A stretch of DNA of 64,000 bases, taken from an uncultured Lachnospiraceae bacterium. GTDB taxonomy: Bacteria; Bacillota; Clostridia; Lachnospirales; Lachnospiraceae. The notes beneath the pieces are model-generated. The model was not told the origin of the DNA. It saw only the letters and a list, made by a program, of their open reading frames with translations, and made no database searches. The DNA lies in contig CALWET010000016.1 of NCBI GenBank assembly GCA_944377385.1, positions 23,124-87,123 of the forward strand, in the 5' to 3' direction. Position 1 is the stretch's first letter. Each line of letters begins with the position of its first letter. A program made the position numbers and the translations under genes. Of this stretch, positions 1-64,000 are shown in pieces.

Positions 1-78
1 GAGCTTTTGGAAACCAGTCCCATATATAAGGAGATATATATGCAGCAGCAGAAGGGAGGCGCAGAGGATGAGCAGTAA
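1..78 (+). CDS. ABC transporter ATP-binding protein, C-terminal end (partial)
   Basis: The window opens inside a reading frame that ends with a stop at 76-78. It encodes a tail reading ELLETSPIYKEIYMQQQKGG, which is the usual end of the nucleotide-binding domain of exporter-type ABC half-transporters. The next gene starts at 68, inside this frame, so the two are translationally coupled. They are likely to form a heterodimeric exporter. Only 25 codons are visible, so the call rests on the tail sequence and the neighbour. Confidence 0.7.
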   Translation, partial: ELLETSPIYKEIYMQQQKGGAEDEQ

Positions 79-1981
79 AACAGTAAATACAAAGCCCGTG
101 CAGCGCTTCAACAAGGATGTGGTAAAGAGACTGCTTTCATATATGACGGCCTACAAAAAAACTCTGGTAGTAGTCACGATATGCATACTGCTGTCAGCGC
201 TGGCATCGGCAGGCTCGGCAATGTTTGTTGAGATACTGATAGATAAATATATCACACCCCTGTTGCTTGAGGCATCACCGGTATTCTCCGGACTTGTCAA
301 AGCACTCTGCATGATGGCCGCAGTATATGCCGTAGGTGTCATATGCGGATATGCATATAATCGTCTGATGGTCACCATAGCCCAGGCGACCTTGAAAAAA
401 ATAAGGGATGACATGTTCTCACGCATGCAGTATCTGCCCATCAGCTTTTTCGATACTCATACCCATGGCGAGATCATGAGCCTTTATACAAACGATACTG
501 ATACGCTTAGGCAGTTCATAGCCCAGTCGCTGCCACATCTTGTATCCTCGATGTGTACGATGATAGCGGTGTTCTGCTGCATGATCTATCTGAGCATATG
601 GCTTACTCTGATAGTCATATTCAGCGTGGTGCTGATACTCCTGCTGGTCAGGAAGATCACCGGAAAGACTGCATTCTTCTTTGTAAAGCAGCAGCAGTCC
701 ATAGGCGCTCTGAATGGATATATCGAGGAGATGATAAACGGACAGAAGGTCATAAAGGTATTCTGTCATGAAGATAAGAACCTAGAGGGCTTTGCAAAGA
801 AAAATGAGGACTGGCGTCTGGCAGCCACTAATGCAAACGGACGTGCAAACTCCATGATGCCCATGATGAACGGACTTGGCTATGCCACCTATGTGGCCAT
901 AGCTATCATAGGCTCATATATGTCCATATCTCAGATACCTAATCTGGGCTTTGCAGGCACGGGCACCATCACCGTTGGAGTGATAGCCTCGTTCCTGACC
1001 CTGTCCAGAAACTTTATAAATCCCATATCCCAGATGGCCAATCAGTTCAATTCAGTCATCATGGCTCTGGCAGGAGCCGAAAGGATATTTAGGTTCATGG
1101 ACGAGCTGCCTGAGACGGACAACGGCTATGTGACCCTGGTCAATGCCAGGGAGGAAAATGGACAGCTCATCCCTTGTGAGGAGCACACCGGTACCTGGGC
1201 CTGGAAGCATCCTCATCAGGCAGACGGCACTGTTACCTATACAAAGCTTGAGGGGCGGGTGGTCCTTGATCATGTGGATTTTTCCTATGTCAAGGGCAAG
1301 GAGGTGCTGCATGACATCACGCTGTATGCAGAACCGGGACAAAAGATTGCTTTTGTAGGAGCCACCGGAGCAGGCAAGACGACTATCACAAATCTGATAA
1401 ACCGCTTCTATGATATAGATGACGGAAAGATAAGATATGATGGCATAAACATAAACAAGATAAAGAAGCAGGACCTGAGACGCTCCCTTGGCGTGGTGCT
1501 CCAGGATGTATATCTTTTCACAGGTACTGTAATGGAAAACATACGCTATGGAAAGCCGGATGCCACTGACGAGGAGTGTATAGCTGCGGCAAAGCTTGCC
1601 AATGCGGACAGCTTTATACGCATGCTGCCAAAGGGCTATAATACCTTGCTCAAGGGCGGAGGCGCAGGACTGAGCCAGGGACAGAGGCAGCTGCTGTCCA
1701 TAGCCAGGGCAGCGGTGGCAGACCCTCCTGTCATGATACTTGACGAGGCAACATCTTCAATAGATACACATACTGAGGCCCTGGTCCAGGCAGGAATGGA
1801 CAGGCTCATGAAGGGCCGCACCACCTTTGTCATAGCCCACAGGCTGTCCACTGTGCAGAATTCAGATGTGATCATGGTCCTGGACCATGGACGCATAATC
1901 GAGCGCGGCAGCCATGATGAGCTCATCGCAAAGAAGGGGACCTATTATCAGCTTTATACGGGAGCCTTTGAGCTTGAGTAA
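68..1981 (+). CDS. ABC transporter, fused permease/ATP-binding half (exporter type)
   Basis: 637 residues. The N-terminal part (about 1-330) is a six-helix type-I exporter membrane domain and the C-terminal part is an ATPase. Walker A GATGAGKTT lies near residue 433, the signature LSQGQRQ near 534 and Walker B VMILDEATSS near 555, followed by the IAHRLS switch. A linker of about 50 residues (about 350-400), richer in charged residues, separates the halves. The start overlaps the end of the preceding ABC gene by 11 bases and has a GGGAGG ribosome site, so the two subunits probably work as a heterodimer in the membrane. The substrate cannot be read from sequence. Multidrug, lipid or peptide export are all possible. 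Confidence 0.93.
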   Translation: MSSKTVNTKPVQRFNKDVVKRLLSYMTAYKKTLVVVTICILLSALASAGSAMFVEILIDKYITPLLLEASPVFSGLVKALCMMAAVYAVGVICGYAYNRLMVTIAQATLKKIRDDMFSRMQYLPISFFDTHTHGEIMSLYTNDTDTLRQFIAQSLPHLVSSMCTMIAVFCCMIYLSIWLTLIVIFSVVLILLLVRKITGKTAFFFVKQQQSIGALNGYIEEMINGQKVIKVFCHEDKNLEGFAKKNEDWRLAATNANGRANSMMPMMNGLGYATYVAIAIIGSYMSISQIPNLGFAGTGTITVGVIASFLTLSRNFINPISQMANQFNSVIMALAGAERIFRFMDELPETDNGYVTLVNAREENGQLIPCEEHTGTWAWKHPHQADGTVTYTKLEGRVVLDHVDFSYVKGKEVLHDITLYAEPGQKIAFVGATGAGKTTITNLINRFYDIDDGKIRYDGININKIKKQDLRRSLGVVLQDVYLFTGTVMENIRYGKPDATDEECIAAAKLANADSFIRMLPKGYNTLLKGGGAGLSQGQRQLLSIARAAVADPPVMILDEATSSIDTHTEALVQAGMDRLMKGRTTFVIAHRLSTVQNSDVIMVLDHGRIIERGSHDELIAKKGTYYQLYTGAFELE

Positions 1982-1994
1982 AGGTGAGGATGGG

Positions 1995-2024
1995 GCAGGA
2001 AAGTCACGCTTTCCTGCTCTTTTC
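1995..2024 (+). terminator. Intrinsic terminator after the ABC exporter
   Basis: A perfect 9-bp stem (GCAGGAAAG with CTTTCCTGC, loop of 5) is followed by TCTTTT. It sits 14 bases after the ABC stop codon and closes that operon. Confidence 0.85.
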
Positions 2025-2061
2025 TGACTGATGATAAGTTTACTCCGTTCGCATATTGCTG

Positions 2062-2116
2062 TTGCACGATCTTTACACATAGCATATAATATAGTTGTAC
2101 ATACATTGGTGTGTAC
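2062..2116 (+). promoter_or_regulatory. vapBC promoter and likely autoregulatory operator
   Basis: A -35 TTGCAC (2062-2067), a 17-base spacer and a consensus -10 TATAAT (2085-2090) form a strong promoter. Just downstream is an inverted repeat GTACATAC-ATTG-GTGTGTAC (2097-2116; 7 of 8 positions pair). Antitoxins of this type normally bind palindromes over their own promoter, so this is the probable VapB operator (inference). Confidence 0.65.
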
Positions 2117-2137
2117 GATGTGATGGGAGGAAAGCTT

Positions 2138-2374
2138 ATGATAATGACGAAAATTTTTAAAAACGGAAACAGTCAGGCAATACGCATACCTCAGGAAATG
2201 AGGACGGAAAAAAAAGATTATTACATGAATAAGATCGGAGACATTTACATTGCCGTTCCTACAGATGATCCATGGGCGGCAGCATGTTTGACCGTAGGGA
2301 CCTTCCCTGAAGATTTTATGGGCGACCGAGAGCAGCCTTCTTGGCAGGATGTTCAGAGCAGGGAGGACATTTGA
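2138..2374 (+). CDS. vapB: VapB-type antitoxin (AbrB/MazE-like fold)
   Basis: 78 residues from the ATG at 2138, which follows GGGAGG at 2125-2130; a second ATG at 2144 is also possible. The N-terminal segment IFKNGNSQAIRIPQE is the hallmark of AbrB/MazE-type DNA-binding antitoxins. The C-terminal half, with PWAAACLTVGTFPEDFM, is the part expected to wrap and block the toxin. It overlaps vapC by one base in a TGATG arrangement. The family role is to neutralise the adjacent PIN-domain ribonuclease and repress the operon. Confidence 0.88.
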   Translation: MIMTKIFKNGNSQAIRIPQEMRTEKKDYYMNKIGDIYIAVPTDDPWAAACLTVGTFPEDFMGDREQPSWQDVQSREDI

Positions 2375-2778
2375 TGTATTTGCTTGATACAAATATCTGT
2401 ATTTATCTTATAAAGAACTCTTATCCTTTCATGACGAAAAAAGTGTTTTCATACGAGCCTTCGGATATAGCCATATCTTCGGTCACAGTATTTGAGCTTG
2501 AGTATGGAGCAGCCAAAAGTAAATGGAGTGAAGAAACGAAGAGAAAGCTTGCCATGTTTTTATCTCCATTTACGATTTTGCATTTTTCCACGGAGGATGC
2601 CATTGCGGCAGGACAGGTACGGGCGGAGCTTGAGAAAAGCGGACGACCGATAGGACCGTATGACACGTTGATAGCAGCCCAAGGGATATCCCGTGGTCTT
2701 ATCATAGTAACACACAATACAAATGAATTTATAAGAGTCCCGGGTATCAAGCTTGAGGATTGGGTCACAACCACGTGA
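2374..2778 (+). CDS. vapC: VapC toxin, PIN-domain ribonuclease
   Basis: 134 residues from the ATG at 2374. The start overlaps the vapB stop and is preceded by GGGAGG at 2361-2366; the reading frame is open further upstream but that extension lies inside vapB. PIN-domain acidic residues are in place: LLDTN near the N-terminus, FELEYGA, PYDTLIAA and the C-terminal VTHNTNEF...LEDW. This matches Mg-dependent VapC endoribonucleases, many of which cleave tRNA or rRNA. The substrate here is unknown. The locus may act as a stabilisation or stress module. Confidence 0.92.
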   Translation: MYLLDTNICIYLIKNSYPFMTKKVFSYEPSDIAISSVTVFELEYGAAKSKWSEETKRKLAMFLSPFTILHFSTEDAIAAGQVRAELEKSGRPIGPYDTLIAAQGISRGLIIVTHNTNEFIRVPGIKLEDWVTTT

Positions 2779-2847
2779 TCAGATATATTAAAATTTAGAC
2801 GTCAGTCTCATCAGAGTACAAGTCTGGCTTTCTTATGCCCAGAAGGG

Positions 2848-2979
2848 CTAAGGATGCGTCTGCTGCCGAAGTTCTATGACTAAGGTCAGCAATGCAATGA
2901 TAAACATACCAAAGGCCATCAGGTCTTTATAGTCAAATTTCGAGTAAATAGCTTCTTTCACATCTCTCTCAGATACCAC
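2848..2979 (-). CDS. Small holin-like toxin (type I toxin-like membrane peptide)
   Basis: A 43-residue ORF on the minus strand. The core LMAFGMFIIALLTLVIEL is one hydrophobic helix containing the FGxFIIALLTL pattern of the putative holin-like toxin family found in Firmicutes (compare Fst/TxpA-type membrane toxins). The tail is short and polar (RQQTHP). The first GTG (2979) lies only one base after AAAGGAG, and a second in-frame GTG at 2961 is also possible, so the start is uncertain. A promoter sits just upstream on the same strand. The gene faces vapC tail to tail. An antisense RNA antitoxin would be expected but was not identified. Confidence 0.6.
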   Translation of the reverse strand: MVSERDVKEAIYSKFDYKDLMAFGMFIIALLTLVIELRQQTHP

Positions 2980-2987
2980 TCTCCTTT

Positions 2988-3044
2988 TTTTTAGGAAAAT
3001 ATAAGGTGTACTTTATTTTATCCTAAAAATAACATCCCTTTCAA
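2988..3044 (-). promoter_or_regulatory. Promoter with palindrome for the holin-like toxin gene
   Basis: On the minus strand, TTGAAA (3044-3039), 18 bases, then TAAAAT (3020-3015). A perfect 9-bp inverted repeat, TTTTTAGGA (2988-2996) with TCCTAAAAA (3021-3029), brackets the -10 and the start of transcription. It could be an operator or a 5' hairpin that masks the ribosome site. Confidence 0.5.
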
Positions 3045-3184
3045 TGAAGTAAGATCGAATTAAAAATCGTGAAGAATACGCCTCTTATTGCGCAAAATCT
3101 GTACATTTTAAGATCATGAAATAAATTAAAACTGAATATGGGGACATAGCCCAAATCAACACAAAAATCAAAGAGGAAAAAGAT

Positions 3185-3274
3185 ATGCGCAGATCAGTGA
3201 AATCAAGGACTTTTATCTATAATGGGATATGCCTGTCAAACGAGCCTACGGACGGCTTTGGGATGTACTCTTAA
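3185..3274 (+). CDS. Possible 29-codon ORF, unknown
   Basis: ATG at 3185 after an A-rich AGAGGAAAAAG ribosome-site-like stretch. It encodes 28 residues beginning MRRSVKSRTFIYNG and runs into the 3' end of the convergent AraC gene. No family is recognised and the overlap argues against it. It is listed only because of the ribosome site. Confidence 0.15.
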   Translation: MRRSVKSRTFIYNGICLSNEPTDGFGMYS

Positions 3275-4097
3275 AGCTGCTGGGGCTTGTGCCGAAGCGG
3301 CTTTTGAATGCTCGATAAAATGTAGCAGTATCACGGAAGCCAGCCTCATAGCAGGCATCTGTGACGGAGGCTCCGGAAAGCAGGCTCTGTCTTGCAAGAT
3401 AGAGCCTTTTTTCTGTTATGTATTTATGCAGAGTATAACCGGTCTCAGCTTTGAAAAGATGCATCAGATAGGTCCTGTTTACATGGACGCCCTCGGCTAT
3501 CATATCTATGGAGAGTCCTTCCCTCATATGATGATTTATGTATGCCAGGGCTTCAAGTATCACCGGGTTTGAGGAGGAAAGGCTGGCACTGCCTGAAAGC
3601 TCCTCTGCCATAAGGTTGCTTAGCCATATGGAAAAGGCCAGTATGAGAGATCTTTGGTAGAGCTCTGAAAAGGCTGCCGTATCCCGGGAGCCGACAAGCA
3701 GTGAGGAAAACATTGATAGCTCCGCCTCCCTTGTTCCCTTGAGCTCGGAAAGATGATACACATTCTCGGAGAGCTCCGTAAAAAGCCGTGAGAGGCCGTT
3801 CCCATCTTCGGTGATTCCTGATATGAAATCGGGAGCAAGATATATTATCAGCCGCTCATAGTCCTGGGCATCGTGGATGGTCAGACGATGCAGCTGTCCT
3901 GCTGGGACTATCACCAGGTCCAGGGGCCTAAGATCATAGTTTCTGCCTTCTATAAAATAGCTGACATTGCCGTTAAGGAAAAGCAGCAGCTTGTGAAAGT
4001 CATGGTAATGAGGCGAGATCTCGAGCTCGCTCCTGTCTTTAAGATAGAAGATCCTGTGGTCTCCTTCTATATAGCCTTTTCTTTTTCTTTCTTCCAT
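3246..4097 (-). CDS. AraC-family transcriptional regulator
   Basis: 283 residues. The N-terminal cupin-like sensor has the histidine-rich EISPHYHDFHKLLLF pattern and a VPAGQLHRL segment. The C-terminal AraC domain (about 185-283) has two helix-turn-helices: IDMIAEGVHVNRTYLMHLFK and then VTDACYEAGFRDTATFYRAF, ending FGTSPSSF. It is divergent from fhs, so regulation of that gene is possible but unproven; the ligand is unknown. There is no ribosome site before the ATG. An extended -10 ends 7 bases upstream of it, so the mRNA is predicted to be leaderless. Confidence 0.9.
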   Translation of the reverse strand: MEERKRKGYIEGDHRIFYLKDRSELEISPHYHDFHKLLLFLNGNVSYFIEGRNYDLRPLDLVIVPAGQLHRLTIHDAQDYERLIIYLAPDFISGITEDGNGLSRLFTELSENVYHLSELKGTREAELSMFSSLLVGSRDTAAFSELYQRSLILAFSIWLSNLMAEELSGSASLSSSNPVILEALAYINHHMREGLSIDMIAEGVHVNRTYLMHLFKAETGYTLHKYITEKRLYLARQSLLSGASVTDACYEAGFRDTATFYRAFKSRFGTSPSSFKSTSQSRP

Positions 4098-4104
4098 GTA
4101 TATA

Positions 4105-4131
4105 TTTATACCATATTTTTGACATGATCAA
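4105..4131 (-). promoter_or_regulatory. Extended -10 promoter for the AraC gene (predicted leaderless)
   Basis: On the minus strand TGGTATAAA (an extended -10, TATAAA at 4110-4105) with TTGATC about 15 bases upstream. The expected start of transcription falls at 4098-4097, which is the A of the AraC start codon. Confidence 0.5.
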
Positions 4132-4189
4132 TCTTTTTTTATGAAGTTACTTAGAGCATACATCTCCTAAAGCATATATGAGCTTTTTA

Positions 4190-4198
4190 TGATATAAT
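4190..4198 (+). promoter_or_regulatory. Extended -10 promoter of fhs
   Basis: TGATATAAT, an extended -10 with consensus TATAAT at 4193-4198, about 70 bases before the fhs start. The leader contains GGTCT and AGACC arms that could form a weak hairpin. No THF riboswitch was seen here. Confidence 0.6.
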
Positions 4199-4267
4199 TG
4201 TCGGAAATGAGGATTGGTCTGTTTGAGAGGGAAACGGAGAAGAGACCATGTGAGCCAAGGAGGAGAT

Positions 4268-5947
4268 ATGACAAGGCAGAGGACAGACATAGAGATCGCT
4301 CAGGAGGCAAGACTGTGCCCCATAGGGGAGATAGCAGATTCTCTTGGTATAGCTGAGGAATATGTGGAGCAGTATGGAAAATATAAGGCAAAAATAGATA
4401 ACAGACTGCTTTCCGATATGAAGGATGAAAAAGATGGCAGGCTCATACTGGTGACTGCCATTACGCCCACTCCTGCGGGAGAGGGCAAGACCACCACGTC
4501 CATAGGCCTGGCCGATGGGCTTCGCAGGATCGGTAAAAAGAGCGTTCTTGCTCTTCGTGAGCCAAGCCTTGGTCCGGTATTTGGCATAAAGGGAGGAGCG
4601 GCAGGCGGAGGCTACGCCCAGGTAGTGCCCATGGAGGATATCAACCTGCATTTTACGGGAGATTTTCATGCCATAGGGGCTGCAAACAATCTGCTGGCAG
4701 CGATGCTGGACAATCATATATATCAGGGAAACAGCCTAGGCATAGATGTAAAAAGGGTCGTGTGGAAGCGTGCCGTGGACATGAATGACAGGCAGCTGAG
4801 AAATCTGGTGGACGGCCTTGGAAAGCGTACAGACGGTGTGCCAAGAGAGGACGGCTTTGAGATAACGGTGGCCTCTGAGATCATGGCTGTGCTCTGCCTT
4901 GCCGCAGACCTGCACGATCTAAAGGACAGGCTTGGGCGCATCATAGTCGCCTACAGGCATGATGGCAGCCCTGTGACCTGCAGAGACCTGAAGGCTCAGG
5001 GAGCTATGGCTGCGCTTTTAAAGGATGCCATCAAGCCAAATCTCGTGCAGACCCTGGAGCATACACCGGCCTTTGTACACGGAGGGCCTTTTGCAAACAT
5101 AGCCCATGGCTGCAATAGTGTGACGGCTACACGCATGGCCATGAAGCTTTCTGATTATACCGTGACGGAGGCTGGCTTTGGAGCTGATCTTGGAGCCGAG
5201 AAGTTCATGGACATCAAGTGCCGTATGTCTGGGCTTAGGCCCTCCTGTGTGGTTGTAGTGGCCACGGTCAGGGCCCTCAAGATGCACGGAGGCGCAGGCA
5301 AGGACGAGCTTTCAAAGGAGGACCTTGCTGCTCTGAAAAAAGGTCTGCCAAATCTTTTTCGTCATGTGGAAAACATGACTAAGGTCTACGGAATACCCGC
5401 AGTGGTGGCGGTAAACGCCTTTCCCACGGATACTGAGGCAGAGCAGAGGCTCATCATGGACAGCTGCAATGAAAGAGGTTTCAGAGCTGTGCTTTCAACG
5501 GTGTGGGCTCAAGGAGGAGCCGGAGCCGTAGAGCTTGCAAAGGCAGTGACAGAGCTTTGTGAGCAGGACTCAGAGCTTCATTTTGCCTATGGCGACGAGC
5601 TTTCCATAGAGGAAAAGATAGATGCCATATCAAGGCGCATCTATCATGCCGACGGGGCGGATCTCACGCCCCAGGCCAGGACAGCGGCAAAAGAGCTTAC
5701 AGAGCTCGGATTTTCGTCACTTCCTATATGCATGGCAAAGACGCAGTACAGCTTTTCTGACGATCCGTCTCTCCTTGGAGCGCCGGAGGGCTTCAGGATC
5801 ACTGTCAGGGATCTCAAGGTAAAAGCCGGGGCCGGCTTTATAGTTGGCTACACCGGCGACATACTGACCATGCCCGGGCTGCCCAGGGTACCGGCAGCAG
5901 AGGGTATAGATGTGACGGATGAGGGAATCATCACAGGACTGTTCTGA
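4268..5947 (+). CDS. fhs: Formate-tetrahydrofolate ligase (formyl-THF synthetase)
   Basis: 559 residues from the ATG at 4268, chosen over an upstream in-frame codon because AAGGAGGAGAT precedes it and the length matches the family (about 556-560). It makes 10-formyl-THF from formate, THF and ATP in the cytoplasm. The P-loop [14 protein letters not shown] lies near residue 67, and the [11 protein letters not shown] and NFANIAHG-like ([10 protein letters not shown]) blocks are typical. fchA follows at 141 bases, so the two genes supply the formyl and methenyl steps of one-carbon or Wood-Ljungdahl-type methyl-branch chemistry. The other branch genes are not in the window. Confidence 0.97.
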
Positions 5948-6088
5948 GTTATTCATCAAGCTTTCAAAAATCACAGCCTTGTTCTGAGTTGCACCCTGGA
6001 CCTGAAAAAAGGATGCATGAAGGGGAAGGCAGCGATTAAAATATAGGGAAGCAGAAACAGAGCCCAGGAAAAGAAAGAGGTAGAGATC

Positions 6089-6730
6089 TTGAAATATGAG
6101 TTTGAAAAGCAGAGTATAGAGGCTTTTATGTCAGAGCTTGCTTCAAAAAGCTCAGTGCCGGGAGGCGGGGGAGCTGCAGGGCTCATAGCGGCCACAGGAG
6201 CTGCCCTTTCCTCCATGGTGGCAAATCTGACCGTGGGCAAGCCAAAGTATGCCGGGGTAAATGACGACATGGTCAGGATCCTTGCAGATTGCGAAGGACT
6301 CAGAGAAAGGCTCATCTCCCTTATGAACAGGGACGCTGAGGCCTTTGAGCCTCTGAGCCGGGCCTACAGGCTTCCATCGGACACGGAGGAGGAAAAGGCT
6401 GAAAAGACAAGGGTCATGGAGCAGTGTCTGAGAGACAGTGCTCTGGTGCCTCTGGAGCTTATGAAGGCCTGCTGTGCCGGAATAGATATGGCACTGGAGC
6501 TGTCAGAGAAGGGCTCAAGGCTTGTGCTCAGTGATGCAGGCTGTGCGGCAGCGGCCTTTTCCGCATCCCTCAGAAGCGCCTGGCTCAATGTCTGCATCAA
6601 TACCTCCTCCATGCAGGATAGAGCTTATGCGCAGAAGCTTGAGGCTGAAGGGGAAGAACTTCTTTCCCTTGGCCTTGAAAGAGCAGATAGGGCATACTTT
6701 GCCGTGCTATCGGCTTTGAAAAGGCGGTGA
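6089..6730 (+). CDS. fchA: FchA-type methenyl-THF cyclohydrolase / formiminotransferase-cyclodeaminase family
   Basis: 213 residues from a TTG start with GAGGT upstream; the ATG at 6096 is out of frame. The block SVPGGGGAAGLIAATGAAL followed by LTVGKPKYA is characteristic of the cyclodeaminase/FchA fold. The length matches stand-alone FchA proteins (about 210). It likely interconverts methenyl-THF and formyl-THF, or deaminates formimino-THF, in the cytoplasm. It lies downstream of fhs on the same strand, and that pairing favours the cyclohydrolase role. It is followed by a strong hairpin terminator. Confidence 0.9.
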   Translation: MKYEFEKQSIEAFMSELASKSSVPGGGGAAGLIAATGAALSSMVANLTVGKPKYAGVNDDMVRILADCEGLRERLISLMNRDAEAFEPLSRAYRLPSDTEEEKAEKTRVMEQCLRDSALVPLELMKACCAGIDMALELSEKGSRLVLSDAGCAAAAFSASLRSAWLNVCINTSSMQDRAYAQKLEAEGEELLSLGLERADRAYFAVLSALKRR

Positions 6731-6783
6731 TGAAAGAAAATAAAAAGCTTATCCTGTATTATGTGATAATTCAATAAAACATA

Positions 6784-6833
6784 AATAATGCCGCAGGGTC
6801 ACAAAAGACATCCTGCGGCACGCATTATTTTTT
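6784..6833. terminator. Terminator between convergent fchA and metK
   Basis: GCCGCAGG (6790-6797) pairs with CCTGCGGC (6812-6819), extended by AATAATG/CATTATT around a 3-base bulge, and is followed on the + strand by a T-run. It lies between convergent genes and probably works mainly for fchA. Confidence 0.85.
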
Positions 6834-6913
6834 AATACATTTTGTCAGAAAATCAAATCCTTCTTTAACTAAGGACATCATATAGCTTTGTATATCTCAG
6901 CAATAGCTCATCC

Positions 6914-8104
6914 TTATTGCAGTGCTTCTACAGCTGCTTTGAGCTCCTCGACTTTATCCGTGTGCTCCCAGGGAAGATTCACATCTGTGCGTCCGAAGTG
7001 TCCGTATGCAGAGGTCTGCTTATATATAGGCCTCCTCAGATCCAGCATTTTGATTATGCCGGCAGGCCTGAAATCAAAGACCTTCCTTATGGCCTCGGTG
7101 AGCAGCTCCTCAGGTACCTTTGAGGTGCCAAAGGTATTTATCATGACAGAGGTAGGTGTAGCCACTCCGATGGCATAGCTCAGCTGTATCTCTACTCTGT
7201 CGCAGAGTCCTGCGGCTACCAGGTTCTTTGCCGCATATCTGGCTGCATAGCTGGCACTCCTGTCCACCTTTGTGGGATCCTTTCCTGAGTAAGCTCCGCC
7301 GCCGTGACGGGCATATCCGCCATAGGAATCCACGATGATCTTGCGTCCTGTAAGGCCGCTGTCCCCATGAGGGCCTCCAATGACAAAACGGCCTGTGGGA
7401 TTGATATAATACTTGGTATCCTCATCCAGCATATCTGAAGGCACCACGGCCTTTATGACCTTTTCCATGACATCTGCCTCGATCTGCTCATGAGTCACAT
7501 TGGGATCGTGCTGGGTGCTGACTACTATGGCATCTATGCGGATGGGATGCCCTGCATCGTCATATTCCACGGTGACCTGGGACTTGCCGTCCGGACGCAG
7601 ATAGGTGAGCTCTCCGCTCTTTCTGAGCTCCGAGAGGCGGCGTGTCAGCTTGTGAGCCATCATTATGGGATAAGGCATGAGCTCGGGAGTCTCATTGCAG
7701 GCATAGCCAAACATCATGCCCTGATCGCCGGCTCCAATGGAGGATATGTCCTCCTGGCCTTCCTTTGCCTCCAGGCTCTTGTCGACACCCAGAGCTATGT
7801 CGCCGGACTGCTGTCCGATGGCGGTTATGACTCCGCAGGTCTCGCAGTCAAAGCCGTACTTTGCCCTGTCATAGCCTGTCTCCCTGACTGTTTCCCTGAC
7901 GATGTCCTGGATATTTACGGAAGCCTTGGAGCTTATCTCTCCTATGACGACTATAAGGCCGGTGGTGCATGCCGTTTCACAGGCCACCCGGCTCATGGGA
8001 TCCTTTTCCAGGTAGGCGTCAAGTATGGCATCTGATATGCGGTCGCATATCTTGTCGGGATGTCCCTCTGTTACGCTTTCTGAAGTAAACAAACGTCTTT
8101 CCAA
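6914..8104 (-). CDS. metK: S-adenosylmethionine synthetase
   Basis: 396 residues from a TTG start at 8104, chosen because AAAGGAG lies 6 bases upstream and the product then begins [18 protein letters not shown], exactly as in the family. The frame stays open further upstream into the riboswitch leader, which is not coding. It joins methionine and ATP to make SAM. The signatures [12 protein letters not shown] (about residue 125) and [17 protein letters not shown] (about 271) are intact. It is controlled by a SAM-I riboswitch plus terminator just upstream, so the enzyme is shut off by its own product. Confidence 0.97.
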
Positions 8105-8187
8105 ATCCTGCTCCTTTCGCTGCTTCATGGCAGCCAATGATCTCGTGAACCTTTTCCCGGATCTTAAATCCCTTTGATTTATTGCAC

Positions 8188-8216
8188 TTAAAAGCCCGTG
8201 TCTTTTGAACACGGGC
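8188..8216 (-). terminator. Riboswitch-controlled terminator upstream of metK
   Basis: On the minus strand GCCCGTGT, a 7-base loop and ACACGGGC, then TTTT. It lies between the SAM-I aptamer and the metK start, so it is the expression platform that stops transcription when SAM is bound. Confidence 0.85.
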
Positions 8217-8232
8217 GAATGATCTAAGATCG

Positions 8233-8348
8233 CCTTGTTGTTCAAAGCAAGCGCTTCGCTCAGGCAGGCACCTTCCTCAGGCTGCGTATTCCTGAAGGGG
8301 TTGCCGTGGCTTCACAGGTCCTATGTACCTCCACCACTCGAAACAAGG
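8233..8348 (-). ncRNA. SAM-I (S-box) riboswitch aptamer
   Basis: On the minus strand the P1 arms CCTTGTT (8348-8342) and AACAAGG (8239-8233) enclose the S-box core: GGTGGAGG, then TGAAGCCACGGCAACC, a P3 hairpin of CTTCAG/CTGAGG, and the AAGGTGCC segment. Spacing and order match the SAM-I consensus. It lies upstream of metK, the most common target of this class. Confidence 0.93.
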
Positions 8349-8373
8349 TTCAGTATTTGATTGCGTAAAATGT

Positions 8374-8402
8374 ACTATAGCACAGGTTTTTCTTTTATTC
8401 AA
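8374..8402 (-). promoter_or_regulatory. metK promoter
   Basis: On the minus strand TTGAAT (8402-8397), 17 bases, then TATAGT (8379-8374) with a TG extension. Transcription would start a few bases before the SAM-I aptamer. Confidence 0.7.
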
Positions 8403-8415
8403 GACCGTTATAGGA

Positions 8416-8421
8416 TATAAT
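8416..8421 (+). promoter_or_regulatory. -10 element for the cytidylate-kinase-like gene
   Basis: A consensus TATAAT sits 37 bases before the ATG at 8458. No convincing -35 was seen. It is divergent from the metK promoter. Confidence 0.45.
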
Positions 8422-8457
8422 TATCAAAGGAGAAGATATTTTCAGGAGGAGGCATAT

Positions 8458-9087
8458 ATGGATAAGCATTACACCATAGTGATTCAGAGACAGTTCGGAT
8501 CTCAGGGCCGCAATATAGCCAGACTCGTAGCAGACAGGCTGGGGATTAAATTCTATGACAGGGACATAGTTGAAAAGGTGGCCACCACCCTTGGACTGCC
8601 CATATCACAGATAGCCGAGGAAGAGGAAAAGGCCGGCAGCGGACTCAGATACATCATGGCCAAGTTCCCTCTGGGTACGGACGATGCCTATATGCAGAAC
8701 ATGATATTCCAGGTGCAGAAGGACATCATCCTTGATGTGGCAGAGAGGGAGAATTGTATCATAGTGGGACGCTGTGCAGACTATCTGCTCAGAGACAGGA
8801 AGGACAATCTCAATATTTACATCTATGCTCCCTATTCCTACAGGCTGGATACCTGTATCAAAAAGTACGGCATGACAGCAGAGGAGGCAAAGCATATGAT
8901 AGCCTCTGTTGACAAGGCAAGGAACAATTACCACAAGCGTTATACAGGCACACTGCCCTCGGATACGGAAAACATGGATCTTATGATAAATTCCTCCATC
9001 ATGGAGATAGAGGATGTGGCTGACATGATAGTAACGACGGCAAAAAAGATGTTTGGCATAGAGGAGAACCCCCATGTGGTGATCTGA
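8458..9087 (+). CDS. Cytidylate-kinase-like family protein
   Basis: 209 residues from the ATG at 8458, which follows AGGAGGAGG; upstream open frame is leader. The segments QRQFGSQGRNIARLVADRLG and FYDRDIVEKVA form the modified P-loop and following helix of the cytidylate-kinase-like family common in Clostridia. These proteins are distinct from canonical Cmk, and the substrate is not established. ENCIIVGRCADYLL and the charged YHKRYTG segment fit nucleotide or phosphate binding. Divergent from metK; no operon partners are evident. Confidence 0.82.
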   Translation: MDKHYTIVIQRQFGSQGRNIARLVADRLGIKFYDRDIVEKVATTLGLPISQIAEEEEKAGSGLRYIMAKFPLGTDDAYMQNMIFQVQKDIILDVAERENCIIVGRCADYLLRDRKDNLNIYIYAPYSYRLDTCIKKYGMTAEEAKHMIASVDKARNNYHKRYTGTLPSDTENMDLMINSSIMEIEDVADMIVTTAKKMFGIEENPHVVI

Positions 9088-9119
9088 AAATATGGCATAA
9101 ATGATATAAAAATAAATGC

Positions 9120-9148
9120 TTGACAGATATTGAAACAGCCTTTATAAT
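9120..9148 (+). promoter_or_regulatory. Strong consensus promoter upstream of the amino-acid ABC operon
   Basis: TTGACA (9120-9125), a 17-base spacer and TATAAT (9143-9148) match both consensus hexamers exactly. A terminator follows only about 30 bases after the expected start, so this promoter feeds a short leader RNA or an attenuated operon. Confidence 0.85.
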
Positions 9149-9181
9149 ATGCAGCATATAATTTTTGTATGTCGCATGAGC

Positions 9182-9214
9182 AAAGGGGCTCGAACCAAGG
9201 TTCGGGCCCCTTTT
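9182..9214 (+). terminator. Leader terminator / candidate attenuator
   Basis: GGGGCTCGAA pairs with TTCGGGCCCC (one T-G wobble), followed by TTTT. It lies between a perfect promoter and the ABC operon start at 9289. It may end readthrough from upstream, or attenuate the operon. Confidence 0.75.
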
Positions 9215-9288
9215 GTGCTGCTTCAGGCAAAAGCCCGCAGAGGATCAGGACAGATCCATATGAATTAAGGAGAACAGGACAGGAGATT

Positions 9289-10020
9289 ATGGCTGATTTT
9301 GTAAAGATAGAGCATTTGAGCAAGAATTTTGGAGACTTTGAAGCTCTGAAGGATATAGATCTGACAGTAAAGGAGGGGGAAAAGCTGGTCATCATAGGTC
9401 CCTCAGGTTCAGGAAAATCCACGCTGATACGCTGCATGAATTATCTTGAGGAGCCAACCTCCGGTACGGTCACCATAGAGGGAGAGGTGCTTAGCAGAAA
9501 GAACCGCAGGGAGCTGGCAAAGAAATATTCGGCCATGGTCTTTCAGCAGTTCAATCTTTACCCGCATCTGACGGTTTTGGAAAATCTGATACTGGCTCCA
9601 ATGAAGCTGCAGCACGTATCCAGAAAGGATGCGGTGGCGGAGGCCATGAAATGTCTAAAGAGGGTAGGACTTGAGGAAAAAGCCTATATGTATCCAAATC
9701 AGCTTTCAGGAGGACAGCAGCAGAGGGTGGCCATAGCCAGGGCGCTGTGCACCAGGCAAAAGCTCATACTTTTTGACGAGCCCACCTCGGCTCTGGACCC
9801 GGAGATGGTGCAGGAGGTCCTGAACGTTATGATAGAGCTGGCAAAGGACAATATCACCATGGTGGTGGTGACCCATGAGATGGGCTTTGCAAGACAGGTG
9901 GCGGACAGAGTCATATTCCTCCACAGAGGCCAGATCATAGAGGAGGGCACACCGGAGCACTTCTTTACGAACCCGGAAAATGATAGGACAAAGGAATTTT
10001 TGAGCAAGATAATACATTAA
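9289..10020 (+). CDS. glnQ: Polar amino acid ABC transporter, ATP-binding protein (GlnQ-like)
   Basis: 243 residues from the ATG at 9289 after AGGAGAT; an in-frame extension back to 9169 crosses the leader terminator and was rejected. The Walker [10 protein letters not shown] lies near residue 37, QLSGGQQQR near 139 and [12 protein letters not shown] near 161, followed by VVTHEMGFA. These are typical of polar amino-acid importers. It energises uptake together with the three downstream genes. The specific amino acid (glutamine, cystine or others) cannot be read from sequence, so the symbol is generic. Confidence 0.9.
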
Positions 10021-10070
10021 AGAGATCTAACTGAAAATAAAGATCAGAGAGAGATCTAACTGAAAATAAA
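10021..10070 (+). repeat. Two-copy tandem repeat in the glnQ/substrate-binding gene spacer
   Basis: A 21-base unit beginning AGAGATCTAACTG occurs identically at 10021-10041 and 10050-10070 (period 29). It fills the gap before the ribosome site of the next gene. Confidence 0.85.
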
Positions 10071-10089
10071 AATTCAGAGGAGGTAGATT

Positions 10090-10935
10090 ATGAAGATCAA
10101 AAGGTTATCGGCACTTGTTTTAGCAGGAATGATGGTATTTTCCCTTTCGGCCTGTGGAGGCTCAGGAGATTCAGGAACTTCTGCTTCCGGAGAGGATACC
10201 TCGGTCCAGGATATAGTGGACAGAGGTGTGATGAAGGTCGGAGTAAAGGCCGATGTGCCCAAGTTTTCTCTCCAGGATACTGCCACGGGAGAATATGTTG
10301 GCTTTGAGGATGACCTGGCCTATGAGATAGCAGGAGAGATCTTTGGTGTTACCGCTGACGAGGCCAAGGAGCAGGGCCTTGTGGAGTTCCAGGCCGTAAA
10401 TGCAAAGACCAGGGGACCGCTTGTGGAAAATGGAGAGCTGGACTGTGTCATAGCTACCTTTACCATCACTGATGAGCGCAAGGAGACCTATAACTTCTCT
10501 CCGGCATATTATACGGATGCCGTAGGCATACTTGTCAATGCGGATTCAGGCATAGCATCCATAGAGGATCTGGATGGCAAGATCATAGGTGTTGCCCAGA
10601 GCTCTACCTCTCAGGAGGAGTTCAACAAGTACATAGAGGAAAACGGCATAGATGTGGCACCCAGCTTCCAGGAATTTGCTACTTATCCGGAACTGGCCCA
10701 GGCCCTTGCCGCAAAGCAGATAGATGCATTCTCAGTAGACAGGGCCATACTTGAGGGCTACAGGAACGATTCAAACATGTTCCTAGACGTAAGATACGGA
10801 TTCCAGGACTATGGAGTATGCTCAGCAAAGGAAAAGACAGGGCTTGCCGAGCTCATATCCACAAAGATACAGACAATGCTGGATAACGGCGAGATCACGG
10901 CACTGCTTGAAAAGCATGACATCAGTGTAGAATAA
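10090..10935 (+). CDS. Amino acid ABC transporter substrate-binding lipoprotein
   Basis: 281 residues. The signal peptide ends in a lipobox (FSLSACGG; Cys about 23), followed by a Gly/Ser-rich linker. The mature part is a family-3 solute-binding protein: VGVKADVPKFSL, VGFEDDLAYEIA, DCVIATFTITDERKETYNFS and a GKIIGVAQSSTSQ segment. It would capture a polar amino acid at the membrane surface and hand it to the two permeases that follow. It is third-party evidence that the operon is an importer. Confidence 0.93.
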   Translation: MKIKRLSALVLAGMMVFSLSACGGSGDSGTSASGEDTSVQDIVDRGVMKVGVKADVPKFSLQDTATGEYVGFEDDLAYEIAGEIFGVTADEAKEQGLVEFQAVNAKTRGPLVENGELDCVIATFTITDERKETYNFSPAYYTDAVGILVNADSGIASIEDLDGKIIGVAQSSTSQEEFNKYIEENGIDVAPSFQEFATYPELAQALAAKQIDAFSVDRAILEGYRNDSNMFLDVRYGFQDYGVCSAKEKTGLAELISTKIQTMLDNGEITALLEKHDISVE

Positions 10936-10949
10936 GAAGGATATAATTT

Positions 10950-11684
10950 ATGCTTAAAGGCTTATTTGATCTGAAAAGATGGACAGCACTCATTGAGGTG
11001 ATCCCGGAAAACTACATTCCGGGATTTCTCATGACCCTGAGGACCGCTTTGGCAGGGCTTTTGCTGGCTCTGATACTGGGAGTCATATTTGGCCTCATGT
11101 CCACCTCCCATAACAAAATTTTAAGGGCCATTTCAAGGGTGTATGTGGAGTTTTTTCAAAATACTCCGCTGGCCCTTCAGGTGGTGTTTTACTATTCCTG
11201 CCTGCCCATACTTCTTGGGGGTACAGGCTTTCGCATGCCTAAATTCATCCTTGGCATGATGGGCGTTGGAATATATCACGGAGCCTACATATCAGAGGTC
11301 ATCAGGACGGGCATAGAGGCTGTGCCCAGGGGACAGTCCGAGGCCGCCCAGTCCCAGGGCTTTTCATATCTGCAGACCATGGCCTGGATCATTTTTCCCC
11401 AGACCCTAAAGATCATATTGCCTCCTCTGGCAAACCAGGCCCTTAATCTGGTCAAGAATACCTCGGCTTTGGCCCTTGTTGCAGGCATGGATCTTATGTA
11501 CTACACGGATTCCTGGGCTACCTCCAGGGGATACTTTGCACAGGCCTATTTCTTTTCTGCACTGCTGTATTTCATCATGTGTTATCCTCTTGCAAGGCTT
11601 GCCCGCTATCTGGAGATAAAAGCCATCAGACAGCCGGTGGCAAAGGCCTCCCTTAGAAAAGAGATAGAGGAGGCGGTATCATGA
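10950..11684 (+). CDS. Amino acid ABC transporter permease
   Basis: 244 residues with about five hydrophobic segments. The cytoplasmic coupling loop EAAQSQGFSYLQTMAWIIFPQ carries the EAA motif of polar amino-acid permeases, and VEFFQNTPLALQ is the family's N-terminal signature. It begins 14 bases after the binding-protein gene and overlaps the next permease by 4 bases (ATGA), so it works as part of a heterodimeric channel. Confidence 0.93.
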   Translation: MLKGLFDLKRWTALIEVIPENYIPGFLMTLRTALAGLLLALILGVIFGLMSTSHNKILRAISRVYVEFFQNTPLALQVVFYYSCLPILLGGTGFRMPKFILGMMGVGIYHGAYISEVIRTGIEAVPRGQSEAAQSQGFSYLQTMAWIIFPQTLKIILPPLANQALNLVKNTSALALVAGMDLMYYTDSWATSRGYFAQAYFFSALLYFIMCYPLARLARYLEIKAIRQPVAKASLRKEIEEAVS

Positions 11685-12340
11685 AGGAGCTATTTTTACA
11701 GATATTCACCTCGGCAAACCTTGGCTTTATGATGCAGGGACTGTGGATGACCATACTTATATCCCTGGGAGCCATCGTCCTCAGTGTCATATTCGGAAGC
11801 ATACTGGCACTTATAAGGACCTATGCCCACGGGCCCTTCAGATGGCTTTCCAGGATCATCGGCATGTATACGGAGTTTTTCAGATGCACTCCCAACCTGC
11901 TTTGGATACTGTGGATATATTTTACTGTCAGCGGAAACAAGATAATCGTGTCAGTAGGAGCCATAACTCTTTTTACATCGGCTGTAGTGGCAGAGATATT
12001 CAGAGGAGGGCTTAATTCCATACCCAAGGGCCAGTTTGAAGCTGCTCAATCCCAGGGCTTTTCCTTTCTGCAGACCATCGTTTACATAGTATGGCCCCAG
12101 ACCTTCAGAAAGGTCATACCGGCTCTGCTCAGCCAGGTGATCACCATCATAAAGGATACCTCCTTCCTGAGGATGATAGACATACCGGAGTTCATGAGAA
12201 ACTGCCAAGTGGTCATGGCCACCATCTACGATGTCAGAGGAATGATGCTGCTATACGGTTTTGAAGCTTTGTGCTATTTTGCCATATGCTTTACATTGAG
12301 TGTGGTAGTCAGAAAATATCAAAGACGAACTGTGGCATGA
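11681..12340 (+). CDS. Amino acid ABC transporter permease
   Basis: 219 residues, homologous to the preceding permease. It has YTEFFRCTPNLL near residue 66 and the coupling loop EAAQSQGFSFLQTIVYIVWPQ. It overlaps the upstream gene by ATGA. A bidirectional terminator follows, making it the last gene of the operon. Confidence 0.93.
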   Translation: MKELFLQIFTSANLGFMMQGLWMTILISLGAIVLSVIFGSILALIRTYAHGPFRWLSRIIGMYTEFFRCTPNLLWILWIYFTVSGNKIIVSVGAITLFTSAVVAEIFRGGLNSIPKGQFEAAQSQGFSFLQTIVYIVWPQTFRKVIPALLSQVITIIKDTSFLRMIDIPEFMRNCQVVMATIYDVRGMMLLYGFEALCYFAICFTLSVVVRKYQRRTVA

Positions 12341-12349
12341 CAAAGTAAA

Positions 12350-12396
12350 AATGCCCCTGTCCCGCAATCTTAGGTCTGCGTGACAGGGGCGTTTTA
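12350..12396. terminator. Bidirectional terminator between the ABC operon and mtnN
   Basis: GCCCCTGTC (12353-12361) pairs with GACAGGGGC (12382-12390). T-rich tracts flank it on both strands (GTTTT on +, ATTTTTAC on -). It separates convergent operons. Confidence 0.9.
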
Positions 12397-12446
12397 GTAG
12401 CTTGGAACTCTGAGCTATAAGTCTTTAAGCCTGTGAGCCATGGAGC

Positions 12447-13157
12447 TCAGCTCATACTGATCAGTTCAAGGCTCAGCTTTATGGAATTTTCGGCGGCCAG
12501 CCTTTCAAAGCTTGGATAATCCATTTCGGCGCTGTCATCGGCACTGTCAGAGATGGCTCTGATGATCAGGAAGGGAATATCGTTGAGATTACATACATGG
12601 GCTATGGCAGCGCCCTCCATCTCGCAGCAGTCACCCTCAAAGCGCTGGGAAAGCTTGTCCTTTTTGCTTCCGGAGGCAATGAATATATCTCCGGTGAGCA
12701 CCGTTCCGATGTGTACATGGGTCTTTGGCAGGGCCTTTTTTGCTGCCAGCTCAGCCTTTTCAAGGAGCTCCTTTGAGGCATAGAAGCGTATGCCGTCAAA
12801 GCTGTCATTTGTTTCCATATCCGGTATCATTCCCTGGGGATAGTCAAGGCCGCAGCCATTGATGTCATGCTCTATGGCGATCTTTCCAAGGACTATGTCT
12901 CCAATGCCAAGCTTGGGGTTCAGTGAGCCGGCCACTCCGCTGTTTACGATGGCATCGACCTTGAAATTATCTATCATGAGCTGGGTACACATGGCGGCAT
13001 TTACCTTGCCGACACCAGCCTTTACTATCACGCACTCATGGCCCTGATAGCTGCCCTTGTGAAAAACGAGACCGGCGGAGCTGAGCTCAGTCACATCTGA
13101 AAGCCTTGCTATGATGCCGTTTACCTCGCTGTCCATCGCACCTATGATTCCTAACAT
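12447..13157 (-). CDS. mtnN: 5'-methylthioadenosine/S-adenosylhomocysteine nucleosidase
   Basis: 236 residues starting MLGIIGAMDSEVNGI, as in MTA/SAH nucleosidases. GVAGSLNPKLGIGDIVL, CCEMEGAAIAHVC and the ISDSAD segment (catalytic Asp) are present. It cleaves adenine from the by-products of SAM-dependent reactions. It is last in a minus-strand run behind purB and purA, which fits adenine recycling into AMP. A hairpin at 13186-13208 lies between it and purA. Confidence 0.96.
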   Translation of the reverse strand: MLGIIGAMDSEVNGIIARLSDVTELSSAGLVFHKGSYQGHECVIVKAGVGKVNAAMCTQLMIDNFKVDAIVNSGVAGSLNPKLGIGDIVLGKIAIEHDINGCGLDYPQGMIPDMETNDSFDGIRFYASKELLEKAELAAKKALPKTHVHIGTVLTGDIFIASGSKKDKLSQRFEGDCCEMEGAAIAHVCNLNDIPFLIIRAISDSADDSAEMDYPSFERLAAENSIKLSLELISMS

Positions 13158-13185
13158 TCTATTATCCTTTCTCCATTCATTATTT

Positions 13186-13208
13186 GAGCCTGTCTCTGGG
13201 ACAGGCTC
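13186..13208. other. Intergenic stem-loop between purA and mtnN
   Basis: A perfect 9-bp stem (GAGCCTGTC/GACAGGCTC, 5-base loop). On the minus strand, in the direction of the genes, no T-run follows. It therefore looks like a processing or stability element rather than an efficient terminator. Confidence 0.6.
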
Positions 13209-13250
13209 TTTAGCTATCGTATTTTAATTGGATATATGCTTATCAGCTTA

Positions 13251-14525
13251 TCATCTGAAGATGATGTCATCCCTGCCGGGACCGTTGGAGATCAGCTTTA
13301 TGGGAGTCTCGATCTCCTTTTCCACAAATTCTATATAGCGGCGGCAGTTTTCAGGAAGATCCTCATACTTTTTGATGCCGCGTATGTCGCATTTCCAGCC
13401 TGGAAGCTTTGTGAAAACAGGCTTTGCCTTTTCAAGGAGCCTGGTGGCAGGGAAATCTCCGGTCCTTGTGCCGTCGATCTCATAGGCAGTGCATACTGGT
13501 ATCTCGTCCAGATAGCCAAGTACATCAAGCACTGTAAAGGCTGCCTCTGTGGCTCCCTGGAGCCTGCAGCCGTAACGCACTGATACTGTATCCAGCCAGC
13601 CGACCCTGCGGGGACGTCCTGTGGTGGCGCCGTATTCGCCTCCGTCTCCGCCTCTGTGACGGAGCTCCTCGGCTTCATCACCAAAGATCTCGCTTACGAA
13701 GGCACCTGCTCCAACGGCACTGGAATAGGCCTTTACCACTGCAGTCACATCGGTGATGCTGTAGGGAGGTATGCCCGCACCTATGGCTCCATATGCAGCC
13801 AGAGTGGAGGACGAGGTGACCATGGGATATATGCCGTGATCAGGATCCTTGAGGGCGCCAAGCTGTCCCTCCAGCAGTATGGACTTGCCCTCCTTCAGTG
13901 CCTTGCACAGGAATGCAGAGGTATCGCACACATAGGGCTCGACCATGTCCCTGTAGCTGTGCAGCTCATCCATCAGCTCCTGCTTATCAAGAAGGGGCTT
14001 GTGGTAGAGATGCTCCAGCAGGACATTTTTCAGCTCACATACTCTCTCTACCTTTTCTCTGAGTATCGCATCGTCAAAGAGCTCGCTTACCTGTATGCCG
14101 ATCTTTGCATATTTGTCAGAATAGAACGGAGCTATGCCTGAGCGGGTAGAGCCGAAGGACTTGCCTGCAAGCCTTTCCTCCTCATAGGTATCCAGCAGCA
14201 CGTGATAGGGCATAAGCACCTGGGCACGATCCGATACATATATATGAGGTGCAGGTACATTCCTGTCTGTCAGAGATTTGATCTCCTTTACCAGATAGGG
14301 GATGTTGAGGGCTACGCCATTTCCGATCACATTTGTGATATGATCATAAAATACACCTGAGGGCAGAAGATGCAGGGCAAACTTGCCATAGCCGTTCACT
14401 ATGGTGTGACCGGCGTTGCTTCCTCCCTGAAAACGTACAACTATGTCAGAATTCTCCGCCAGCATGTCGGTTATCTTGCCCTTGCCTTCATCTCCAAAGC
14501 TGGCGCCTACAATTGCTCGTACCAT
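13251..14525 (-). CDS. purA: Adenylosuccinate synthetase
   Basis: 424 residues. The GTP-binding GDEGKGK lies at residues 11-17, followed by VRFQGGSNAGHTI, and STRSGIAPFYSDKYAK, and GRPRRVGWLD near the middle of the chain. It condenses IMP and aspartate using GTP, the first step from IMP to AMP. GGAGG lies 5 bases before the ATG. It is preceded by purB, which carries out the next step. Confidence 0.97.
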   Translation of the reverse strand: MVRAIVGASFGDEGKGKITDMLAENSDIVVRFQGGSNAGHTIVNGYGKFALHLLPSGVFYDHITNVIGNGVALNIPYLVKEIKSLTDRNVPAPHIYVSDRAQVLMPYHVLLDTYEEERLAGKSFGSTRSGIAPFYSDKYAKIGIQVSELFDDAILREKVERVCELKNVLLEHLYHKPLLDKQELMDELHSYRDMVEPYVCDTSAFLCKALKEGKSILLEGQLGALKDPDHGIYPMVTSSSTLAAYGAIGAGIPPYSITDVTAVVKAYSSAVGAGAFVSEIFGDEAEELRHRGGDGGEYGATTGRPRRVGWLDTVSVRYGCRLQGATEAAFTVLDVLGYLDEIPVCTAYEIDGTRTGDFPATRLLEKAKPVFTKLPGWKCDIRGIKKYEDLPENCRRYIEFVEKEIETPIKLISNGPGRDDIIFR

Positions 14526-14533
14526 TTCATTCC

Positions 14534-14598
14534 TCCGTTTTGATCTTTTTTATCCGCCCGTAAATGGGTGGGGAGCCATAAATGGGAGGCCCCTCATA
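14534..14598 (-). other. Structured spacer between purB and purA
   Basis: The minus-strand spacer contains two GC-rich foldback regions: GGGG(CC)...(GG)CTCCCC, and CCACCC/GGGCGG around an ATTTAC loop with one mismatch. Neither is followed by a T-run. It does not match the purine riboswitch core. Confidence 0.35.
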
Positions 14599-14610
14599 AG
14601 ACAGCATCTA

Positions 14611-16047
14611 TTATATATTGATATCCGCCTTTTCTCCAAGTAAACTTTGATTCTTTTTAAGTACAGGCGCTACCTCCTCTGAGATATATTCGCTCACCTG
14701 CTTTGGGGCCCTGCCCACATAGCGTGAGGGGTCAAGGCCTGAATTGATGTCTGCTTCGCTCAGTCCAAAGGCCGGATCACTGGCAATGAGCTCTGCAAGC
14801 TCGTTATCACGGCCCTCTTCCTTGATTCGCCTTCCTGCCTCCATGGAGAGCTGTCTCAGCCTTTCATGTATCTCCTGGCGGTTGCCTCCGGCCTTTACGG
14901 CATCCATCATGATATTTTCCGTAGCCATGAATGGAAGCTCTGCACGGAGATGCTTGTCAATGACTTTGGGATAGACCACCAGTCCCTCTGAGACATTCAG
15001 GTAAAGACGGAGTATGCCGTCCGTGGCCAGAAAGCCTTCGGCTATGGAAAGCCTGCGGTTTGAAGAATCGTCCAGTGTACGCTCGAGCCACTGGGTAGAG
15101 CCGGTGATCAGAGGGTTGGTGATATTGCTGATCACGAAATTGCACAGCCCTGCCATACGCTCGCAGCGCATGGGATTGCGCTTGTAGGCCATGGCTGACG
15201 AGCCTATCTGATGCTTTTCAAAGGGCTCCTCGATCTCCTTCAGATGCTGGAGCAGTCTGATGTCATTTGAAAACTTATGAGCAGACTGGGCTATGCCTGA
15301 GAGTATGGAAAGCACTCTTGTGTCTGTTTTTCTTGAATAGGTCTGTCCGGAGACAGGATAGCAGCCGGAAAATCCCATCTTTTCTGCAATCAGTCTGTCC
15401 AGCTGCCGGCATTTTTCGTCGTTGCCGGAAAAAAGTTCCAGGAAGCTTGCCTGGGTGCCTGTGGTGCCCTTTGAACCGAGCAGACGAAGGCTGCCCATGA
15501 CATATTCCAGATCTGAAAGATCCATCATCAGGTCCTGTATCCAGAGTGTCGCCCTCTTTCCTACAGTGGTAGGCTGGGCTGGCTGGAAGTGGGTGTAGCT
15601 GAGAGTGGGCAGATCCTTGTATTTTTCAGCAAAATCAGAAAGTCTGGCTATGATATTGATCAGGGAAGCTCGGGTAAGCTCCAGGGCCTCCCGCATGATT
15701 ATGATGTCCGTGTTGTCTCCCACATAGCAGGAGGTGGCTCCAAGATGTATGATGGGAGCTGCCTTGTGACACTGGATCCCATAGGCATAAACATGACTCA
15801 TGACATCGTGACGGACCTCACGCTCCCTGGCCTCGGCCTCAGAATAGTTTATGTCGTCCACATGGCTGCGCAGCTCAGCTATCTGTTCATCAGTTATATC
15901 AAGGCCCAGCTCCTGCTCAGCCTCTGCAAGAGCCACCCACAGCCTGCGCCAGGTGCGGAACTTGTGCTCCTGGGAAAACAGATACTGCATATCCCTGCCG
16001 GCGTAGCGCTGTGAAAGGGGGCTCATATAATTTGTACGGTCGTCCAT
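14611..16047 (-). CDS. purB: Adenylosuccinate lyase
   Basis: 478 residues, the long form common in Clostridia. The fumarase/aspartase signature SSAMAYKRNPM lies near residue 283, and TSCYVGDN and LPTLSYTHFQPAQPTTVGKR are conserved active-site blocks. It releases fumarate from SAICAR and from adenylosuccinate. It is the first gene of the minus-strand purB-purA-mtnN run, with a GAGGT ribosome site and a TATAAT box about 40 bases upstream. Confidence 0.97.
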   Translation of the reverse strand: MDDRTNYMSPLSQRYAGRDMQYLFSQEHKFRTWRRLWVALAEAEQELGLDITDEQIAELRSHVDDINYSEAEAREREVRHDVMSHVYAYGIQCHKAAPIIHLGATSCYVGDNTDIIIMREALELTRASLINIIARLSDFAEKYKDLPTLSYTHFQPAQPTTVGKRATLWIQDLMMDLSDLEYVMGSLRLLGSKGTTGTQASFLELFSGNDEKCRQLDRLIAEKMGFSGCYPVSGQTYSRKTDTRVLSILSGIAQSAHKFSNDIRLLQHLKEIEEPFEKHQIGSSAMAYKRNPMRCERMAGLCNFVISNITNPLITGSTQWLERTLDDSSNRRLSIAEGFLATDGILRLYLNVSEGLVVYPKVIDKHLRAELPFMATENIMMDAVKAGGNRQEIHERLRQLSMEAGRRIKEEGRDNELAELIASDPAFGLSEADINSGLDPSRYVGRAPKQVSEYISEEVAPVLKKNQSLLGEKADINI

Positions 16048-16088
16048 TGATACCTCACATTTACATCAGAAGATTTTCTTTCGCATCA

Positions 16089-16094
16089 ATTATA
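16089..16094 (-). promoter_or_regulatory. -10 element of the purB promoter
   Basis: TATAAT on the minus strand, with TTCCAC 17 bases upstream as a weak -35. It is divergent from the pgi leader. Confidence 0.45.
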
Positions 16095-16134
16095 TATGAA
16101 ATAGAGCAGAAGTGGAATACAAATTTACCGTACT

Positions 16135-16200
16135 TATGGTATAATATCCGCACAAGGTGCGGATAAAGCCGCTTGGCGGCTTTCAGCGGCTCTGCCGCTG
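16135..16200 (+). repeat. 66-bp dispersed promoter/three-hairpin repeat, copy A
   Basis: It matches 41085-41150 at 64 of 66 positions. It begins with an extended -10 (TATGGTATAAT; TATAAT at 16140-16145), followed by three consecutive perfect stem-loops: CCGCAC/GTGCGG, AAAGCCGC/GCGGCTTT and CAGCGGC/GCCGCTG. It lies in the pgi upstream region. Because the second copy also sits at the head of a gene, the element looks like a transferable promoter plus structured 5' leader (inference). Confidence 0.85.
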
Positions 16201-16230
16201 GTTATACTATTCGCAATCGGAGATTGCTCA

Positions 16231-16293
16231 TACCACAGCCGGTCGAAGTAAATACTCGCTGCGCTTGTGCTTCCTTCGCTTGCGGCTGTGGTA
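16231..16293 (+). repeat. Long inverted repeat overlapping the second pgi promoter
   Basis: TACCACAGCC (16231-16240) and GGCTGTGGTA (16284-16293) form a 10-bp perfect stem. The right arm overlaps an extended -10 box. A small GCAATC/GATTGC hairpin (16213-16227) precedes it. Confidence 0.7.
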
Positions 16294-16301
16294 TAATATC
16301 C
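16289..16301 (+). promoter_or_regulatory. Second extended -10 for pgi, duplicate of the one in copy A
   Basis: TGGTATAATATCC at 16289-16301 is identical to 16137-16149, 152 bp upstream. It is an extended -10 (TATAAT 16292-16297) about 44 bases before the pgi start. The two identical boxes suggest two promoters, or a duplication created with the repeat. Confidence 0.6.
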
Positions 16302-16340
16302 TAGTAAATCAAAAATCATTTCAGGGACAGGAGGACATGC

Positions 16341-17690
16341 ATGTCAAAGCATCTGAATCTGGATCATTCCAAGTTGGCAGGATTCATTTCAAAAGAGGAG
16401 ATAGATAATTTTGAAAAGATCACTGAGGCGGCCCGCCGGGAGCTCGTAGATGGCACCGGTGCAGGCAATGATTACATAGGCTGGGTAGACCTGCCCGTAA
16501 ATTATGACAGAGAAGAGTTTGAACGTATAAAAAAGGCTGCACAGAAGATACAGTCAGATTCCGAGGTGCTGGTGGTGACAGGCATAGGAGGCTCATATCT
16601 CGGAGCCAGGGCTGCCATAGAGTTCCTTACGAATTCTTTTTATAATGTTCTCGGCAGAGAGCAGAGGAAATATCCGCAGATATTTTTCGCAGGCAATTCC
16701 ATCAGCTCAAAGTACCTTTCTGATCTGCTGGAGGCCATAGGAGACAAGGATTTTTCCGTAAACATCATATCAAAGTCAGGTACTACCACAGAGCCTGCCA
16801 TAGCCTTCAGGGTATTGAAGGAAAAGCTTGAGGAGAAATATGGCAGGAAGGAGGCAGCTGCCCGTATATATGCCACTACCGACAAGGCTCGGGGAGCCTT
16901 GAAAAACCTTGCTGATGAAGAGGGCTATGAGGAGTTCGTCGTGCCTGATGATGTGGGAGGACGCTATTCCGTGCTTACAGCTGTAGGGCTTCTGCCCATA
17001 GCAGTGGCTGGCTGTGACATAGACATGCTCATGCAAGGCGCCCAGGACATGAGAGAGCTCTGCCTTAACAGACCTTATCATGAAAATGATGCCATGCTCT
17101 ATGCCGCCATCAGGAACATGCTGCACAGAAAAGGCAAATCAGTGGAGATACTGGCCAACTATGAACCCTCCTTCCATTATGTTGCAGAATGGTGGAAGCA
17201 GCTTTACGGCGAATCTGAGGGCAAGGATCAGAGAGGCATATTCCCGGCGACAGTTGACCTGACTACCGATCTGCATTCCATGGGACAGTTCATACAGGAC
17301 GGCTCCCGTATACTTATGGAGACCGTAGTTGATATAAATGAGAGTCCCGCAGAGGTGGTGCTTAAAAAAGAGGAGAAGGATACCGACGGCATGAATTATC
17401 TTGCCGGAAGGACCGTGGATTTTGTCAACAAGTCAGCCATGAACGGTACACTGCTGGCCCATACAGACGGCAATGTGCCCTGCATGAAGATAAATGTTCC
17501 AGGGCAGGATGCCCACAGCCTTGGCGAGCTCTTTTATTTCTTTGAGTTTGCCTGCGGCGTAAGCGGATACATACTGGGAGTAAATCCCTTCAATCAGCCC
17601 GGAGTCGAGAGCTACAAGAAAAATATGTTTGCCCTTCTTGGAAAGCCTGGCTACGAAGAGCTTTCCGCAGAGCTCAGAAAGAGGCTCTGA
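16341..17690 (+). CDS. pgi: Glucose-6-phosphate isomerase
   Basis: 449 residues, the short form typical of Firmicutes. [17 protein letters not shown] lies near residue 80; [16 protein letters not shown], the sugar-phosphate loop, and the late [15 protein letters not shown] segment are conserved. It interconverts glucose-6-P and fructose-6-P. The ATG at 16341 follows GGAGG; an ATG 5 bases upstream is out of frame. fba follows on the same strand. Confidence 0.97.
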
Positions 17691-17793
17691 TCGCTCCATG
17701 GTAATTTGGGGATTTAAATGATGGCCGCTGCGGTCGCTAACTGCTGCAAGCGGCGCTGAAATAAAACTGAAACATTCAGAGGAGGTTTTTATT

Positions 17794-18669
17794 ATGGGAA
17801 GATTAGTACCTGCAACAGAGATGCTTAAAAAGGCGCTGGAAGGAAAGTATGCCATCGGACACTTCAACATCAACAACCTTGAGTGGACCAAGGCGATCCT
17901 TACCGAGGCTCAGGAGCTCAACACAGCTGTCATACTTGGAGTATCCGAGGGAGCCGGAAAGTATATGTGCGGCTTCAAGACCGTCACCAACATGGTGGAG
18001 TGCATGATGGATGAGCTCAATATCACCGTGCCCGTTGCCCTTCATCTGGACCATGGTACCTATGAAGGCTGTCTTAAATGCATAGATGCGGGCTTTTCAT
18101 CGATCATGTTTGACGGCTCTCATTTCCCTATAGATGAAAATATAGAAAAGACTAAGGAGCTGGTAAGGCTGGCTCATGAGCACGGCATGTCCATCGAGGC
18201 CGAGGTTGGAGCCATCGGAGGCGAAGAGGATGGTGTAGTAGGCAAGGGCGAATGTGCTGATCCCGACGAGTGCAAGAGGATAGCAGACCTTGGTGTTGAC
18301 TTCCTGGCTGCAGGAATAGGCAATATCCATGGAGTTTATCCCGAGAACTGGCAGGGACTTTCCTTTGATACCCTGGCTGCCATCAAGGAAAAGATAGGAG
18401 ATCTGCCTCTGGTACTTCACGGCGGAACAGGCATCCCCGAGGATATGATAAAGAAGGCCATCTCTCTCGGAGTATCAAAGATCAATGTAAATACTGAGTG
18501 CCAGCTGGCTTTTGCAAAGGCTACAAGAGAGTATATCGAGGCAGGCAAGGACCACGAAAAGAAGGGCTTTGACCCCCGCAAGCTCCTGAAGCCCGGCACA
18601 GAGGCCATCATGGAGACGGTAAAAACAAAGTGCGAGATGTTCGGCAGCATAGGAAGCGCTGCAAAGTAA
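17794..18669 (+). CDS. fba: Class II fructose-bisphosphate aldolase
   Basis: 291 residues. The zinc-site blocks are LHLDHGTYEGCLKCIDAGF (about residue 82) and EAEVGAIGGEEDG, with LHGGTGIP and the phosphate-binding KINVNTECQ later. It splits fructose-1,6-bisphosphate into triose phosphates. GAGGAGG precedes the ATG. It follows pgi by 103 bases; the spacer contains a GCCGCT/AGCGGC foldback (17724-17754). A terminator follows. Confidence 0.96.
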   Translation: MGRLVPATEMLKKALEGKYAIGHFNINNLEWTKAILTEAQELNTAVILGVSEGAGKYMCGFKTVTNMVECMMDELNITVPVALHLDHGTYEGCLKCIDAGFSSIMFDGSHFPIDENIEKTKELVRLAHEHGMSIEAEVGAIGGEEDGVVGKGECADPDECKRIADLGVDFLAAGIGNIHGVYPENWQGLSFDTLAAIKEKIGDLPLVLHGGTGIPEDMIKKAISLGVSKINVNTECQLAFAKATREYIEAGKDHEKKGFDPRKLLKPGTEAIMETVKTKCEMFGSIGSAAK

Positions 18670-18706
18670 AAAGTCTTTAAGACAACAAGCTCATTAAGGA
18701 TTGAAG

Positions 18707-18750
18707 CTGCGGCTAAATGATAGTTGATCATCGTTTGGCCGCAGTTTTAT
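18707..18750 (+). terminator. Terminator after fba
   Basis: CTGCGGC pairs with GCCGCAG, with further AAA/TTT and GA/TC pairs inside, followed by TTTTAT. Confidence 0.85.
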
Positions 18751-18815
18751 AAGGATAAAACCTGCCAGGGAATTATTACGTCTAATAAGTAGAGACCAAA
18801 ATGGAGGAAAAGGAT

Positions 18816-19700
18816 ATGAAGAAGCTTGCATGTTTATTATCTATGACTATTGCTCTTAGTTTTACCGTATCAGGTATGGCCTTTGGCGGGACCTGGTATG
18901 AGAGAAGCTCGGAAAACGGAATTGAAAAAGAGTATGCTTTTTCTGCATACTGTGACTGCTCAGACTGGCAGTGGGTGGACGACGATAAAAACGGAGTCTT
19001 TGAATGTTACTATTTTAAAGACGGCATTGCTGCACTTAATACTACGATAGAGGGCTATACTGTCGATGGTGAAGGCCGCTGGACCGTTGATGGAGCTATA
19101 CAGCAGAGATCCGTCCCTGCATGGGCCGGATATCGGGATGTGCTTTTAAAGGAAGGATTTAGATATCCCAAATTTGAGCTGCAAAACGCAGAAGCTTCGG
19201 CAGAGGTCAGCAGGCTCATAGATGCATATGCATTAGGACTTATCCCTGCTGACAGCAGCTATCCGGAGGAGATCACGCTTGATTATGATCTGTTCCTTGG
19301 AAACGACAATTATGTTTCCGGCTGTATTCAGGACTATTGGTACGGCGGCGGTGCCCATGGAGAGACCACTGATCATTATTTTACGATAACGGCAGAGGGG
19401 CCTCTGCAGATCACTGATCTTGGAGGTCAGGAGCTTATAAATGCGATCAATGCAAATGTACAGTCCCAGCTGCGTGACAGGAATATTTCTGAAGGGCTGT
19501 ATCTCAGCAAGGAGCCGGAGCAGATCGTCGTGGATTATTCGGACGGATTCGGCTTTATGATACTTCCGGACGGCCTCCATGTACTGTTTACGACATATGA
19601 GATAGCAAGCCATGCGGACGGCAATATAGATGTATGCGTTCCCTACAGTGCCATATACGATCACCTCAATGACTATGCTAAAGGTCTGATCAATATCTGA
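18816..19700 (+). CDS. Exported DUF3298/RsiV-like protein
   Basis: 294 residues from the ATG at 18816, which follows GGAGGAAAAGG; an ATG 15 bases upstream would place that ribosome site inside the gene. The N-terminal signal peptide (KKLACLLSMTIALSF...) ends near AFG. The C-terminal half has IQDYWYGGGAHGETTDHYF, the GGAH pattern of DUF3298 domains also seen in the lysozyme-sensing RsiV anti-sigma family. No membrane anchor or sigma-factor partner is present, so a simple exported protein is likely. Function unknown. Confidence 0.7.
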   Translation: MKKLACLLSMTIALSFTVSGMAFGGTWYERSSENGIEKEYAFSAYCDCSDWQWVDDDKNGVFECYYFKDGIAALNTTIEGYTVDGEGRWTVDGAIQQRSVPAWAGYRDVLLKEGFRYPKFELQNAEASAEVSRLIDAYALGLIPADSSYPEEITLDYDLFLGNDNYVSGCIQDYWYGGGAHGETTDHYFTITAEGPLQITDLGGQELINAINANVQSQLRDRNISEGLYLSKEPEQIVVDYSDGFGFMILPDGLHVLFTTYEIASHADGNIDVCVPYSAIYDHLNDYAKGLINI

Positions 19701-19716
19701 GAGGGGAGGATCTACT

Positions 19717-19752
19717 ATGAACATCATTAGAAAGATAAGAGCTTACAATTAG
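19717..19752 (+). CDS. 11-residue mini-ORF with a strong ribosome site
   Basis: ATG at 19717 follows GGGGAGG and encodes MNIIRKIRAYN before a stop. It could be the stump of a deleted gene, since the ribosome site is strong and the downstream terminator is close. No homology can be judged at this length. Confidence 0.2.
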   Translation: MNIIRKIRAYN

Positions 19753-19771
19753 GACAAAACGTGTTGGTAAA

Positions 19772-19820
19772 ACCCACTGAGAGCCAAGTATATAAGGCTC
19801 ACAGTGGGTCATATCTTTTT
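19772..19820. terminator. Bidirectional terminator between the DUF3298 gene and folT
   Basis: ACCCACTGAGAGCC pairs with GGCTCACAGTGGGT (one mismatch), flanked by TTTTT on + and TTTTACC on -. It separates convergent genes. Confidence 0.85.
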
Positions 19821-19887
19821 GAAGAGTTCATAAATCATGCTTTGCCGGTTGTTCGACAAAAATTGTATCAAATTACAAATTAAGCGA

Positions 19888-20436
19888 TCAGCTTTTTGCC
19901 AATTGTCTCCGCAGCAGCTTTACCAGGGGTATGGCTACGGTGGCTACTATGATGGCAGTTATGATTCCGAGCATCAGCCTGTAGATCATGCCGCCAAATA
20001 TCAGAGCCGGACTGTAATAATTGAACAGTATGCTGTCCAGCCAGTTTACCAGGGTATTGCCTATGGTGGTCAGTATGGCTGCCAGAGAGCAAACTGCATA
20101 CAGGGCAGCTCTGTATTGCTCGGGGCGTTTAGCCTGTTTTTTCATAAACAGAGTAAAAAGACCGATCGTCAGGCCCCTGAGTGCAGGGGGGATCAGATAA
20201 AACACCGTCGTGTAGGTGATCCCATAGGTCAGGAGCTGCTTTAAAAACTCACCGATGAGGGCAGTGCAGACTGCATCCACAGGCCCCATGAGCATTGCGA
20301 TGGTGACAGTCGGCAGTGAGGCAAAGGATATACGCAGCGTTCCAAGATTTACTGCCAGATACATGGACATGGGTACATACATGGCTGCACAAAGCGCCAC
20401 CAGACAGATCCTGAGAGTCTTGTTGTTTTTGGACAT
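19888..20436 (-). CDS. folT: ECF transporter S component, probable folate transporter FolT
   Basis: 182 residues from the ATG at 20436, directly after GAAAGGAGG. It is a hydrophobic protein with about five or six membrane helices. LGTLRISFASLPTVTIAMLMGP is the S-component pattern seen in folate-type ECF proteins. The family captures a vitamin and docks onto a shared EcfA-EcfA'-EcfT module, which is not in this window. Folate specificity is inferred mainly from the THF riboswitch in its leader, a class known to control folT. A queuosine or other vitamin substrate cannot be excluded from the protein alone. Confidence 0.78.
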   Translation of the reverse strand: MSKNNKTLRICLVALCAAMYVPMSMYLAVNLGTLRISFASLPTVTIAMLMGPVDAVCTALIGEFLKQLLTYGITYTTVFYLIPPALRGLTIGLFTLFMKKQAKRPEQYRAALYAVCSLAAILTTIGNTLVNWLDSILFNYYSPALIFGGMIYRLMLGIITAIIVATVAIPLVKLLRRQLAKS

Positions 20437-20443
20437 AAAAAAC

Positions 20444-20479
20444 CTCCTTTCATAACGGCAGCTATGCCGCATGAAGGAG
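20444..20479 (-). promoter_or_regulatory. Ribosome-site-sequestering hairpin of folT
   Basis: On the minus strand CTCCTTCAT (20479-20471) pairs with ATGAAAGGAG (20453-20444; one bulge), with an inner CGGCA/TGCCG stem. This buries the AAAGGAGG ribosome site. A run of six T's follows, so the same hairpin could also terminate transcription. It is the likely expression platform of the riboswitch. Confidence 0.7.
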
Positions 20480-20561
20480 AGCTATATGGCCTCTGCCTGA
20501 TCTTTGGGCCAGCGTTTTGTATGGCGCAGCAGCCCACGGATCCGGGGTCCTTCCTTTATGC

Positions 20562-20699
20562 GGCAGCGGGATGCGGGATCCATACTGCGGAGGATGAGCT
20601 GCCGTCTGCCTTTTAAGAGGCCTTCTGCAGAAAACTCCTTCGTCCGAAAAGCAACTCCCCGTCTTTTCGGCACTTCTACACATGTATCCCTACTCTGCC
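20562..20699 (-). ncRNA. Tetrahydrofolate (THF) riboswitch
   Basis: On the minus strand the RNA starts GGCAGAGTAGGGAT and contains GTGCCGAAAAGACGGGGAG, then TTGCTTTTCGGACGAA: the conserved GACGGGGAGUUG and GGACGAA blocks around a short stem are those of the folT-type THF-I riboswitch. The long-range closing helices are present: GGGAT/ATCCC plus CAT/ATG, and GGCAG (20699-20695) with CTGCC (20566-20562). It lies about 125 bases upstream of the S-component gene. Confidence 0.88.
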
Positions 20700-20737
20700 A
20701 AATAGATGAATTGAATACTTCAATATCTGTAAAAGAC

Positions 20738-20766
20738 ATTATATAGCGGCAGTCAGCTAAAGGCAA
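20738..20766 (-). promoter_or_regulatory. folT promoter
   Basis: On the minus strand TTGCCT (20766-20761), 17 bases and TATAAT (20743-20738). Transcription would begin about 30 bases before the THF aptamer. Confidence 0.65.
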
Positions 20767-20907
20767 TAAAAACATAGTTCCGACAGTTTCTTTATTCTGA
20801 TATAGGGTTGATATAGCTCAGAGCTCAAAGAAAGGCACATCGGATGTTCATTTTAATCTAAAAATATAATTTTTTGAACAAAAACTATGGAAAGCCTGCC
20901 GTGACTG

Positions 20908-20916
20908 TGCTATACT
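20908..20916 (+). promoter_or_regulatory. Extended -10 promoter, predicted leaderless start
   Basis: TGCTATACT, an extended -10 with TATACT at 20911-20916. The expected transcription start (7 bases on) coincides with the A of the start codon at 20923. No ribosome site exists upstream of that codon. Confidence 0.5.
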
Positions 20917-20922
20917 CGGGCC

Positions 20923-22854
20923 ATGGACAGGAGAGTATTTATTTTAAGACGCATATATGAAAATGAAAACAGCAGCTCTGCATCAAGGCTTACCCAAAGA
21001 GAGCTTTCAAGCTCTGCCGGAGTTTCCCTGGGAAAGGCCAACAGGCTGCTTTCCGAGTGCAGGAAGGACGGGCTCATAGCTACGGATGAGAGCAGGGGCT
21101 ATGTCATTACAGAGGCCGGGCTTTCCTTTCTTGAGCCCTATCGTGTTGAAAAGGCTGTTATACTGGCAGCGGGCTTTGGCTCACGCTTCGTTCCTCTTAC
21201 CTATGAGACTCCAAAGGGCCTGCTTCCGGTTTTCGGAGAGCCCATGATAGAGAGACAGATCAGGCAGCTCCATGAGGCGGGCATAAGGGACATCAGCATC
21301 ATGGTGGGCTATCTCAAGGAAAAATTTGAATATCTGACGGATAAATACGGGGTCAGGCTCATATATAATCCGGAATTTGCATCAAGGAACACCATTTCCA
21401 CGGTGTATTATGCCGCCGAGGAGTTCCTTTCCCACAATACTTATATACTGAATTCTGACAACTGGCTCAGCGAAAACATATATCACCTGTATGAGGCAGA
21501 TGCCTGGTACTGTGCTCAGCATGCCGAAGGTCCCTGCTCGGAATGGGTGCTGGAGACCGACGGCAGCGGACGCATCACTGATACCTATCCCGGAGGGGTG
21601 GACTGTGACTATATGTACGGGCCTGCCTATTTTTCCAGGGACTTTTCCAGGGACTTCATACCTGTACTCAGGCTTTATCACGAGCTGCCTGGCACGGAGC
21701 AGTATTACTGGGAGCATGTGCTCATGGAGATGCTGAACGGCAGAGCGGAAAAGAGAGCCAGGGCTTATTTTGGTGCTATAAAGGGACTGGAGCGCTGGAA
21801 GGACATACGTATGTATATAAACCTGCTTCCAAAGGGCACGGTGCAGGAATTTGAAAACCTGGAGGAGCTCAGGGCCTTTGACCCCAGGTATGAAAATGAT
21901 TCTGGCTCCGAGGCCATGCAGCTTGTGAGCAGGGTATTTTCCGTACCTGAATCCGACATAGTCAGGATCAAACGGCTCAAGGCCGGTATGACCAACAATT
22001 CCTGGCTGTTTTCTGTCCATGGCGAGGATTATATCTGCCGCATCCCCGGAGAGGGCACTGAAAAGTTGATCGACCGCAGAGCGGAAAAGGCAGTATATGA
22101 TGCCATAGCAGGGCTGGATATTTCAGAGGAGCTTGTTTTCCTGGATGAGGCTACTGGCTATAAGATCTCCCGCTTTTACAAGGGCTCAAGGAATGCAGAT
22201 GCCAAAAATGAGACTGATCTCAGATACTGTATGAAGAAGCTTCGCATGCTCCATGAATCCGGGGCCAGGGTCTCCCATGAATTCGACATAGAAGAGCGTA
22301 TAGCATATTATGAGGGACTGTGTGTCGAAAGCAGTGGACAGAGCTCAGAGGAGATCACGGAGGACAAGCTTGAAAGGGCCATCCCCTTTTCTGATTACAG
22401 TTTCATCCGCAGGCAAAAGGATGAGCTCTGCGCATATATAAAGGGGCTTGGACGAGAAAAGAGGCTTTCACATATCGATTCCGTACAGGATAATTTTCTG
22501 TTCCTTCCGGGGGCGGACAGCTCAGACACTGAGAGGGATATTGACAGGATAAAGCTCATAGATTGGGAATATGCAGGAATGTGTGATCCCCTGATAGACA
22601 TAGGGATGTGTGCCATTTACTCATACATGGATGAGGAAAAGGCAAAAAGGCTCATGGGCTACTATTTTGAAAGGGAGCCCTCAGCCCTGGAACGCAGCCT
22701 GGTCTATGCTTACATGGCACTAGGCGGCCTTTTATGGGCCCTTTGGGGAGTCTACAAGGAAAATCTTGGAGTGCCCTTTACTGACTATACCCTCAGGATG
22801 TACAGATATTTCAAGGATTATTTCAAAAAGGTGGACATGAGCATAAAGGACTGA
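20923..22854 (+). CDS. Three-domain protein: winged helix / CTP:phosphocholine cytidylyltransferase (LicC-like) / choline kinase (LicA-like)
   Basis: 643 residues. Residues about 1-72 form a winged helix-turn-helix (LTQRELSSSAGVSLGKANRLL). Residues about 76-310 are a nucleotidyltransferase with AVILAAGFGSRFVPLTYETPK and an NSDNWL block, as in LicC. Residues about 345-643 are a choline-kinase/APH fold: AGMTNNSWLF, the catalytic LSHIDSVQDNFLF and the metal site KLIDWEYAGMCDPLIDIG. Together they would phosphorylate choline (or a similar amino alcohol) and activate it with CTP for surface decoration. A choline-binding-repeat protein follows. No LicD transferase or choline importer is in the window. 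The substrate is inferred. Confidence 0.85.
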   Translation: MDRRVFILRRIYENENSSSASRLTQRELSSSAGVSLGKANRLLSECRKDGLIATDESRGYVITEAGLSFLEPYRVEKAVILAAGFGSRFVPLTYETPKGLLPVFGEPMIERQIRQLHEAGIRDISIMVGYLKEKFEYLTDKYGVRLIYNPEFASRNTISTVYYAAEEFLSHNTYILNSDNWLSENIYHLYEADAWYCAQHAEGPCSEWVLETDGSGRITDTYPGGVDCDYMYGPAYFSRDFSRDFIPVLRLYHELPGTEQYYWEHVLMEMLNGRAEKRARAYFGAIKGLERWKDIRMYINLLPKGTVQEFENLEELRAFDPRYENDSGSEAMQLVSRVFSVPESDIVRIKRLKAGMTNNSWLFSVHGEDYICRIPGEGTEKLIDRRAEKAVYDAIAGLDISEELVFLDEATGYKISRFYKGSRNADAKNETDLRYCMKKLRMLHESGARVSHEFDIEERIAYYEGLCVESSGQSSEEITEDKLERAIPFSDYSFIRRQKDELCAYIKGLGREKRLSHIDSVQDNFLFLPGADSSDTERDIDRIKLIDWEYAGMCDPLIDIGMCAIYSYMDEEKAKRLMGYYFEREPSALERSLVYAYMALGGLLWALWGVYKENLGVPFTDYTLRMYRYFKDYFKKVDMSIKD

Positions 22855-22944
22855 AGCTCGTTTCCGGACTGCAATTTGCAGTCTGAGGTACCGTTGTAAT
22901 GAAATATTCATAAAAGCTAACAAAAAAAGATATACATAAGTCTT

Positions 22945-22970
22945 TCGTTTGTATTATAATGTATAAACGA
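22945..22970 (+). promoter_or_regulatory. -10 box inside a near-palindrome upstream of the choline-binding protein
   Basis: TATAAT (22955-22960) sits at the centre of TCGTTTGTA...(TTATAAT)...GTATAAACGA; 8 of the outer 9 base pairs match. It could be an operator. No clear -35 was seen. Confidence 0.4.
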
Positions 22971-23039
22971 ATGATAAGAGTTATACGCTCATTATATGAG
23001 TTTTTGGATATTATGTGATTTCGGGGGCATTTTAAGATT

Positions 23040-24227
23040 ATGAAGAAAAGGTCATATTTGCTTGCAGCGGCGCTTTCAATTTCCATGCTTGCAGCCCTTC
23101 CTGCCTTTGCCGGATGGCAGCAGGATACAAACGGATATTATTATCTTGACGGAACCAATCGAGTATATTCAAACTGGCTTCGCATGGCGAATTCCGGAGG
23201 CGGATATACATATTATTATATCGGACAGAATGGCTACATGGTCACGGGATGGCAGAAGATAAACAATGTATGGTATTACTTCTTCCCCTCAAATGGTACC
23301 ATGGCCACAGGCTGGCAGCAGATAGATGGACTTTGGTATTATCTGGATCCCACCAGCGGACAGATGAAGACAGGCTGGCACAATCAGCAGAACAACGGAA
23401 CGACGGATTATTATTATCTGAAGGATTCCGGAGCCATGGCCATAGGCTGGCGCCAGATAGACGGCAGCTGGTATTATTTCATGGATGATGGTGTCTGTGT
23501 CATCAATCTTTGGGTCCAGGTAGATGGAAAATGGTACTATTGCGGCAGTGACGGAAAGATGAAGACAGGCTGGCATGATCAGAATGGCAGCTGGTATTAT
23601 CTGGACAGCACAGGAGCCATGCAGACAGGCTGGCTTCGTGACAACACTCAGAATATACTTTATTACTGTGATCCCAATACCGGCATCATGGCCACTGAGT
23701 GGAAGCAGATAAACGGCAGCTGGTACTACTTCAACAGCAGCGGAGCCATGCAGACCGGATGGATCAAGAACAACTCCACCGGAGCATATTACTATCTCCA
23801 GTCAAATGGTGTGATGGCTGCAAATACCACACTGAACATAAACGGAGTCAATTATGCCTTCGATCAGAACGGAGTATATACAGGTACGGTCAGCCAGAGT
23901 GGAATGAGCAGTACCACGGCTCCTTCGGGCAATGTATCCGGTACTACGAACACCAGCCCCACAGGCAGTCAGACAAGCAGCCCCAGCGGGCCCAACATGT
24001 CACCTACCTATACCTCAGGCACTACCTCCGCACCCAGCTCAAATTATGGGCCAGGCTATGTAAACAGCGGGACTACGGTGTCCAGCGGATCCCATGCTAC
24101 AACGGCAACTGCGCCGTACATAAATTCCACAGGATCCTCAGGCATAGTAAGCGGCTCCAATCTGAGCAATGCCTATGACAGCTATGGCAATCTGATACCT
24201 GGATTGACCAGCGGGCCGCCGGCCTGA
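23040..24227 (+). CDS. Choline-binding / cell-wall-binding repeat surface protein
   Basis: 395 residues. The signal peptide ends at PAFA. Residues about 24-285 are roughly ten cell-wall-binding repeats of the type TGWQQIDGLWYYLDP and TGWHDQNGSWYYL, rich in Trp, Tyr and Gly, which in relatives bind phosphocholine on teichoic acid. The last 110 residues are a Ser/Thr/Gly/Pro-rich low-complexity tail. No enzymatic domain is seen, so it is a non-covalently attached surface protein. It lies directly downstream of the LicC/LicA-like fusion gene, which could make its ligand. The ribosome site is weak (GGGGG, 11 bases away). Confidence 0.88.
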   Translation: MKKRSYLLAAALSISMLAALPAFAGWQQDTNGYYYLDGTNRVYSNWLRMANSGGGYTYYYIGQNGYMVTGWQKINNVWYYFFPSNGTMATGWQQIDGLWYYLDPTSGQMKTGWHNQQNNGTTDYYYLKDSGAMAIGWRQIDGSWYYFMDDGVCVINLWVQVDGKWYYCGSDGKMKTGWHDQNGSWYYLDSTGAMQTGWLRDNTQNILYYCDPNTGIMATEWKQINGSWYYFNSSGAMQTGWIKNNSTGAYYYLQSNGVMAANTTLNINGVNYAFDQNGVYTGTVSQSGMSSTTAPSGNVSGTTNTSPTGSQTSSPSGPNMSPTYTSGTTSAPSSNYGPGYVNSGTTVSSGSHATTATAPYINSTGSSGIVSGSNLSNAYDSYGNLIPGLTSGPPA

Positions 24228-24248
24228 TATAAACCATCAAGATAGACC

Positions 24249-24284
24249 ATCGCCGAACCGCCTTTGCGATTCGGCGATTTTATG
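24249..24284 (+). terminator. Terminator before addB
   Basis: ATCGCCGAA pairs with TTCGGCGAT, 12-base loop, then TTTATG. Confidence 0.8.
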
Positions 24285-24344
24285 TTTAACTCAGATCCAT
24301 CGAAAGCAGTACAACTCAGATAGCTTCTGAAAAAGGATGCGGAT

Positions 24345-27300
24345 ATGTATGATTTTGTGATCGGAGGTGCAGCCTCCGGCAAGACAAGCTATATATATGA
24401 CAGGATAGTCAGGGAAAGCCTGCTCCATCCAGACAGAGAGTATTTTTTGTTCGTGCCGGAACAGTATACGCTGATGGCCCAGCAGGAGCTGTGCAGGAGG
24501 AGTGAGAGAGGCGGCATGCTCAATGTGGACGTGCTTTCCTTCAGATTGCTCACCTATAGGGTGTTTTCAGAGCTGGGCATAAAAAAGCCGGATGTGCTGG
24601 ACGACATGACCAAATCCCTGCTCCTCAGAAAGGCCATGGGCATGAAAAAAAATGAGCTGAAGCTTTATTCAAAAAAGGTCAGCTCAAGGGGCTTCATTTC
24701 AGAGCTCAGACAGGCGATAGCTGAGTTTTGCCAATATGACATAGATGTGGAAAAGCTGAGAGAGCTTTCCGAATCCACGGCCTCAAGGAGACTTTCGGCA
24801 AAGCTTTCGGACATAGGCCTGATATATGAGACCTTCAATTCTCTGCTTGGCGAGGGTGCAGTCATACCTGAGGAGCTTCCAAGGCTTTTATTGCGTTATC
24901 TGCCTGCCTCATCCTATCTTTCCGGGGGAGAGGTGTATTTTGACGGCTTCACCGGATTTACTCCCATACAGCTGAAGATCATAGCTCATATACTGAGCCG
25001 TGCTGACAATGTAAGCTTTGCGGTGACCATACCTTGGGAGGAGCTGAGGCTTGGGGCCTCTGCCGCTTCCTCCTGCCGGCATGATACAGACATCTTCTGG
25101 ATGAGCAGGGATATGATCTCCAGCATAGGAGAGCTTGCGGACAGAGAAGGCATACTCCATGGAAGAGATACGATAATGGAGGGCTGTAAACTGGAGCCCA
25201 GGCTCTGCGTCAGGACAGCAAAGGATCCCTACAAGGAGGTCCATGAACTGGCCAGGGCAGTAAAAAGCAGCCTGATGAGAAAGAACGGCAGTCTGAGGTA
25301 TTCGGAGCTGGCGGTAGCGGTATCAGATATGGAGACATATCGTGAGCTTATAAAAAATGAATTCGATCGTGCCGGCATACCCTGTTTCTTGGATGAAAAC
25401 ACAGGCGCTGAACAGAGTGCTGCTGCCATGCTCCTCAGGGCTGCTCTGAAGGTCATAGCAAAGGGCTATCGCTATGAGGACCTGAGCCGTTATATAAAAA
25501 ATCCGATACTGCGTATATATTCCGGGGAGCTTGAGCCATATTCGGACATATTTGACAATTATATAAGGGCCAGGGGACTGAGGGGACGCAGTGCCTGTGA
25601 GGCGGAGCTTAAAAATACCTACAGAGGAGCGGAACAGCTGAACATCCCGGCCCTTGAGACATACAGAAAAAGGCTCCTTTTGCCTCTTTTCAGGCTCCAT
25701 GACCGCATCAGAGAGGAGGGAGACATAAAAGGCTATGTAGAGGCTTTAAGGCTTTACACTGAAGAGATAGGCCTTTCGGAGTGTGACGACCAGCTCTGCT
25801 CGGAGATGGAGGAACTGGGCTTTATAAACGAGGCGGCAAATGAAAGGTCTCTGAGGGAGCTCTGCTTTACGCTTCTTGACAGGATGTCTGAGCTTCTGGG
25901 AGCCGAGACTGCCAAGCTCAGGGATTTTTCGGAGCTGTTTGATGCTGGCGTGGCCGCCCTGAAAACAGGCTCCATACCTCAGAGCATGGATACGGTGGTG
26001 GTAGGTGATCTGAGAAGGAGCCGCTTTGGGACCGTAAAGGAGCTTTATATACTTGGGGCCAATGACGGATACATTCCAAGGAGCGGAGATGTACCTGGCA
26101 TATTTACCAGGAGAGAGAGGGACGAGCTTCAGGCCCTTGGCATTGAGCTTGCGCCTCAGTCAGTCAGGCTCATCTCTTCGGAGAATTTTTATTTATATCT
26201 ACTGCTGCATAAGCCGCAGAAGAGGCTTTGCATATCCTGGCCTGAAGAGGACAGGAAGGGCGGCAGCCTGAGACCTGCCCAGTTCATATCAGCTCTTGAA
26301 ATGGAGGTATCAGAACCGGATGCGGCTGTGGAAGGCTTTTTCGTATCTCCTGAGGATGCTCTTTTGAGCCTTTCCGAGAAGCTTTCCGAAGGAAGGACCA
26401 TAGACGACAGTACACTTGATCTTTACTCTATTTTGTGTCGGAGAAGGGATACCAGGGATCGTTGTCAAAGGCTTATAAAAGGGATGGGCTTTAAACATAC
26501 CGAGGACATCATATCTCCGGAAACGGCGGCAGGCCTTTACGGAGACAGGCTTTATGGTACTGTGACCAGGATAGAGGATTATGAGCGCTGTGCCTATGCT
26601 CATTTTATCAGACATGGGCTTAGGCTCAGGGAAAGACAAAAGTATGATGTGGAGGCTTCGGACATAGGGAATCTGTATCATGCCGCCCTGGAGCTTGTGT
26701 TCAGGCGTCTTGATGAACGAGGACTGGACCTTTCTGAAGTGTCTGGATCAGAGCTTTGTGCCATTGGAGACGAGGCTGTCAGAGAGGTCATAGAAGGCTA
26801 TAATGACAGCATAATTCAATCAAGTAAAAGGAACATGTTTCTTGGGGACAGGGTCTCGAAGGTCACTGCCCGCAGTCTGTGGGCCCTCAGCCTACAGGCC
26901 AAAAAAGGCGCTTTCCGCACCTTTGGCTGCGAGATTCCTTTTTATATAAAAGAGGACGGAATAGAGCTTCATGGAAGGATAGACAGAGTGGATACCTGCC
27001 GGTGCAGCTCAGGTACCTATGTAAGGGTCATAGACTACAAGACGGGAAAGGCCAGGTTCGACCTTTCGCTCATATACCACGGGCTTCAGCTTCAGCTTAT
27101 AACTTATATGGACGCCGCCCTTCATGAGGTGGGAAGAAGATATGCTGAGGCTCCAAGGCCTGCTGGACTTTATTATTACAATATAGATGACCCCCTGGTG
27201 CCCTATTCCGACGTTGGCTGCGGCAGCGACATGAAGGAAAAAACAGAAAAAGCCATACTCTCAGATCTCAGGATGAGCGGACTTTCAAACTGTGAGGAGG

Positions 27301-27695
27301 GCGTGCTTAAATACCTGGACGGTGAGCTTTCGGATACTGCCACTGTTACCTCTGATGTGATACCGGTAAGGCTCAGATCAGGCCAGGTGGTGTCAGGCAT
27401 GGCTACGGCCTGCGGTACGGAGGGCTTTAAACAGCTCATGGACCATACGATGGAAAGGATACGCAGGGACACAAAGGAAATAATGAAGGGCCGCGTGGAT
27501 ATCCGTCCCTACAGATACGGAGGGCGTACGGGCTGCGATCATTGCCCGTATCATGGAATATGCGGATTTGACACAAGGCTTCCGGGCTTCAGTTATAAAA
27601 ATCTTTCTGCCGTTTCTGAGGACAGACTCAGGAAGGAGCTGTTTTCATCAACGGATTCAGGCAGTAAAGATCGTATGACAGAGGAAAAACAGTGA
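24345..27695 (+). CDS. addB: ATP-dependent helicase/nuclease subunit B
   Basis: 1116 residues. The N-terminal Walker A is GGAASGKTS (residues 7-15). The C-terminal nuclease has VIDYKTGKARFDLS, and an iron-sulfur cluster is expected from Cys in YERCAYAHF and the final GCDHCPYHGICGFD. It is half of AddAB, which resects double-strand breaks for recombination and recognises Chi. It is followed by addA after 16 bases, the usual addB-addA order. An ATG after AAGGATG is the start. Confidence 0.95.
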   Translation: MYDFVIGGAASGKTSYIYDRIVRESLLHPDREYFLFVPEQYTLMAQQELCRRSERGGMLNVDVLSFRLLTYRVFSELGIKKPDVLDDMTKSLLLRKAMGMKKNELKLYSKKVSSRGFISELRQAIAEFCQYDIDVEKLRELSESTASRRLSAKLSDIGLIYETFNSLLGEGAVIPEELPRLLLRYLPASSYLSGGEVYFDGFTGFTPIQLKIIAHILSRADNVSFAVTIPWEELRLGASAASSCRHDTDIFWMSRDMISSIGELADREGILHGRDTIMEGCKLEPRLCVRTAKDPYKEVHELARAVKSSLMRKNGSLRYSELAVAVSDMETYRELIKNEFDRAGIPCFLDENTGAEQSAAAMLLRAALKVIAKGYRYEDLSRYIKNPILRIYSGELEPYSDIFDNYIRARGLRGRSACEAELKNTYRGAEQLNIPALETYRKRLLLPLFRLHDRIREEGDIKGYVEALRLYTEEIGLSECDDQLCSEMEELGFINEAANERSLRELCFTLLDRMSELLGAETAKLRDFSELFDAGVAALKTGSIPQSMDTVVVGDLRRSRFGTVKELYILGANDGYIPRSGDVPGIFTRRERDELQALGIELAPQSVRLISSENFYLYLLLHKPQKRLCISWPEEDRKGGSLRPAQFISALEMEVSEPDAAVEGFFVSPEDALLSLSEKLSEGRTIDDSTLDLYSILCRRRDTRDRCQRLIKGMGFKHTEDIISPETAAGLYGDRLYGTVTRIEDYERCAYAHFIRHGLRLRERQKYDVEASDIGNLYHAALELVFRRLDERGLDLSEVSGSELCAIGDEAVREVIEGYNDSIIQSSKRNMFLGDRVSKVTARSLWALSLQAKKGAFRTFGCEIPFYIKEDGIELHGRIDRVDTCRCSSGTYVRVIDYKTGKARFDLSLIYHGLQLQLITYMDAALHEVGRRYAEAPRPAGLYYYNIDDPLVPYSDVGCGSDMKEKTEKAILSDLRMSGLSNCEEGVLKYLDGELSDTATVTSDVIPVRLRSGQVVSGMATACGTEGFKQLMDHTMERIRRDTKEIMKGRVDIRPYRYGGRTGCDHCPYHGICGFDTRLPGFSYKNLSAVSEDRLRKELFSSTDSGSKDRMTEEKQ

Positions 27696-27711
27696 GCATG
27701 GGAGAATTGGT

Positions 27712-30700
27712 ATGCGCTGGACAGAGGAACAACAGAAAGTCATAGACGAAAGAGGCAGCAACATACTGGTCTCCGCCGCCGCAGGCAGTGGAAAAACTGC
27801 CGTGCTCTGTGAAAGGATACTGAGCCGCCTTGTGGATGAAAATGCTCCAATGAGCCTTGACAGACTGCTGGTCATGACATTTACAAATGCAGCGGCTGAG
27901 GAGATGAAGGAGAGGATATCCTCGGGCTTAAAGGCAAAGCTTCAGGAAAAGAAAAGACAGCTTGCCGAGGCTTCATACGGCGAGGAGAGATCAGGAGTTG
28001 AGGCTGTGCTTGAAAGGCTCAGGCACCAGGAGCTTTTACTCAGGGATGCGGACATCTCGACCATAGACAGCCTGTGCAGCAGGCTCATAAGGGATTATTA
28101 TCAGGAGATAGACATAGATCCTGGATTCAGAACAGCTGAGGAGGGAGAGCTCAAGTTGATAAGGGAGGACGTGCTCAGGGACCTCCTGGAGGAAAAATAT
28201 GCTGAGGCAGACGAGAGCTTCATGAGCTTTGCCGAGGCTCTGAGCAGCCGGCGCAGCGATGAAAAGCTCTCAAAGGTCATCGAGGACACCTATGACTTCA
28301 TCCAGTCCGATCCCTGGCCCAGGCATTTCCTTGCCCGTATGCTCAGGGAGACTGAAAGTGAGAAAAAAGGCGATTATGAAGCTCTGCCCTGGTTCAGCTA
28401 TTTTATGGATCGCAGCTCAAGGGATTGCAGGGAATACAGCCTCATGATGGAGGACTGCATGGATGTTTGCCGGGAAGAGGACGGTCCTGCGGCATATCTT
28501 CCGGCAGCAGAGGAGCTGCATTCGTTTTTCCAAAGGCTTGGACAGACTAAGGACTACAAAGAGCTAAGGGATCTGTTAAATGGATTTACGCCTCAAAGGC
28601 TCAAGGCAGTCAGGGAAAAGGATGCGGATCCCGTCAAAAAGGATGGTGTCAAGCGCTGCATAGAAATGGCCAGGAAATATATAAAGGGCCTGGCAGCTTC
28701 AGTTCCTCTTTCCACTGAGCTCCTGCAGATCACGACTGCAGGAAGCGCCTCCTATATAAGCTCCCTCATTCAGCTTACGGAAAGCTTCATGGACAGATTT
28801 TCTGCGGCAAAGAAGGAAAGGAATATCGTGGACTTTGACGATATGGAGCATCTGTGTCTCAGCCTTCTTTATGATGAGGATGGAGAAAAGCTCATGCCTT
28901 CAGCCATTGCAGATGAATTGAGCCGCCAGTACGATGAGATACTCGTAGACGAATATCAGGATTCCAATCTGGTGCAGGAGGCTATCATATATGCGCTTTC
29001 TGGAGAACGCTTTGGACATCCGGATGTATTTATGGTGGGTGATGTAAAGCAGAGCATATACAGATTCAGGCTGGCCAGGCCTGAGCTGTTCATGTCAAAA
29101 TACCGTAGTTATGGAGAGCCAGGCAGGGAAGCCGCAGAGTCAGGCGGGGAAACCATAGAGTCAGGTGGGAAAACCGTAGTTTCAGGCAGGATAGCAGGGG
29201 AGTCAAAGGGTGTCAGGATAGACCTCAACAAAAACTTCCGAAGCAGAAAGGCAGTGCTTGATGCAGTAAATTCCGTCTTTTCAGTGGTAATGCAAAGGGA
29301 GCTTGGCGGAATAGAATATGACGAGGCGGCAAGACTGTATCCGGGAGCTGAATATAAGGACGAGGGAGATGAGGCGTACAGAGCGGAGCTTTCCATCCTT
29401 GATCTTCCCGAGGAGGGCTCTGAGGAGGCTTCGGAAGGCACTGACGAGCTGGAGGCCAGGCTGATAGCTGAAAGGATAAAGGAGCTTATGGGAGAGGGCA
29501 CGGCTACGGGATTGAAGCTTACATCCCCGGAGGGAAGCAGAAGGCTGTCATACAGAGATATAGTCATCCTGCTGAGGGCTCCAGGCTCCAGAGCCCAGAC
29601 CTATGTGGATGTGCTTTCTTCTCAGGGCATACCTGCCTATACTGAGGCTACAAAAGGGTATTTTTCTTCGGTAGAGGTGGAGACCGTATTGTCCTTTTTG
29701 AGCATCATAGATAATCCAAGGCAGGACATAGCTCTTGCTGCAGTGATGCGCAGCGTTATAGGTGGTTTTTCGGATGAGGACCTTGCGAGGCTTAGATCAG
29801 AGGACATCAGTCAGGAGAGATCAGTTTATACAGAGGCCATGGAGGATACGGACCAGGATGATGTATATGAGGCCAGAGCCAGGGATATACAGGACACAGG
29901 ACTTTACGGGCTTTATGATTCGCTGCTTTCGACATCAGGAGCAGAGACTGACCTTGGAAGGAAATGCTCTGACTTCATAAAACTGTTGAACAGCTTCCGC
30001 AGGCTTTCTGAGATCCTGTCCGTAAGCAGGCTCATAGACAGGATATATAATTCTACAGGCTATTATGATCATGTGCGGCTGCTTCCCATGGGACATCTCA
30101 GGATCAAAAACCTGGACATGCTGCTTCAGAGGGCAGAGACCTATGCAGCTGCCGGTGAAAGCAGCCTCTTTGACTTTGTCAGATATATAGAGCTCATCAG
30201 ATCATATGATACTGACTATGGTGAAGCGGGAGAATCCGAGGCGGCGGATCTGGTCAGGATCATGTCGATACATAAATCGAAGGGCCTGGAATATCCGGTG
30301 GTCATACTTGCAAATGCTCAAAAGCAGTTCAACAGAGAGGATACCAGGGCTGATATACTGATGGACAGTGAGCTTGGCATGGGAGCAGATCACATTGATA
30401 CTGAGCAGAGGATCAGATATCCGGGGCTGAAAAAGACGGCTATAAAGCTCAGGACCACGGAGGAGAGCCTGGCAGAGGAGCTCAGGATCTTGTATGTTGC
30501 CATGACCAGGGCCAGGGAAAAGCTGATCGTCACAGGGGCCGTCAAAAATGCTGGCTCCCGTATCGAAAAATATGGCTCCATGAGCATCCTCAGAAAAGAA
30601 GGGGCAAAGGCATATGTACCTGAGCTTATGGCTGCATCCTCGATGCTGGATGTCCTGCTTATGAGCGGAGCCTGTCAAGGTGGCAGCATAAAGCTTAGGA

Positions 30701-31626
30701 TCAGCAGCATACCTGAGCTTTCGGACAGGGAGCTTATGAGGGAGCTTGACAGGAGAGAGGATATAGACAGGCTTTTGGAGGCTGATATAAGAGAGATAAG
30801 GGACCCGGGATATACTCAGGCCGTTATTTCCGGACTTGAATTTGTTTATCCTTATGAAAGGGAGACCAGGCTCAGGCCAAAGCTCTCGGTATCCGAGCTG
30901 AGGAATGGCGAGGCAGAAGACTACGCAGGCAGGGCGGGGCTAGATGATGAGATCGTGGAGGAAGACCTTTTTGTGAGCAGGCTTGATGCCCTTGAAGCCG
31001 GAAGCTCCGTAAAGGGCAGGGACGAGGGAAGCTCCTATGGTACCTTGCTGCATAGATTTTTTGAGCTTTTGGATCTTGCGGGATTTTATGGACTGGCCGT
31101 ATCAGATATACGGGAGAGCGTCGAAAAAGAAAAAAGTGCCGGAAAAGACAAAAAGGATAAGCAGGCCTGCATGGCTGAATTCATAGATAAAGAAAGGGAG
31201 CGTATGGCTGCATCTGGGCTTTTATCCTCTGAAGAACTTCAAAGGCTTGATGCCAGGGATATAAGCTCCTTCCTCGGAAGCGGGCTTGCAGCAGAGATGG
31301 CCGAGGCTGCTGCGCATGGAAGGCTTAAAAGAGAGCAGCGCTTTATGGCACTTTTCCCTGCTGATGTACTGGATCCTTTGCAGGGCTCCTCAGCTCCTCA
31401 GATACTTCAGGGGATAGTGGACGCATTTTATGAAAGGCCGGATGGCAGCATCGTGATAGTAGATTATAAAACAGATCATCTATATGACGAAGCCGCCTTC
31501 AGAAAAAGGTATGGCAGACAGCTGGAGCTATACAGGATGTCTCTGGAAAAATTGCTTGGGAAAGAGGGCATAAGCGCTGTGATATTCAGCACTGCCATGA
31601 AAAAAGCGATCTCTTGTACAAATTAA
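27712..31626 (+). CDS. addA: ATP-dependent helicase/nuclease subunit A
   Basis: 1304 residues, slightly long for the family. UvrD-type motifs run in order: SAAAGSGKTAVL (near 20), TFTNAAAEEMKER, DFDDMEHL, ILVDEYQDSN, GDVKQSIYRFRLA, the RIDLNKNFRSR block, MSIHKSKGLEYPVV and LYVAMTRAREKL. The C-terminal RecB-type nuclease has IVIVDYKTDHLYD (near 1248). Residues 473-500 hold four copies of a 7-residue repeat in the linker before RIDLNKNF. It is partner of AddB for recombinational repair. Confidence 0.95.
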   Translation: MRWTEEQQKVIDERGSNILVSAAAGSGKTAVLCERILSRLVDENAPMSLDRLLVMTFTNAAAEEMKERISSGLKAKLQEKKRQLAEASYGEERSGVEAVLERLRHQELLLRDADISTIDSLCSRLIRDYYQEIDIDPGFRTAEEGELKLIREDVLRDLLEEKYAEADESFMSFAEALSSRRSDEKLSKVIEDTYDFIQSDPWPRHFLARMLRETESEKKGDYEALPWFSYFMDRSSRDCREYSLMMEDCMDVCREEDGPAAYLPAAEELHSFFQRLGQTKDYKELRDLLNGFTPQRLKAVREKDADPVKKDGVKRCIEMARKYIKGLAASVPLSTELLQITTAGSASYISSLIQLTESFMDRFSAAKKERNIVDFDDMEHLCLSLLYDEDGEKLMPSAIADELSRQYDEILVDEYQDSNLVQEAIIYALSGERFGHPDVFMVGDVKQSIYRFRLARPELFMSKYRSYGEPGREAAESGGETIESGGKTVVSGRIAGESKGVRIDLNKNFRSRKAVLDAVNSVFSVVMQRELGGIEYDEAARLYPGAEYKDEGDEAYRAELSILDLPEEGSEEASEGTDELEARLIAERIKELMGEGTATGLKLTSPEGSRRLSYRDIVILLRAPGSRAQTYVDVLSSQGIPAYTEATKGYFSSVEVETVLSFLSIIDNPRQDIALAAVMRSVIGGFSDEDLARLRSEDISQERSVYTEAMEDTDQDDVYEARARDIQDTGLYGLYDSLLSTSGAETDLGRKCSDFIKLLNSFRRLSEILSVSRLIDRIYNSTGYYDHVRLLPMGHLRIKNLDMLLQRAETYAAAGESSLFDFVRYIELIRSYDTDYGEAGESEAADLVRIMSIHKSKGLEYPVVILANAQKQFNREDTRADILMDSELGMGADHIDTEQRIRYPGLKKTAIKLRTTEESLAEELRILYVAMTRAREKLIVTGAVKNAGSRIEKYGSMSILRKEGAKAYVPELMAASSMLDVLLMSGACQGGSIKLRISSIPELSDRELMRELDRREDIDRLLEADIREIRDPGYTQAVISGLEFVYPYERETRLRPKLSVSELRNGEAEDYAGRAGLDDEIVEEDLFVSRLDALEAGSSVKGRDEGSSYGTLLHRFFELLDLAGFYGLAVSDIRESVEKEKSAGKDKKDKQACMAEFIDKERERMAASGLLSSEELQRLDARDISSFLGSGLAAEMAEAAAHGRLKREQRFMALFPADVLDPLQGSSAPQILQGIVDAFYERPDGSIVIVDYKTDHLYDEAAFRKRYGRQLELYRMSLEKLLGKEGISAVIFSTAMKKAISCTN
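29128..29211 (+). repeat. 21-bp x 4 in-frame tandem repeat within addA
   Basis: Four in-frame 21-base units encode EAAESGG, ETIESGG, KTVVSGR and IAGESKG. The repeats diverge towards the 3' end. They fall in the linker between the motif III region and the RIDLNKNF block. Confidence 0.8.
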
Positions 31627-31646
31627 GAAACAATATATTTTTGCAG

Positions 31647-31701
31647 TTGATAAAAATGGCGGCTTGTGATATTATTAACATAAATGTTAAATAATTAACA
31701 C
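31647..31701 (+). promoter_or_regulatory. adh promoter overlapped by Rex-like operators
   Basis: TTGATA (31647-31652), 17 bases, TATTAT (31670-31675). A Rex-type palindrome, core TGTTAAATAATTAACA (31685-31700), matches 12 of 14 fixed positions of TTGTTAAnnnnTTAACAA over 31684-31701. A second, weaker site (TTGTGATATTATTAACAT, 31664-31681) overlaps the -10. Rex represses fermentative dehydrogenases until NADH rises, which fits the gene downstream. Confidence 0.75.
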
Positions 31702-31747
31702 ATACATATTTTTTTCCTTTTTTTATCTGATCAGGAGGTATGATACG

Positions 31748-32937
31748 ATGAGCAGATTTACTTTACCCAGAGACGTTTATCATGGAGCAGGCTGCCTTGC
31801 TGAGCTGAAGAATCTTCCCGGCAAGAAGGCAATAGTAGTTACTGGAGGACATTCCATGAAGGCTACTGGTTTCCTTGACAAGACCATCAATTATCTCAAG
31901 GAAGCAGGCATGGAGGTTCAGACCTTTGAGGGAGTTGAGCCCGATCCTTCAGTTGAGACAGTTATGAAGGGTGCCAAGGCCATGCAGGAGTTCCAGCCTG
32001 ACTGGATCGTTGCCATCGGCGGTGGTTCACCCATAGACGCAGCAAAGGCCATGTGGGTATTCTATGAGTATCCCGATGCAAAGTTTGAGGATCTGATCAC
32101 ACCCTTCAGCTTCCCCACACTTCGTACAAAGGCTAAGTTCTGTGCCATCCCTTCAACTTCCGGTACAGCTACAGAGGTAACAGCATTTGCAGTTATCACT
32201 GACTACGCTAAGGGAATCAAGTATCCTCTGGCTGACTTCAACATCACTCCTGATGTAGCCATAGTTGATGCCGAGATAGCTGAGACCATGCCTCAGGAGC
32301 TCTGCGCAAATACAGGTATGGATGCCTTCACACATGCTACAGAGGCATTTGTTTCCACACTTAATTGCGAGTACACAGATCCTCTGGCTATCCGTGCCCT
32401 TCAGATCATCAACGAGTACCTTGTAAAGTCCTATCATGGTGATAAGGAAGCCCGTGAGAAGATGCACGATGCTCAGTGCCTTGCCGGTATGGCATTCTCA
32501 AATGCTCTGCTTGGTATAGTTCATTCAATGGCTCACAAGACCGGGCAGCCTACAGCGGCGGACATATCGTTCACGGAGCAGCAAACGCAATGTACCTTCC
32601 CAAGGTAATAGCCTACAATGCAAAGGACGAGACAGCCTGCAAGAGGTATGCTATCATAGCTCGTTATCTTGGACTCAAGGGCAATACCGATGAGGAGCTC
32701 AAGGATGCCCTGATCGCAAGAGTAAGAGAGCTTGACAAGGAGCTCAACATAGCTCTTTGCATCAAGGATTACAAGGGCGGCATCATAGACGAGAAGGAAT
32801 TCCTCGACAAGCTTCCCGAGGTAGCAAAGAATGCAGTAGGAGATGCCTGCACAGGCTCCAATCCTCGTGCCATCACACCTGAGGTCATGGAGAAGCTTCT
32901 CAAGGCCTGCTACTATGACGAGGAAGTGGATTTCTAA
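31748..32937 (+). pseudogene. Iron-containing alcohol dehydrogenase, frameshifted
   Basis: The frame from 31748 encodes a normal NAD(P)-binding half (AIGGGSPIDAAKAMW, STSGTATEVTAFAVI, NTGMDAFTHATEAF) up to GIVHSMAHKTG. It then shifts and stops at 32608. The missing C-terminal half continues without interruption in another frame (AAYSGGHIVHGAANAMYLP ... DACTGSNPRAITPE to 32937). One base is missing between 32544 and 32545. The break lies between the metal-binding histidines of the SMAHKTG and GGHIVHG segments, so the product would be inactive unless the shift is a sequencing error or is bypassed. Otherwise a full-length (about 396-residue) NADH-dependent alcohol dehydrogenase. The remaining sequence shows no decay. 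Confidence 0.88.
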
Positions 32938-32992
32938 ATCCAGAATGATCGTAAGATCTAAAAAAGATACATTTGACTCTGACATAAGGAGG

Positions 32993-33026
32993 GACCGGCA
33001 GCGAATAAGCTGTCGGTCTCTTCTTA
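32993..33026 (+). terminator. Terminator after adh
   Basis: GACCGGCAGC pairs with GCTGTCGGTC around a 6-base loop, followed by TCTTCTT. Confidence 0.8.
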
Positions 33027-33096
33027 CATTACAAATTCATTACGCAAGCTGTCCCAAAATCGTAATAATTACTTGCCTGGATAAGCTCGGCAAAGC

Positions 33097-33126
33097 TTGA
33101 CACAGGGCTGATGGAATCAGTAAAAT
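33097..33126 (+). promoter_or_regulatory. Promoter of the transglutaminase/acylation cluster
   Basis: TTGACA (33097-33102), an 18-base spacer and TAAAAT (33121-33126), 36 bases before the first gene. Confidence 0.7.
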
Positions 33127-33161
33127 ATAAACCATATTTATAATTTTAAGGGGCAGTTAAG

Positions 33162-34337
33162 ATGAGTGTGGGGGCATTTGGTAGATCGTTCTGTCATAGG
33201 GCTGCGGCGTTTGCTGCGGCTTTATTTTTATGCGTTATAATGTTTTTCGCCACCGGGATCACAGCATTTTCGGCTGAGGGAAGCTGGCAGCAGGATACAA
33301 AGGGCTGGTGGTATCTGCTTGATGATGGAGGCTACAGTGCTGCAGGCTGGGAATACATAGATGGTGATATGTATTATTTTGATCGCGAGGGCTATCTGGT
33401 CACAAACTGTCTTGTGGCGGACAGCGGTTATATTTATATCGTTGACTCGGATGGCCGCATGCTGAAGGATACAAGTCTCCATATGAATGGGACCGAGTAT
33501 GTCATAGACAGCCAGGGACATGCGGTAACGGCTGCCATATACTATGCCTCGGTTGGCATGGGCGGATCCTCAGATGGGACAACTTTACAGGGCAGTGGAA
33601 ATACATCAGCAGGCACGGGCTCACCGGGCTGGAGGAGTGATGACACAGGCTCCTGGTTCGTAAAGGCTGACGGCAGCTATCCCGTGGATGCATGGGAAAA
33701 TATAGGCGGCACCTGGTATCATTTTGACAGCTTGGGTTATATGGAAAAGGACAGGCTTGTGTCCTTTCCCGATGGCACCTACAGGTATCTTGGAAATGAT
33801 GGAACGCCGGTAAAGGATACGGAGCTTAGCCTGGATGGAGTGGATTATACAGTGGATTCCGAGGGCGTGGCAGTTCCAAAGGCACCGCCAAAGACAGAAA
33901 ATGAACTGGCTGCCGAGGCCTATGCCGCAAATATAGTTTCCCAGATCACGAATGCTTCCATGACGAAGCAGCAGAAGGCAGCTGCCATATATAACTGGCT
34001 CAGGTCCAATATCAGATATACGAGCAGCGGGCCTCAGAGTGATGAGGCATATTCTGCTCTTTACGGTTTCAGGCGCCGCAGCGGCTGCTGCTATGAGTAC
34101 TATGCAATGGCTCATTTCATGCTTGAAGCAGCGGGCATGCCAAATATCCCGGTGATCAGGGCCAGTGACAGAGGACATTACTGGAATCTGGTGGATATAG
34201 ACGGCACCTGGTATCATTTTGATGCCACGCCAAGGCGACTTGGCGGTAACTGGTGCCTGGTAACTACAGATTATCTCAGGCGCAACTCCTGGGGCTCACA
34301 TAATTTTGATGTATCGGCATATCCTGCCACTCCATGA
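33162..34337 (+). CDS. Cell-wall-binding-repeat transglutaminase-like protein
   Basis: 391 residues. A signal peptide ends near AFSA. Two blocks of choline-binding-type repeats follow (GSWQQDTKGWWYLLDDGG and about residues 160-225). The C-terminal transglutaminase fold has the Cys in RRRSGCCYEYYAMAHFML, the His in RGHYWNLVDIDG and the Asp in WYHFDATPR, a full Cys-His-Asp triad. It could be a surface peptidase, amidase or crosslinking enzyme held on the wall by its repeats. It starts at an ATG after GGGGCA. A paralogue follows after 18 bases. Confidence 0.85.
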   Translation: MSVGAFGRSFCHRAAAFAAALFLCVIMFFATGITAFSAEGSWQQDTKGWWYLLDDGGYSAAGWEYIDGDMYYFDREGYLVTNCLVADSGYIYIVDSDGRMLKDTSLHMNGTEYVIDSQGHAVTAAIYYASVGMGGSSDGTTLQGSGNTSAGTGSPGWRSDDTGSWFVKADGSYPVDAWENIGGTWYHFDSLGYMEKDRLVSFPDGTYRYLGNDGTPVKDTELSLDGVDYTVDSEGVAVPKAPPKTENELAAEAYAANIVSQITNASMTKQQKAAAIYNWLRSNIRYTSSGPQSDEAYSALYGFRRRSGCCYEYYAMAHFMLEAAGMPNIPVIRASDRGHYWNLVDIDGTWYHFDATPRRLGGNWCLVTTDYLRRNSWGSHNFDVSAYPATP

Positions 34338-34355
34338 TATATTTAAGGAGGAGCC

Positions 34356-35237
34356 ATGATCAAAAGCCATCGAAAAAATGTCATCCTGCTTTTTATGGTC
34401 ATTTCCCTGAGCCTTGGCTGGGGGATCATTGCCAATGCCCATGGACACCAGGGCCATCATGGCCTTACGGCGGACAGGGCCTTCGATGTCAACGGGAATG
34501 CCAGGGAGGGATTTGGCCCGGGGATACGGAGAGGAGAATGGGAAGAGACAGAGCAGGGGCGCTGCTTCAGATATCACGACGGGAGCTATGCCATAGATCA
34601 GTGGGAGATGATAGACGGAAACTGGTACTGCTTCGATGAAAATGGGTATTGCAGGTCTGAATGTATTGCGGAAAAGGATGGAGACCTGTATTGGCTGGAT
34701 AACAGAGGGCACATGCTTTTTTCCAGGGAGCTTTGCGTGGATGGGACAGCCTATATCGCAGGCTCTGACGGCAGGCTTGTCAAGGCCTCCGAGGTGTCTG
34801 AATATGACAGCTTTGCCTCAGAGCAGGCCAGGTTTATTGTTTCAGAGCTCATTAACGAGGACATGGATGAAGCCGAAAAGATCGAAACCATATTTGACTA
34901 TGTCAGATCAAATATGGAATATACGGTCTCAGGTCCCCTTAAAGACTGTGCCTATGGCGCTGCCTACGGCTTGAGGCGCAGAAGCGGAAACTGCTTTGAG
35001 TATGCGGCAGTATCTCATTATCTTTTGATGGCGGCAGGCTTTGATGACATCATAGTTTCCAGGGAGAGCGACAACAACCATTTCTGGAATCTGGTCAGGA
35101 TAAATGAGGGATGGAAGCATTTCGATACTACTCCCTGGGAACAGGTGGAGCGTATATGCATGGCTGATACGGAGCTTTTGGAGGAAAAATACTGGGACAC
35201 CCATAATTTTGACAAGTCAGCCTATCCGCTTGCATGA
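34356..35237 (+). CDS. Second cell-wall-binding-repeat transglutaminase-like protein
   Basis: 293 residues, a shorter paralogue of the preceding gene. The signal peptide is followed by one repeat block (about residues 65-135, with QWEMIDGNWYCFDENG). The catalytic blocks are RRRSGNCFEYAAVSHYL, NNHFWNLVRINEG and WKHFDTTPW, so the triad is intact. AAGGAGGAGCC precedes the ATG. Tandem duplication followed by divergence is likely, since the second copy keeps GCFD-type repeat residues but fewer units. Confidence 0.83.
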   Translation: MIKSHRKNVILLFMVISLSLGWGIIANAHGHQGHHGLTADRAFDVNGNAREGFGPGIRRGEWEETEQGRCFRYHDGSYAIDQWEMIDGNWYCFDENGYCRSECIAEKDGDLYWLDNRGHMLFSRELCVDGTAYIAGSDGRLVKASEVSEYDSFASEQARFIVSELINEDMDEAEKIETIFDYVRSNMEYTVSGPLKDCAYGAAYGLRRRSGNCFEYAAVSHYLLMAAGFDDIIVSRESDNNHFWNLVRINEGWKHFDTTPWEQVERICMADTELLEEKYWDTHNFDKSAYPLA

Positions 35238-35253
35238 GCCCAAAGAGCCATAC

Positions 35254-35333
35254 GATTTAATAAAGAGCTAAATGATTTAATAAAGAGTTATAGGATCTAT
35301 TAAAGAACTATAAGATTTAATAAGGAAGGGCAA
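35254..35333 (+). repeat. Four 20-bp tandem repeats before the SGNH-like gene
   Basis: Units beginning GATTTAATAAAGAG start at exactly 35254, 35274, 35294 and 35314. The last unit has changed to carry AAGGAAGGG, which serves as the ribosome site of the next gene. Confidence 0.85.
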
Positions 35334-35344
35334 AGAAAATACAG

Positions 35345-36445
35345 ATGGATTCGGAGATCCATAGAGAAAAAAAGAATATCCCAAGGCTGCTCAGGCTCGT
35401 ACTCAAGCTTGTACTGCTCTTTCTTCTGCTTTTCCTGCTTCAGCGGCTGTTGATGCCCAAATATACCGGATCGGTAATAGAGGGGAATTTTACGGAAGAG
35501 TATTATCTGGATACAACACCGCATGATCTCATCGTCATAGGAAACTGCGAATCCTATGAAAACATCTCTCCCATGGTGCTCTGGAGGGATTTTGGCATAA
35601 CCTCATACATCAGAGGCAATGCAAACCAGCTTATCCCCCAATCCTATTATATACTCAGGGAGACTCTGAGACATGAGCTGCCAAAGGTGGTGCTGCTGAA
35701 TATCCAGGCCATGACAGTGCCAGAGCAGACCACAGAGGAATATAACAGGATGGTCTTTGACGGTATGAGATGGTCCGTGGACAAGCTTGAAGGCATAAGG
35801 GCTTCGATGATGGAGGATGAAAGCCTGGTGGAATACTTTTTCCCACTGCTCAGATACAAAGACAGGATACTGGAGCTTTCGGGAGATGATATAAAATATG
35901 CTTTTTCGCAGAAGCCTGTACAAAGCTACAACGGATATTATCTGAGAGCCGATATCAGGCCCTATGATGAGGCTGCCTTTCCCCATGAGAGACGCAGGGA
36001 GGATTACAGCTTTTCCGAGAAAAATATGGATTATCTGAACAGGATAGCTGACCTGTGTGATGAACAAGGGATAGAGCTTGTGCTGATGAAGGCACCCTCG
36101 GCCTATCCGGTATGGGTAGAGCCCTATGAGCAGCAGATAGAGAGCTTTGCAGAGGAAAGAGGGCTGTTATATCTGAACACTTTGGAGCATGACGAGATAG
36201 GCATAGACCTGAGCAGGGATACCTATGACGGCGGACTGCATCTTAATGTATATGGAGCTGAAAAGGTATCATCGTGGCTCGGAGATATATTGACAGAGGA
36301 GCTGGGCCTTTCGGATCACAGAGGGGACCAGGGGCTTTCTGAGCTCTATGAAAGCAGGCTTCAGGCCTATGAAGCTGAAAAGAAGGCTCAGAAGGAGGAA
36401 TTCGAGGCCATAGGCTATATAAGCAAATACAGAAATGAAGGGTAG
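35345..36445 (+). CDS. SGNH/DltD-like membrane-anchored protein, O-acylation partner
   Basis: 366 residues. A single hydrophobic helix (about 18-37) anchors it and the rest is extracytoplasmic. The fold resembles the SGNH proteins that pair with MBOAT acyltransferases (AlgJ/AlgX/DltD type): a block I position reads VIGNCESYE (residues 64-72), a mid-block KVVLLNIQA, and block V is TYDGGLHLN (near 295). The usual GDS serine position appears as Cys68, so it may use another nucleophile or be non-catalytic. It lies two genes upstream of an MBOAT gene. Likely role: acyl transfer to a surface polymer. Confidence 0.72.
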   Translation: MDSEIHREKKNIPRLLRLVLKLVLLFLLLFLLQRLLMPKYTGSVIEGNFTEEYYLDTTPHDLIVIGNCESYENISPMVLWRDFGITSYIRGNANQLIPQSYYILRETLRHELPKVVLLNIQAMTVPEQTTEEYNRMVFDGMRWSVDKLEGIRASMMEDESLVEYFFPLLRYKDRILELSGDDIKYAFSQKPVQSYNGYYLRADIRPYDEAAFPHERRREDYSFSEKNMDYLNRIADLCDEQGIELVLMKAPSAYPVWVEPYEQQIESFAEERGLLYLNTLEHDEIGIDLSRDTYDGGLHLNVYGAEKVSSWLGDILTEELGLSDHRGDQGLSELYESRLQAYEAEKKAQKEEFEAIGYISKYRNEG

Positions 36446-36538
36446 AAAACCCGGGATTTTTCTGTTATAACATAGGCATAAACAGGATATAAGGCTCCGT
36501 CATATCAAGGGGGCCATGCAAAATGGAGGGATAGTAAG

Positions 36539-37039
36539 ATGAAAGTATTAAAAAAGGCAGCAGCCCTTATGCTGATCGGTGTCATGTCCATGACAACGGT
36601 AGTTACCGTAGCAGCGGCTCAGACGGAGGAAAAGAAGGCTTACAGCTTTACCTATGAGGAAGAGACAGTTGTGCCTGGAGAGGCAGCAGCTTCAGCACTC
36701 AAGAAGCTTGGCAAGGCAAAGTCCGAGCAGCCTCTTACCAACTGCGCAGATGACAGCGGCCATGATATCTGCTATATATATGATGGCTTTGAGCTGATCA
36801 CCACAAAGAAGGACGGCAAGGAGATCGTAAGTGAGATAACCATCACAAAGGCTGATATCCCCACAGAAGAGGGCCTTGAGATAGGTGACCTGCCGGCTAC
36901 GGTCAAAAAGCTCTACAGCGGAATAAAGGGAGAGATGGGGCTTTATACCATAGAGCTTGGAGATACAAGGCTGGTCATCGACTGTGATTTTGACGACAGC
37001 AAGGTCATAGCCATCACCTATGAGTATGCGGCCAAGTAA
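36539..37039 (+). CDS. Small exported protein of unknown function
   Basis: 166 residues with a clear signal peptide (KKAAALMLIGVMSMTTVVTVAAAQ). The mature part is acidic, with two Cys (LTNCADDSGHDICYIYDGFELIT) that could form a disulfide. I do not recognise the family with certainty. Its stop overlaps the MBOAT start (TAATG), so it is translationally coupled and probably belongs to the same surface-modification module. GGAGGG is the ribosome site. Confidence 0.75.
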   Translation: MKVLKKAAALMLIGVMSMTTVVTVAAAQTEEKKAYSFTYEEETVVPGEAAASALKKLGKAKSEQPLTNCADDSGHDICYIYDGFELITTKKDGKEIVSEITITKADIPTEEGLEIGDLPATVKKLYSGIKGEMGLYTIELGDTRLVIDCDFDDSKVIAITYEYAAK

Positions 37040-38550
37040 TGGAATATATATCATATAGCTTTATATTATTTGTGGCGGCAGGGCTTGTAACATATGCCCT
37101 GCTTCCTAAATACCTGGGAAAATACATACTGCTGTTTGCAAGCCTTCTTTTTGTATGGCTTGCGGGCGGCTTTTTTTCCTTTGGATTCCTTTTGACGGGT
37201 ATCGCCATAAGCTTTTTTGGAGCCAGGGCTATAAGCAGATCCGGCAGCAGTATTGCCAGGACAGCAGTTTTTCTCTGTGTCCTCTTGCTTTTGCTGGCAC
37301 CTCTTTTTTATTTTAAATATCAGAATTTTGTTGAATATACCGTTCAGCTCATATATCAGATCAGGGGACTTGAGTATGAGCCGGATCTTATAGAAAGACA
37401 GGCTCCCTTGGGCATATCCTTTTATACCCTTATGCTCATTTCCTATACGGCAGACATATATATGAAAAGATACGCTCCGGAGCCCAGCTTTACAGGCTAT
37501 GCCCTTTATGGCTCCTGTTTCGGGCATATAGTGCAGGGTCCCATCGATGCCTATGATGAAGTGGGGCGAGACATGCAAAAGCCAGGAGGCATAAGCTACA
37601 GCGATGTGCTGGATGGGAGCCTTCAGCTTTTTGCAGGACTTGTCAAAAAGCTCATCATATCCGAGAGGCTGGCCCTTTTCGTGAATACGGTATTTTCTGA
37701 TCAGGCTTCCTTTCCGTTTTATATACTCATACTTTCTGCGGCAGCCTTTTCGCTGCAGCTTTATACGGATTTTTCCGGATGCATGGACATGGTGACCGGC
37801 ATCATGCGTATGTTTGGGATCAGGCTTTCCAGGAATTTCAGGCAGCCCTTCTTCTCGCAAAGCATCGCAGAATTCTGGAGGCGCTGGCATATCACCCTTG
37901 GTGCATTTTTCAGGAAGTATATCTATATCCCTCTCGGAGGGAACAGAAAGGGTTGGACCAGGAAGCAGCTTAACATGGCAGTAGTATTTTTCCTGAGCGG
38001 GCTTTGGCACGGAGGGAACTGGACCTTTGTCATAGGCACGGGACTGCTCCACTGTTTTTACATGCTGCTGGGGGATATATTGAGGCCTGTAAGACGCAGC
38101 CTGCTTTCATTGCTTCACGTATCTGAGGACTGTACTGCATTGAGGATCATCAGGAGCCTGTGGGTATTCCTGCTTGTGACAATAGGCTTTGTGCTTTTCC
38201 GTTCGGACAGCCTGGCCCAGGCCATGGCATATCTCAAGGGTATAGTTTCCTTCCAGAGTGGAGCCTATGAGGGACTTGAGCTTTATATGTTCGGGCTGGC
38301 TCCATCTGATGTGGCGATCATCCTCATAGGGCTATGTTTTATCTTCCTTCTTTCCCTGGGTCAGGAAAAGAAAGAGGTGACGGAGACGAAAAAAGGAGAT
38401 CATCAGGTTGCCCTGGAGCAGGGGAGCCTTTACAGGCTGATGGAATCGCGAAAGGAAGATCTCGTGCTGCTCCTTATGCTGCTTGTGATCCTTTTTGGAT
38501 GCTATGGAAGGGGCTATGATTCCTCGGCATTCATATATGCAAACTTTTAG
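37039..38550 (+). CDS. MBOAT-family membrane O-acyltransferase
   Basis: 503 residues with about 10-12 membrane helices. The MBOAT signatures are RRWHITLGAFFRKYIYIPLGGNRKG and the catalytic-His block FLSGLWHGGNWTFVIG (His near 322). It resembles AlgI/PatA/DltB-like enzymes that move an acyl group across the membrane to a partner SGNH protein. Overlap with the previous gene suggests coupled translation. The acceptor polymer is not identified. Confidence 0.9.
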   Translation: MEYISYSFILFVAAGLVTYALLPKYLGKYILLFASLLFVWLAGGFFSFGFLLTGIAISFFGARAISRSGSSIARTAVFLCVLLLLLAPLFYFKYQNFVEYTVQLIYQIRGLEYEPDLIERQAPLGISFYTLMLISYTADIYMKRYAPEPSFTGYALYGSCFGHIVQGPIDAYDEVGRDMQKPGGISYSDVLDGSLQLFAGLVKKLIISERLALFVNTVFSDQASFPFYILILSAAAFSLQLYTDFSGCMDMVTGIMRMFGIRLSRNFRQPFFSQSIAEFWRRWHITLGAFFRKYIYIPLGGNRKGWTRKQLNMAVVFFLSGLWHGGNWTFVIGTGLLHCFYMLLGDILRPVRRSLLSLLHVSEDCTALRIIRSLWVFLLVTIGFVLFRSDSLAQAMAYLKGIVSFQSGAYEGLELYMFGLAPSDVAIILIGLCFIFLLSLGQEKKEVTETKKGDHQVALEQGSLYRLMESRKEDLVLLLMLLVILFGCYGRGYDSSAFIYANF

Positions 38551-38618
38551 ACTGTGATGCCCTGCAAGCATATGAGAGAATCCGGCGGAAAATCTTTAAA
38601 ATAAATATATTTTGGTAA

Positions 38619-38656
38619 TTGTATATACAGCGTATTTTGTGTTAAAATAGTAACAA
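38619..38656 (+). promoter_or_regulatory. nfnAB promoter with Rex-like operator
   Basis: TTGTAT (38619-38624), 18 bases, TAAAAT (38643-38648). GTGTTAAAATAGTAACAA (38639-38656) matches 12 of 14 fixed positions of the Rex consensus TTGTTAAnnnnTTAACAA and covers the -10. This would tie the transhydrogenase to the NADH/NAD ratio. Confidence 0.6.
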
Positions 38657-38718
38657 TAGCGGGCTTTGACGCAGAAGAGGTTACGTCGACCGCAAATTCT
38701 TTAGGAGGAAGAGTCATT

Positions 38719-39609
38719 ATGTATCAGATACTTGAAGCTGAAATGCTGGCGGACAAGATATACAAAATGGTAGTCGAAGCGCCGTTTGTAGCCAGATCCT
38801 GTCAGCCCGGCGAGTTCCTGATCACGAAGCTGGATGATCGTGGAGAGAGGATACCGCTTACCATTTGTGATTTTGACAGGGAAAAGGGAACTGTCACCAT
38901 CATATTCCAGGTAGTGGGAGCCTCAACCCTCCGCATGGCTGAGCTCAAGGCAGGAGATGCCTTTGAGGATGTGGTTGGCCCCCTTGGCAACCCTTCTGAT
39001 TTTGTGAAGGAGCCCATTGAAGAGGTAAAAAAGAGGCATTACTGCTTTATCGCAGGTGGTGTAGGAGCAGCTCCCGTATACCCTCAGGTAAAGTGGTTCA
39101 AGGAGCATGGCATAGACTGTGATGTCATCCTTGGCACCAGGACCCACAGCACACTGATCATGGAAAAGGAGCTTGAGTCCGTAGCCACTAACCTTTATGT
39201 CTGCACCGACGACGGCAGCTACAAGGCCCACGGCAATGTTACCGTAGTGCTCAAGGATCTTATCGAAAATCAGAAAAAGCACTATGACATAGTAGTAGCC
39301 ATAGGCCCCATGATCATGATGAAGTTCGTATGCCTGGCTACAAAGGAATACAATATCCCTACCATCGTATCCATGAACCCTATCATGGTGGACGGTACCG
39401 GCATGTGCGGAGCCTGCAGGCTTCAGGTAGGCACAGAGACCAAGTTTGCCTGCGTCGATGGACCCGAGTTTGACGGACATCTGATAGACTGGTCATTGGC
39501 TATGAAGCGTATGAACACATATAAGACCGAGGAAGGCAGAGCCATGCTCAAGGCCCAGGAGGGCGAGACCCACCATGGTGGATGCGGAAACTGCGGAGGT
39601 GATAAATAA
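38719..39609 (+). CDS. nfnA: NADH-dependent reduced ferredoxin:NADP+ oxidoreductase subunit A (NfnA-like)
   Basis: 296 residues. FAD-binding RIPLTICDFD, NAD-binding FIAGGVGAAPVYPQ and a C-terminal [2Fe-2S] site with Cys in GTGMCGACRLQ and KFACVDGPEFDG match the ferredoxin-NADP reductase alpha subunit family. An additional HGGCGNCGGDK tail is cysteine-rich. With the next gene it would form the NfnAB electron-bifurcating transhydrogenase. Some databases call the same family dihydroorotate-dehydrogenase-like PyrK. The overlap with nfnB (TAATG) supports a complex. Confidence 0.85.
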   Translation: MYQILEAEMLADKIYKMVVEAPFVARSCQPGEFLITKLDDRGERIPLTICDFDREKGTVTIIFQVVGASTLRMAELKAGDAFEDVVGPLGNPSDFVKEPIEEVKKRHYCFIAGGVGAAPVYPQVKWFKEHGIDCDVILGTRTHSTLIMEKELESVATNLYVCTDDGSYKAHGNVTVVLKDLIENQKKHYDIVVAIGPMIMMKFVCLATKEYNIPTIVSMNPIMVDGTGMCGACRLQVGTETKFACVDGPEFDGHLIDWSLAMKRMNTYKTEEGRAMLKAQEGETHHGGCGNCGGDK

Positions 39610-40997
39610 TGGCTGTAGATGTATTGCACAAGGTGCCCGTCAGGGAGCAGGATCCCCAGGTCAGGGCTACTAATTTTGAAGAGGTATGCTACGGATATAA
39701 TGAGGAAGAGGCCCAGCTTGAGGCTCAGAGATGCATAGACTGTAAAAAGCCCCAGTGTGTCATCGGCTGTCCCGTTAGCATCGATATCCCGGGCTTTATC
39801 AGAGAGGTAAAGGCTGGAAACTACGAGGAGGCTGCAAAGGTCATAGGGCTTTCCTCAGCACTTCCCGCCATATGCGGACGTGTATGCCCTCAGGAGACTC
39901 AGTGTGAGGGCAAGTGCATAAGGGGCATCAAGGGCGAGCCTGTTTCCATAGGCAAGCTGGAGAGATTTGTAGCAGACTGGTCCCACGAGCATGATATAGT
40001 GCCTGCCGTAAAGGGCGAGCCCAACGGCAAGAAGGTAGCAGTAGTCGGAGCCGGACCTGCAGGACTGACCTGTGCCGGAGATCTGGCAAAACTTGGCTAT
40101 GATGTGACGATATTTGAGGCCCTGCATCAGCCCGGAGGAGTGCTTGTATATGGTATCCCTGAGTTCCGTCTGCCCAAGGAAAAGGTAGTTGCCAAAGAGG
40201 TAGAGCTGGTAAAGGATCTGGGAGTAAAGATAAACTGCAATGTCATCATAGGAAAGTCCATAACCATAGATGAGCTCTTCGATGAGGAGCACTTCGATGC
40301 TGTATTTGTAGGCTCAGGAGCTGGACTGCCCAAGTTCATGGGCATACCCGGCGAGAATGCAAACGGAGTATTCTCGGCAAATGAGTTCCTGACCAGGAAC
40401 AACCTGATGAAGGCCTTCAAGGACTATGATACACCCATCATGAGAGCAAAGAAGGTAGTAGTCGTAGGCGGAGGAAACGTTGCTATGGACGCTGCACGTA
40501 CAGCCCTTCGTCTTGGTGCTGAGACTCATATAGTATATCGTCGTTCCGAGGCAGAGCTTCCTGCCAGAGTCGAGGAGGTACATCATGCAAAGGAGGAGGG
40601 AGTCATCTTTGATCTCCTTCAGAATCCCGTAGAGATCCTTACTGATGAAAATGATAACGTAAAGGGCATCAGGATCATCAAGATGGAGCTTGGAGAGCCT
40701 GACGCATCAGGCAGGAGAAGGCCTGTTGAGATCCCTGGCTCAGAATATGAGATAGACTGCGACGCAGTCATCATGTCTCTGGGAACCTCTCCCAACCCGC
40801 TTATTTCCAGCACCACAAAGGGCCTTGAGGTAAATAAGCACAGATGTATCATCGCTGAAGAGGATACCGGAAAGACCACCAAGGAGGGCGTATATGCCGG
40901 AGGCGACGCAGTCACCGGAGCGGCTACAGTCATCCTTGCCATGGAGGCAGGAAAGAAGGGTGCAAAGGGCATCCATGAATACCTTTCAAATAAGTGA
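39609..40997 (+). CDS. nfnB: NfnB-like / glutamate synthase small-subunit family flavoprotein
   Basis: 462 residues. The N-terminal iron-sulfur domain has CIDCKKPQCVIGCPV and CGRVCPQETQCEGKC. Two nucleotide-binding folds follow (VAVVGAGPAGLTCAGDLA and VVVVGGGNVAMDAARTALRLG), ending GVYAGGDAVTGAATVILAM. This family includes GltD-like proteins and NfnB. Coupling to nfnA, with no gltB beside it, favours NfnB, which couples NADPH formation to ferredoxin and NADH. A terminator follows. Confidence 0.85.
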   Translation: MAVDVLHKVPVREQDPQVRATNFEEVCYGYNEEEAQLEAQRCIDCKKPQCVIGCPVSIDIPGFIREVKAGNYEEAAKVIGLSSALPAICGRVCPQETQCEGKCIRGIKGEPVSIGKLERFVADWSHEHDIVPAVKGEPNGKKVAVVGAGPAGLTCAGDLAKLGYDVTIFEALHQPGGVLVYGIPEFRLPKEKVVAKEVELVKDLGVKINCNVIIGKSITIDELFDEEHFDAVFVGSGAGLPKFMGIPGENANGVFSANEFLTRNNLMKAFKDYDTPIMRAKKVVVVGGGNVAMDAARTALRLGAETHIVYRRSEAELPARVEEVHHAKEEGVIFDLLQNPVEILTDENDNVKGIRIIKMELGEPDASGRRRPVEIPGSEYEIDCDAVIMSLGTSPNPLISSTTKGLEVNKHRCIIAEEDTGKTTKEGVYAGGDAVTGAATVILAMEAGKKGAKGIHEYLSNK

Positions 40998-41030
40998 TCC
41001 TTAAAGGATATGTCAGCTTTAGGCTGAGAC

Positions 41031-41069
41031 TGAGGCATACCATGCTGTGGTATGCCTCAAATTTTTTTT
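41031..41069 (+). terminator. Terminator after nfnB
   Basis: TGAGGCATACC pairs perfectly with GGTATGCCTCA, then AATTTTTTTT. Confidence 0.92.
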
Positions 41070-41084
41070 ACGGATGTGAAAAAC

Positions 41085-41150
41085 TATGGTATAATATCCG
41101 CACAAGGTGCGGACAAAGCCGCTTTGCGGCTTTCAGCGGCTCTGCCGCTG
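41085..41150 (+). repeat. 66-bp dispersed promoter/three-hairpin repeat, copy B
   Basis: 64 of 66 bases are identical to 16135-16200. Both differences keep the hairpins (one is in a loop, one between stems). The extended -10 TATAAT is at 41090-41095. It sits between the nfnB terminator and the CdaR-type gene, 53 bases before its start codon, so it is very likely that gene's promoter and leader. Confidence 0.85.
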
Positions 41151-41202
41151 TTTTACAACTCGCACAAGCAGAAGGTATGATAGTTATGGAGAGGGGTGCG
41201 AT

Positions 41203-42294
41203 ATGCTATCGAATACGACATTGAAGAACACTCTTGACGGGATAAAGGCGATCGCGGGGGTCGATCTTTATCTTTTTGATCCGGATGGAAGTCAGGTATG
41301 CTCCACTGAGCAGCCGGAACAGAAATACGAGCTCTGGGCCCAGGATTTTGCTGCATCAGAGGCTGATACCCAGAGCATGTCGGGGATCTATTTCGTCAAG
41401 ATCAGAGACAAGGGCTCACCGGTATATGTGCTTGCGGCAAAGGGAGCGGGAGATGAGACCCAGGTCTTCCTGAAGCTTGCTGCCTTTCAGCTGCAAAACA
41501 TGATCAGCTCTGACAAAGACCGGTTCGATAAAGACAATTTCCTGAAGAATGTAATACTGGACAATCTGCTTCAGATAGACATACTGGAGAGGGCCAGGAA
41601 GTTCCATGTTGAAAATGAGCTCAGGCGTCTCGTTTACATCATAAATGTGGAGGACGACAGCGACAATACCGTTATCGACGCCATCAGGCCTGTTTATGGA
41701 GAAAACGCAGGGGGCTATGTATTCAAGGTCGATGAGCAGCATATCATATATATAAGGGATATAGGAGACGAGACCTCCGACGAGGCGTTTTCTGCCATAG
41801 CAGAGGGCATGCTGGAACTCATAAATACCGAGTGCAGCGTAGAGGCATGCATTTCCTATGGCAATGCCGCCCCAGAGCTCAAGGATCTTTCCCGCTCATA
41901 TAAGGAGGCGGGCCTTGCCATGGATGTGGGACGCATTTTCTATAATGATCTCAGGATCATGGCCTATTCCAAGCTGGGCATAGGCAGGCTGATATATCAG
42001 CTGCCCATAAGCCTGTGCAAGATGTTCATAAATGAGGTATTTGGAAAGAACGATCCTGATGATCTGGACGAAGAGACCATCCAGACCATAGATCAGTTCT
42101 TCGAGGATTCCCTTAATATCTCAGAGGCCTCAAGGAATCTCTACATCCACCGCAATACACTGGTATACAGGCTTGACAAGCTGGAAAAGACCCTGGGGCT
42201 TAACATAAGGAATTTTGATGATGCCATGACGCTCAAGATAGCACTTATGGTCGATACCTATATGGATTACATAGAAAAAAATCATATAAGATGA
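41203..42294 (+). CDS. CdaR/PucR-family transcriptional regulator
   Basis: 363 residues from the ATG at 41203, which follows GGAGAGGGG. An upstream in-frame GTG at 41107 falls inside the repeat element and was rejected. The C-terminal PucR-type helix-turn-helix is NISEASRNLYIHRNTLVYRL (about 315-345), typical of carbohydrate-diacid or purine-catabolism regulators. The N-terminal part (about 10-110) is a sensor-like domain containing DLYLFDPDGSQV. Effector and targets unknown. It is 11 bases upstream of tyrS, probably co-transcribed. Confidence 0.83.
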   Translation: MLSNTTLKNTLDGIKAIAGVDLYLFDPDGSQVCSTEQPEQKYELWAQDFAASEADTQSMSGIYFVKIRDKGSPVYVLAAKGAGDETQVFLKLAAFQLQNMISSDKDRFDKDNFLKNVILDNLLQIDILERARKFHVENELRRLVYIINVEDDSDNTVIDAIRPVYGENAGGYVFKVDEQHIIYIRDIGDETSDEAFSAIAEGMLELINTECSVEACISYGNAAPELKDLSRSYKEAGLAMDVGRIFYNDLRIMAYSKLGIGRLIYQLPISLCKMFINEVFGKNDPDDLDEETIQTIDQFFEDSLNISEASRNLYIHRNTLVYRLDKLEKTLGLNIRNFDDAMTLKIALMVDTYMDYIEKNHIR

Positions 42295-42305
42295 GGTAGT
42301 TAAAG

Positions 42306-43532
42306 ATGGGAGTATATGAGGAACTGATAGAAAGAGGGCTGCTGGCTCAGGTCACTGACGAGGAAGAGGTCAGGAAGATGGTCAATGAGGGCAAGGCCAC
42401 ATTTTACATAGGCTTTGATCCTACGGCTGACAGCCTTCATGTAGGACATTTCATGGCCCTGTGCCTTATGAAGAGGCTTCAGATGGCCGGAAATAAGCCT
42501 ATAGCCCTAGTGGGAGGTGGAACCGGCATGATAGGAGATCCTTCGGGTCGTACTGACATGCGTAAGATGATGACCAAGGAGACCATTGCCCACAACTGTG
42601 ACTGCTTCAGGCATCAGATGGAGAGATTCATTCATTTCGGCGACGGAAAGAACGATGCCATCATGGTAAATAACGGAGACTGGCTTCTGGATCTCAACTA
42701 CATCGAATTCCTGAGGGAGATAGGCGCTCATTTTTCAGTCAATCATATGCTTGCCGCAAGGTGCTATGAGCAGAGGATGGAAAAGGGCCTGACCTTCTTT
42801 GAGTTCAATTATATGATCATGCAGGCCTACGATTTTTACAGACTCTATCTGGATTACGGCTGCAACATGCAGTTCGGAGGAGACGATCAGTGGTCCAACA
42901 TGCTTGCCGGCACGGATCTGATCAGGAAAAAGCTGGGCAAGGATGCTTATGCCATGACCATAACCCTGCTCCTCAATTCAGAGGGCAAGAAGATGGGCAA
43001 GACCGCCTCCGGAGCTGTATGGCTGGATCCTGAAAAGACCTCGCCCTATGATTTCTATCAGTATTGGAGGAATATCGACGATGCCGATGTCATAAAGTGT
43101 CTCAAGATGCTCACCTTCCTTCCCCTTGATGAGATCAAAAAGATGGAGGACTGGGAGGGTCAGAAGCTCAATGAGGCAAAGGAGGTACTGGCCTTTGAGC
43201 TTACCAAGCTGGTCCACGGAGATGAAGAAGCAGAAAAAGCCCAGTCAGCTGCCAGGGCAGTATTTTCAGGAGCTGCCTCAGAGCATATGCCCAGTCTTGA
43301 GCTTTCAGAGGGAGACTTTACAGATGGTGCGGTAGACATAGTGACATTACTTGTCAGCTCCGGCCTCTGTGCTTCAAGAGGAGATGCCAGAAGGAATGTG
43401 GAACAGGGCGGTGTGACCATGGGTGATGAAAAAGTGACTGATCCCAAGAGGACATATTCCAGGGAAGAGCTCAAGGATGGCATGATACTCCGCAGAGGCA
43501 AAAAGAACTTTATCAGGATCTCGGCTTTGTAA
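42306..43532 (+). CDS. tyrS: Tyrosyl-tRNA synthetase
   Basis: 408 residues. The class-I HIGH motif appears as HVGH (near residue 45, in [14 protein letters not shown]) and KMSKS as KKMGKT (near 228). [13 protein letters not shown] and [10 protein letters not shown] form the tyrosine pocket, and the C-terminus has an S4-like RNA-binding domain ([17 protein letters not shown]). It charges tRNA-Tyr. No T-box leader is present; the gene appears to be transcribed with the CdaR-type gene. Confidence 0.97.
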
Positions 43533-43636
43533 GGATTTCGTAAGCTTTTGTCTCATATATGGTAAGACTTCTGTGTTAAACTGATTGAACAGACATAGGT
43601 CAGGCAGTCTGAAGTTTTTTAGGATCGGAGAGCTTT

Positions 43637-44188
43637 GTGGGTATTTACAGAGGAATGAAAACTTTTATATCCGCATTTCTGCTGTGCTTCCTGATGGCTT
43701 TTGGAGCATATGGAGCACAGGAGGAGAGCGATTTCCCTTTTCTCATAGAGTTTGATACCGGGGTATGTGAAAGGCTTTGCTATGCAGGACATTCTTCCTC
43801 AGGAGTAAAGTACAAGGAGGGCTATGCCATAGCGCCCTACACCTCTTTCCGCATAGAGACGACAGGGACTTCAAAATACGGATTCAGCATGGACAGGCTT
43901 TCCGTGGAGATCTCTCTTATATATGAAAATGATGACAATACCATGTCCCTCAGGGAGACGGTAAAGGTCTACGACAAGGGAGACATAGAGGATGACCAGA
44001 GCTGGTATCCCGTATTCGATGAGACAAATGTGGAAAATCTGCTGGATCGGGACAGGCTTTACAGTGATTCCCTCTCGGCCATTGAGCTGAGCCTGAGCTA
44101 TGACGGGCTCAAGGATGCGAAAAGCGAAAAGGACATGCTCCTTCAGGTATGCAGGGATGGAGAGTTCGGAGACATGCTTACCTATTGA
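43637..44188 (+). CDS. Exported protein of unknown function
   Basis: 183 residues from a GTG at 43637 (GGAG upstream); an ATG at 43655 is an alternative. A signal peptide (TFISAFLLCFLMAFGAYG) leads to a mature domain with two Cys (GVCERLCYAGH). No family recognised. It stands alone between tyrS and a terminator. Confidence 0.7.
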   Translation: MGIYRGMKTFISAFLLCFLMAFGAYGAQEESDFPFLIEFDTGVCERLCYAGHSSSGVKYKEGYAIAPYTSFRIETTGTSKYGFSMDRLSVEISLIYENDDNTMSLRETVKVYDKGDIEDDQSWYPVFDETNVENLLDRDRLYSDSLSAIELSLSYDGLKDAKSEKDMLLQVCRDGEFGDMLTY

Positions 44189-44235
44189 TCCCCTACTATG
44201 TAAATTTTCTGTATAAATTTTGTATAAAAACATCA

Positions 44236-44265
44236 AGGACAGGCTTGTGAGCCTGTCCTGTTTTA
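44236..44265 (+). terminator. Terminator after the exported protein
   Basis: AGGACAGGCT pairs with AGCCTGTCCT around a TGTG loop, followed by GTTTTA. Confidence 0.92.
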
Positions 44266-44274
44266 TGTTATAGT
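44266..44274 (+). promoter_or_regulatory. Extended -10 promoter for the Na/Pi cotransporter
   Basis: TGTTATAGT, an extended -10 (TATAGT 44269-44274), about 87 bases before the start at 44361. Confidence 0.4.
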
Positions 44275-44360
44275 GACTTTGTATGATGTCTGACTGTCCA
44301 TTGGACACAGGACACAGAAAATAACGGGAAAATGAGTAAAAAATCTTTTTGGGAGTCGAC

Positions 44361-46052
44361 ATGGATCTAACGGTTGTAGGTAATATTTTCTATCTGGTAG
44401 GAGGTCTTGGCCTTTTCCTCTATGGTATCCACATCATGTCAGAGGGCCTTCAGAAGGCTACCGGATCAAAGCTCAGCTATTATCTTGGAAAGGTAACGGA
44501 TAACAGGCTCATGGGTGTAGTGGTGGGAGCTCTCATAACTGCCATCATCCATTCATCCTCAGCTACCACGGTCATGGTAGTCGGACTCGTAAATGCCGGC
44601 ATAATGAACCTTATGCAGGCGACGGGAGTCATCATGGGTGCCAACATAGGTACCACGGTCACCTCCTGGTTCGTATCACTTATACAGGTAGATGTCAGCG
44701 GTGCCATGGAGATATTCAGCCCCAGCTTCTTCTCACCTCTGCTTTTGGGTGTAGGAGCCTACATGCTCCTTTTCCAGAGCAAGAAGGACAATCTGCTGGG
44801 AGAGGTCCTGACTGGTATAGGCATGCTGTTCGTGGGCCTGGATATGATGTTTGACGGGGTTTCTCCTTATACGGAGCTGCCGATCTTCGGAGAGATATTC
44901 AGAGTGCTGGGCAGCAACCCCATACTGGGTATCCTGGCAGGTACGGTCATAACCGCCATCATCCAGTCCTCCACGGCCTCGGTCACCATACTTCAGTCCC
45001 TGGCCATGGGCGGCATGGTCACAAAGGCGGCTGCCGTATACATAACCCTTGGACAGAACATAGGAACCTGTGCCACGGCCCTTATCTCCTCTGCCGGTAC
45101 CAATACTACCGCAAAGAGAGCGGCAAACATACACATACTGTTCAATGTCATCGGTGCAGTCGTATTCGGCATAGTCATGTTCGGCATACAGCTTCTGTTC
45201 CCGGATTTTGCAAACTCACCCATGACTGTAGTGGACATATCCCTTTTCCATACGGTCTATAATGTACTCTGCACCATTATCATGTATCCTATGGCTGATG
45301 TGCTTGTCAAGCTTTCAGGCATGATGATCAGGGAAAAGCCCGTCGCTGCTGCCGAGGTCATGGAAGATCTCCAGGGCGAGGCCCGCGAGATGAAAAAGAG
45401 GTTGGATCTTCGTATCCTCGGCACTACTCCTGCCATAGCCATACAGACTGCGGATGACGAGATCATAAGCATGGGCGAAAAGGCTGCAAGACAGCTTAAA
45501 AACGCCATGCAGTCCATATTTGAATCCAACAAGGAAAGAGCTGCAGAGGTAGAATATGAAGAGGAGACAGTGGATCAGATGGCAGGCATACTTACCGACT
45601 ATCTGATCGAGATCAACAAGCTCCAGCTTACCGAGAAGCAGAAGGAGCATGTCAATAACCTCTTCTATACCATCAGCGATTTTGAAAGGGTCGGAGACCA
45701 TGCAAACAATCTTGCAGAATTTGCCGACTATGTTGTCGATAAGAACATAGAGTTTTCCGACACCGGCATAAGGGACATAAGGATCGCAAATGATGCAGCC
45801 CTCAAGACCTTTGACCTGGCTGTGGAAGCAAAGAAGAGCGGAGACCTTGAGCTGGTCAAGGAATGCCGAAGCTGCGAGGAGGATGTGGACAATATCACCG
45901 AGGAGCTCAGGGAAAAGCATATCGAGAGGCTCAGCAACGGTGAGTGTAATCCCCAGGCCGGCGTCGTTTTCCTGGATATACTTACCAACCTGGAGAGGAT
46001 AGGAGACCATGCAGTCAATGTGGCTGGTTATGTAAGGGATGAAAATACATAA
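44361..46052 (+). CDS. Na+/phosphate cotransporter with PhoU-like C-terminus
   Basis: 563 residues from the ATG at 44361 after GGGAG. Two inverted transporter repeats hold GALITAIIHSSSATTVMVVG (about 55) and GTVITAIIQSSTASVTILQS (about 195), the QSSS/HSSS motifs of the NptA/PNaS family. The C-terminal 200 residues are helical and PhoU-like (VGDHANNLAEFADYV and RIGDHAVNVAGYV repeats). It imports phosphate with sodium, and the PhoU-like part probably regulates it. Confidence 0.93.
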   Translation: MDLTVVGNIFYLVGGLGLFLYGIHIMSEGLQKATGSKLSYYLGKVTDNRLMGVVVGALITAIIHSSSATTVMVVGLVNAGIMNLMQATGVIMGANIGTTVTSWFVSLIQVDVSGAMEIFSPSFFSPLLLGVGAYMLLFQSKKDNLLGEVLTGIGMLFVGLDMMFDGVSPYTELPIFGEIFRVLGSNPILGILAGTVITAIIQSSTASVTILQSLAMGGMVTKAAAVYITLGQNIGTCATALISSAGTNTTAKRAANIHILFNVIGAVVFGIVMFGIQLLFPDFANSPMTVVDISLFHTVYNVLCTIIMYPMADVLVKLSGMMIREKPVAAAEVMEDLQGEAREMKKRLDLRILGTTPAIAIQTADDEIISMGEKAARQLKNAMQSIFESNKERAAEVEYEEETVDQMAGILTDYLIEINKLQLTEKQKEHVNNLFYTISDFERVGDHANNLAEFADYVVDKNIEFSDTGIRDIRIANDAALKTFDLAVEAKKSGDLELVKECRSCEEDVDNITEELREKHIERLSNGECNPQAGVVFLDILTNLERIGDHAVNVAGYVRDENT

Positions 46053-46090
46053 AAAGTACAAGGTATGACATTTATTTAACGATAATTTAC

Positions 46091-46119
46091 TTGAAAAAAA
46101 AGTGCTCAAAGGTTATGAT
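46091..46119 (+). promoter_or_regulatory. gap promoter
   Basis: TTGAAA (46091-46096), 17 bases, TATGAT (46114-46119), 60 bases before the gap start. Confidence 0.65.
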
Positions 46120-46178
46120 TAGTTGTGATGCATAAATTATAAGCTAAGCAACAGTTCATGTATGAGGAGGATAAAAAC

Positions 46179-47207
46179 ATGGCAGTTAAAGTAGCTATCA
46201 ATGGTTTTGGACGTATTGGACGTCTGGCTTTCCGTCAGATGTTTGAGGACAAGGGAACAGAGATAGTAGCTATCAACGACCTTACGGATCCCAAGATGCT
46301 TGCTCATCTTCTCAAGTATGATTCTTCACAGGGACGTTATGCTCTTGCAGACAAGGTCAGCGCAGGCGAGGACAGCATAACCGTTGACGGAAGGACCATA
46401 AAGATATATAAGGAGCCCGATGCTTCAAAGCTTCCCTGGGGCGAGCTTGGAGTAGATGTAGTGCTGGAGTGCACAGGCTTCTATACAAAGAAGGAAAAGG
46501 CTCAGGCTCATATCGATGCCGGTGCAAAGAAGGTAGTTATATCTGCCCCTGCCGGCAATGATCTGCCTACCATCGTTTACAATGTAAATCACGAGACCCT
46601 TACAGAGAACGACAACATCATTTCAGCTGCATCCTGCACCACCAACTGCCTTGCTCCCATGGCAAAGGCTCTCAATGACTACGCACCCATTGAGACAGGT
46701 ATCATGGCTACCATCCATGCATACACCGGAGACCAGATGGTTCTGGATGGACCTCACAGAAAGGGCGACCTTCGCCGTGCAAGGGCTGCTGCAGTAAATA
46801 TAGTTCCCAATTCTACAGGAGCAGCAAAGGCTATCGGCCTTGTTATCCCTGAGCTGAATGGAAAGCTTATCGGAGCAGCTCAGCGTGTTCCCGTTCCTAC
46901 AGGCTCTACCACACTTCTCTTTGCAGTTGTAAAGGGCAAGGATATCACCGTTGACAGTGTAAATGCTGCCATGAAGGCTGCTGCTGCAAAGATGCCCGAG
47001 ACCTTTGGCTACAACGAGGATCCCATCGTTTCCTCCGATGTTATCGGAATGACCTATGGATCACTCTTTGATGCTACACAGACCATGGTTGCAAAGATTG
47101 ACGAGGACACCTATGAGGTACAGGTTGTTTCATGGTATGACAACGAGAACTCCTATACCTCACAGATGGTAAGGACCATCAAGTACTTCGAGAGATTTGT
47201 AAAGTAA
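46179..47207 (+). CDS. gap: Glyceraldehyde-3-phosphate dehydrogenase
   Basis: 342 residues from the ATG at 46179 after GAGGAGG; an ORF extension to 46158 is leader. [17 protein letters not shown] is the NAD fold and [17 protein letters not shown] carries the catalytic Cys (near 152). [15 protein letters not shown] is the C-terminal signature. It heads a gap-pgk-tpiA glycolytic run, with a terminator-like hairpin between gap and pgk. Confidence 0.98.
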
Positions 47208-47224
47208 TATAGTCTTGATCAGAA

Positions 47225-47259
47225 AAGGCTCTGCCCTGTTGTGGGGCCGGGCCTTTTTT
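47225..47259 (+). terminator. Internal terminator-like hairpin between gap and pgk
   Basis: AAGGC(T)C...GCCC pairs with GGGGC...GGGCCTT, followed by a T6 run. It lies 17 bases after gap and about 19 before pgk, so it would let only part of the transcripts continue. Confidence 0.7.
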
Positions 47260-47277
47260 ATAAGAAAGGAATTTACT

Positions 47278-48489
47278 ATGGCTACATTAAACAAGAAAAC
47301 AGTAGACGATATAGATGTAAAGGGAAAAAGAGTCCTGGTCAGATGTGACTTCAATGTGCCCCTCAAGGACGGCAGGATAACCGACGAAAACAGGCTCGTG
47401 GCTTCACTTCCCACCATCAAGAAGCTCCAGTCAGAGGGCGGCAGGATCATCCTCTGCTCACATCTTGGCAAGCCCAAGAATGGACCCGAGGAAAAGTTTT
47501 CTCTTGCTCCCGTTGCAAAGAGGCTTTCAGAGCTCCTTCAGTGTGATGTGAAATTCGCTGCAGATCCCGAGGTGGTAGGCAAAAATGCCAGAGCAGCCGT
47601 AGAGGCCATGAAAGATGGAGATATAGTACTTCTTGAAAATACACGCTTCAGGAAGGAAGAGACAAAATGTGAGGATGAGTTCTCAAAGGAGCTGGCTTCT
47701 CTCTGTGACGTATATGTGGATGATGCCTTTGGTACGGCTCACAGGGCTCACTGTTCAAACGTAGGCGTAGCAAAGTATGCGCCTGTATCTGCAGTAGGCT
47801 ATCTGATGGAAAAGGAGATACGCTTCCTTGGCAATGCCGTTGAGGATCCCAAGAGACCCTTCGTGGCCATACTTGGAGGCGCTAAAGTGGCTGACAAGCT
47901 CAATGTCATCTCAAACCTGCTTGAAAAGTGCGATACCCTGGTGATCGGCGGAGGCATGGCCTACACCTTTATAAAGGCAAAGGGCTTCAGTGTAGGAAAG
48001 TCACTTGTAGATGACACAAAGCTGGATTACTGCAAGGAGATGGTAGAAAAGGCTGAAAAGCTCGGCAAGAAGCTTATGCTTCCCGTAGATACTGCCATTG
48101 CCCCTGCCTTCCCTGATCCCATAGATGCAGAGATCAAGGTGGATTATGTGGATATAGACAAGATGCCCGAGGATCAGATGGGCCTTGATATCGGCCCCAA
48201 GACTGTTGAGCTCTTCTCAGCTGCCGTAAAGGATGCAAAGACAGTGGTATGGAATGGCCCCATGGGAGTATTTGAGAATCCTCAGCTTGCAAAGGGCACC
48301 ATAGCAGTTGCAAAGGCTCTGGCCGAGACAGATGCAACTACCATCATAGGCGGAGGAGATTCTGCGGCTGCAGTAAATACCCTTGGCTTTGGAGACAAGA
48401 TGACCCATATCTCCACCGGCGGCGGAGCTTCCCTTGAGTTCCTTGAGGGCAAGGAGATGCCTGGTGTAGCTGCCGTACAGGATAAATAA
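47278..48489 (+). CDS. pgk: Phosphoglycerate kinase
   Basis: 403 residues from the ATG at 47278 after AGAAAGGA; the frame extends upstream through the hairpin but that is not coding. [25 protein letters not shown], the hinge [11 protein letters not shown] and [13 protein letters not shown] are family signatures. It makes ATP from 1,3-bisphosphoglycerate. Confidence 0.98.
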
Positions 48490-48498
48490 TGCATGCAT

Positions 48499-48539
48499 CG
48501 CTCCTGCCGCCTGTATGGTATCATGCGTGGGCAGGAGCG
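48499..48539 (+). other. Intercistronic stem-loop between pgk and tpiA
   Basis: CGCTCCTGCC pairs perfectly with GGCAGGAGCG. No T-run follows, so a stabilising or processing role is more likely than termination. Confidence 0.65.
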
Positions 48540-48567
48540 GCTATTTCAGAAAAGAGGTTTTAGTACG

Positions 48568-49311
48568 ATGAGAAGGAAGATCATAGCCGGTAACTGGAAG
48601 ATGAACAAGACTCCCTCCGAAGCCATAAAGCTTGTGGAGGAGCTCAAGCCCCTGGTAAAGAATGAGGCAGTGGATGTTGTTTTCTGCGTTCCTGCCATAG
48701 ATATAGTGCCTGTGGTAAAGGCCTGTGAGGGGACAAACATACAGGTGGGCGCTGAAAACATGTATTTTGAGGAGAGCGGAGCCTATACAGGAGAGATAGC
48801 TCCTGCCATGCTGGTGGATGCAGGCGTAAAGTACGTGATCCTTGGACATTCCGAGAGAAGAGATTATTTCAAGGAGACCTCTGAGGATGTCAACAAAAAG
48901 ATGAAAAAGGCCATAGAGCATGGACTGACTCCCATCATGTGCTGCGGCGAGAGCCTTGAGCAGAGGGAACAGGGCATTACCCTGGATTGGATACGCCAGC
49001 AGGTCAAGGTGGGTTATCAGGGCATAGCTGCCGCTGATGCTGCAAAAACAGTCATAGCATACGAGCCTATCTGGGCCATAGGCACAGGCAAGACTGCCAC
49101 TACAGAGCAGGCAGAGGAGGTATGCAGGGCCATAAGGGAGTGCATAGCAGAGATATATGACGATGCAACTGCAGAGGCTATCCGTATACAGTATGGCGGA
49201 TCCGTGAATGCTGGAAATGCTGCTGAGCTTTTTGCGCAGCCGGATATAGACGGAGGACTTGTAGGCGGAGCATCGCTCAAGGCAGATTTTGGAAAGATCG
49301 TTAATTATTAA
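48568..49311 (+). CDS. tpiA: Triosephosphate isomerase
   Basis: 247 residues from the ATG at 48568 after [17 protein letters not shown], the catalytic His in [11 protein letters not shown] and Glu in [15 protein letters not shown] are present; the phosphate loop is GGLVGGASL. It completes the gap-pgk-tpiA set. Confidence 0.98.
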
Positions 49312-49322
49312 GTGAAGATATT

Positions 49323-50930
49323 ATGTTTAATGACGGAAAAGTATATTTTGCAAAGGCCGGCAAGGATCTTTCAGAAAAGCTCTATCTGAGGCCTGACATG
49401 GCCAACAGGCATGGATTTATCTGCGGTGCCACAGGTACCGGAAAGACCATCACGCTGAAGGTGCTGGCTGAATCCTTTTCAGACATGGGAGTACCGGTAT
49501 TCCTGGCTGATGTAAAGGGCGACCTCTCCGGCATGATAGAGGCCGGTGCAGACAGTGAGGATATGATAGAAAGGAAAAAGCGTTTCGGCCTTGAGGCTGA
49601 CGGCTTTTCCTATAAGACCTATCCTACGGCATTCTATGATATATTTGCAGAAAAGGGCATACCCCTGCGTACCACCATTTCCGAGATGGGCCCTCAGCTC
49701 ATGGCATCCGTGCTGGATCTGAATGACACACAGACGGATATACTTTCCGTCGTATACAAGATAGCAGATGATCAGGAGCTGCTGCTTACTGACACAAAGG
49801 ATCTCAAGTCGATGCTTGCCTATGTGTCAGAAAATGCTGCGGATTTTGAACTGGATTACGGCCATATTGCAAAGCAGTCTGTGGCGGCCATAGTCAGAGC
49901 CGTGGTAGCCCTTGAGAGCGAGGGAGGAGATATATTCTTTGGAGAGCCCGCCTTCAATGTGGCTGATTTCTTTGTCACTGACATTTCAGGCAGAGGCACC
50001 ATAAACGTACTGGACAGCAGCAGCCTGATAAACAAGCCAAAGCTGTATTCGGCCTTTATGCTTTACCTTTTGTCCGAGCTTTTTGAGATCATGCCCGAAG
50101 TCGGTGACATGGAAAAGCCCAGGATAGTATTTTTCTTTGACGAGGCACATCTGCTCTTTGACAATGCCAGTGATGATCTGATGCAGAAGATAGAGCAGAT
50201 GATAAAACTGATCAGGTCAAAGGGAGTAGGTGTTTATTTCGTTACCCAGTCCCCGGGAGATATTCCCGACGGAGTCATGTCACAGCTTGGAAACAAGATA
50301 CAGCACGCCCTCAGGGCCTATACTCCCGCTGAAAGAAAGGTCCTGAAATCAGCAGCGGAATCCTTCAGGGAATCCGATGAGTTCGATACGGAAGAGCTGC
50401 TTTCAAAGCTTGGTACCGGTGAGGCAGTGGTATCACTGCTGGACGAGGACGGTGTGCCCGGAGTGGCGAGACATGTCTTTGTGCTGCCGCCTCAGTCAAA
50501 GATGGGACAGGCTTCAGAGGGCGAAAGGGAAAAGGTCATAAAGTCCTCAAATCTGTATCTCAAGTACAATACGCCTGTGGATCCGGATTCGGCCTATGAA
50601 TTCCTTGAAAGACGCAAATCCGAGCTTGCAAAGCAGGAGGAGGAGCTCAAGGCTCAGGAGCAGGCTGAAAAAGAGAGGCTGAAAGCTGAAAAAGAAGCAG
50701 AAAAGGAAAGGCTCAAGGCCGAAAAGGAGGCCGAAAGGGAAGCCGAGCGTAAGGAGAGGGAGATCCAAAAGAGCATCAAATCAGTGGCTTCGACGGCTGG
50801 AGGAACTGTAGGCAGAGAGCTTGGCAATATTTTTGGAAATACCGTAGGTGGAAGCTTTGGCAAAAAGCTTGGAGGAAATCTGGGAGCGAGCCTTGGAAGG
50901 AGCATCCTGGGGACCCTGTTCAAGCGGTAA
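49323..50930 (+). CDS. HerA-like/DUF853 P-loop ATPase
   Basis: 535 residues. Walker A CGATGTGKTITLKV (near 34), DVKGDLSGM, and Walker B IVFFFDEAHLLFD (near 270) are typical of the DUF853/HerA-C family of predicted helicases. The C-terminal 100 residues begin with a charged coiled coil built from EKERLKAEKEA repeats. They end in a Gly-rich tail (GGSFGKKLGGNLGASLGRS) that may be membrane-active. It starts 12 bases after tpiA with a weak ribosome site. Cellular role not established. Confidence 0.83.
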   Translation: MFNDGKVYFAKAGKDLSEKLYLRPDMANRHGFICGATGTGKTITLKVLAESFSDMGVPVFLADVKGDLSGMIEAGADSEDMIERKKRFGLEADGFSYKTYPTAFYDIFAEKGIPLRTTISEMGPQLMASVLDLNDTQTDILSVVYKIADDQELLLTDTKDLKSMLAYVSENAADFELDYGHIAKQSVAAIVRAVVALESEGGDIFFGEPAFNVADFFVTDISGRGTINVLDSSSLINKPKLYSAFMLYLLSELFEIMPEVGDMEKPRIVFFFDEAHLLFDNASDDLMQKIEQMIKLIRSKGVGVYFVTQSPGDIPDGVMSQLGNKIQHALRAYTPAERKVLKSAAESFRESDEFDTEELLSKLGTGEAVVSLLDEDGVPGVARHVFVLPPQSKMGQASEGEREKVIKSSNLYLKYNTPVDPDSAYEFLERRKSELAKQEEELKAQEQAEKERLKAEKEAEKERLKAEKEAEREAERKEREIQKSIKSVASTAGGTVGRELGNIFGNTVGGSFGKKLGGNLGASLGRSILGTLFKR

Positions 50931-50965
50931 CAGACCCGAATATCGAATGGCTTAAATAAAGACTG

Positions 50966-51028
50966 GGAGCGGCAGCGGCAGGTATGCATCAGGATGCTTG
51001 GTGTGTATCGGCCATGCCGCTCCTTTAC
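50966..51028 (+). terminator. Terminator after the HerA-like gene
   Basis: GGAGCGGCA pairs with TGCCGCTCC around a long loop, followed by TTTACT. Confidence 0.7.
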
Positions 51029-51043
51029 TAAGCCATGAAAATA

Positions 51044-51052
51044 TGCTAAAAT
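51044..51052 (+). promoter_or_regulatory. Promoter (extended -10) of the tRNA gene
   Basis: TGCTAAAAT, about 30 bases before the mature tRNA 5' end. An ATGTCC/GGACAT mini-hairpin (51062-51076) follows in the leader. Confidence 0.45.
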
Positions 51053-51082
51053 CAATAGGCTATGTCCGAGGGACATGAACAA

Positions 51083-51154
51083 GCTCTCATAGTATAATGG
51101 ATAGAACGATGGCCTCCGGAGCCGTAGATAGCGGTTCGATTCCGCTTGGGAGCA
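51083..51154 (+). tRNA. tRNA-Arg (anticodon CCG)
   Basis: The cloverleaf folds fully. The acceptor GCTCTCA pairs with TGGGAGC, the anticodon stem is ATGGC/GCCGT with loop CTCCGGA (anticodon CCG, reading CGG), and the T arm is AGCGG/CCGCT around TTCGATT. The discriminator base is A, and CCA is not encoded. It lies alone between a terminator and a phosphoesterase gene. Confidence 0.95.
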
Positions 51155-51195
51155 TTTATGCAGCTTATTTGGACAGGATCTATACGGGAGGTCAT

Positions 51196-52137
51196 ATGCA
51201 CCCAGCGGGCATTTTGCTCATTTCAGCTGTACTTATCGTCATCTTGCTGCTGCTTCGCAGCGAGTGGGAAAAACAGCATTTCAGGACAGAATATTATAGC
51301 TTTAAAAGCGACAAGATACATATAGGTACAAGGCTCATCTTCATCAGCGACATGCACGGGGTGGAGTTTGGCACGGACAATGAAGAGCTGATATCAAAGA
51401 TAAAGGAGCTTTCTCCTGACCTGATCCTTATGGGAGGAGATATGATAACCTGTGGAAAAAAGCATGAGCAGCCTCCTCATACCTCGGCCTGTATACGTCT
51501 TTGCCAGCAGCTGAGTGAGATATATCCGGTCTTTTATGCCGAGGGCAATCATGAACAGCGTTTCAGAAAGCGCTTTCCCGAGGATTTTCAGATCTTTATA
51601 CAGCATCTTGAGCAAAACACCGGCCTTCAGTATCTCAAGGATCAGAAAGGATATTTTATAAAAAAAGAAGAGCTGACCGACGAGGAGGACAGGCTTGAGA
51701 TCTATGGCGCCAGCATAGATCCTGTTTTTTTCATGAGACAGAAGCCGGGCTTTGGAAATAAGGAGCCCATGGACAGCTCATATCTTCCAGGACTCTTTTT
51801 TCAGGAAGAAAGGGATGGATCAGGCACTGTTGACAGCTGCCTTTTCAATATACTTATGCTTCACAGTCCCTTATATCTTGAGCAGGCGGCGGAGTTTGGG
51901 GCCGATCTGGTGTTGTCTGGACATTTTCATGGAGGCACTATCAGGCTTCCGTGGCTTGGAGGGCTCATGACACCGCAGCTGCAGTTCTTTGTCAGAGAGT
52001 GCTCCGGGGTCTTTGAGCTTGGAGAGACACATATGGTAGTAAACCGAGGACTTGGCACTCACAGCATCAGGATCAGGCTCAATGACAGGCCTGAGCTAAG
52101 CGTGATAGACATCCTTCCAAAGGGAGACGGCAGCTGA
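51196..52137 (+). CDS. Membrane-anchored metallophosphoesterase
   Basis: 313 residues from the ATG at 51196 after GGGAGG. A longer in-frame start at 51097 lies inside the tRNA and was rejected. An N-terminal membrane helix (GILLISAVLIVILLLL) leads to a calcineurin-like domain: FISDMHGVEFG, LILMGGDM, EGNHEQ, MLHSPLY and LSGHFHGG give the metal-binding residues. Similar to YkuE/YaeI-type phosphoesterases. Substrate unknown. Confidence 0.88.
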   Translation: MHPAGILLISAVLIVILLLLRSEWEKQHFRTEYYSFKSDKIHIGTRLIFISDMHGVEFGTDNEELISKIKELSPDLILMGGDMITCGKKHEQPPHTSACIRLCQQLSEIYPVFYAEGNHEQRFRKRFPEDFQIFIQHLEQNTGLQYLKDQKGYFIKKEELTDEEDRLEIYGASIDPVFFMRQKPGFGNKEPMDSSYLPGLFFQEERDGSGTVDSCLFNILMLHSPLYLEQAAEFGADLVLSGHFHGGTIRLPWLGGLMTPQLQFFVRECSGVFELGETHMVVNRGLGTHSIRIRLNDRPELSVIDILPKGDGS

Positions 52138-52162
52138 GGGCATAAGATCAATGGTATGTGGA

Positions 52163-52226
52163 ACCAGGGATATGAGCGATCAGGGATATGATTGGTCAAG
52201 GACATAATAAATCAAGGATATAATAA
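52163..52226 (+). repeat. Four 16-bp tandem repeats before scpA
   Basis: Units like ATCAGGGATATGATTG and ATCAAGGATATAATAA start at 52163, 52179, 52195 and 52211, exactly 16 bp apart. A partial fifth follows. They contain AGG- and TATAAT-like cores. Confidence 0.8.
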
Positions 52227-52266
52227 AAGATATAAGAGATCTTACGAGGAGCTTGGACTGATCTGT

Positions 52267-53070
52267 ATGGAGGAGCCTACCTATAAGCTTGAAAAACTGA
52301 ATTTTGATGGACCTCTGGATCTGCTGCTCCATCTTATAGAAAAGGACAGGATAGATATTTACGATATCCCCATAGCCGATATCACATCTCAGTATCTGAA
52401 TTATCTGGAGCTGATGAAGGAGGAGGATCTGGATACGATGTCCGATTTCCTTTTGATGGCAGCGACACTTCTTGACATAAAGGCCAGGATGCTGCTTCCG
52501 CAGGAGGGTTCTGATGAGGATGAGGAAGAGGAGTCAGATCCCAGGGAAGAGCTGGTTCAGAGGCTCCTTTTGTATAAGCGCTTCAGATACATGGCGGAGG
52601 AGCTGGAAAAGCAGGAGGATGAGGCCTCAAGATATATATACAAGGAGGCAGACCTACCCTCTGAGGTCCTGGATTATACCCCGCCCATAGATATGGACAG
52701 CCTGCTTTCAGAGGTGGACATGCAGAAGCTGCGCAGCATTTTCCTTGAGGTCATGAGAAGAAAGGAATACCGCAGGGATACGAGAAGAGAGAGCTTCGGC
52801 ATCATTAAGAGAGACCGCATCCCGGTAAAGAGCAGGATCAGCTCCCTTATCTCCTATGCAAGGAGCAGGAAAAGCTTCTCCTTCAGGAGCCTGTTAAGCA
52901 GCGCTTCAGGAAAGGAGGAGGTGGTGGTCACCTTCCTCGCAGTGCTGGAGCTTATGAAGGTGGGTGCCGTAAAGGTCAGACAGGACGAGACCGGCGGAGA
53001 TATGGAAGTAGTATGCGGAGAGCATATAGATGAGGCGGAACAGAGCCTCGGAAGCATAGAGGATCTATAG
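52267..53070 (+). CDS. scpA: Segregation and condensation protein A
   Basis: 267 residues if the ATG at 52267 is used. An in-frame TTG at 52192 is possible but would translate the tandem repeats. FDGPLDLLLHLIEKDRIDIYDIPIADITSQY is the conserved kleisin N-terminus (seen here in pieces of 20 or fewer: LDLLLHLIEK, IDIYDIPIADI). The C-terminal winged-helix part ends with FLAVLELMKVGAVKV. It forms the SMC-ScpAB chromosome condensation complex. The ribosome site is poorly placed (GAGGAG 15 bases away), so the start is uncertain. Confidence 0.9.
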   Translation: MEEPTYKLEKLNFDGPLDLLLHLIEKDRIDIYDIPIADITSQYLNYLELMKEEDLDTMSDFLLMAATLLDIKARMLLPQEGSDEDEEEESDPREELVQRLLLYKRFRYMAEELEKQEDEASRYIYKEADLPSEVLDYTPPIDMDSLLSEVDMQKLRSIFLEVMRRKEYRRDTRRESFGIIKRDRIPVKSRISSLISYARSRKSFSFRSLLSSASGKEEVVVTFLAVLELMKVGAVKVRQDETGGDMEVVCGEHIDEAEQSLGSIEDL

Positions 53071-53090
53071 AAAGGGATGCCACAGCGACA

Positions 53091-53741
53091 ATGGAAATGT
53101 ATGAACAGCTCAGCTTGATAGAGGATGAAACAGTCAGAGACAGGGAGCTTTCAAATATACTTGAGGCAGTGCTTTTTTCCTTTGGGAGGGCTGTAGAGGT
53201 CTCCGAGCTGGCAAAGGCCTGTGACTGTGATCCTGGGACTGTCAGGAAGCAGCTTGGCAGACTGATGCAAAGATATGAGGCCGAGGACCGAGGGCTCTGC
53301 ATAAAGGAGCTCTGCGGAAAGTACAGGATGTGCACGAAATCCAGGTACTATCCCAATCTTTTAAACGTACTGAAGATAGAAAGAAAGCCTGTGCTTACGG
53401 AGGTGGTGATGGAGACCCTGGCCATCATAGCCTTCAAAAATCCAGTGACCAAGGCCGAGATCGAAAGGATCAGGGGAGTGAAATCTGATCATGCCGTAAA
53501 CAGGCTGATCGAATACGGGCTTGTGGAGGAGACCGGCAGGCTGAATGCACCTGGCAGGCCAGCGCTCTTTGCTCCGACAGATGAGTTTTACAGACGCTTC
53601 GATGTGTCCGGAAAGGATGGGCTTCCAGTGCCGGGACCTGAGATACAGGCTGAAATAGACGAGGAGGTCAGGGCAGAGCTCAAGAGCTTTGACGAGGATA
53701 CACAGAAAGCAGAGACAGATGGGACAGAGGTAGGTGTATGA
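53091..53741 (+). CDS. scpB: Segregation and condensation protein B
   Basis: 216 residues with two winged-helix domains. EAVLFSFGRAVEVSELA and the second-domain ETLAIIAFKNPVTKAEIERI and LVEETGRLNAPGRPALFAPT are family blocks. It binds ScpA and the SMC neck. It follows scpA by 20 bases and overlaps dut by 4. The C-terminal tail is acidic and unstructured. Confidence 0.95.
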   Translation: MEMYEQLSLIEDETVRDRELSNILEAVLFSFGRAVEVSELAKACDCDPGTVRKQLGRLMQRYEAEDRGLCIKELCGKYRMCTKSRYYPNLLNVLKIERKPVLTEVVMETLAIIAFKNPVTKAEIERIRGVKSDHAVNRLIEYGLVEETGRLNAPGRPALFAPTDEFYRRFDVSGKDGLPVPGPEIQAEIDEEVRAELKSFDEDTQKAETDGTEVGV

Positions 53742-54277
53742 GGAGAGTTGCCAGATTTTATAAGATCAGCAGAGAAAGATGGATAGAGGATCACTGCTCA
53801 ATGGGTGATGGGCAGGGCATCTATTCAAGAGAGGCTGCAGAAAAGATTTACGAGGAGCTCAGGCTGCCCAAGAGAGCTACCAGGGGATCCGCAGGATATG
53901 ATATATACTCGCCAATAGATTTTGAGCTTGCTCCGGGTGAGGAGATAAAGATAGCCACGGGTATGCGCTGCTGCATGGACGAGGATGTGGTGCTGCTCAT
54001 AGTGCCTCGCAGCTCCCTGGGCTTTAAATATCGTTTTCAGCTCAACAATACGGTGGGTGTGATAGACAGCGATTATTTTTACTCCGACAACGAGGGACAT
54101 ATATTCATCAGATTTACAAATGACAGCAAGACTGGTGCCGTGCTTCGCATCTCCAGGGGCCAGGCTTTGGCCCAGGGCATATTTGTGAGCTATGGCATAA
54201 CCGAGGATGATGATACTGAAGATATCAGAAACGGCGGAATCGGAAGCACTGACAGATCAAGAGGAGATCAGGGATGA
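53738..54277 (+). CDS. dut: dUTP diphosphatase (trimeric dUTPase family)
   Basis: 179 residues. Motifs I-III appear as RGSAGYDIY, VPRSSLGFKYRFQLNNTVGV and IDSDY; the Gly-rich tail is NGGIGSTDRS. It has an N-terminal extension of about 45 residues compared with minimal dUTPases. It removes dUTP to prevent uracil misincorporation and supplies dUMP. It overlaps scpB (ATGA) and the following lipoprotein gene by 4 bases, so it is in the same operon. Confidence 0.87.
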   Translation: MRRVARFYKISRERWIEDHCSMGDGQGIYSREAAEKIYEELRLPKRATRGSAGYDIYSPIDFELAPGEEIKIATGMRCCMDEDVVLLIVPRSSLGFKYRFQLNNTVGVIDSDYFYSDNEGHIFIRFTNDSKTGAVLRISRGQALAQGIFVSYGITEDDDTEDIRNGGIGSTDRSRGDQG

Positions 54278-54900
54278 GCATCAGTAAGGCAACTGCATGT
54301 ATAAAGAGGCAAAGCTTTGTGCGGCACTGCCTTTTGGCTCTGGCTATTTCAGGGGCTCTGCTTTTTTCGGCATGCTCCGGAAAGGATGTGGAGGAGCTGC
54401 GCTCATCAGCCATAGAAGTGTTTAAGAGCGGTGATTATGCGGCTGCGGAACAGCTTTTCGATGAGGCTCTGTCAGCAGATTACGGCAGGGTATCCGAGGT
54501 ACAGCTGGACATACTCAGATACAGGGCAGAGTGTGAGCTCAGGCAGGGAAAATACGGAGAGGCTGCAGATACCTATGAGGCGCTCCTGAACGCAGATGAG
54601 ACAGCGGACAATAAGGAGATATATCAGGAGCTCCTTTCAGAGCTTGGCAGCCTGGACAGTCTTTCGGGTATTTCCGCATCCATAGCTGAGGGCAGCTATC
54701 AGGAGGCCTATGATGCAGCAGCTGAGCTGGCTGCACTTGACGGCAGCCTTACCGGCAAGCTGGCCTGGTTCAATAAGGCAGTCAGCGCGGAATATCTTGG
54801 AAATTATGAGGAGGCCTATGAGCTGTTCAATGAGTATCTGAAGCTATATCCTGATGATGCAGAGGCAAAAAAAGAGGCCGATTTCCTTCGCACAAGATAA
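54274..54900 (+). CDS. TPR-repeat lipoprotein
   Basis: 208 residues. A signal peptide ends at a lipobox (LLFSACSG, Cys about 34). The mature protein is made of TPR-like helix pairs (KSGDYAAAEQLFDEAL, RQGKYGEAADTYEALL, LGNYEEAYELFNEYLKLYPD). A scaffold on the outer face of the membrane is likely. Last gene of the scpA-scpB-dut run. Confidence 0.85.
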   Translation: MSISKATACIKRQSFVRHCLLALAISGALLFSACSGKDVEELRSSAIEVFKSGDYAAAEQLFDEALSADYGRVSEVQLDILRYRAECELRQGKYGEAADTYEALLNADETADNKEIYQELLSELGSLDSLSGISASIAEGSYQEAYDAAAELAALDGSLTGKLAWFNKAVSAEYLGNYEEAYELFNEYLKLYPDDAEAKKEADFLRTR

Positions 54901-54953
54901 GGCTGTAGGATAAGCCAGGCTGTTTCGGCAAAAGTTTTTAGGTTATAAGCGAT

Positions 54954-55024
54954 ACACCATATATTGTAAAAATACAAAGAAAAAACACAATATATATTGT
55001 GTTTTTTTTATTATATATTATAAT
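54954..55024 (+). promoter_or_regulatory. nrdD promoter with paired NrdR-like boxes
   Basis: Two sites resembling the NrdR box (consensus acaCwAtATaTwGtgt): ACACCATATATTGTAA (54954-54969) and the 18-bp palindrome ACACAATATATATTGTGT (54985-55002). Their centres are about 32 bp apart, three helical turns, as in known NrdR box pairs. The second overlaps the -35 region (TTGTGT); TATAAT is at 55019-55024. The second palindrome is flanked by A and T runs, so it can also act as the terminator of the preceding operon. Confidence 0.75.
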
Positions 55025-55031
55025 TAGCTTT

Positions 55032-55088
55032 GCAGCTTATTTTATACATGGGGGGATCTCTGCACTTTTGAGTGTCAAAGAGAGCTGC
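55032..55088 (+). other. Nested hairpin in the nrdD 5' leader
   Basis: GCAGCT (55032-55037) pairs with AGCTGC (55083-55088), enclosing CTCT/AGAG and a CACT-TTTG-AGTG tetraloop stem. It does not match a riboswitch class I recognise. Confidence 0.45.
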
Positions 55089-55148
55089 GATCTATAAACT
55101 ATCAACGACATTAAAAAGAAAATATACAGAATAAGGAGAGTTAAGGGA

Positions 55149-57554
55149 ATGCAGGTCATAAAGAGAGACGGAAGCATCGTGGAGTTCAATCTTTCCAAGA
55201 TCAGTGACGCGATGAAGAAGGCCTTCAAGGCTACTAAAAAAGAATATAACAACGACATAATGGAGCTTCTGGCCCTCAGAGTGACTGCGGATTTCCAGGA
55301 TAAGATAACTGACGGAAAGATAGGCGTCGAGGACATTCAGGATTCCGTCGAGCATGTACTTGAGCAGGCAGGCTATACCGAGGTGGCAAAGGCATATATC
55401 CTTTACCGCAAGCAGCATGAATCCATCAGAAACGTATCTCAGACCGTACTTGACTACAAGGATGTAATAGACAATTATCTCAAGGTCAATGACTGGCGCG
55501 TAAAGGAGAATTCCACGGTTACCTACTCAGTAGGCGGACTGATCCTTTCAAATTCAGGCGCTGTGACTGCCAATTACTGGCTCTCAGAGATCTATGACAA
55601 GGAGATCGCAGATGCCCACAGGAATGCTGACATACATCTTCATGATCTCAGCATGCTCACGGGCTACTGTGCAGGCTGGTCCTTAAAGCAGCTTATACAG
55701 GAAGGACTTGGAGGCATACCCGGAAAGATAACCTCCTCACCTGCAAAGCATCTGTCCACACTCTGCAATCAGATGGTCAACTTCCTTGGCATCATGCAGA
55801 ATGAGTGGGCCGGAGCCCAGGCCTTTTCTTCCTTTGATACCTATCTTGCTCCCTTCGTAAAGATAGATAATCTGAGCTACAAGGAGGTCAAGCAGTGTGT
55901 TCAGTCCTTCGTATACGGTGTCAATACCCCTTCAAGGTGGGGCACTCAGGCACCATTTACAAACATAACCCTGGACTGGACAGTGCCTGCCGATCTGGCT
56001 GAGCAGCACTGCATCATAGGCGGAGAGACGGTAGACTTCAAGTACAAGGACTGCAAGAAGGAGATGGACATGGTCAACAGGGCCTTCATCGAGATCATGA
56101 TCGAAGGAGACGCAAATGGCCGTGGCTTCCAGTATCCCATCCCTACCTACAGCATAACCAAGGATTTTGACTGGTCCGAATCTGAAAACAACAAGCTTCT
56201 CTTTGAGATGACGGCAAAGTACGGAACGCCCTATTTCTCAAATTACATAAATTCAGACATGGAGCCCTCGGACGTACGTTCCATGTGCTGCAGGCTGAGG
56301 CTGGATCTTCGCGAGCTGCGCAAAAAGTCAGGCGGATACTTCGGATCTGGAGAGAGCACGGGATCAGTGGGAGTAGTGACCATCAATCTTCCCCGCATAG
56401 CCTACCTTGCAAAGGATGAGGCGGATTTCTATCAGAGACTTGATCACATGATGGATATTTCTGCACGCTCCCTGAAGGTGAAGCGTGAGGTCATAACCAG
56501 ACTTTTGGAGAGAGGCCTGTATCCTTATACAAAGAGGTACCTGGGCACCTTCAACAATCACTTCTCCACCATAGGTCTGGTAGGCATGAATGAGGTCGGC
56601 CTCAATGCCAAGTGGCTGAAAAAGGATCTTACCAATCCTGAGACCCAGGAGTTTGCAAAGGCAGTGCTGAACCATATGAGGAACAAGCTTTCCGATTATC
56701 AGGAGCAGTACGGTGACCTTTATAACCTGGAGGCTACACCTGCCGAGTCTACCTCTTATAGGCTTGCCAAGCATGACAAAAAGCACTATCCTGACATCAT
56801 CACGGCAAATGAAGCCAGCGGAGTGCCTTATTATACGAATTCCTCGCACCTGCCCGTAGGATTTACGGCAGACATATTTGATGCGCTGGATATACAGGAT
56901 GAGCTTCAGACCCTTTATACCTCAGGTACGGTATTCCATGCCTTCCTTGGAGAAAAGCTTCCGGACTGGAAGGCGGCAGCAAAGCTGGTAAAGACCATAG
57001 CAGAGAACTACAGGCTTCCCTACTATACCATCAGCCCTACCTACCCAGTATGTTCTGACCATGCAAATATCGCAGGCGCGCATTTCACCTGCCCCAAGTG
57101 CGGAAAGAAGTCAGAGGTATACAGCCGTATCACCGGATATTACAGACCGGTTCAGAACTGGAACGATGGAAAGACCCAGGAGTACAAGGACAGACAGACT
57201 TATGACATATCCTCATCCTATGAGCACAGGCACAAGCTCCACAAGGAAGCCGAGGAGATAGTACAGTCGGCAAAGACAAAGGATGCCGAGGATATCAGGA
57301 AGGGCATGCTGAGAGACGGGCTGTACCTGTTCACGACCAGTACCTGCCCCAACTGCAGGGCCGCAAAGGAAAGGCTCAATGCTTCCGGCATAAACTATCA
57401 GGTCATAAATGCTGAGGAAAATGCAGATATAGCCAGATCATTGCATATCATGCAGGCTCCTACCATGATAGAGGTCAGAAATGGTTCCGTGGCAAGATAT
57501 ACCGGACTTTCGGACATCATCAGATATTCAGAGACGGCCGTAAGGAATTCCTGA
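55149..57554 (+). CDS. nrdD: Anaerobic ribonucleoside-triphosphate reductase with C-terminal glutaredoxin-like domain
   Basis: 801 residues. The N-terminal ATP cone (about 1-90, VIKRDGSIVEFNLSKI) allows allosteric control. The glycyl-radical region is TCPKCGKKSEVYSRITGYYR followed by PVQNWNDGKTQEYKDR (radical Gly near 662). The last 80 residues form a separate thioredoxin-fold domain with a CPNC active site (near 731: FTTSTCPNCRAAKERL) and the cis-Pro APTMIEV. It makes dNTPs without oxygen. The fused redoxin may deliver electrons. The nrdG activase is not beside it. Confidence 0.94.
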   Translation: MQVIKRDGSIVEFNLSKISDAMKKAFKATKKEYNNDIMELLALRVTADFQDKITDGKIGVEDIQDSVEHVLEQAGYTEVAKAYILYRKQHESIRNVSQTVLDYKDVIDNYLKVNDWRVKENSTVTYSVGGLILSNSGAVTANYWLSEIYDKEIADAHRNADIHLHDLSMLTGYCAGWSLKQLIQEGLGGIPGKITSSPAKHLSTLCNQMVNFLGIMQNEWAGAQAFSSFDTYLAPFVKIDNLSYKEVKQCVQSFVYGVNTPSRWGTQAPFTNITLDWTVPADLAEQHCIIGGETVDFKYKDCKKEMDMVNRAFIEIMIEGDANGRGFQYPIPTYSITKDFDWSESENNKLLFEMTAKYGTPYFSNYINSDMEPSDVRSMCCRLRLDLRELRKKSGGYFGSGESTGSVGVVTINLPRIAYLAKDEADFYQRLDHMMDISARSLKVKREVITRLLERGLYPYTKRYLGTFNNHFSTIGLVGMNEVGLNAKWLKKDLTNPETQEFAKAVLNHMRNKLSDYQEQYGDLYNLEATPAESTSYRLAKHDKKHYPDIITANEASGVPYYTNSSHLPVGFTADIFDALDIQDELQTLYTSGTVFHAFLGEKLPDWKAAAKLVKTIAENYRLPYYTISPTYPVCSDHANIAGAHFTCPKCGKKSEVYSRITGYYRPVQNWNDGKTQEYKDRQTYDISSSYEHRHKLHKEAEEIVQSAKTKDAEDIRKGMLRDGLYLFTTSTCPNCRAAKERLNASGINYQVINAEENADIARSLHIMQAPTMIEVRNGSVARYTGLSDIIRYSETAVRNS

Positions 57555-57582
57555 TAAATGACAGCTCAATAAAATGATCAAA

Positions 57583-57632
57583 GGAGATGGATCCTCTGGC
57601 GATATACGCCGGGTTTCCATCTCTGATTTTAT
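57583..57632 (+). terminator. Terminator after nrdD
   Basis: GAGATGGA pairs with TCCATCTC, with an inner TGGCG/CGCCG stem, then TGATTTTAT. Confidence 0.8.
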
Positions 57633-57644
57633 GTCCATACCTGA

Positions 57645-57673
57645 TTGAACGCTGTTCATTGCCATGATATAGT
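57645..57673 (+). promoter_or_regulatory. coaX promoter
   Basis: TTGAAC (57645-57650), 17 bases, TATAGT (57668-57673) with a TG extension. Confidence 0.7.
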
Positions 57674-57746
57674 GTAATCAGAGAAACCTGATAAACTGAT
57701 CAGAAAAGGGAAAGGAGCCGGGGATATTTCTCCGGGCGATAACGAT

Positions 57747-58523
57747 ATGATACTTGCCATAGACATGGGCAACACAAACATAAAGGTAGGCATGGTCTCT
57801 CTCAGAGATGACAGCTCCATATATGAGGAGAGGCTCATGACCGACTATAACAAGACCAGCATGGAATACGCTCTCATGATCATGTCCATCATGGATTTTT
57901 ACAGTTTGAAAAAGGAGGATTTTGAGGGAGCGGTCATATCATCAGTGGTGCCTCCCCTGACCGGTGTCATAGCCACGGCAGTAAAAAAAGCCCTGTCCAT
58001 AGAGCCCATGATCGTAAACGGGAGCATGAAGATGAGCATAAGCCTTCAGAAACTCCCGATACCTGACCTTCTGGGAGCTGATCTGATCATAGGCGCAGAG
58101 GCCGCCTACAGGCTATATAAGCCTCCGGTCATAGCCATAAACATGGGCACTGCCACCACCTTGTCATTGATAGGTGCTGACGGCAGATTTGAAGGCGGAC
58201 TTATACTGCCTGGTCTGAAGACCAGCCTTTCCGCCCTGGCCCAGGGCACAGCCCAGCTGCCGGAGATAGACCTTAACCACCCTGGCTCTGTGGTGACCAT
58301 AGATACGACGGAAAGCATGCGTAGCGGCATCATATATGGAAATGCCGCCCAGCTTGACGGACTCATAAGGCGCATGGAGGAGGAGATAGGACAGAGCTGC
58401 AGCGTCGTAGCGACCGGTGGGCTGGCCAGGTTTGTCATACCCTATTGCACTCATGATATAAAAATGGATGACAAGCTTCTTATGAAGGGCCTTCTTATGA
58501 TATATAAGGAAAACTTATCCTGA
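57747..58523 (+). CDS. coaX: Type III pantothenate kinase
   Basis: 258 residues starting MILAIDMGNTNIKVG, the ASKHA phosphate-1 motif (Asp6). ISSVVPPLT, PDLLGADLIIGAEAAY and INMGTATTLSLIG follow. Asp112 of the G-x-D-R block is kept but Arg is replaced by Leu113, and the Asp that usually starts D-x-GTA is Asn132. So it may be a divergent paralogue. It starts CoA synthesis by phosphorylating pantothenate. The AAAGGAG ribosome site is separated from the ATG by a small hairpin. Confidence 0.85.
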   Translation: MILAIDMGNTNIKVGMVSLRDDSSIYEERLMTDYNKTSMEYALMIMSIMDFYSLKKEDFEGAVISSVVPPLTGVIATAVKKALSIEPMIVNGSMKMSISLQKLPIPDLLGADLIIGAEAAYRLYKPPVIAINMGTATTLSLIGADGRFEGGLILPGLKTSLSALAQGTAQLPEIDLNHPGSVVTIDTTESMRSGIIYGNAAQLDGLIRRMEEEIGQSCSVVATGGLARFVIPYCTHDIKMDDKLLMKGLLMIYKENLS

Positions 58524-58585
58524 GAGCTCCTTGATAAAGACGCAGGTTTTTGATAAACTCTAACGTTGTGTATAAAGGAGCCAAG

Positions 58586-60190
58586 ATGGATCAGAGAGAA
58601 GCATTGAAAGAAGAGATAAACAAGAGACGTACATTTGCCATCATATCCCATCCCGATGCCGGAAAGACCACGCTGACGGAAAAGCTTCTGCTGTATGGAG
58701 GAGCCATAAACCTGGCCGGCACGGTGAAAGGACGCAAGGCACAGAAGCATGCGGTATCGGACTGGATGGACATAGAAAAGGAAAGGGGCATATCCGTTAC
58801 CTCCTCTGCCATGCAGTTTTGCTATGACGGCAAGGTCATAAATATACTGGACACCCCGGGACATCAGGATTTCTCCGAGGATACCTATCGTACGCTGATG
58901 GCGGCAGATTCTGCTGTCATGGTCATAGATGGGTCAAAGGGTGTGGAGGCCCAGACCATAAAGCTGTTCAAGGTATGCGTCATGAGAGGCATACCCATAT
59001 TTACCTTTATGAATAAATTTGACCGCGAGGCCAAAGATCCCTTTGAGCTTCTTTCTGATATAGAGGATGTGCTCGGCATACATACCTGTCCCGTAAACTG
59101 GCCCATAGGCTGCGGAAAGTCCTTTAAGGGCGTATATGAAAGAGGCAGCAAGGAGGTCATGACCTTCAAAGCGGAGCAGGGCGGAGCCAGGGAGCTGGAG
59201 ACCCATACCTATTCCATAGAGGATGAAACTCTTTCAGACATCATAGGCTTTCAAAATCATGACAAGCTGATGGAGGACATAGAGCTTCTGGACGGCGCAG
59301 CAGATGAATTCGATCTGGAAAAGGTAAGGGCCGGAAAGCTGTCACCCGTGTTTTTTGGTTCTGCTCTTACAAATTTTGGAGTAGAGCCCTTTCTCAGACA
59401 TTTTCTGGAGATGACCACTCCTCCTCTTCCCAGGATGAGCGATCATGGTCTCATAGATCCGGTGGGCGAGGATTTCTCTGCCTTTGTTTTCAAGATACAG
59501 GCAAACATGAACAAGGCACACAGAGACAGGATAGCCTTTATGCGGGTATGCTCTGGAGAGTTTTCCGCAGGCATGGAGGTGAATCATGTCCAGGGCGGCA
59601 GAAAGATCAGGCTGTCAATGCCCACACAGATGATGGCCGATGAGAGACAGATCATAAACAAGGCTTATGCAGGAGATATCATAGGAGTATTTGATCCCGG
59701 CATATACAGCATAGGCGACACCATATGCAGCTCTGACGAAAAATTCAGATATGAGGGCATACCCACCTTTGCCCCCGAGCATTTTGCCAGAGTTAGGCAG
59801 ATAGATACGATGAAGCGTAAGCAGTTCCTCAAGGGAGTCATGCAGATAGCCCAGGAGGGCGCCATACAGATCTTCCAGGAATTCAATTCAGGCATGGAAG
59901 AGATAATAGTAGGAGTTGTGGGAGTGCTTCAGTTTGAAGTGCTGACATACAGGCTCAAAAACGAGTATAATGTAGAGGTGGGGTTGGAGCAGCTGCCCTA
60001 TGAGTATATCAGATGGATAGAAAATCCTGGCGATATAAACGTAGACAAGCTCTCCGGCACCAGTGACATGAAGAAGGTAAAGGATCTCAAGGGCGATCCC
60101 CTTCTGCTCTTTGCACATGAATGGAGCATAAAGATGGTCCTTGACAGAAACGAAGGCCTGAGGCTTTCTGAATTTGGCAGGGCAAATTGA
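58586..60190 (+). CDS. prfC: Peptide chain release factor 3
   Basis: 534 residues from the ATG at 58586 after AAAGGAG. The GTPase motifs are SHPDAGKTTLTEKLL (near 20), the switch ERGISVTSSAM, DTPGHQDFSEDTYR and NKFD. It recycles RF1/RF2 after termination. The order of domains and the length match RF3 rather than EF-G. Confidence 0.96.
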   Translation: MDQREALKEEINKRRTFAIISHPDAGKTTLTEKLLLYGGAINLAGTVKGRKAQKHAVSDWMDIEKERGISVTSSAMQFCYDGKVINILDTPGHQDFSEDTYRTLMAADSAVMVIDGSKGVEAQTIKLFKVCVMRGIPIFTFMNKFDREAKDPFELLSDIEDVLGIHTCPVNWPIGCGKSFKGVYERGSKEVMTFKAEQGGARELETHTYSIEDETLSDIIGFQNHDKLMEDIELLDGAADEFDLEKVRAGKLSPVFFGSALTNFGVEPFLRHFLEMTTPPLPRMSDHGLIDPVGEDFSAFVFKIQANMNKAHRDRIAFMRVCSGEFSAGMEVNHVQGGRKIRLSMPTQMMADERQIINKAYAGDIIGVFDPGIYSIGDTICSSDEKFRYEGIPTFAPEHFARVRQIDTMKRKQFLKGVMQIAQEGAIQIFQEFNSGMEEIIVGVVGVLQFEVLTYRLKNEYNVEVGLEQLPYEYIRWIENPGDINVDKLSGTSDMKKVKDLKGDPLLLFAHEWSIKMVLDRNEGLRLSEFGRAN

Positions 60191-60224
60191 TGATACAGGC
60201 TTTTAAGCAGAAAAGGAGGCAGCT

Positions 60225-61637
60225 ATGGACAGGAAGGATCTCAAGGAAAGATTTACAAGGTATTTCAACGAACATGAATCAGAGATGATCGAGGATCTCA
60301 AGACATTATGCAGGATAGATTCCGTAAGGGGAGCTTATGAGGCGGGAAAGCCCTTTGGCGAGGGACCTTATAATGCCCTTATGACGGCCATGGGCATGTG
60401 CGAGAGATATGGCATGAGGACGGCTAACTATGATGATTATGTGATCGCCGCCGATCTCAGCGATAAGGAAAGACAGCTGGACATACTGGCACATATGGAT
60501 GTGGTGGCTCCCGGAGAGGGATGGACAGTAACAGAGCCCTTTGATCCCATAGTCAAGGACGGAAGGATATACGGCAGAGGGACCTCAGATGACAAGGGGC
60601 CTGCCATAGCAGCTCTCTATGCCATGAGAGCAGTAAAGGAGCTGTCTGTGCCTCTGAGCAAAAGCTGCAGGCTCATACTAGGATCCGATGAGGAATGTGG
60701 TATGAGCGATGTAAAGCATTATTATGCTGTTGAAAGCGAAGCTCCCATGACCTTCAGCCCGGATTCCGAGTTCCCTGTTACAAATGTGGAGAAGGGACAG
60801 TTCCGTATGGATATAACATCGGAATTTGAAGAGGAAGAAACAGAAAAGATGCTGCTTGAGCTTTGCGGCGGCACTACGATAAATATAGTTCCCGGCAGGG
60901 CATATGCAATCATAAAGGGACTGGACGACGACCTGATCAGAGACGAGGCAAAGAAGGTCAGCGAAAGGACGGGAGTAAGCTTCAGCATATCCGCAGCAAG
61001 CAATGGGCTCAGGATAGATGCTGAAGGACAGTCAGCCCATGCAGCGCATCCTGATGATGGAAAGAATGCGGCACTGGCACTGCTGGAGCTTGTGAACATA
61101 CTTCCCCTGACTGAGTGCAGGCAGACCAGACTGCTGAAAGAGCTTGGCAGACTGTTCCCCTATGGTGATAACAGGGGACAGGCCCTTGGAATGGCTGTGG
61201 AGGATGAACTTTCCGGCCCTACTACGGTATCAGCTGACATAATCGAGGTAAAGCCAGGATACATAAGCCTTAAAGCAGATTCCAGGACAGCAGTTGCAGC
61301 CACCGAGGAAAACACGGTAAAGCCTGCGGAAACAACGATCAGAGAGGCTGGCTTTGAGCTTAAAAAGACAGTAAAGGGCTCCCATGTTGTGGATGGGGAT
61401 TCTGATTTTATCAGGACTCTCCTTGAGTGCTATGAGGATGTCAAGGGAGTAAAGGGACATCTGGTATCCACAGGAGGAAGCACCTATGTCCATGATCTGA
61501 AAAATGGAGTGGCATTTGGAGCAGTTGGAGAATTTACGGATACCAATATGCATGGTCCTGACGAGTTTATGATCATAGACGAGCTTAAAGAAGCGGCAGT
61601 CATATATGCCCTGTCCATCAGCGAGCTGTGCAGATAA
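60225..61637 (+). CDS. pepV: M20-family dipeptidase (PepV-like)
   Basis: 470 residues. Metal-binding blocks LAHMDVVAPGEGW, GRGTSDDKGPAIAAL and LGSDEECGMSDVKHY are those of the M20 PepV/CPG2-type dipeptidases; a lid domain lies in the middle and GGSTYVHDLKNGVAFG near the end. It hydrolyses dipeptides in the cytoplasm. AGGAGG precedes the ATG. Confidence 0.92.
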   Translation: MDRKDLKERFTRYFNEHESEMIEDLKTLCRIDSVRGAYEAGKPFGEGPYNALMTAMGMCERYGMRTANYDDYVIAADLSDKERQLDILAHMDVVAPGEGWTVTEPFDPIVKDGRIYGRGTSDDKGPAIAALYAMRAVKELSVPLSKSCRLILGSDEECGMSDVKHYYAVESEAPMTFSPDSEFPVTNVEKGQFRMDITSEFEEEETEKMLLELCGGTTINIVPGRAYAIIKGLDDDLIRDEAKKVSERTGVSFSISAASNGLRIDAEGQSAHAAHPDDGKNAALALLELVNILPLTECRQTRLLKELGRLFPYGDNRGQALGMAVEDELSGPTTVSADIIEVKPGYISLKADSRTAVAATEENTVKPAETTIREAGFELKKTVKGSHVVDGDSDFIRTLLECYEDVKGVKGHLVSTGGSTYVHDLKNGVAFGAVGEFTDTNMHGPDEFMIIDELKEAAVIYALSISELCR

Positions 61638-61678
61638 TGGCCGCACAGCTTAAAGTATCATAACGGAAGGAAACGTTT

Positions 61679-61984
61679 ATGGAGAGACAAAGAACAAATG
61701 GCATGACCGTGGCCGCCCTTGTCCTTGGCGGCGTGACCGTGCTTTTCTGCAGCAGCCTGTTTGTGGCGCTGACTGCAGGAGGAGTGGGCATGACTCTTGC
61801 GCTTTTGTCAAGAGGTGACGAAAGGATGAGCTTTGCAGCAAAGGTCGCCTTTATCATATGTGTGGTGGGAGCAGTGGCATCTTTGGCCATCACGATGTAT
61901 ATACTGATCTCCATGGTCAACTCCGGAGCCATGGATTATTACATGCATCTGCTGGATGATACCATGCGCCAGCAGTATCTTTGA
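61679..61984 (+). CDS. Small membrane protein (DUF4190-like)
   Basis: 101 residues with two or three hydrophobic helices (TVAALVLGGVTVLFC, FIICVVGAVASLAITMYIL) and a GGVGMTLALLSRGDERMS turn, as in DUF4190 proteins. Function unknown. It sits directly ahead of the DUF975 gene. Confidence 0.7.
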   Translation: MERQRTNGMTVAALVLGGVTVLFCSSLFVALTAGGVGMTLALLSRGDERMSFAAKVAFIICVVGAVASLAITMYILISMVNSGAMDYYMHLLDDTMRQQYL

Positions 61985-62011
61985 TGATGAAAGAGCTTTA
62001 GGAGGACTTCG

Positions 62012-62974
62012 TTGAAGATTAAAGATTTAAAGGCAAGAGCCAGGAAGCTTTTGCTGGGTAAATACGGAATACTCATAGCCTCGCAGTTTACGGTCTCCAT
62101 GGTGAGCTACAGCTGCATCTTTGGCCTGCTCATGTTCCTTGCGGCTGCCATGGCATTTACGGTATCCGGGAATACGCTCATGATGACGGTAAGTGCGCTG
62201 ATCTTTGTCATTTTACTGCTGGCCGTCATGGTGGTGCTGTTTTTCATGTCCCTTGGTACCATGAAACAGTATCTGAACCTGTGCAGGAGCGGCAGAGCAG
62301 TATATACTGATATATTTTATGCCTTTACCAGAGGCTCACATCCCTGGAAATATCTTTGGGTGGCCCTGCTGCTTTTCCTGCTGCTGCTCGTCCCGGGACT
62401 GCTGCTGACTACAGTGATCCTTACTCTGGCCATATTAGCCTTTGGCAACAGCAGCTTTATGCTTGTGCTGGCTTATGTAGTTTTATATCTCTATATAATA
62501 TACATGTCGCTCAGATATGCTTTTGCACCGCTCATAGTCGTAGACAAGCCGGGGACAGGGGTCATAGCTGCCTTCAGGCGTTCTGCAAGGCTTACAAAAA
62601 AAAGAAAGCTCAGGCTTTTGTGGCTTTATCTTTTCAGCTTTCTGCCCTGGTATATTCCCCTGGTCATAAGCTTTGGACTGGCCGGACTTTGGATAGTGCC
62701 CTATATCTATACTACGGTTTATCTGTTTTATCTCAGAGCCGAGGAAGAGGTCTTTCCCGAGGAAAGCTACGGAGAGGCCAGCACTGAGCCCATAGATCAG
62801 AGCCGGGTCAGAGAAGTTGCGGAGGCTGAGGTCCAGGAACAGCCCAGCGAGACGGCTGAGGCCATGAGCCAGGAGCTGCCCGCTGAAACAGCTGAAGCCA
62901 TGAACCAGGACCAGACCGCTGAAGAGACTGAGGCTTTGGATCAGGATAGGAAAGCGACGGAGGAAGATACATGA
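62012..62974 (+). CDS. DUF975 family membrane protein
   Basis: 320 residues from a TTG start after AGGAGG. Residues 1-245 have about six membrane helices with the family features KARARKLLLGKYG, FAFTRGSHPWKY-like (FYAFTRGSHPWKYLW) and AFRRSARLTKKRKLRL. The C-terminal 75 residues are acidic and repetitive (AETAEAMNQDQTAEETEAL). It overlaps nrdR by 4 bases. Function unknown. Confidence 0.85.
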   Translation: MKIKDLKARARKLLLGKYGILIASQFTVSMVSYSCIFGLLMFLAAAMAFTVSGNTLMMTVSALIFVILLLAVMVVLFFMSLGTMKQYLNLCRSGRAVYTDIFYAFTRGSHPWKYLWVALLLFLLLLVPGLLLTTVILTLAILAFGNSSFMLVLAYVVLYLYIIYMSLRYAFAPLIVVDKPGTGVIAAFRRSARLTKKRKLRLLWLYLFSFLPWYIPLVISFGLAGLWIVPYIYTTVYLFYLRAEEEVFPEESYGEASTEPIDQSRVREVAEAEVQEQPSETAEAMSQELPAETAEAMNQDQTAEETEALDQDRKATEEDT

Positions 62975-63453
62975 AATGCCCTTTTTGTAATGCCGAGGAT
63001 ACCAAGGTCATAGATTCAAGACCTGCTGATGACAATTCCTCCATAAGGAGGCGCAGACAGTGTATAGTATGCGGAAAGCGGTTCACCACCTATGAAAAGC
63101 TGGAGACCATGCCGCTTATGGTCATAAAAAAAGACAGGTCCAGAGAGCCATATGACAGATCCAAGATAGAAGCAGGAATCATTTGCTCCTGTCATAAAAG
63201 GCCTGTGTCTACAAAGCAGATCTCACGCATGATCGACGAGATAGAAAATGAGCTTTTCTCTATGGAGGAAAAGGAGATACCCACTCATATCATAGGAGAA
63301 AAGGTCATGACGAAGCTCAAGCAGCTGGATGAGGTGGCCTATGTACGCTTTGCATCCGTATATCGTGAATTCAAGGATGTAAACACCTTTATAGAGGAGA
63401 TAGGCAAGCTGCTCAGCACTGGATCCAGAAAAGAAGACAGGGGCCAGGACTAA
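62971..63453 (+). CDS. nrdR: Transcriptional repressor NrdR
   Basis: 160 residues. The N-terminal zinc ribbon is MKCPFCNAEDTKVIDSR and CIVCGKRFTTYE; an ATP-cone domain follows (about 48-140). It senses ATP/dATP and represses ribonucleotide reductase genes. The likely target in this window is nrdD, whose promoter carries two NrdR-like boxes. It overlaps the DUF975 gene (ATGA). Confidence 0.97.
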   Translation: MKCPFCNAEDTKVIDSRPADDNSSIRRRRQCIVCGKRFTTYEKLETMPLMVIKKDRSREPYDRSKIEAGIICSCHKRPVSTKQISRMIDEIENELFSMEEKEIPTHIIGEKVMTKLKQLDEVAYVRFASVYREFKDVNTFIEEIGKLLSTGSRKEDRGQD

Positions 63454-63455
63454 AA

Positions 63456-63971
63456 GTGAGGACATGGTTATCAAAGCTTTATCCCTGCCAGAGGATAGAG
63501 AGCGTATATGGATTTGACTTTGAAACGGCAAAAAGTAAGGGGATCAAGGCCCTGTTCTTTGATATAGACAATACCCTTGTGCCCCATGATGCCCTGGCAG
63601 ATGAACGCAGCCGGGGACTGATGGCCGTTCTCCGGCATAAGGGCTTTAGCCTTGGCCTTGTGTCAAACAATCGGGAGCCAAGAGTCAAAAGCTTTGCCGA
63701 GTCCTGCGGAGGCCTGGAATATGTTTTCCTTTCAGGCAAGCCAAAGCCTGACGGGTATCTCAGACTTTGCGAAAGACTGTCAGTAAAGCCTGATCAGGTG
63801 CTTTTTTTCGGAGATCAGCTTTTTACTGATATCTGGGGCGCAAACAATGCAGGCATAGAGAGCATCCTGGTGGAGCCAATAGATAAAAATACTGATATAC
63901 CGAGGATCCGCATAAAGAGATGGCTGGAAAAGCCCATACTCTGTCTTTACAAAAAAGGCTTTTTCCTATAA
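63456..63971 (+). CDS. yqeG: YqeG-family HAD phosphatase
   Basis: 171 residues from a GTG three bases after nrdR. The HAD motifs are LFFDIDNTLVPHD (near 34), LVSNNREPRV, GKPKPDGYL and FFGDQLFTDIWGANNAG. The YqeG family includes phosphatidylglycerophosphate phosphatase-like members; the exact substrate is not shown. GGCCAGGA is the probable ribosome site. Confidence 0.9.
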   Translation: MRTWLSKLYPCQRIESVYGFDFETAKSKGIKALFFDIDNTLVPHDALADERSRGLMAVLRHKGFSLGLVSNNREPRVKSFAESCGGLEYVFLSGKPKPDGYLRLCERLSVKPDQVLFFGDQLFTDIWGANNAGIESILVEPIDKNTDIPRIRIKRWLEKPILCLYKKGFFL

Positions 63972-64000
63972 TATTATAATGATTTTTTGCGTCAAGCGGC

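Follow-up and report, generated by a model that had tools for sequence, protein, structure and literature searches.

The 64,000-nucleotide stretch of DNA analyzed here (the window) carries two nearly identical short sequences, copies A and B, ahead of two different genes, which raises the question of what kind of sequence this is and whether it brought a promoter to these genes or arrived at promoters that were already there. Positions 16135-16203 and 41085-41153 share 96% identity over 69 nt (2 mismatches, or 97% identity, within the 66 nt singled out in the initial sequence-only reading), a likeness far above chance (E = 2.3e-26 in a search of the own genome), and the flanks of A and B are unrelated to each other, as that reading had stated. 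In both copies, TATGGTATAAT is followed directly by three hairpins, whose stems had been described as perfect; they are so in copy A, but the first stem of copy B has A/C as its outermost pair. Copy A leads into pgi (PF00342) and copy B into a gene for a PucR/CdaR-type regulator (HTH_30 and GGDEF_2), also as proposed, with the start of the regulator corrected to the ATG at 41203, outside the repeat, as in its orthologues. The 66-bp module had been taken for the whole element. A covariance model (R1) built from 14 full units, copy A among them, matched A over 160 bp, which speaks against a 66-bp cassette: in A the module forms the 5' portion of a longer, 160-bp unit, and B is such a unit truncated behind hairpin three. 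All other R1 matches in the window were antisense re-hits at A or B or had E values of at least 0.5.

The full unit is opened and closed by GGTATAAT; in its fold, a closing stem encloses three hairpins, and two further hairpins come after it. The second TGTGGTATAAT of copy A, in the outer arm of the long hairpin, ends 43 nt upstream of the pgi ATG. The features at the two loci are as follows.

16138-16297, forward strand: copy A, the full 160-bp unit (R1, 187.9 bits, model positions 1-160)
16140-16145, forward strand: left TATAAT, interpreted as the -10 box native to pgi (genomes G019 and G006, which lack the element here, have TATAAT at the corresponding position)
16146-16200, forward strand: hairpins P2 (16146-16164), P3 (16165-16183) and P4 (16184-16200) (folds and covariation)
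16202-16210, forward strand: TTATACTAT, pairing with ATGGTATAA (16136-16144) as stem P1 (fold and pair counts)
16213-16227, forward strand: hairpin P5, 6 bp (folds)
16230-16294, forward strand: long hairpin P6 with arms ATACCACAGCCG and CGGCTGTGGTAT (fold; inverted repeat I2, 12 nt, 100%)
16292-16297, forward strand: right TATAAT, candidate second pgi promoter (from its sequence)
16341-17690, forward strand: pgi, glucose-6-phosphate isomerase (PF00342, E = 8.5e-21)
41088-41150, forward strand: copy B, a unit cut after P4 (R1, 59.5 bits)
41090-41095, forward strand: TATAAT of B, read as the native regulator -10 box (TATAAT in G019 and G006 without the element; TTTACG 17 nt upstream)
41203-42294, forward strand: PucR/CdaR-type regulator gene (PF13556, PF17853)

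A terminator with a 13-pair stem and a T run lies just 5' of copy B (41031-41059); its stem holds ATACCA..TGGTAT, which resembles the P6 arms and may do so by coincidence. Elsewhere, the window contains a THF riboswitch (20562-20699, reverse strand) and a SAM riboswitch (8232-8349, reverse strand), both above Rfam gathering scores, and direct repeats within the coding sequence of two genes (23290-23762 and 33285-34222), which resemble cell-wall-binding repeats (GGTW/WYY motifs).

We searched for copies beyond these two. Five sites (A, B, C39, C17 and C52) are present in the host genome (G000, a Candidatus Avilachnospira relative; 1.58 Mb, 84% complete), so that the existence of just two copies, a condition for refuting the initial reading, does not apply; a match on C43 consists of the 13-mer TGGTATAATATCC alone. 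Matches occur in 5 of 25 genomes of the genus, with counts that include antisense re-hits of palindromic copies: 65 in G009, 13 in G008, 9 in G000, 2 in G006 and 1 in G017. The match in G017, a distant genome, is weak (L150, 868-962; 31.2 bits) and resembles P6 only. The description of the sequence as a REP/MITE-like element with a promoter was thus near the mark, in that it is a dispersed repeat with further copies in its own genome and in relatives. Like MITEs, the copies are short, non-coding and dispersed (160-bp units, up to 65 matches in one genome); terminal inverted repeats are absent, since the unit ends are direct repeats of GGTATAAT and the inverted repeats are internal. From Ca. 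A. avistercoris we retrieved 46 matching regions, some of them tandem arrays; arrays comprise two or three units joined at TATAAT (e.g., L103, L104 and L105). Several G009 contigs terminate within copies, as expected of repeats in assemblies, and near-identical copies at G009 contig ends (L125, L126, L119, L132 and L133) suggest recent expansion of one subfamily. Another subfamily (L145, L143, L153 and the tail of L133) has a first stem of AAATTTCGC/GCGAAATTT in place of the GC-rich form. A solo three-hairpin module occupies the same place in G006 and G009 (L149, 855-936, and L152, 840-921, in regions 92.6% identical over 1289 bp) and may be an old insertion or a separate leader.

The 29 stretches found with a strict sequence pattern all came from three other records of the Avilachnospira clade, as if the repeat were restricted to the genus; this was overturned when the covariance model reached other genera. 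Across the family, 23 of 250 Lachnospiraceae genomes, the own genome included, match at an E value of 0.001, with diverged relatives of the repeat in other genera. Among the loci examined, which come from 11 of the 22 other genomes, two arrangements recur. Type I has TATAAT in the sense orientation at its ends (G118, G144, G173 and G192). Type II has the same P5/P6 core (G135, G158, G191, G217 and G032), with the P6 end adjoining the -10 box of a promoter on the other strand. The core is also present, without a clear -10 box, in G138 and G111. Carriage on viral contigs was considered as well and set aside: three exact patterns gave 0 matches, a kind of search that diverged copies would escape.

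To what extent do the flanks look like promoters? TATAAT is exact at 37 of 42 left junctions, mostly with a TRTG-like motif before it; these junctions were picked by hand as first array units with a recognizable left end, and because the type I model itself contains TATAAT, this core count is biased, while the -35 count is unaffected. Matches to TTGACA peak at a spacer of 17 (mean of 2.48, with at least 4 matches in 10/42), compared with means of 1.17 to 1.93 and counts of 0 to 5 at the other spacers from 8 to 34. For 41 of the 42 junctions (without L154), the mean is 2.49 at spacer 17 versus 1.57 (SD, 0.17) elsewhere, a value reached by 0 of 20,000 random-spacer sets, with the qualification that some junctions are orthologous (e.g., L001/L140 and L104/L145) and hence not fully independent. 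The type II model does not require the box, and yet the perfect TATAAT is found in 22/40 junctions (21/39 without L309 on the forward strand, which is probably not an element) and at least 5 matches in 34/40, in a set that leaves out 3 junctions close to the ends of contigs; over the same positions, 3.6% of shuffled flanks contain a perfect box. No good -10 box is found at 6 of the 40. The type II -35 signal again peaks at 17 (2.62; 8/34), against 1.09 to 2.09 at other spacers. Promoter and downstream gene share a strand at 42 of 61 loci (opposite at 9, unscored at 10), as scored by a crude longest-frame test that seems to have miscalled L109 and L149, and at 27 of 34 type II loci (opposite at 3, unscored at 4). 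At copy B, a promoter scan found TTTACG, 17 nt and TATAAT (2 sites versus 0.9 expected). The same simple scan gave no -35/-10 pair on the forward strand at copy A, which would make A a promoter of the extended -10 kind whose -35 box is weak.

Comparison with element-free relatives allowed us to ask to whom the left -10 box belongs. At pgi, G019 and G006 have ACTTATGTTATAAT at the place of ACTTATGGTATAAT plus the element in G000, and at the regulator they have ATCTATGCTATAAT at the place of AACTATGGTATAAT; the upstream regions are unrelated in G009 at pgi, where there is no element, and in G008 and G009 at the regulator. For L154 (G009), the joined flanks align with G019 gap-free around the junction, TTAGGGTATAATTTAAAT, and for L145 (G008) the native GTATAATG aligns; the left flank of its orthologue L104 aligned poorly with G019. 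Thus, a native -10 box is clean at the junction at 4 of 16 compared sites (pgi, the regulator, L154 and L145). A further 4 of 16 (L003, L107, L109/L147 and L144) are suggestive, with a -10-like box in the orthologous gap at a resolution short of base-by-base alignment; 3 (L131, L136 and L143) are ambiguous, and at 4 (L105, L106, L121 and L137) a native -10 box is absent. The second copy at L101 has a right-side match only, TATAATACTTACATCTTTTGGAGGTG on both. L124, L128 and L153 have flank matches to G019 on one side only. Since element-free relatives have a -10 box at the junction, the left -10 box seems to be the target's own, and at the best resolved sites the promoter was in place before the element; the right TATAAT may act as a second promoter with a second start. 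The label of mobile promoter/leader cassette was therefore only half right.

The two ends of a unit tend to agree. The first and last 8-mers are the same in 20 of 30 full units (shuffle mean of 9.6; 0 of 10,000 as high), a count inflated by shared ancestry and arrays in a set picked by hand, and the identical pairs include the rare variants GGTATACT and GATATAAT. In the 10 units with differing ends, a hexamer other than TATAAT stands only at the right in 8, only at the left in 1 and at both ends in 1. This pattern fits either target duplication or co-evolving ends, and the TATAAT may belong to the element. The pgi site has a history of its own. The element occupies it in G000 and G008, the site is empty in G006, G009 and G019, and a tree of PGI and the regulator reads ((G009,G008),(G000,(G006,G019))), with within-clade support values of 90-99%. 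A single ancestral insertion in G000 and G008 is weakened by this separation and by the two filled units being only 85% alike, each nearer other copies (18 units compared); copy A is 93% like another copy of its own genome. Given these observations, repeated use of the same -10 box, exact loss and conversion are all conceivable.

We conclude that the repeat is probably a non-autonomous, non-coding mobile element of ~155-165 bp, MITE- or BOX-like, that prefers to insert directly 3' of a sigma-A -10 hexamer. The data show dispersal, arrays, covariation in the multi-hairpin fold, native -10 boxes at sites that lack the element and orientation towards the downstream gene; many copies fit the junction rule, several do not, and no copy was seen to move within a species. 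A mobile repeat with no strong site choice could instead bring its own -10 box, with the surviving copies being those that replaced or spared a promoter. The extended -10 at the right end of the element and the copies without a native -10 box in relatives (L105, L106, L121 and L137) would be accommodated by such a repeat, but it is unlikely given that the left junction is the native -10 box at all four clean sites and that the -35 boxes in the outside flanks, at 17 bp, are too exactly placed for selection on an imported -10 box alone.

We also looked for an enzyme that might move the element. IS200/IS605 elements and REP sequences use single-strand hairpins with guide bases that pair with the ends, an architecture that P1 and P6 resemble, and RAYT-associated REPs carry a GTAG-type tag at the hairpin foot. 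However, the four element-bearing genomes G000, G006, G008 and G009 (84-91% complete) gave 0 matches to Y1 transposase, the enzyme expected of both systems. Nor did the element resemble the ends of 20 Y1 loci (best E value of 0.033), and Y1 transposon ends were rejected on these two grounds. IS110 was above the cut-off in 2 of 11 searched genomes, G118 and G191 only, and was rejected because it fell below the cut-off in the same four carriers. No related autonomous transposon was found in these searches, which covered the Y1 and IS110 families in incomplete genomes. The lack of both transposase families in these four carriers would be expected if the repeat spread without a transposase, by rare recombination or template switching at short TATAAT matches, with palindrome correction keeping the stems perfect; common arrays and truncated copies, and stems that are almost purely Watson-Crick with few intermediates, are likewise in keeping with this route. 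We nevertheless consider it improbable, because six shared bases are little for recombination and because it leaves the preference for promoters over other TATAAT strings unexplained.

The alignments also bear on the fold and on the level at which it acts. Across 14 units, 96.6% of 796 cells pair, and both sides change in 23 of 57 pairs (shuffle mean of 10.4, 0 of 500 as high; 1 to 4 in slid versions); standard pair types in these units were not above shuffles (29 versus 30.5). The TATAA part of P1 is invariant across the 14 units while the other stems vary, which points to a constraint there beyond pairing. In the best 45 rows of 112 aligned matches, 2042 of 2283 pair cells are Watson-Crick, 132 are G-T, 51 are A-C and 58 are other. 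Of the G-T cells, 97 sit in three near-constant columns; with those columns excluded, a choice made after the data were seen, G-T (35) is not above A-C (51), unlike the wobble tolerance expected of an RNA. Stem covariation without wobble preference makes the fold look DNA-level, and we infer that it is important in DNA or else that palindrome correction maintains it. DNA folds of both strands are strong (z scores of -8.4 and -9.1), as is the RNA fold of the sense strand (z score of -7.4). Types I and II share one core and would be transcribed from opposite strands. An Rfam search of nine loci (E values up to 1) gave only a chance-level Spot_42 match elsewhere in L252 and none at the element, the Rfam search of the window likewise had no hit there, and an Rfam RNA family was accordingly rejected. 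The suggestion that the stems re-pair with one another in a leader RNA is not supported by these results, as the first stem has its 5' strand between the -10 box and the expected start, wobble is not favoured and type II would be read from the other strand. The strong RNA fold, the covariation and a location where mRNAs are expected to begin would suit a structured leader RNA or an mRNA stabilizer at the 5' end that owes its spread to a useful RNA. This reading is very improbable, however, with P1 and the 5' strand of P2 preceding the expected start, G-T no commoner than A-C outside the three constant columns, two types that would be transcribed oppositely and no Rfam match.

For a non-autonomous element with a preference for -10 boxes, the course of events might be as follows. 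The folded element would insert 3' of a -10 box, leaving TATAAT at both ends. The native promoter would retain its -35 and -10 boxes at the left, the gene would gain another TATAAT at the right, and insertion therefore need not silence the gene. Copies may move by transposition of the folded single strand, with the internal TTATAC and ATACC pairing with the two ends as guides, and melting in open promoter complexes might be what makes the -10 box the target. More tentatively, and as a possibility we would not favour at present, the repeat could represent a Lachnospiraceae-wide class of single-strand-folding mobile elements that enter the melted -10 box of active sigma-A promoters and whose internal guides change with the -10 box. 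If this melting scenario is true, the element would be a bacterial counterpart of yeast Ty3, whose integration is targeted to start sites.

Among known repeats, bcr1 of the Bacillus cereus group (~155 bp, structured, mobile, with a short, duplicated AT-rich target, TTTAT) is alike in size, structure, mobility and AT-rich target by its general description, but its target is TTTAT and not a -10 box. Correia elements, MITEs of Neisseria, are portrayed in the available portion of one account as small structured repeats near genes with sigma-70-like promoters, one of them just downstream of the mtrCDE promoter (PMC10969869), and MITEs usually have, in a similarly partial source, inverted repeats at their termini, TA ends and a duplicated target (PMC2229807). 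Compared by these descriptions, the ends here differ in being direct TATAAT repeats, and the site is often the -10 box itself. BOX elements of pneumococcus are modular, rich in hairpins, variable in length and often upstream of genes; by description they share the modular, hairpin-rich build, but their host is unrelated and the excerpted text describes no -10 rule (PMC3049150). A limited search of open papers returned no recognized account of a -10-targeting repeat or of this repeat family. As far as these partial sources go, MITEs that bear promoters and modular repeats of the BOX kind are already known, and the limited search brought up no general rule by which repeats insert at the -10 box.

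Bacteria commonly carry small palindromic repeats, but few known to us select a functional site. By landing on a -10 box with TATAAT left at either side, an element could spread while doing little damage and rewire the starts of genes throughout a major family of the gut. Were the site choice active, transposition would be linked to open promoter complexes, and promoter positions could be read from insertion maps. Some leaders and promoters of Lachnospiraceae may thus be repeat-derived.
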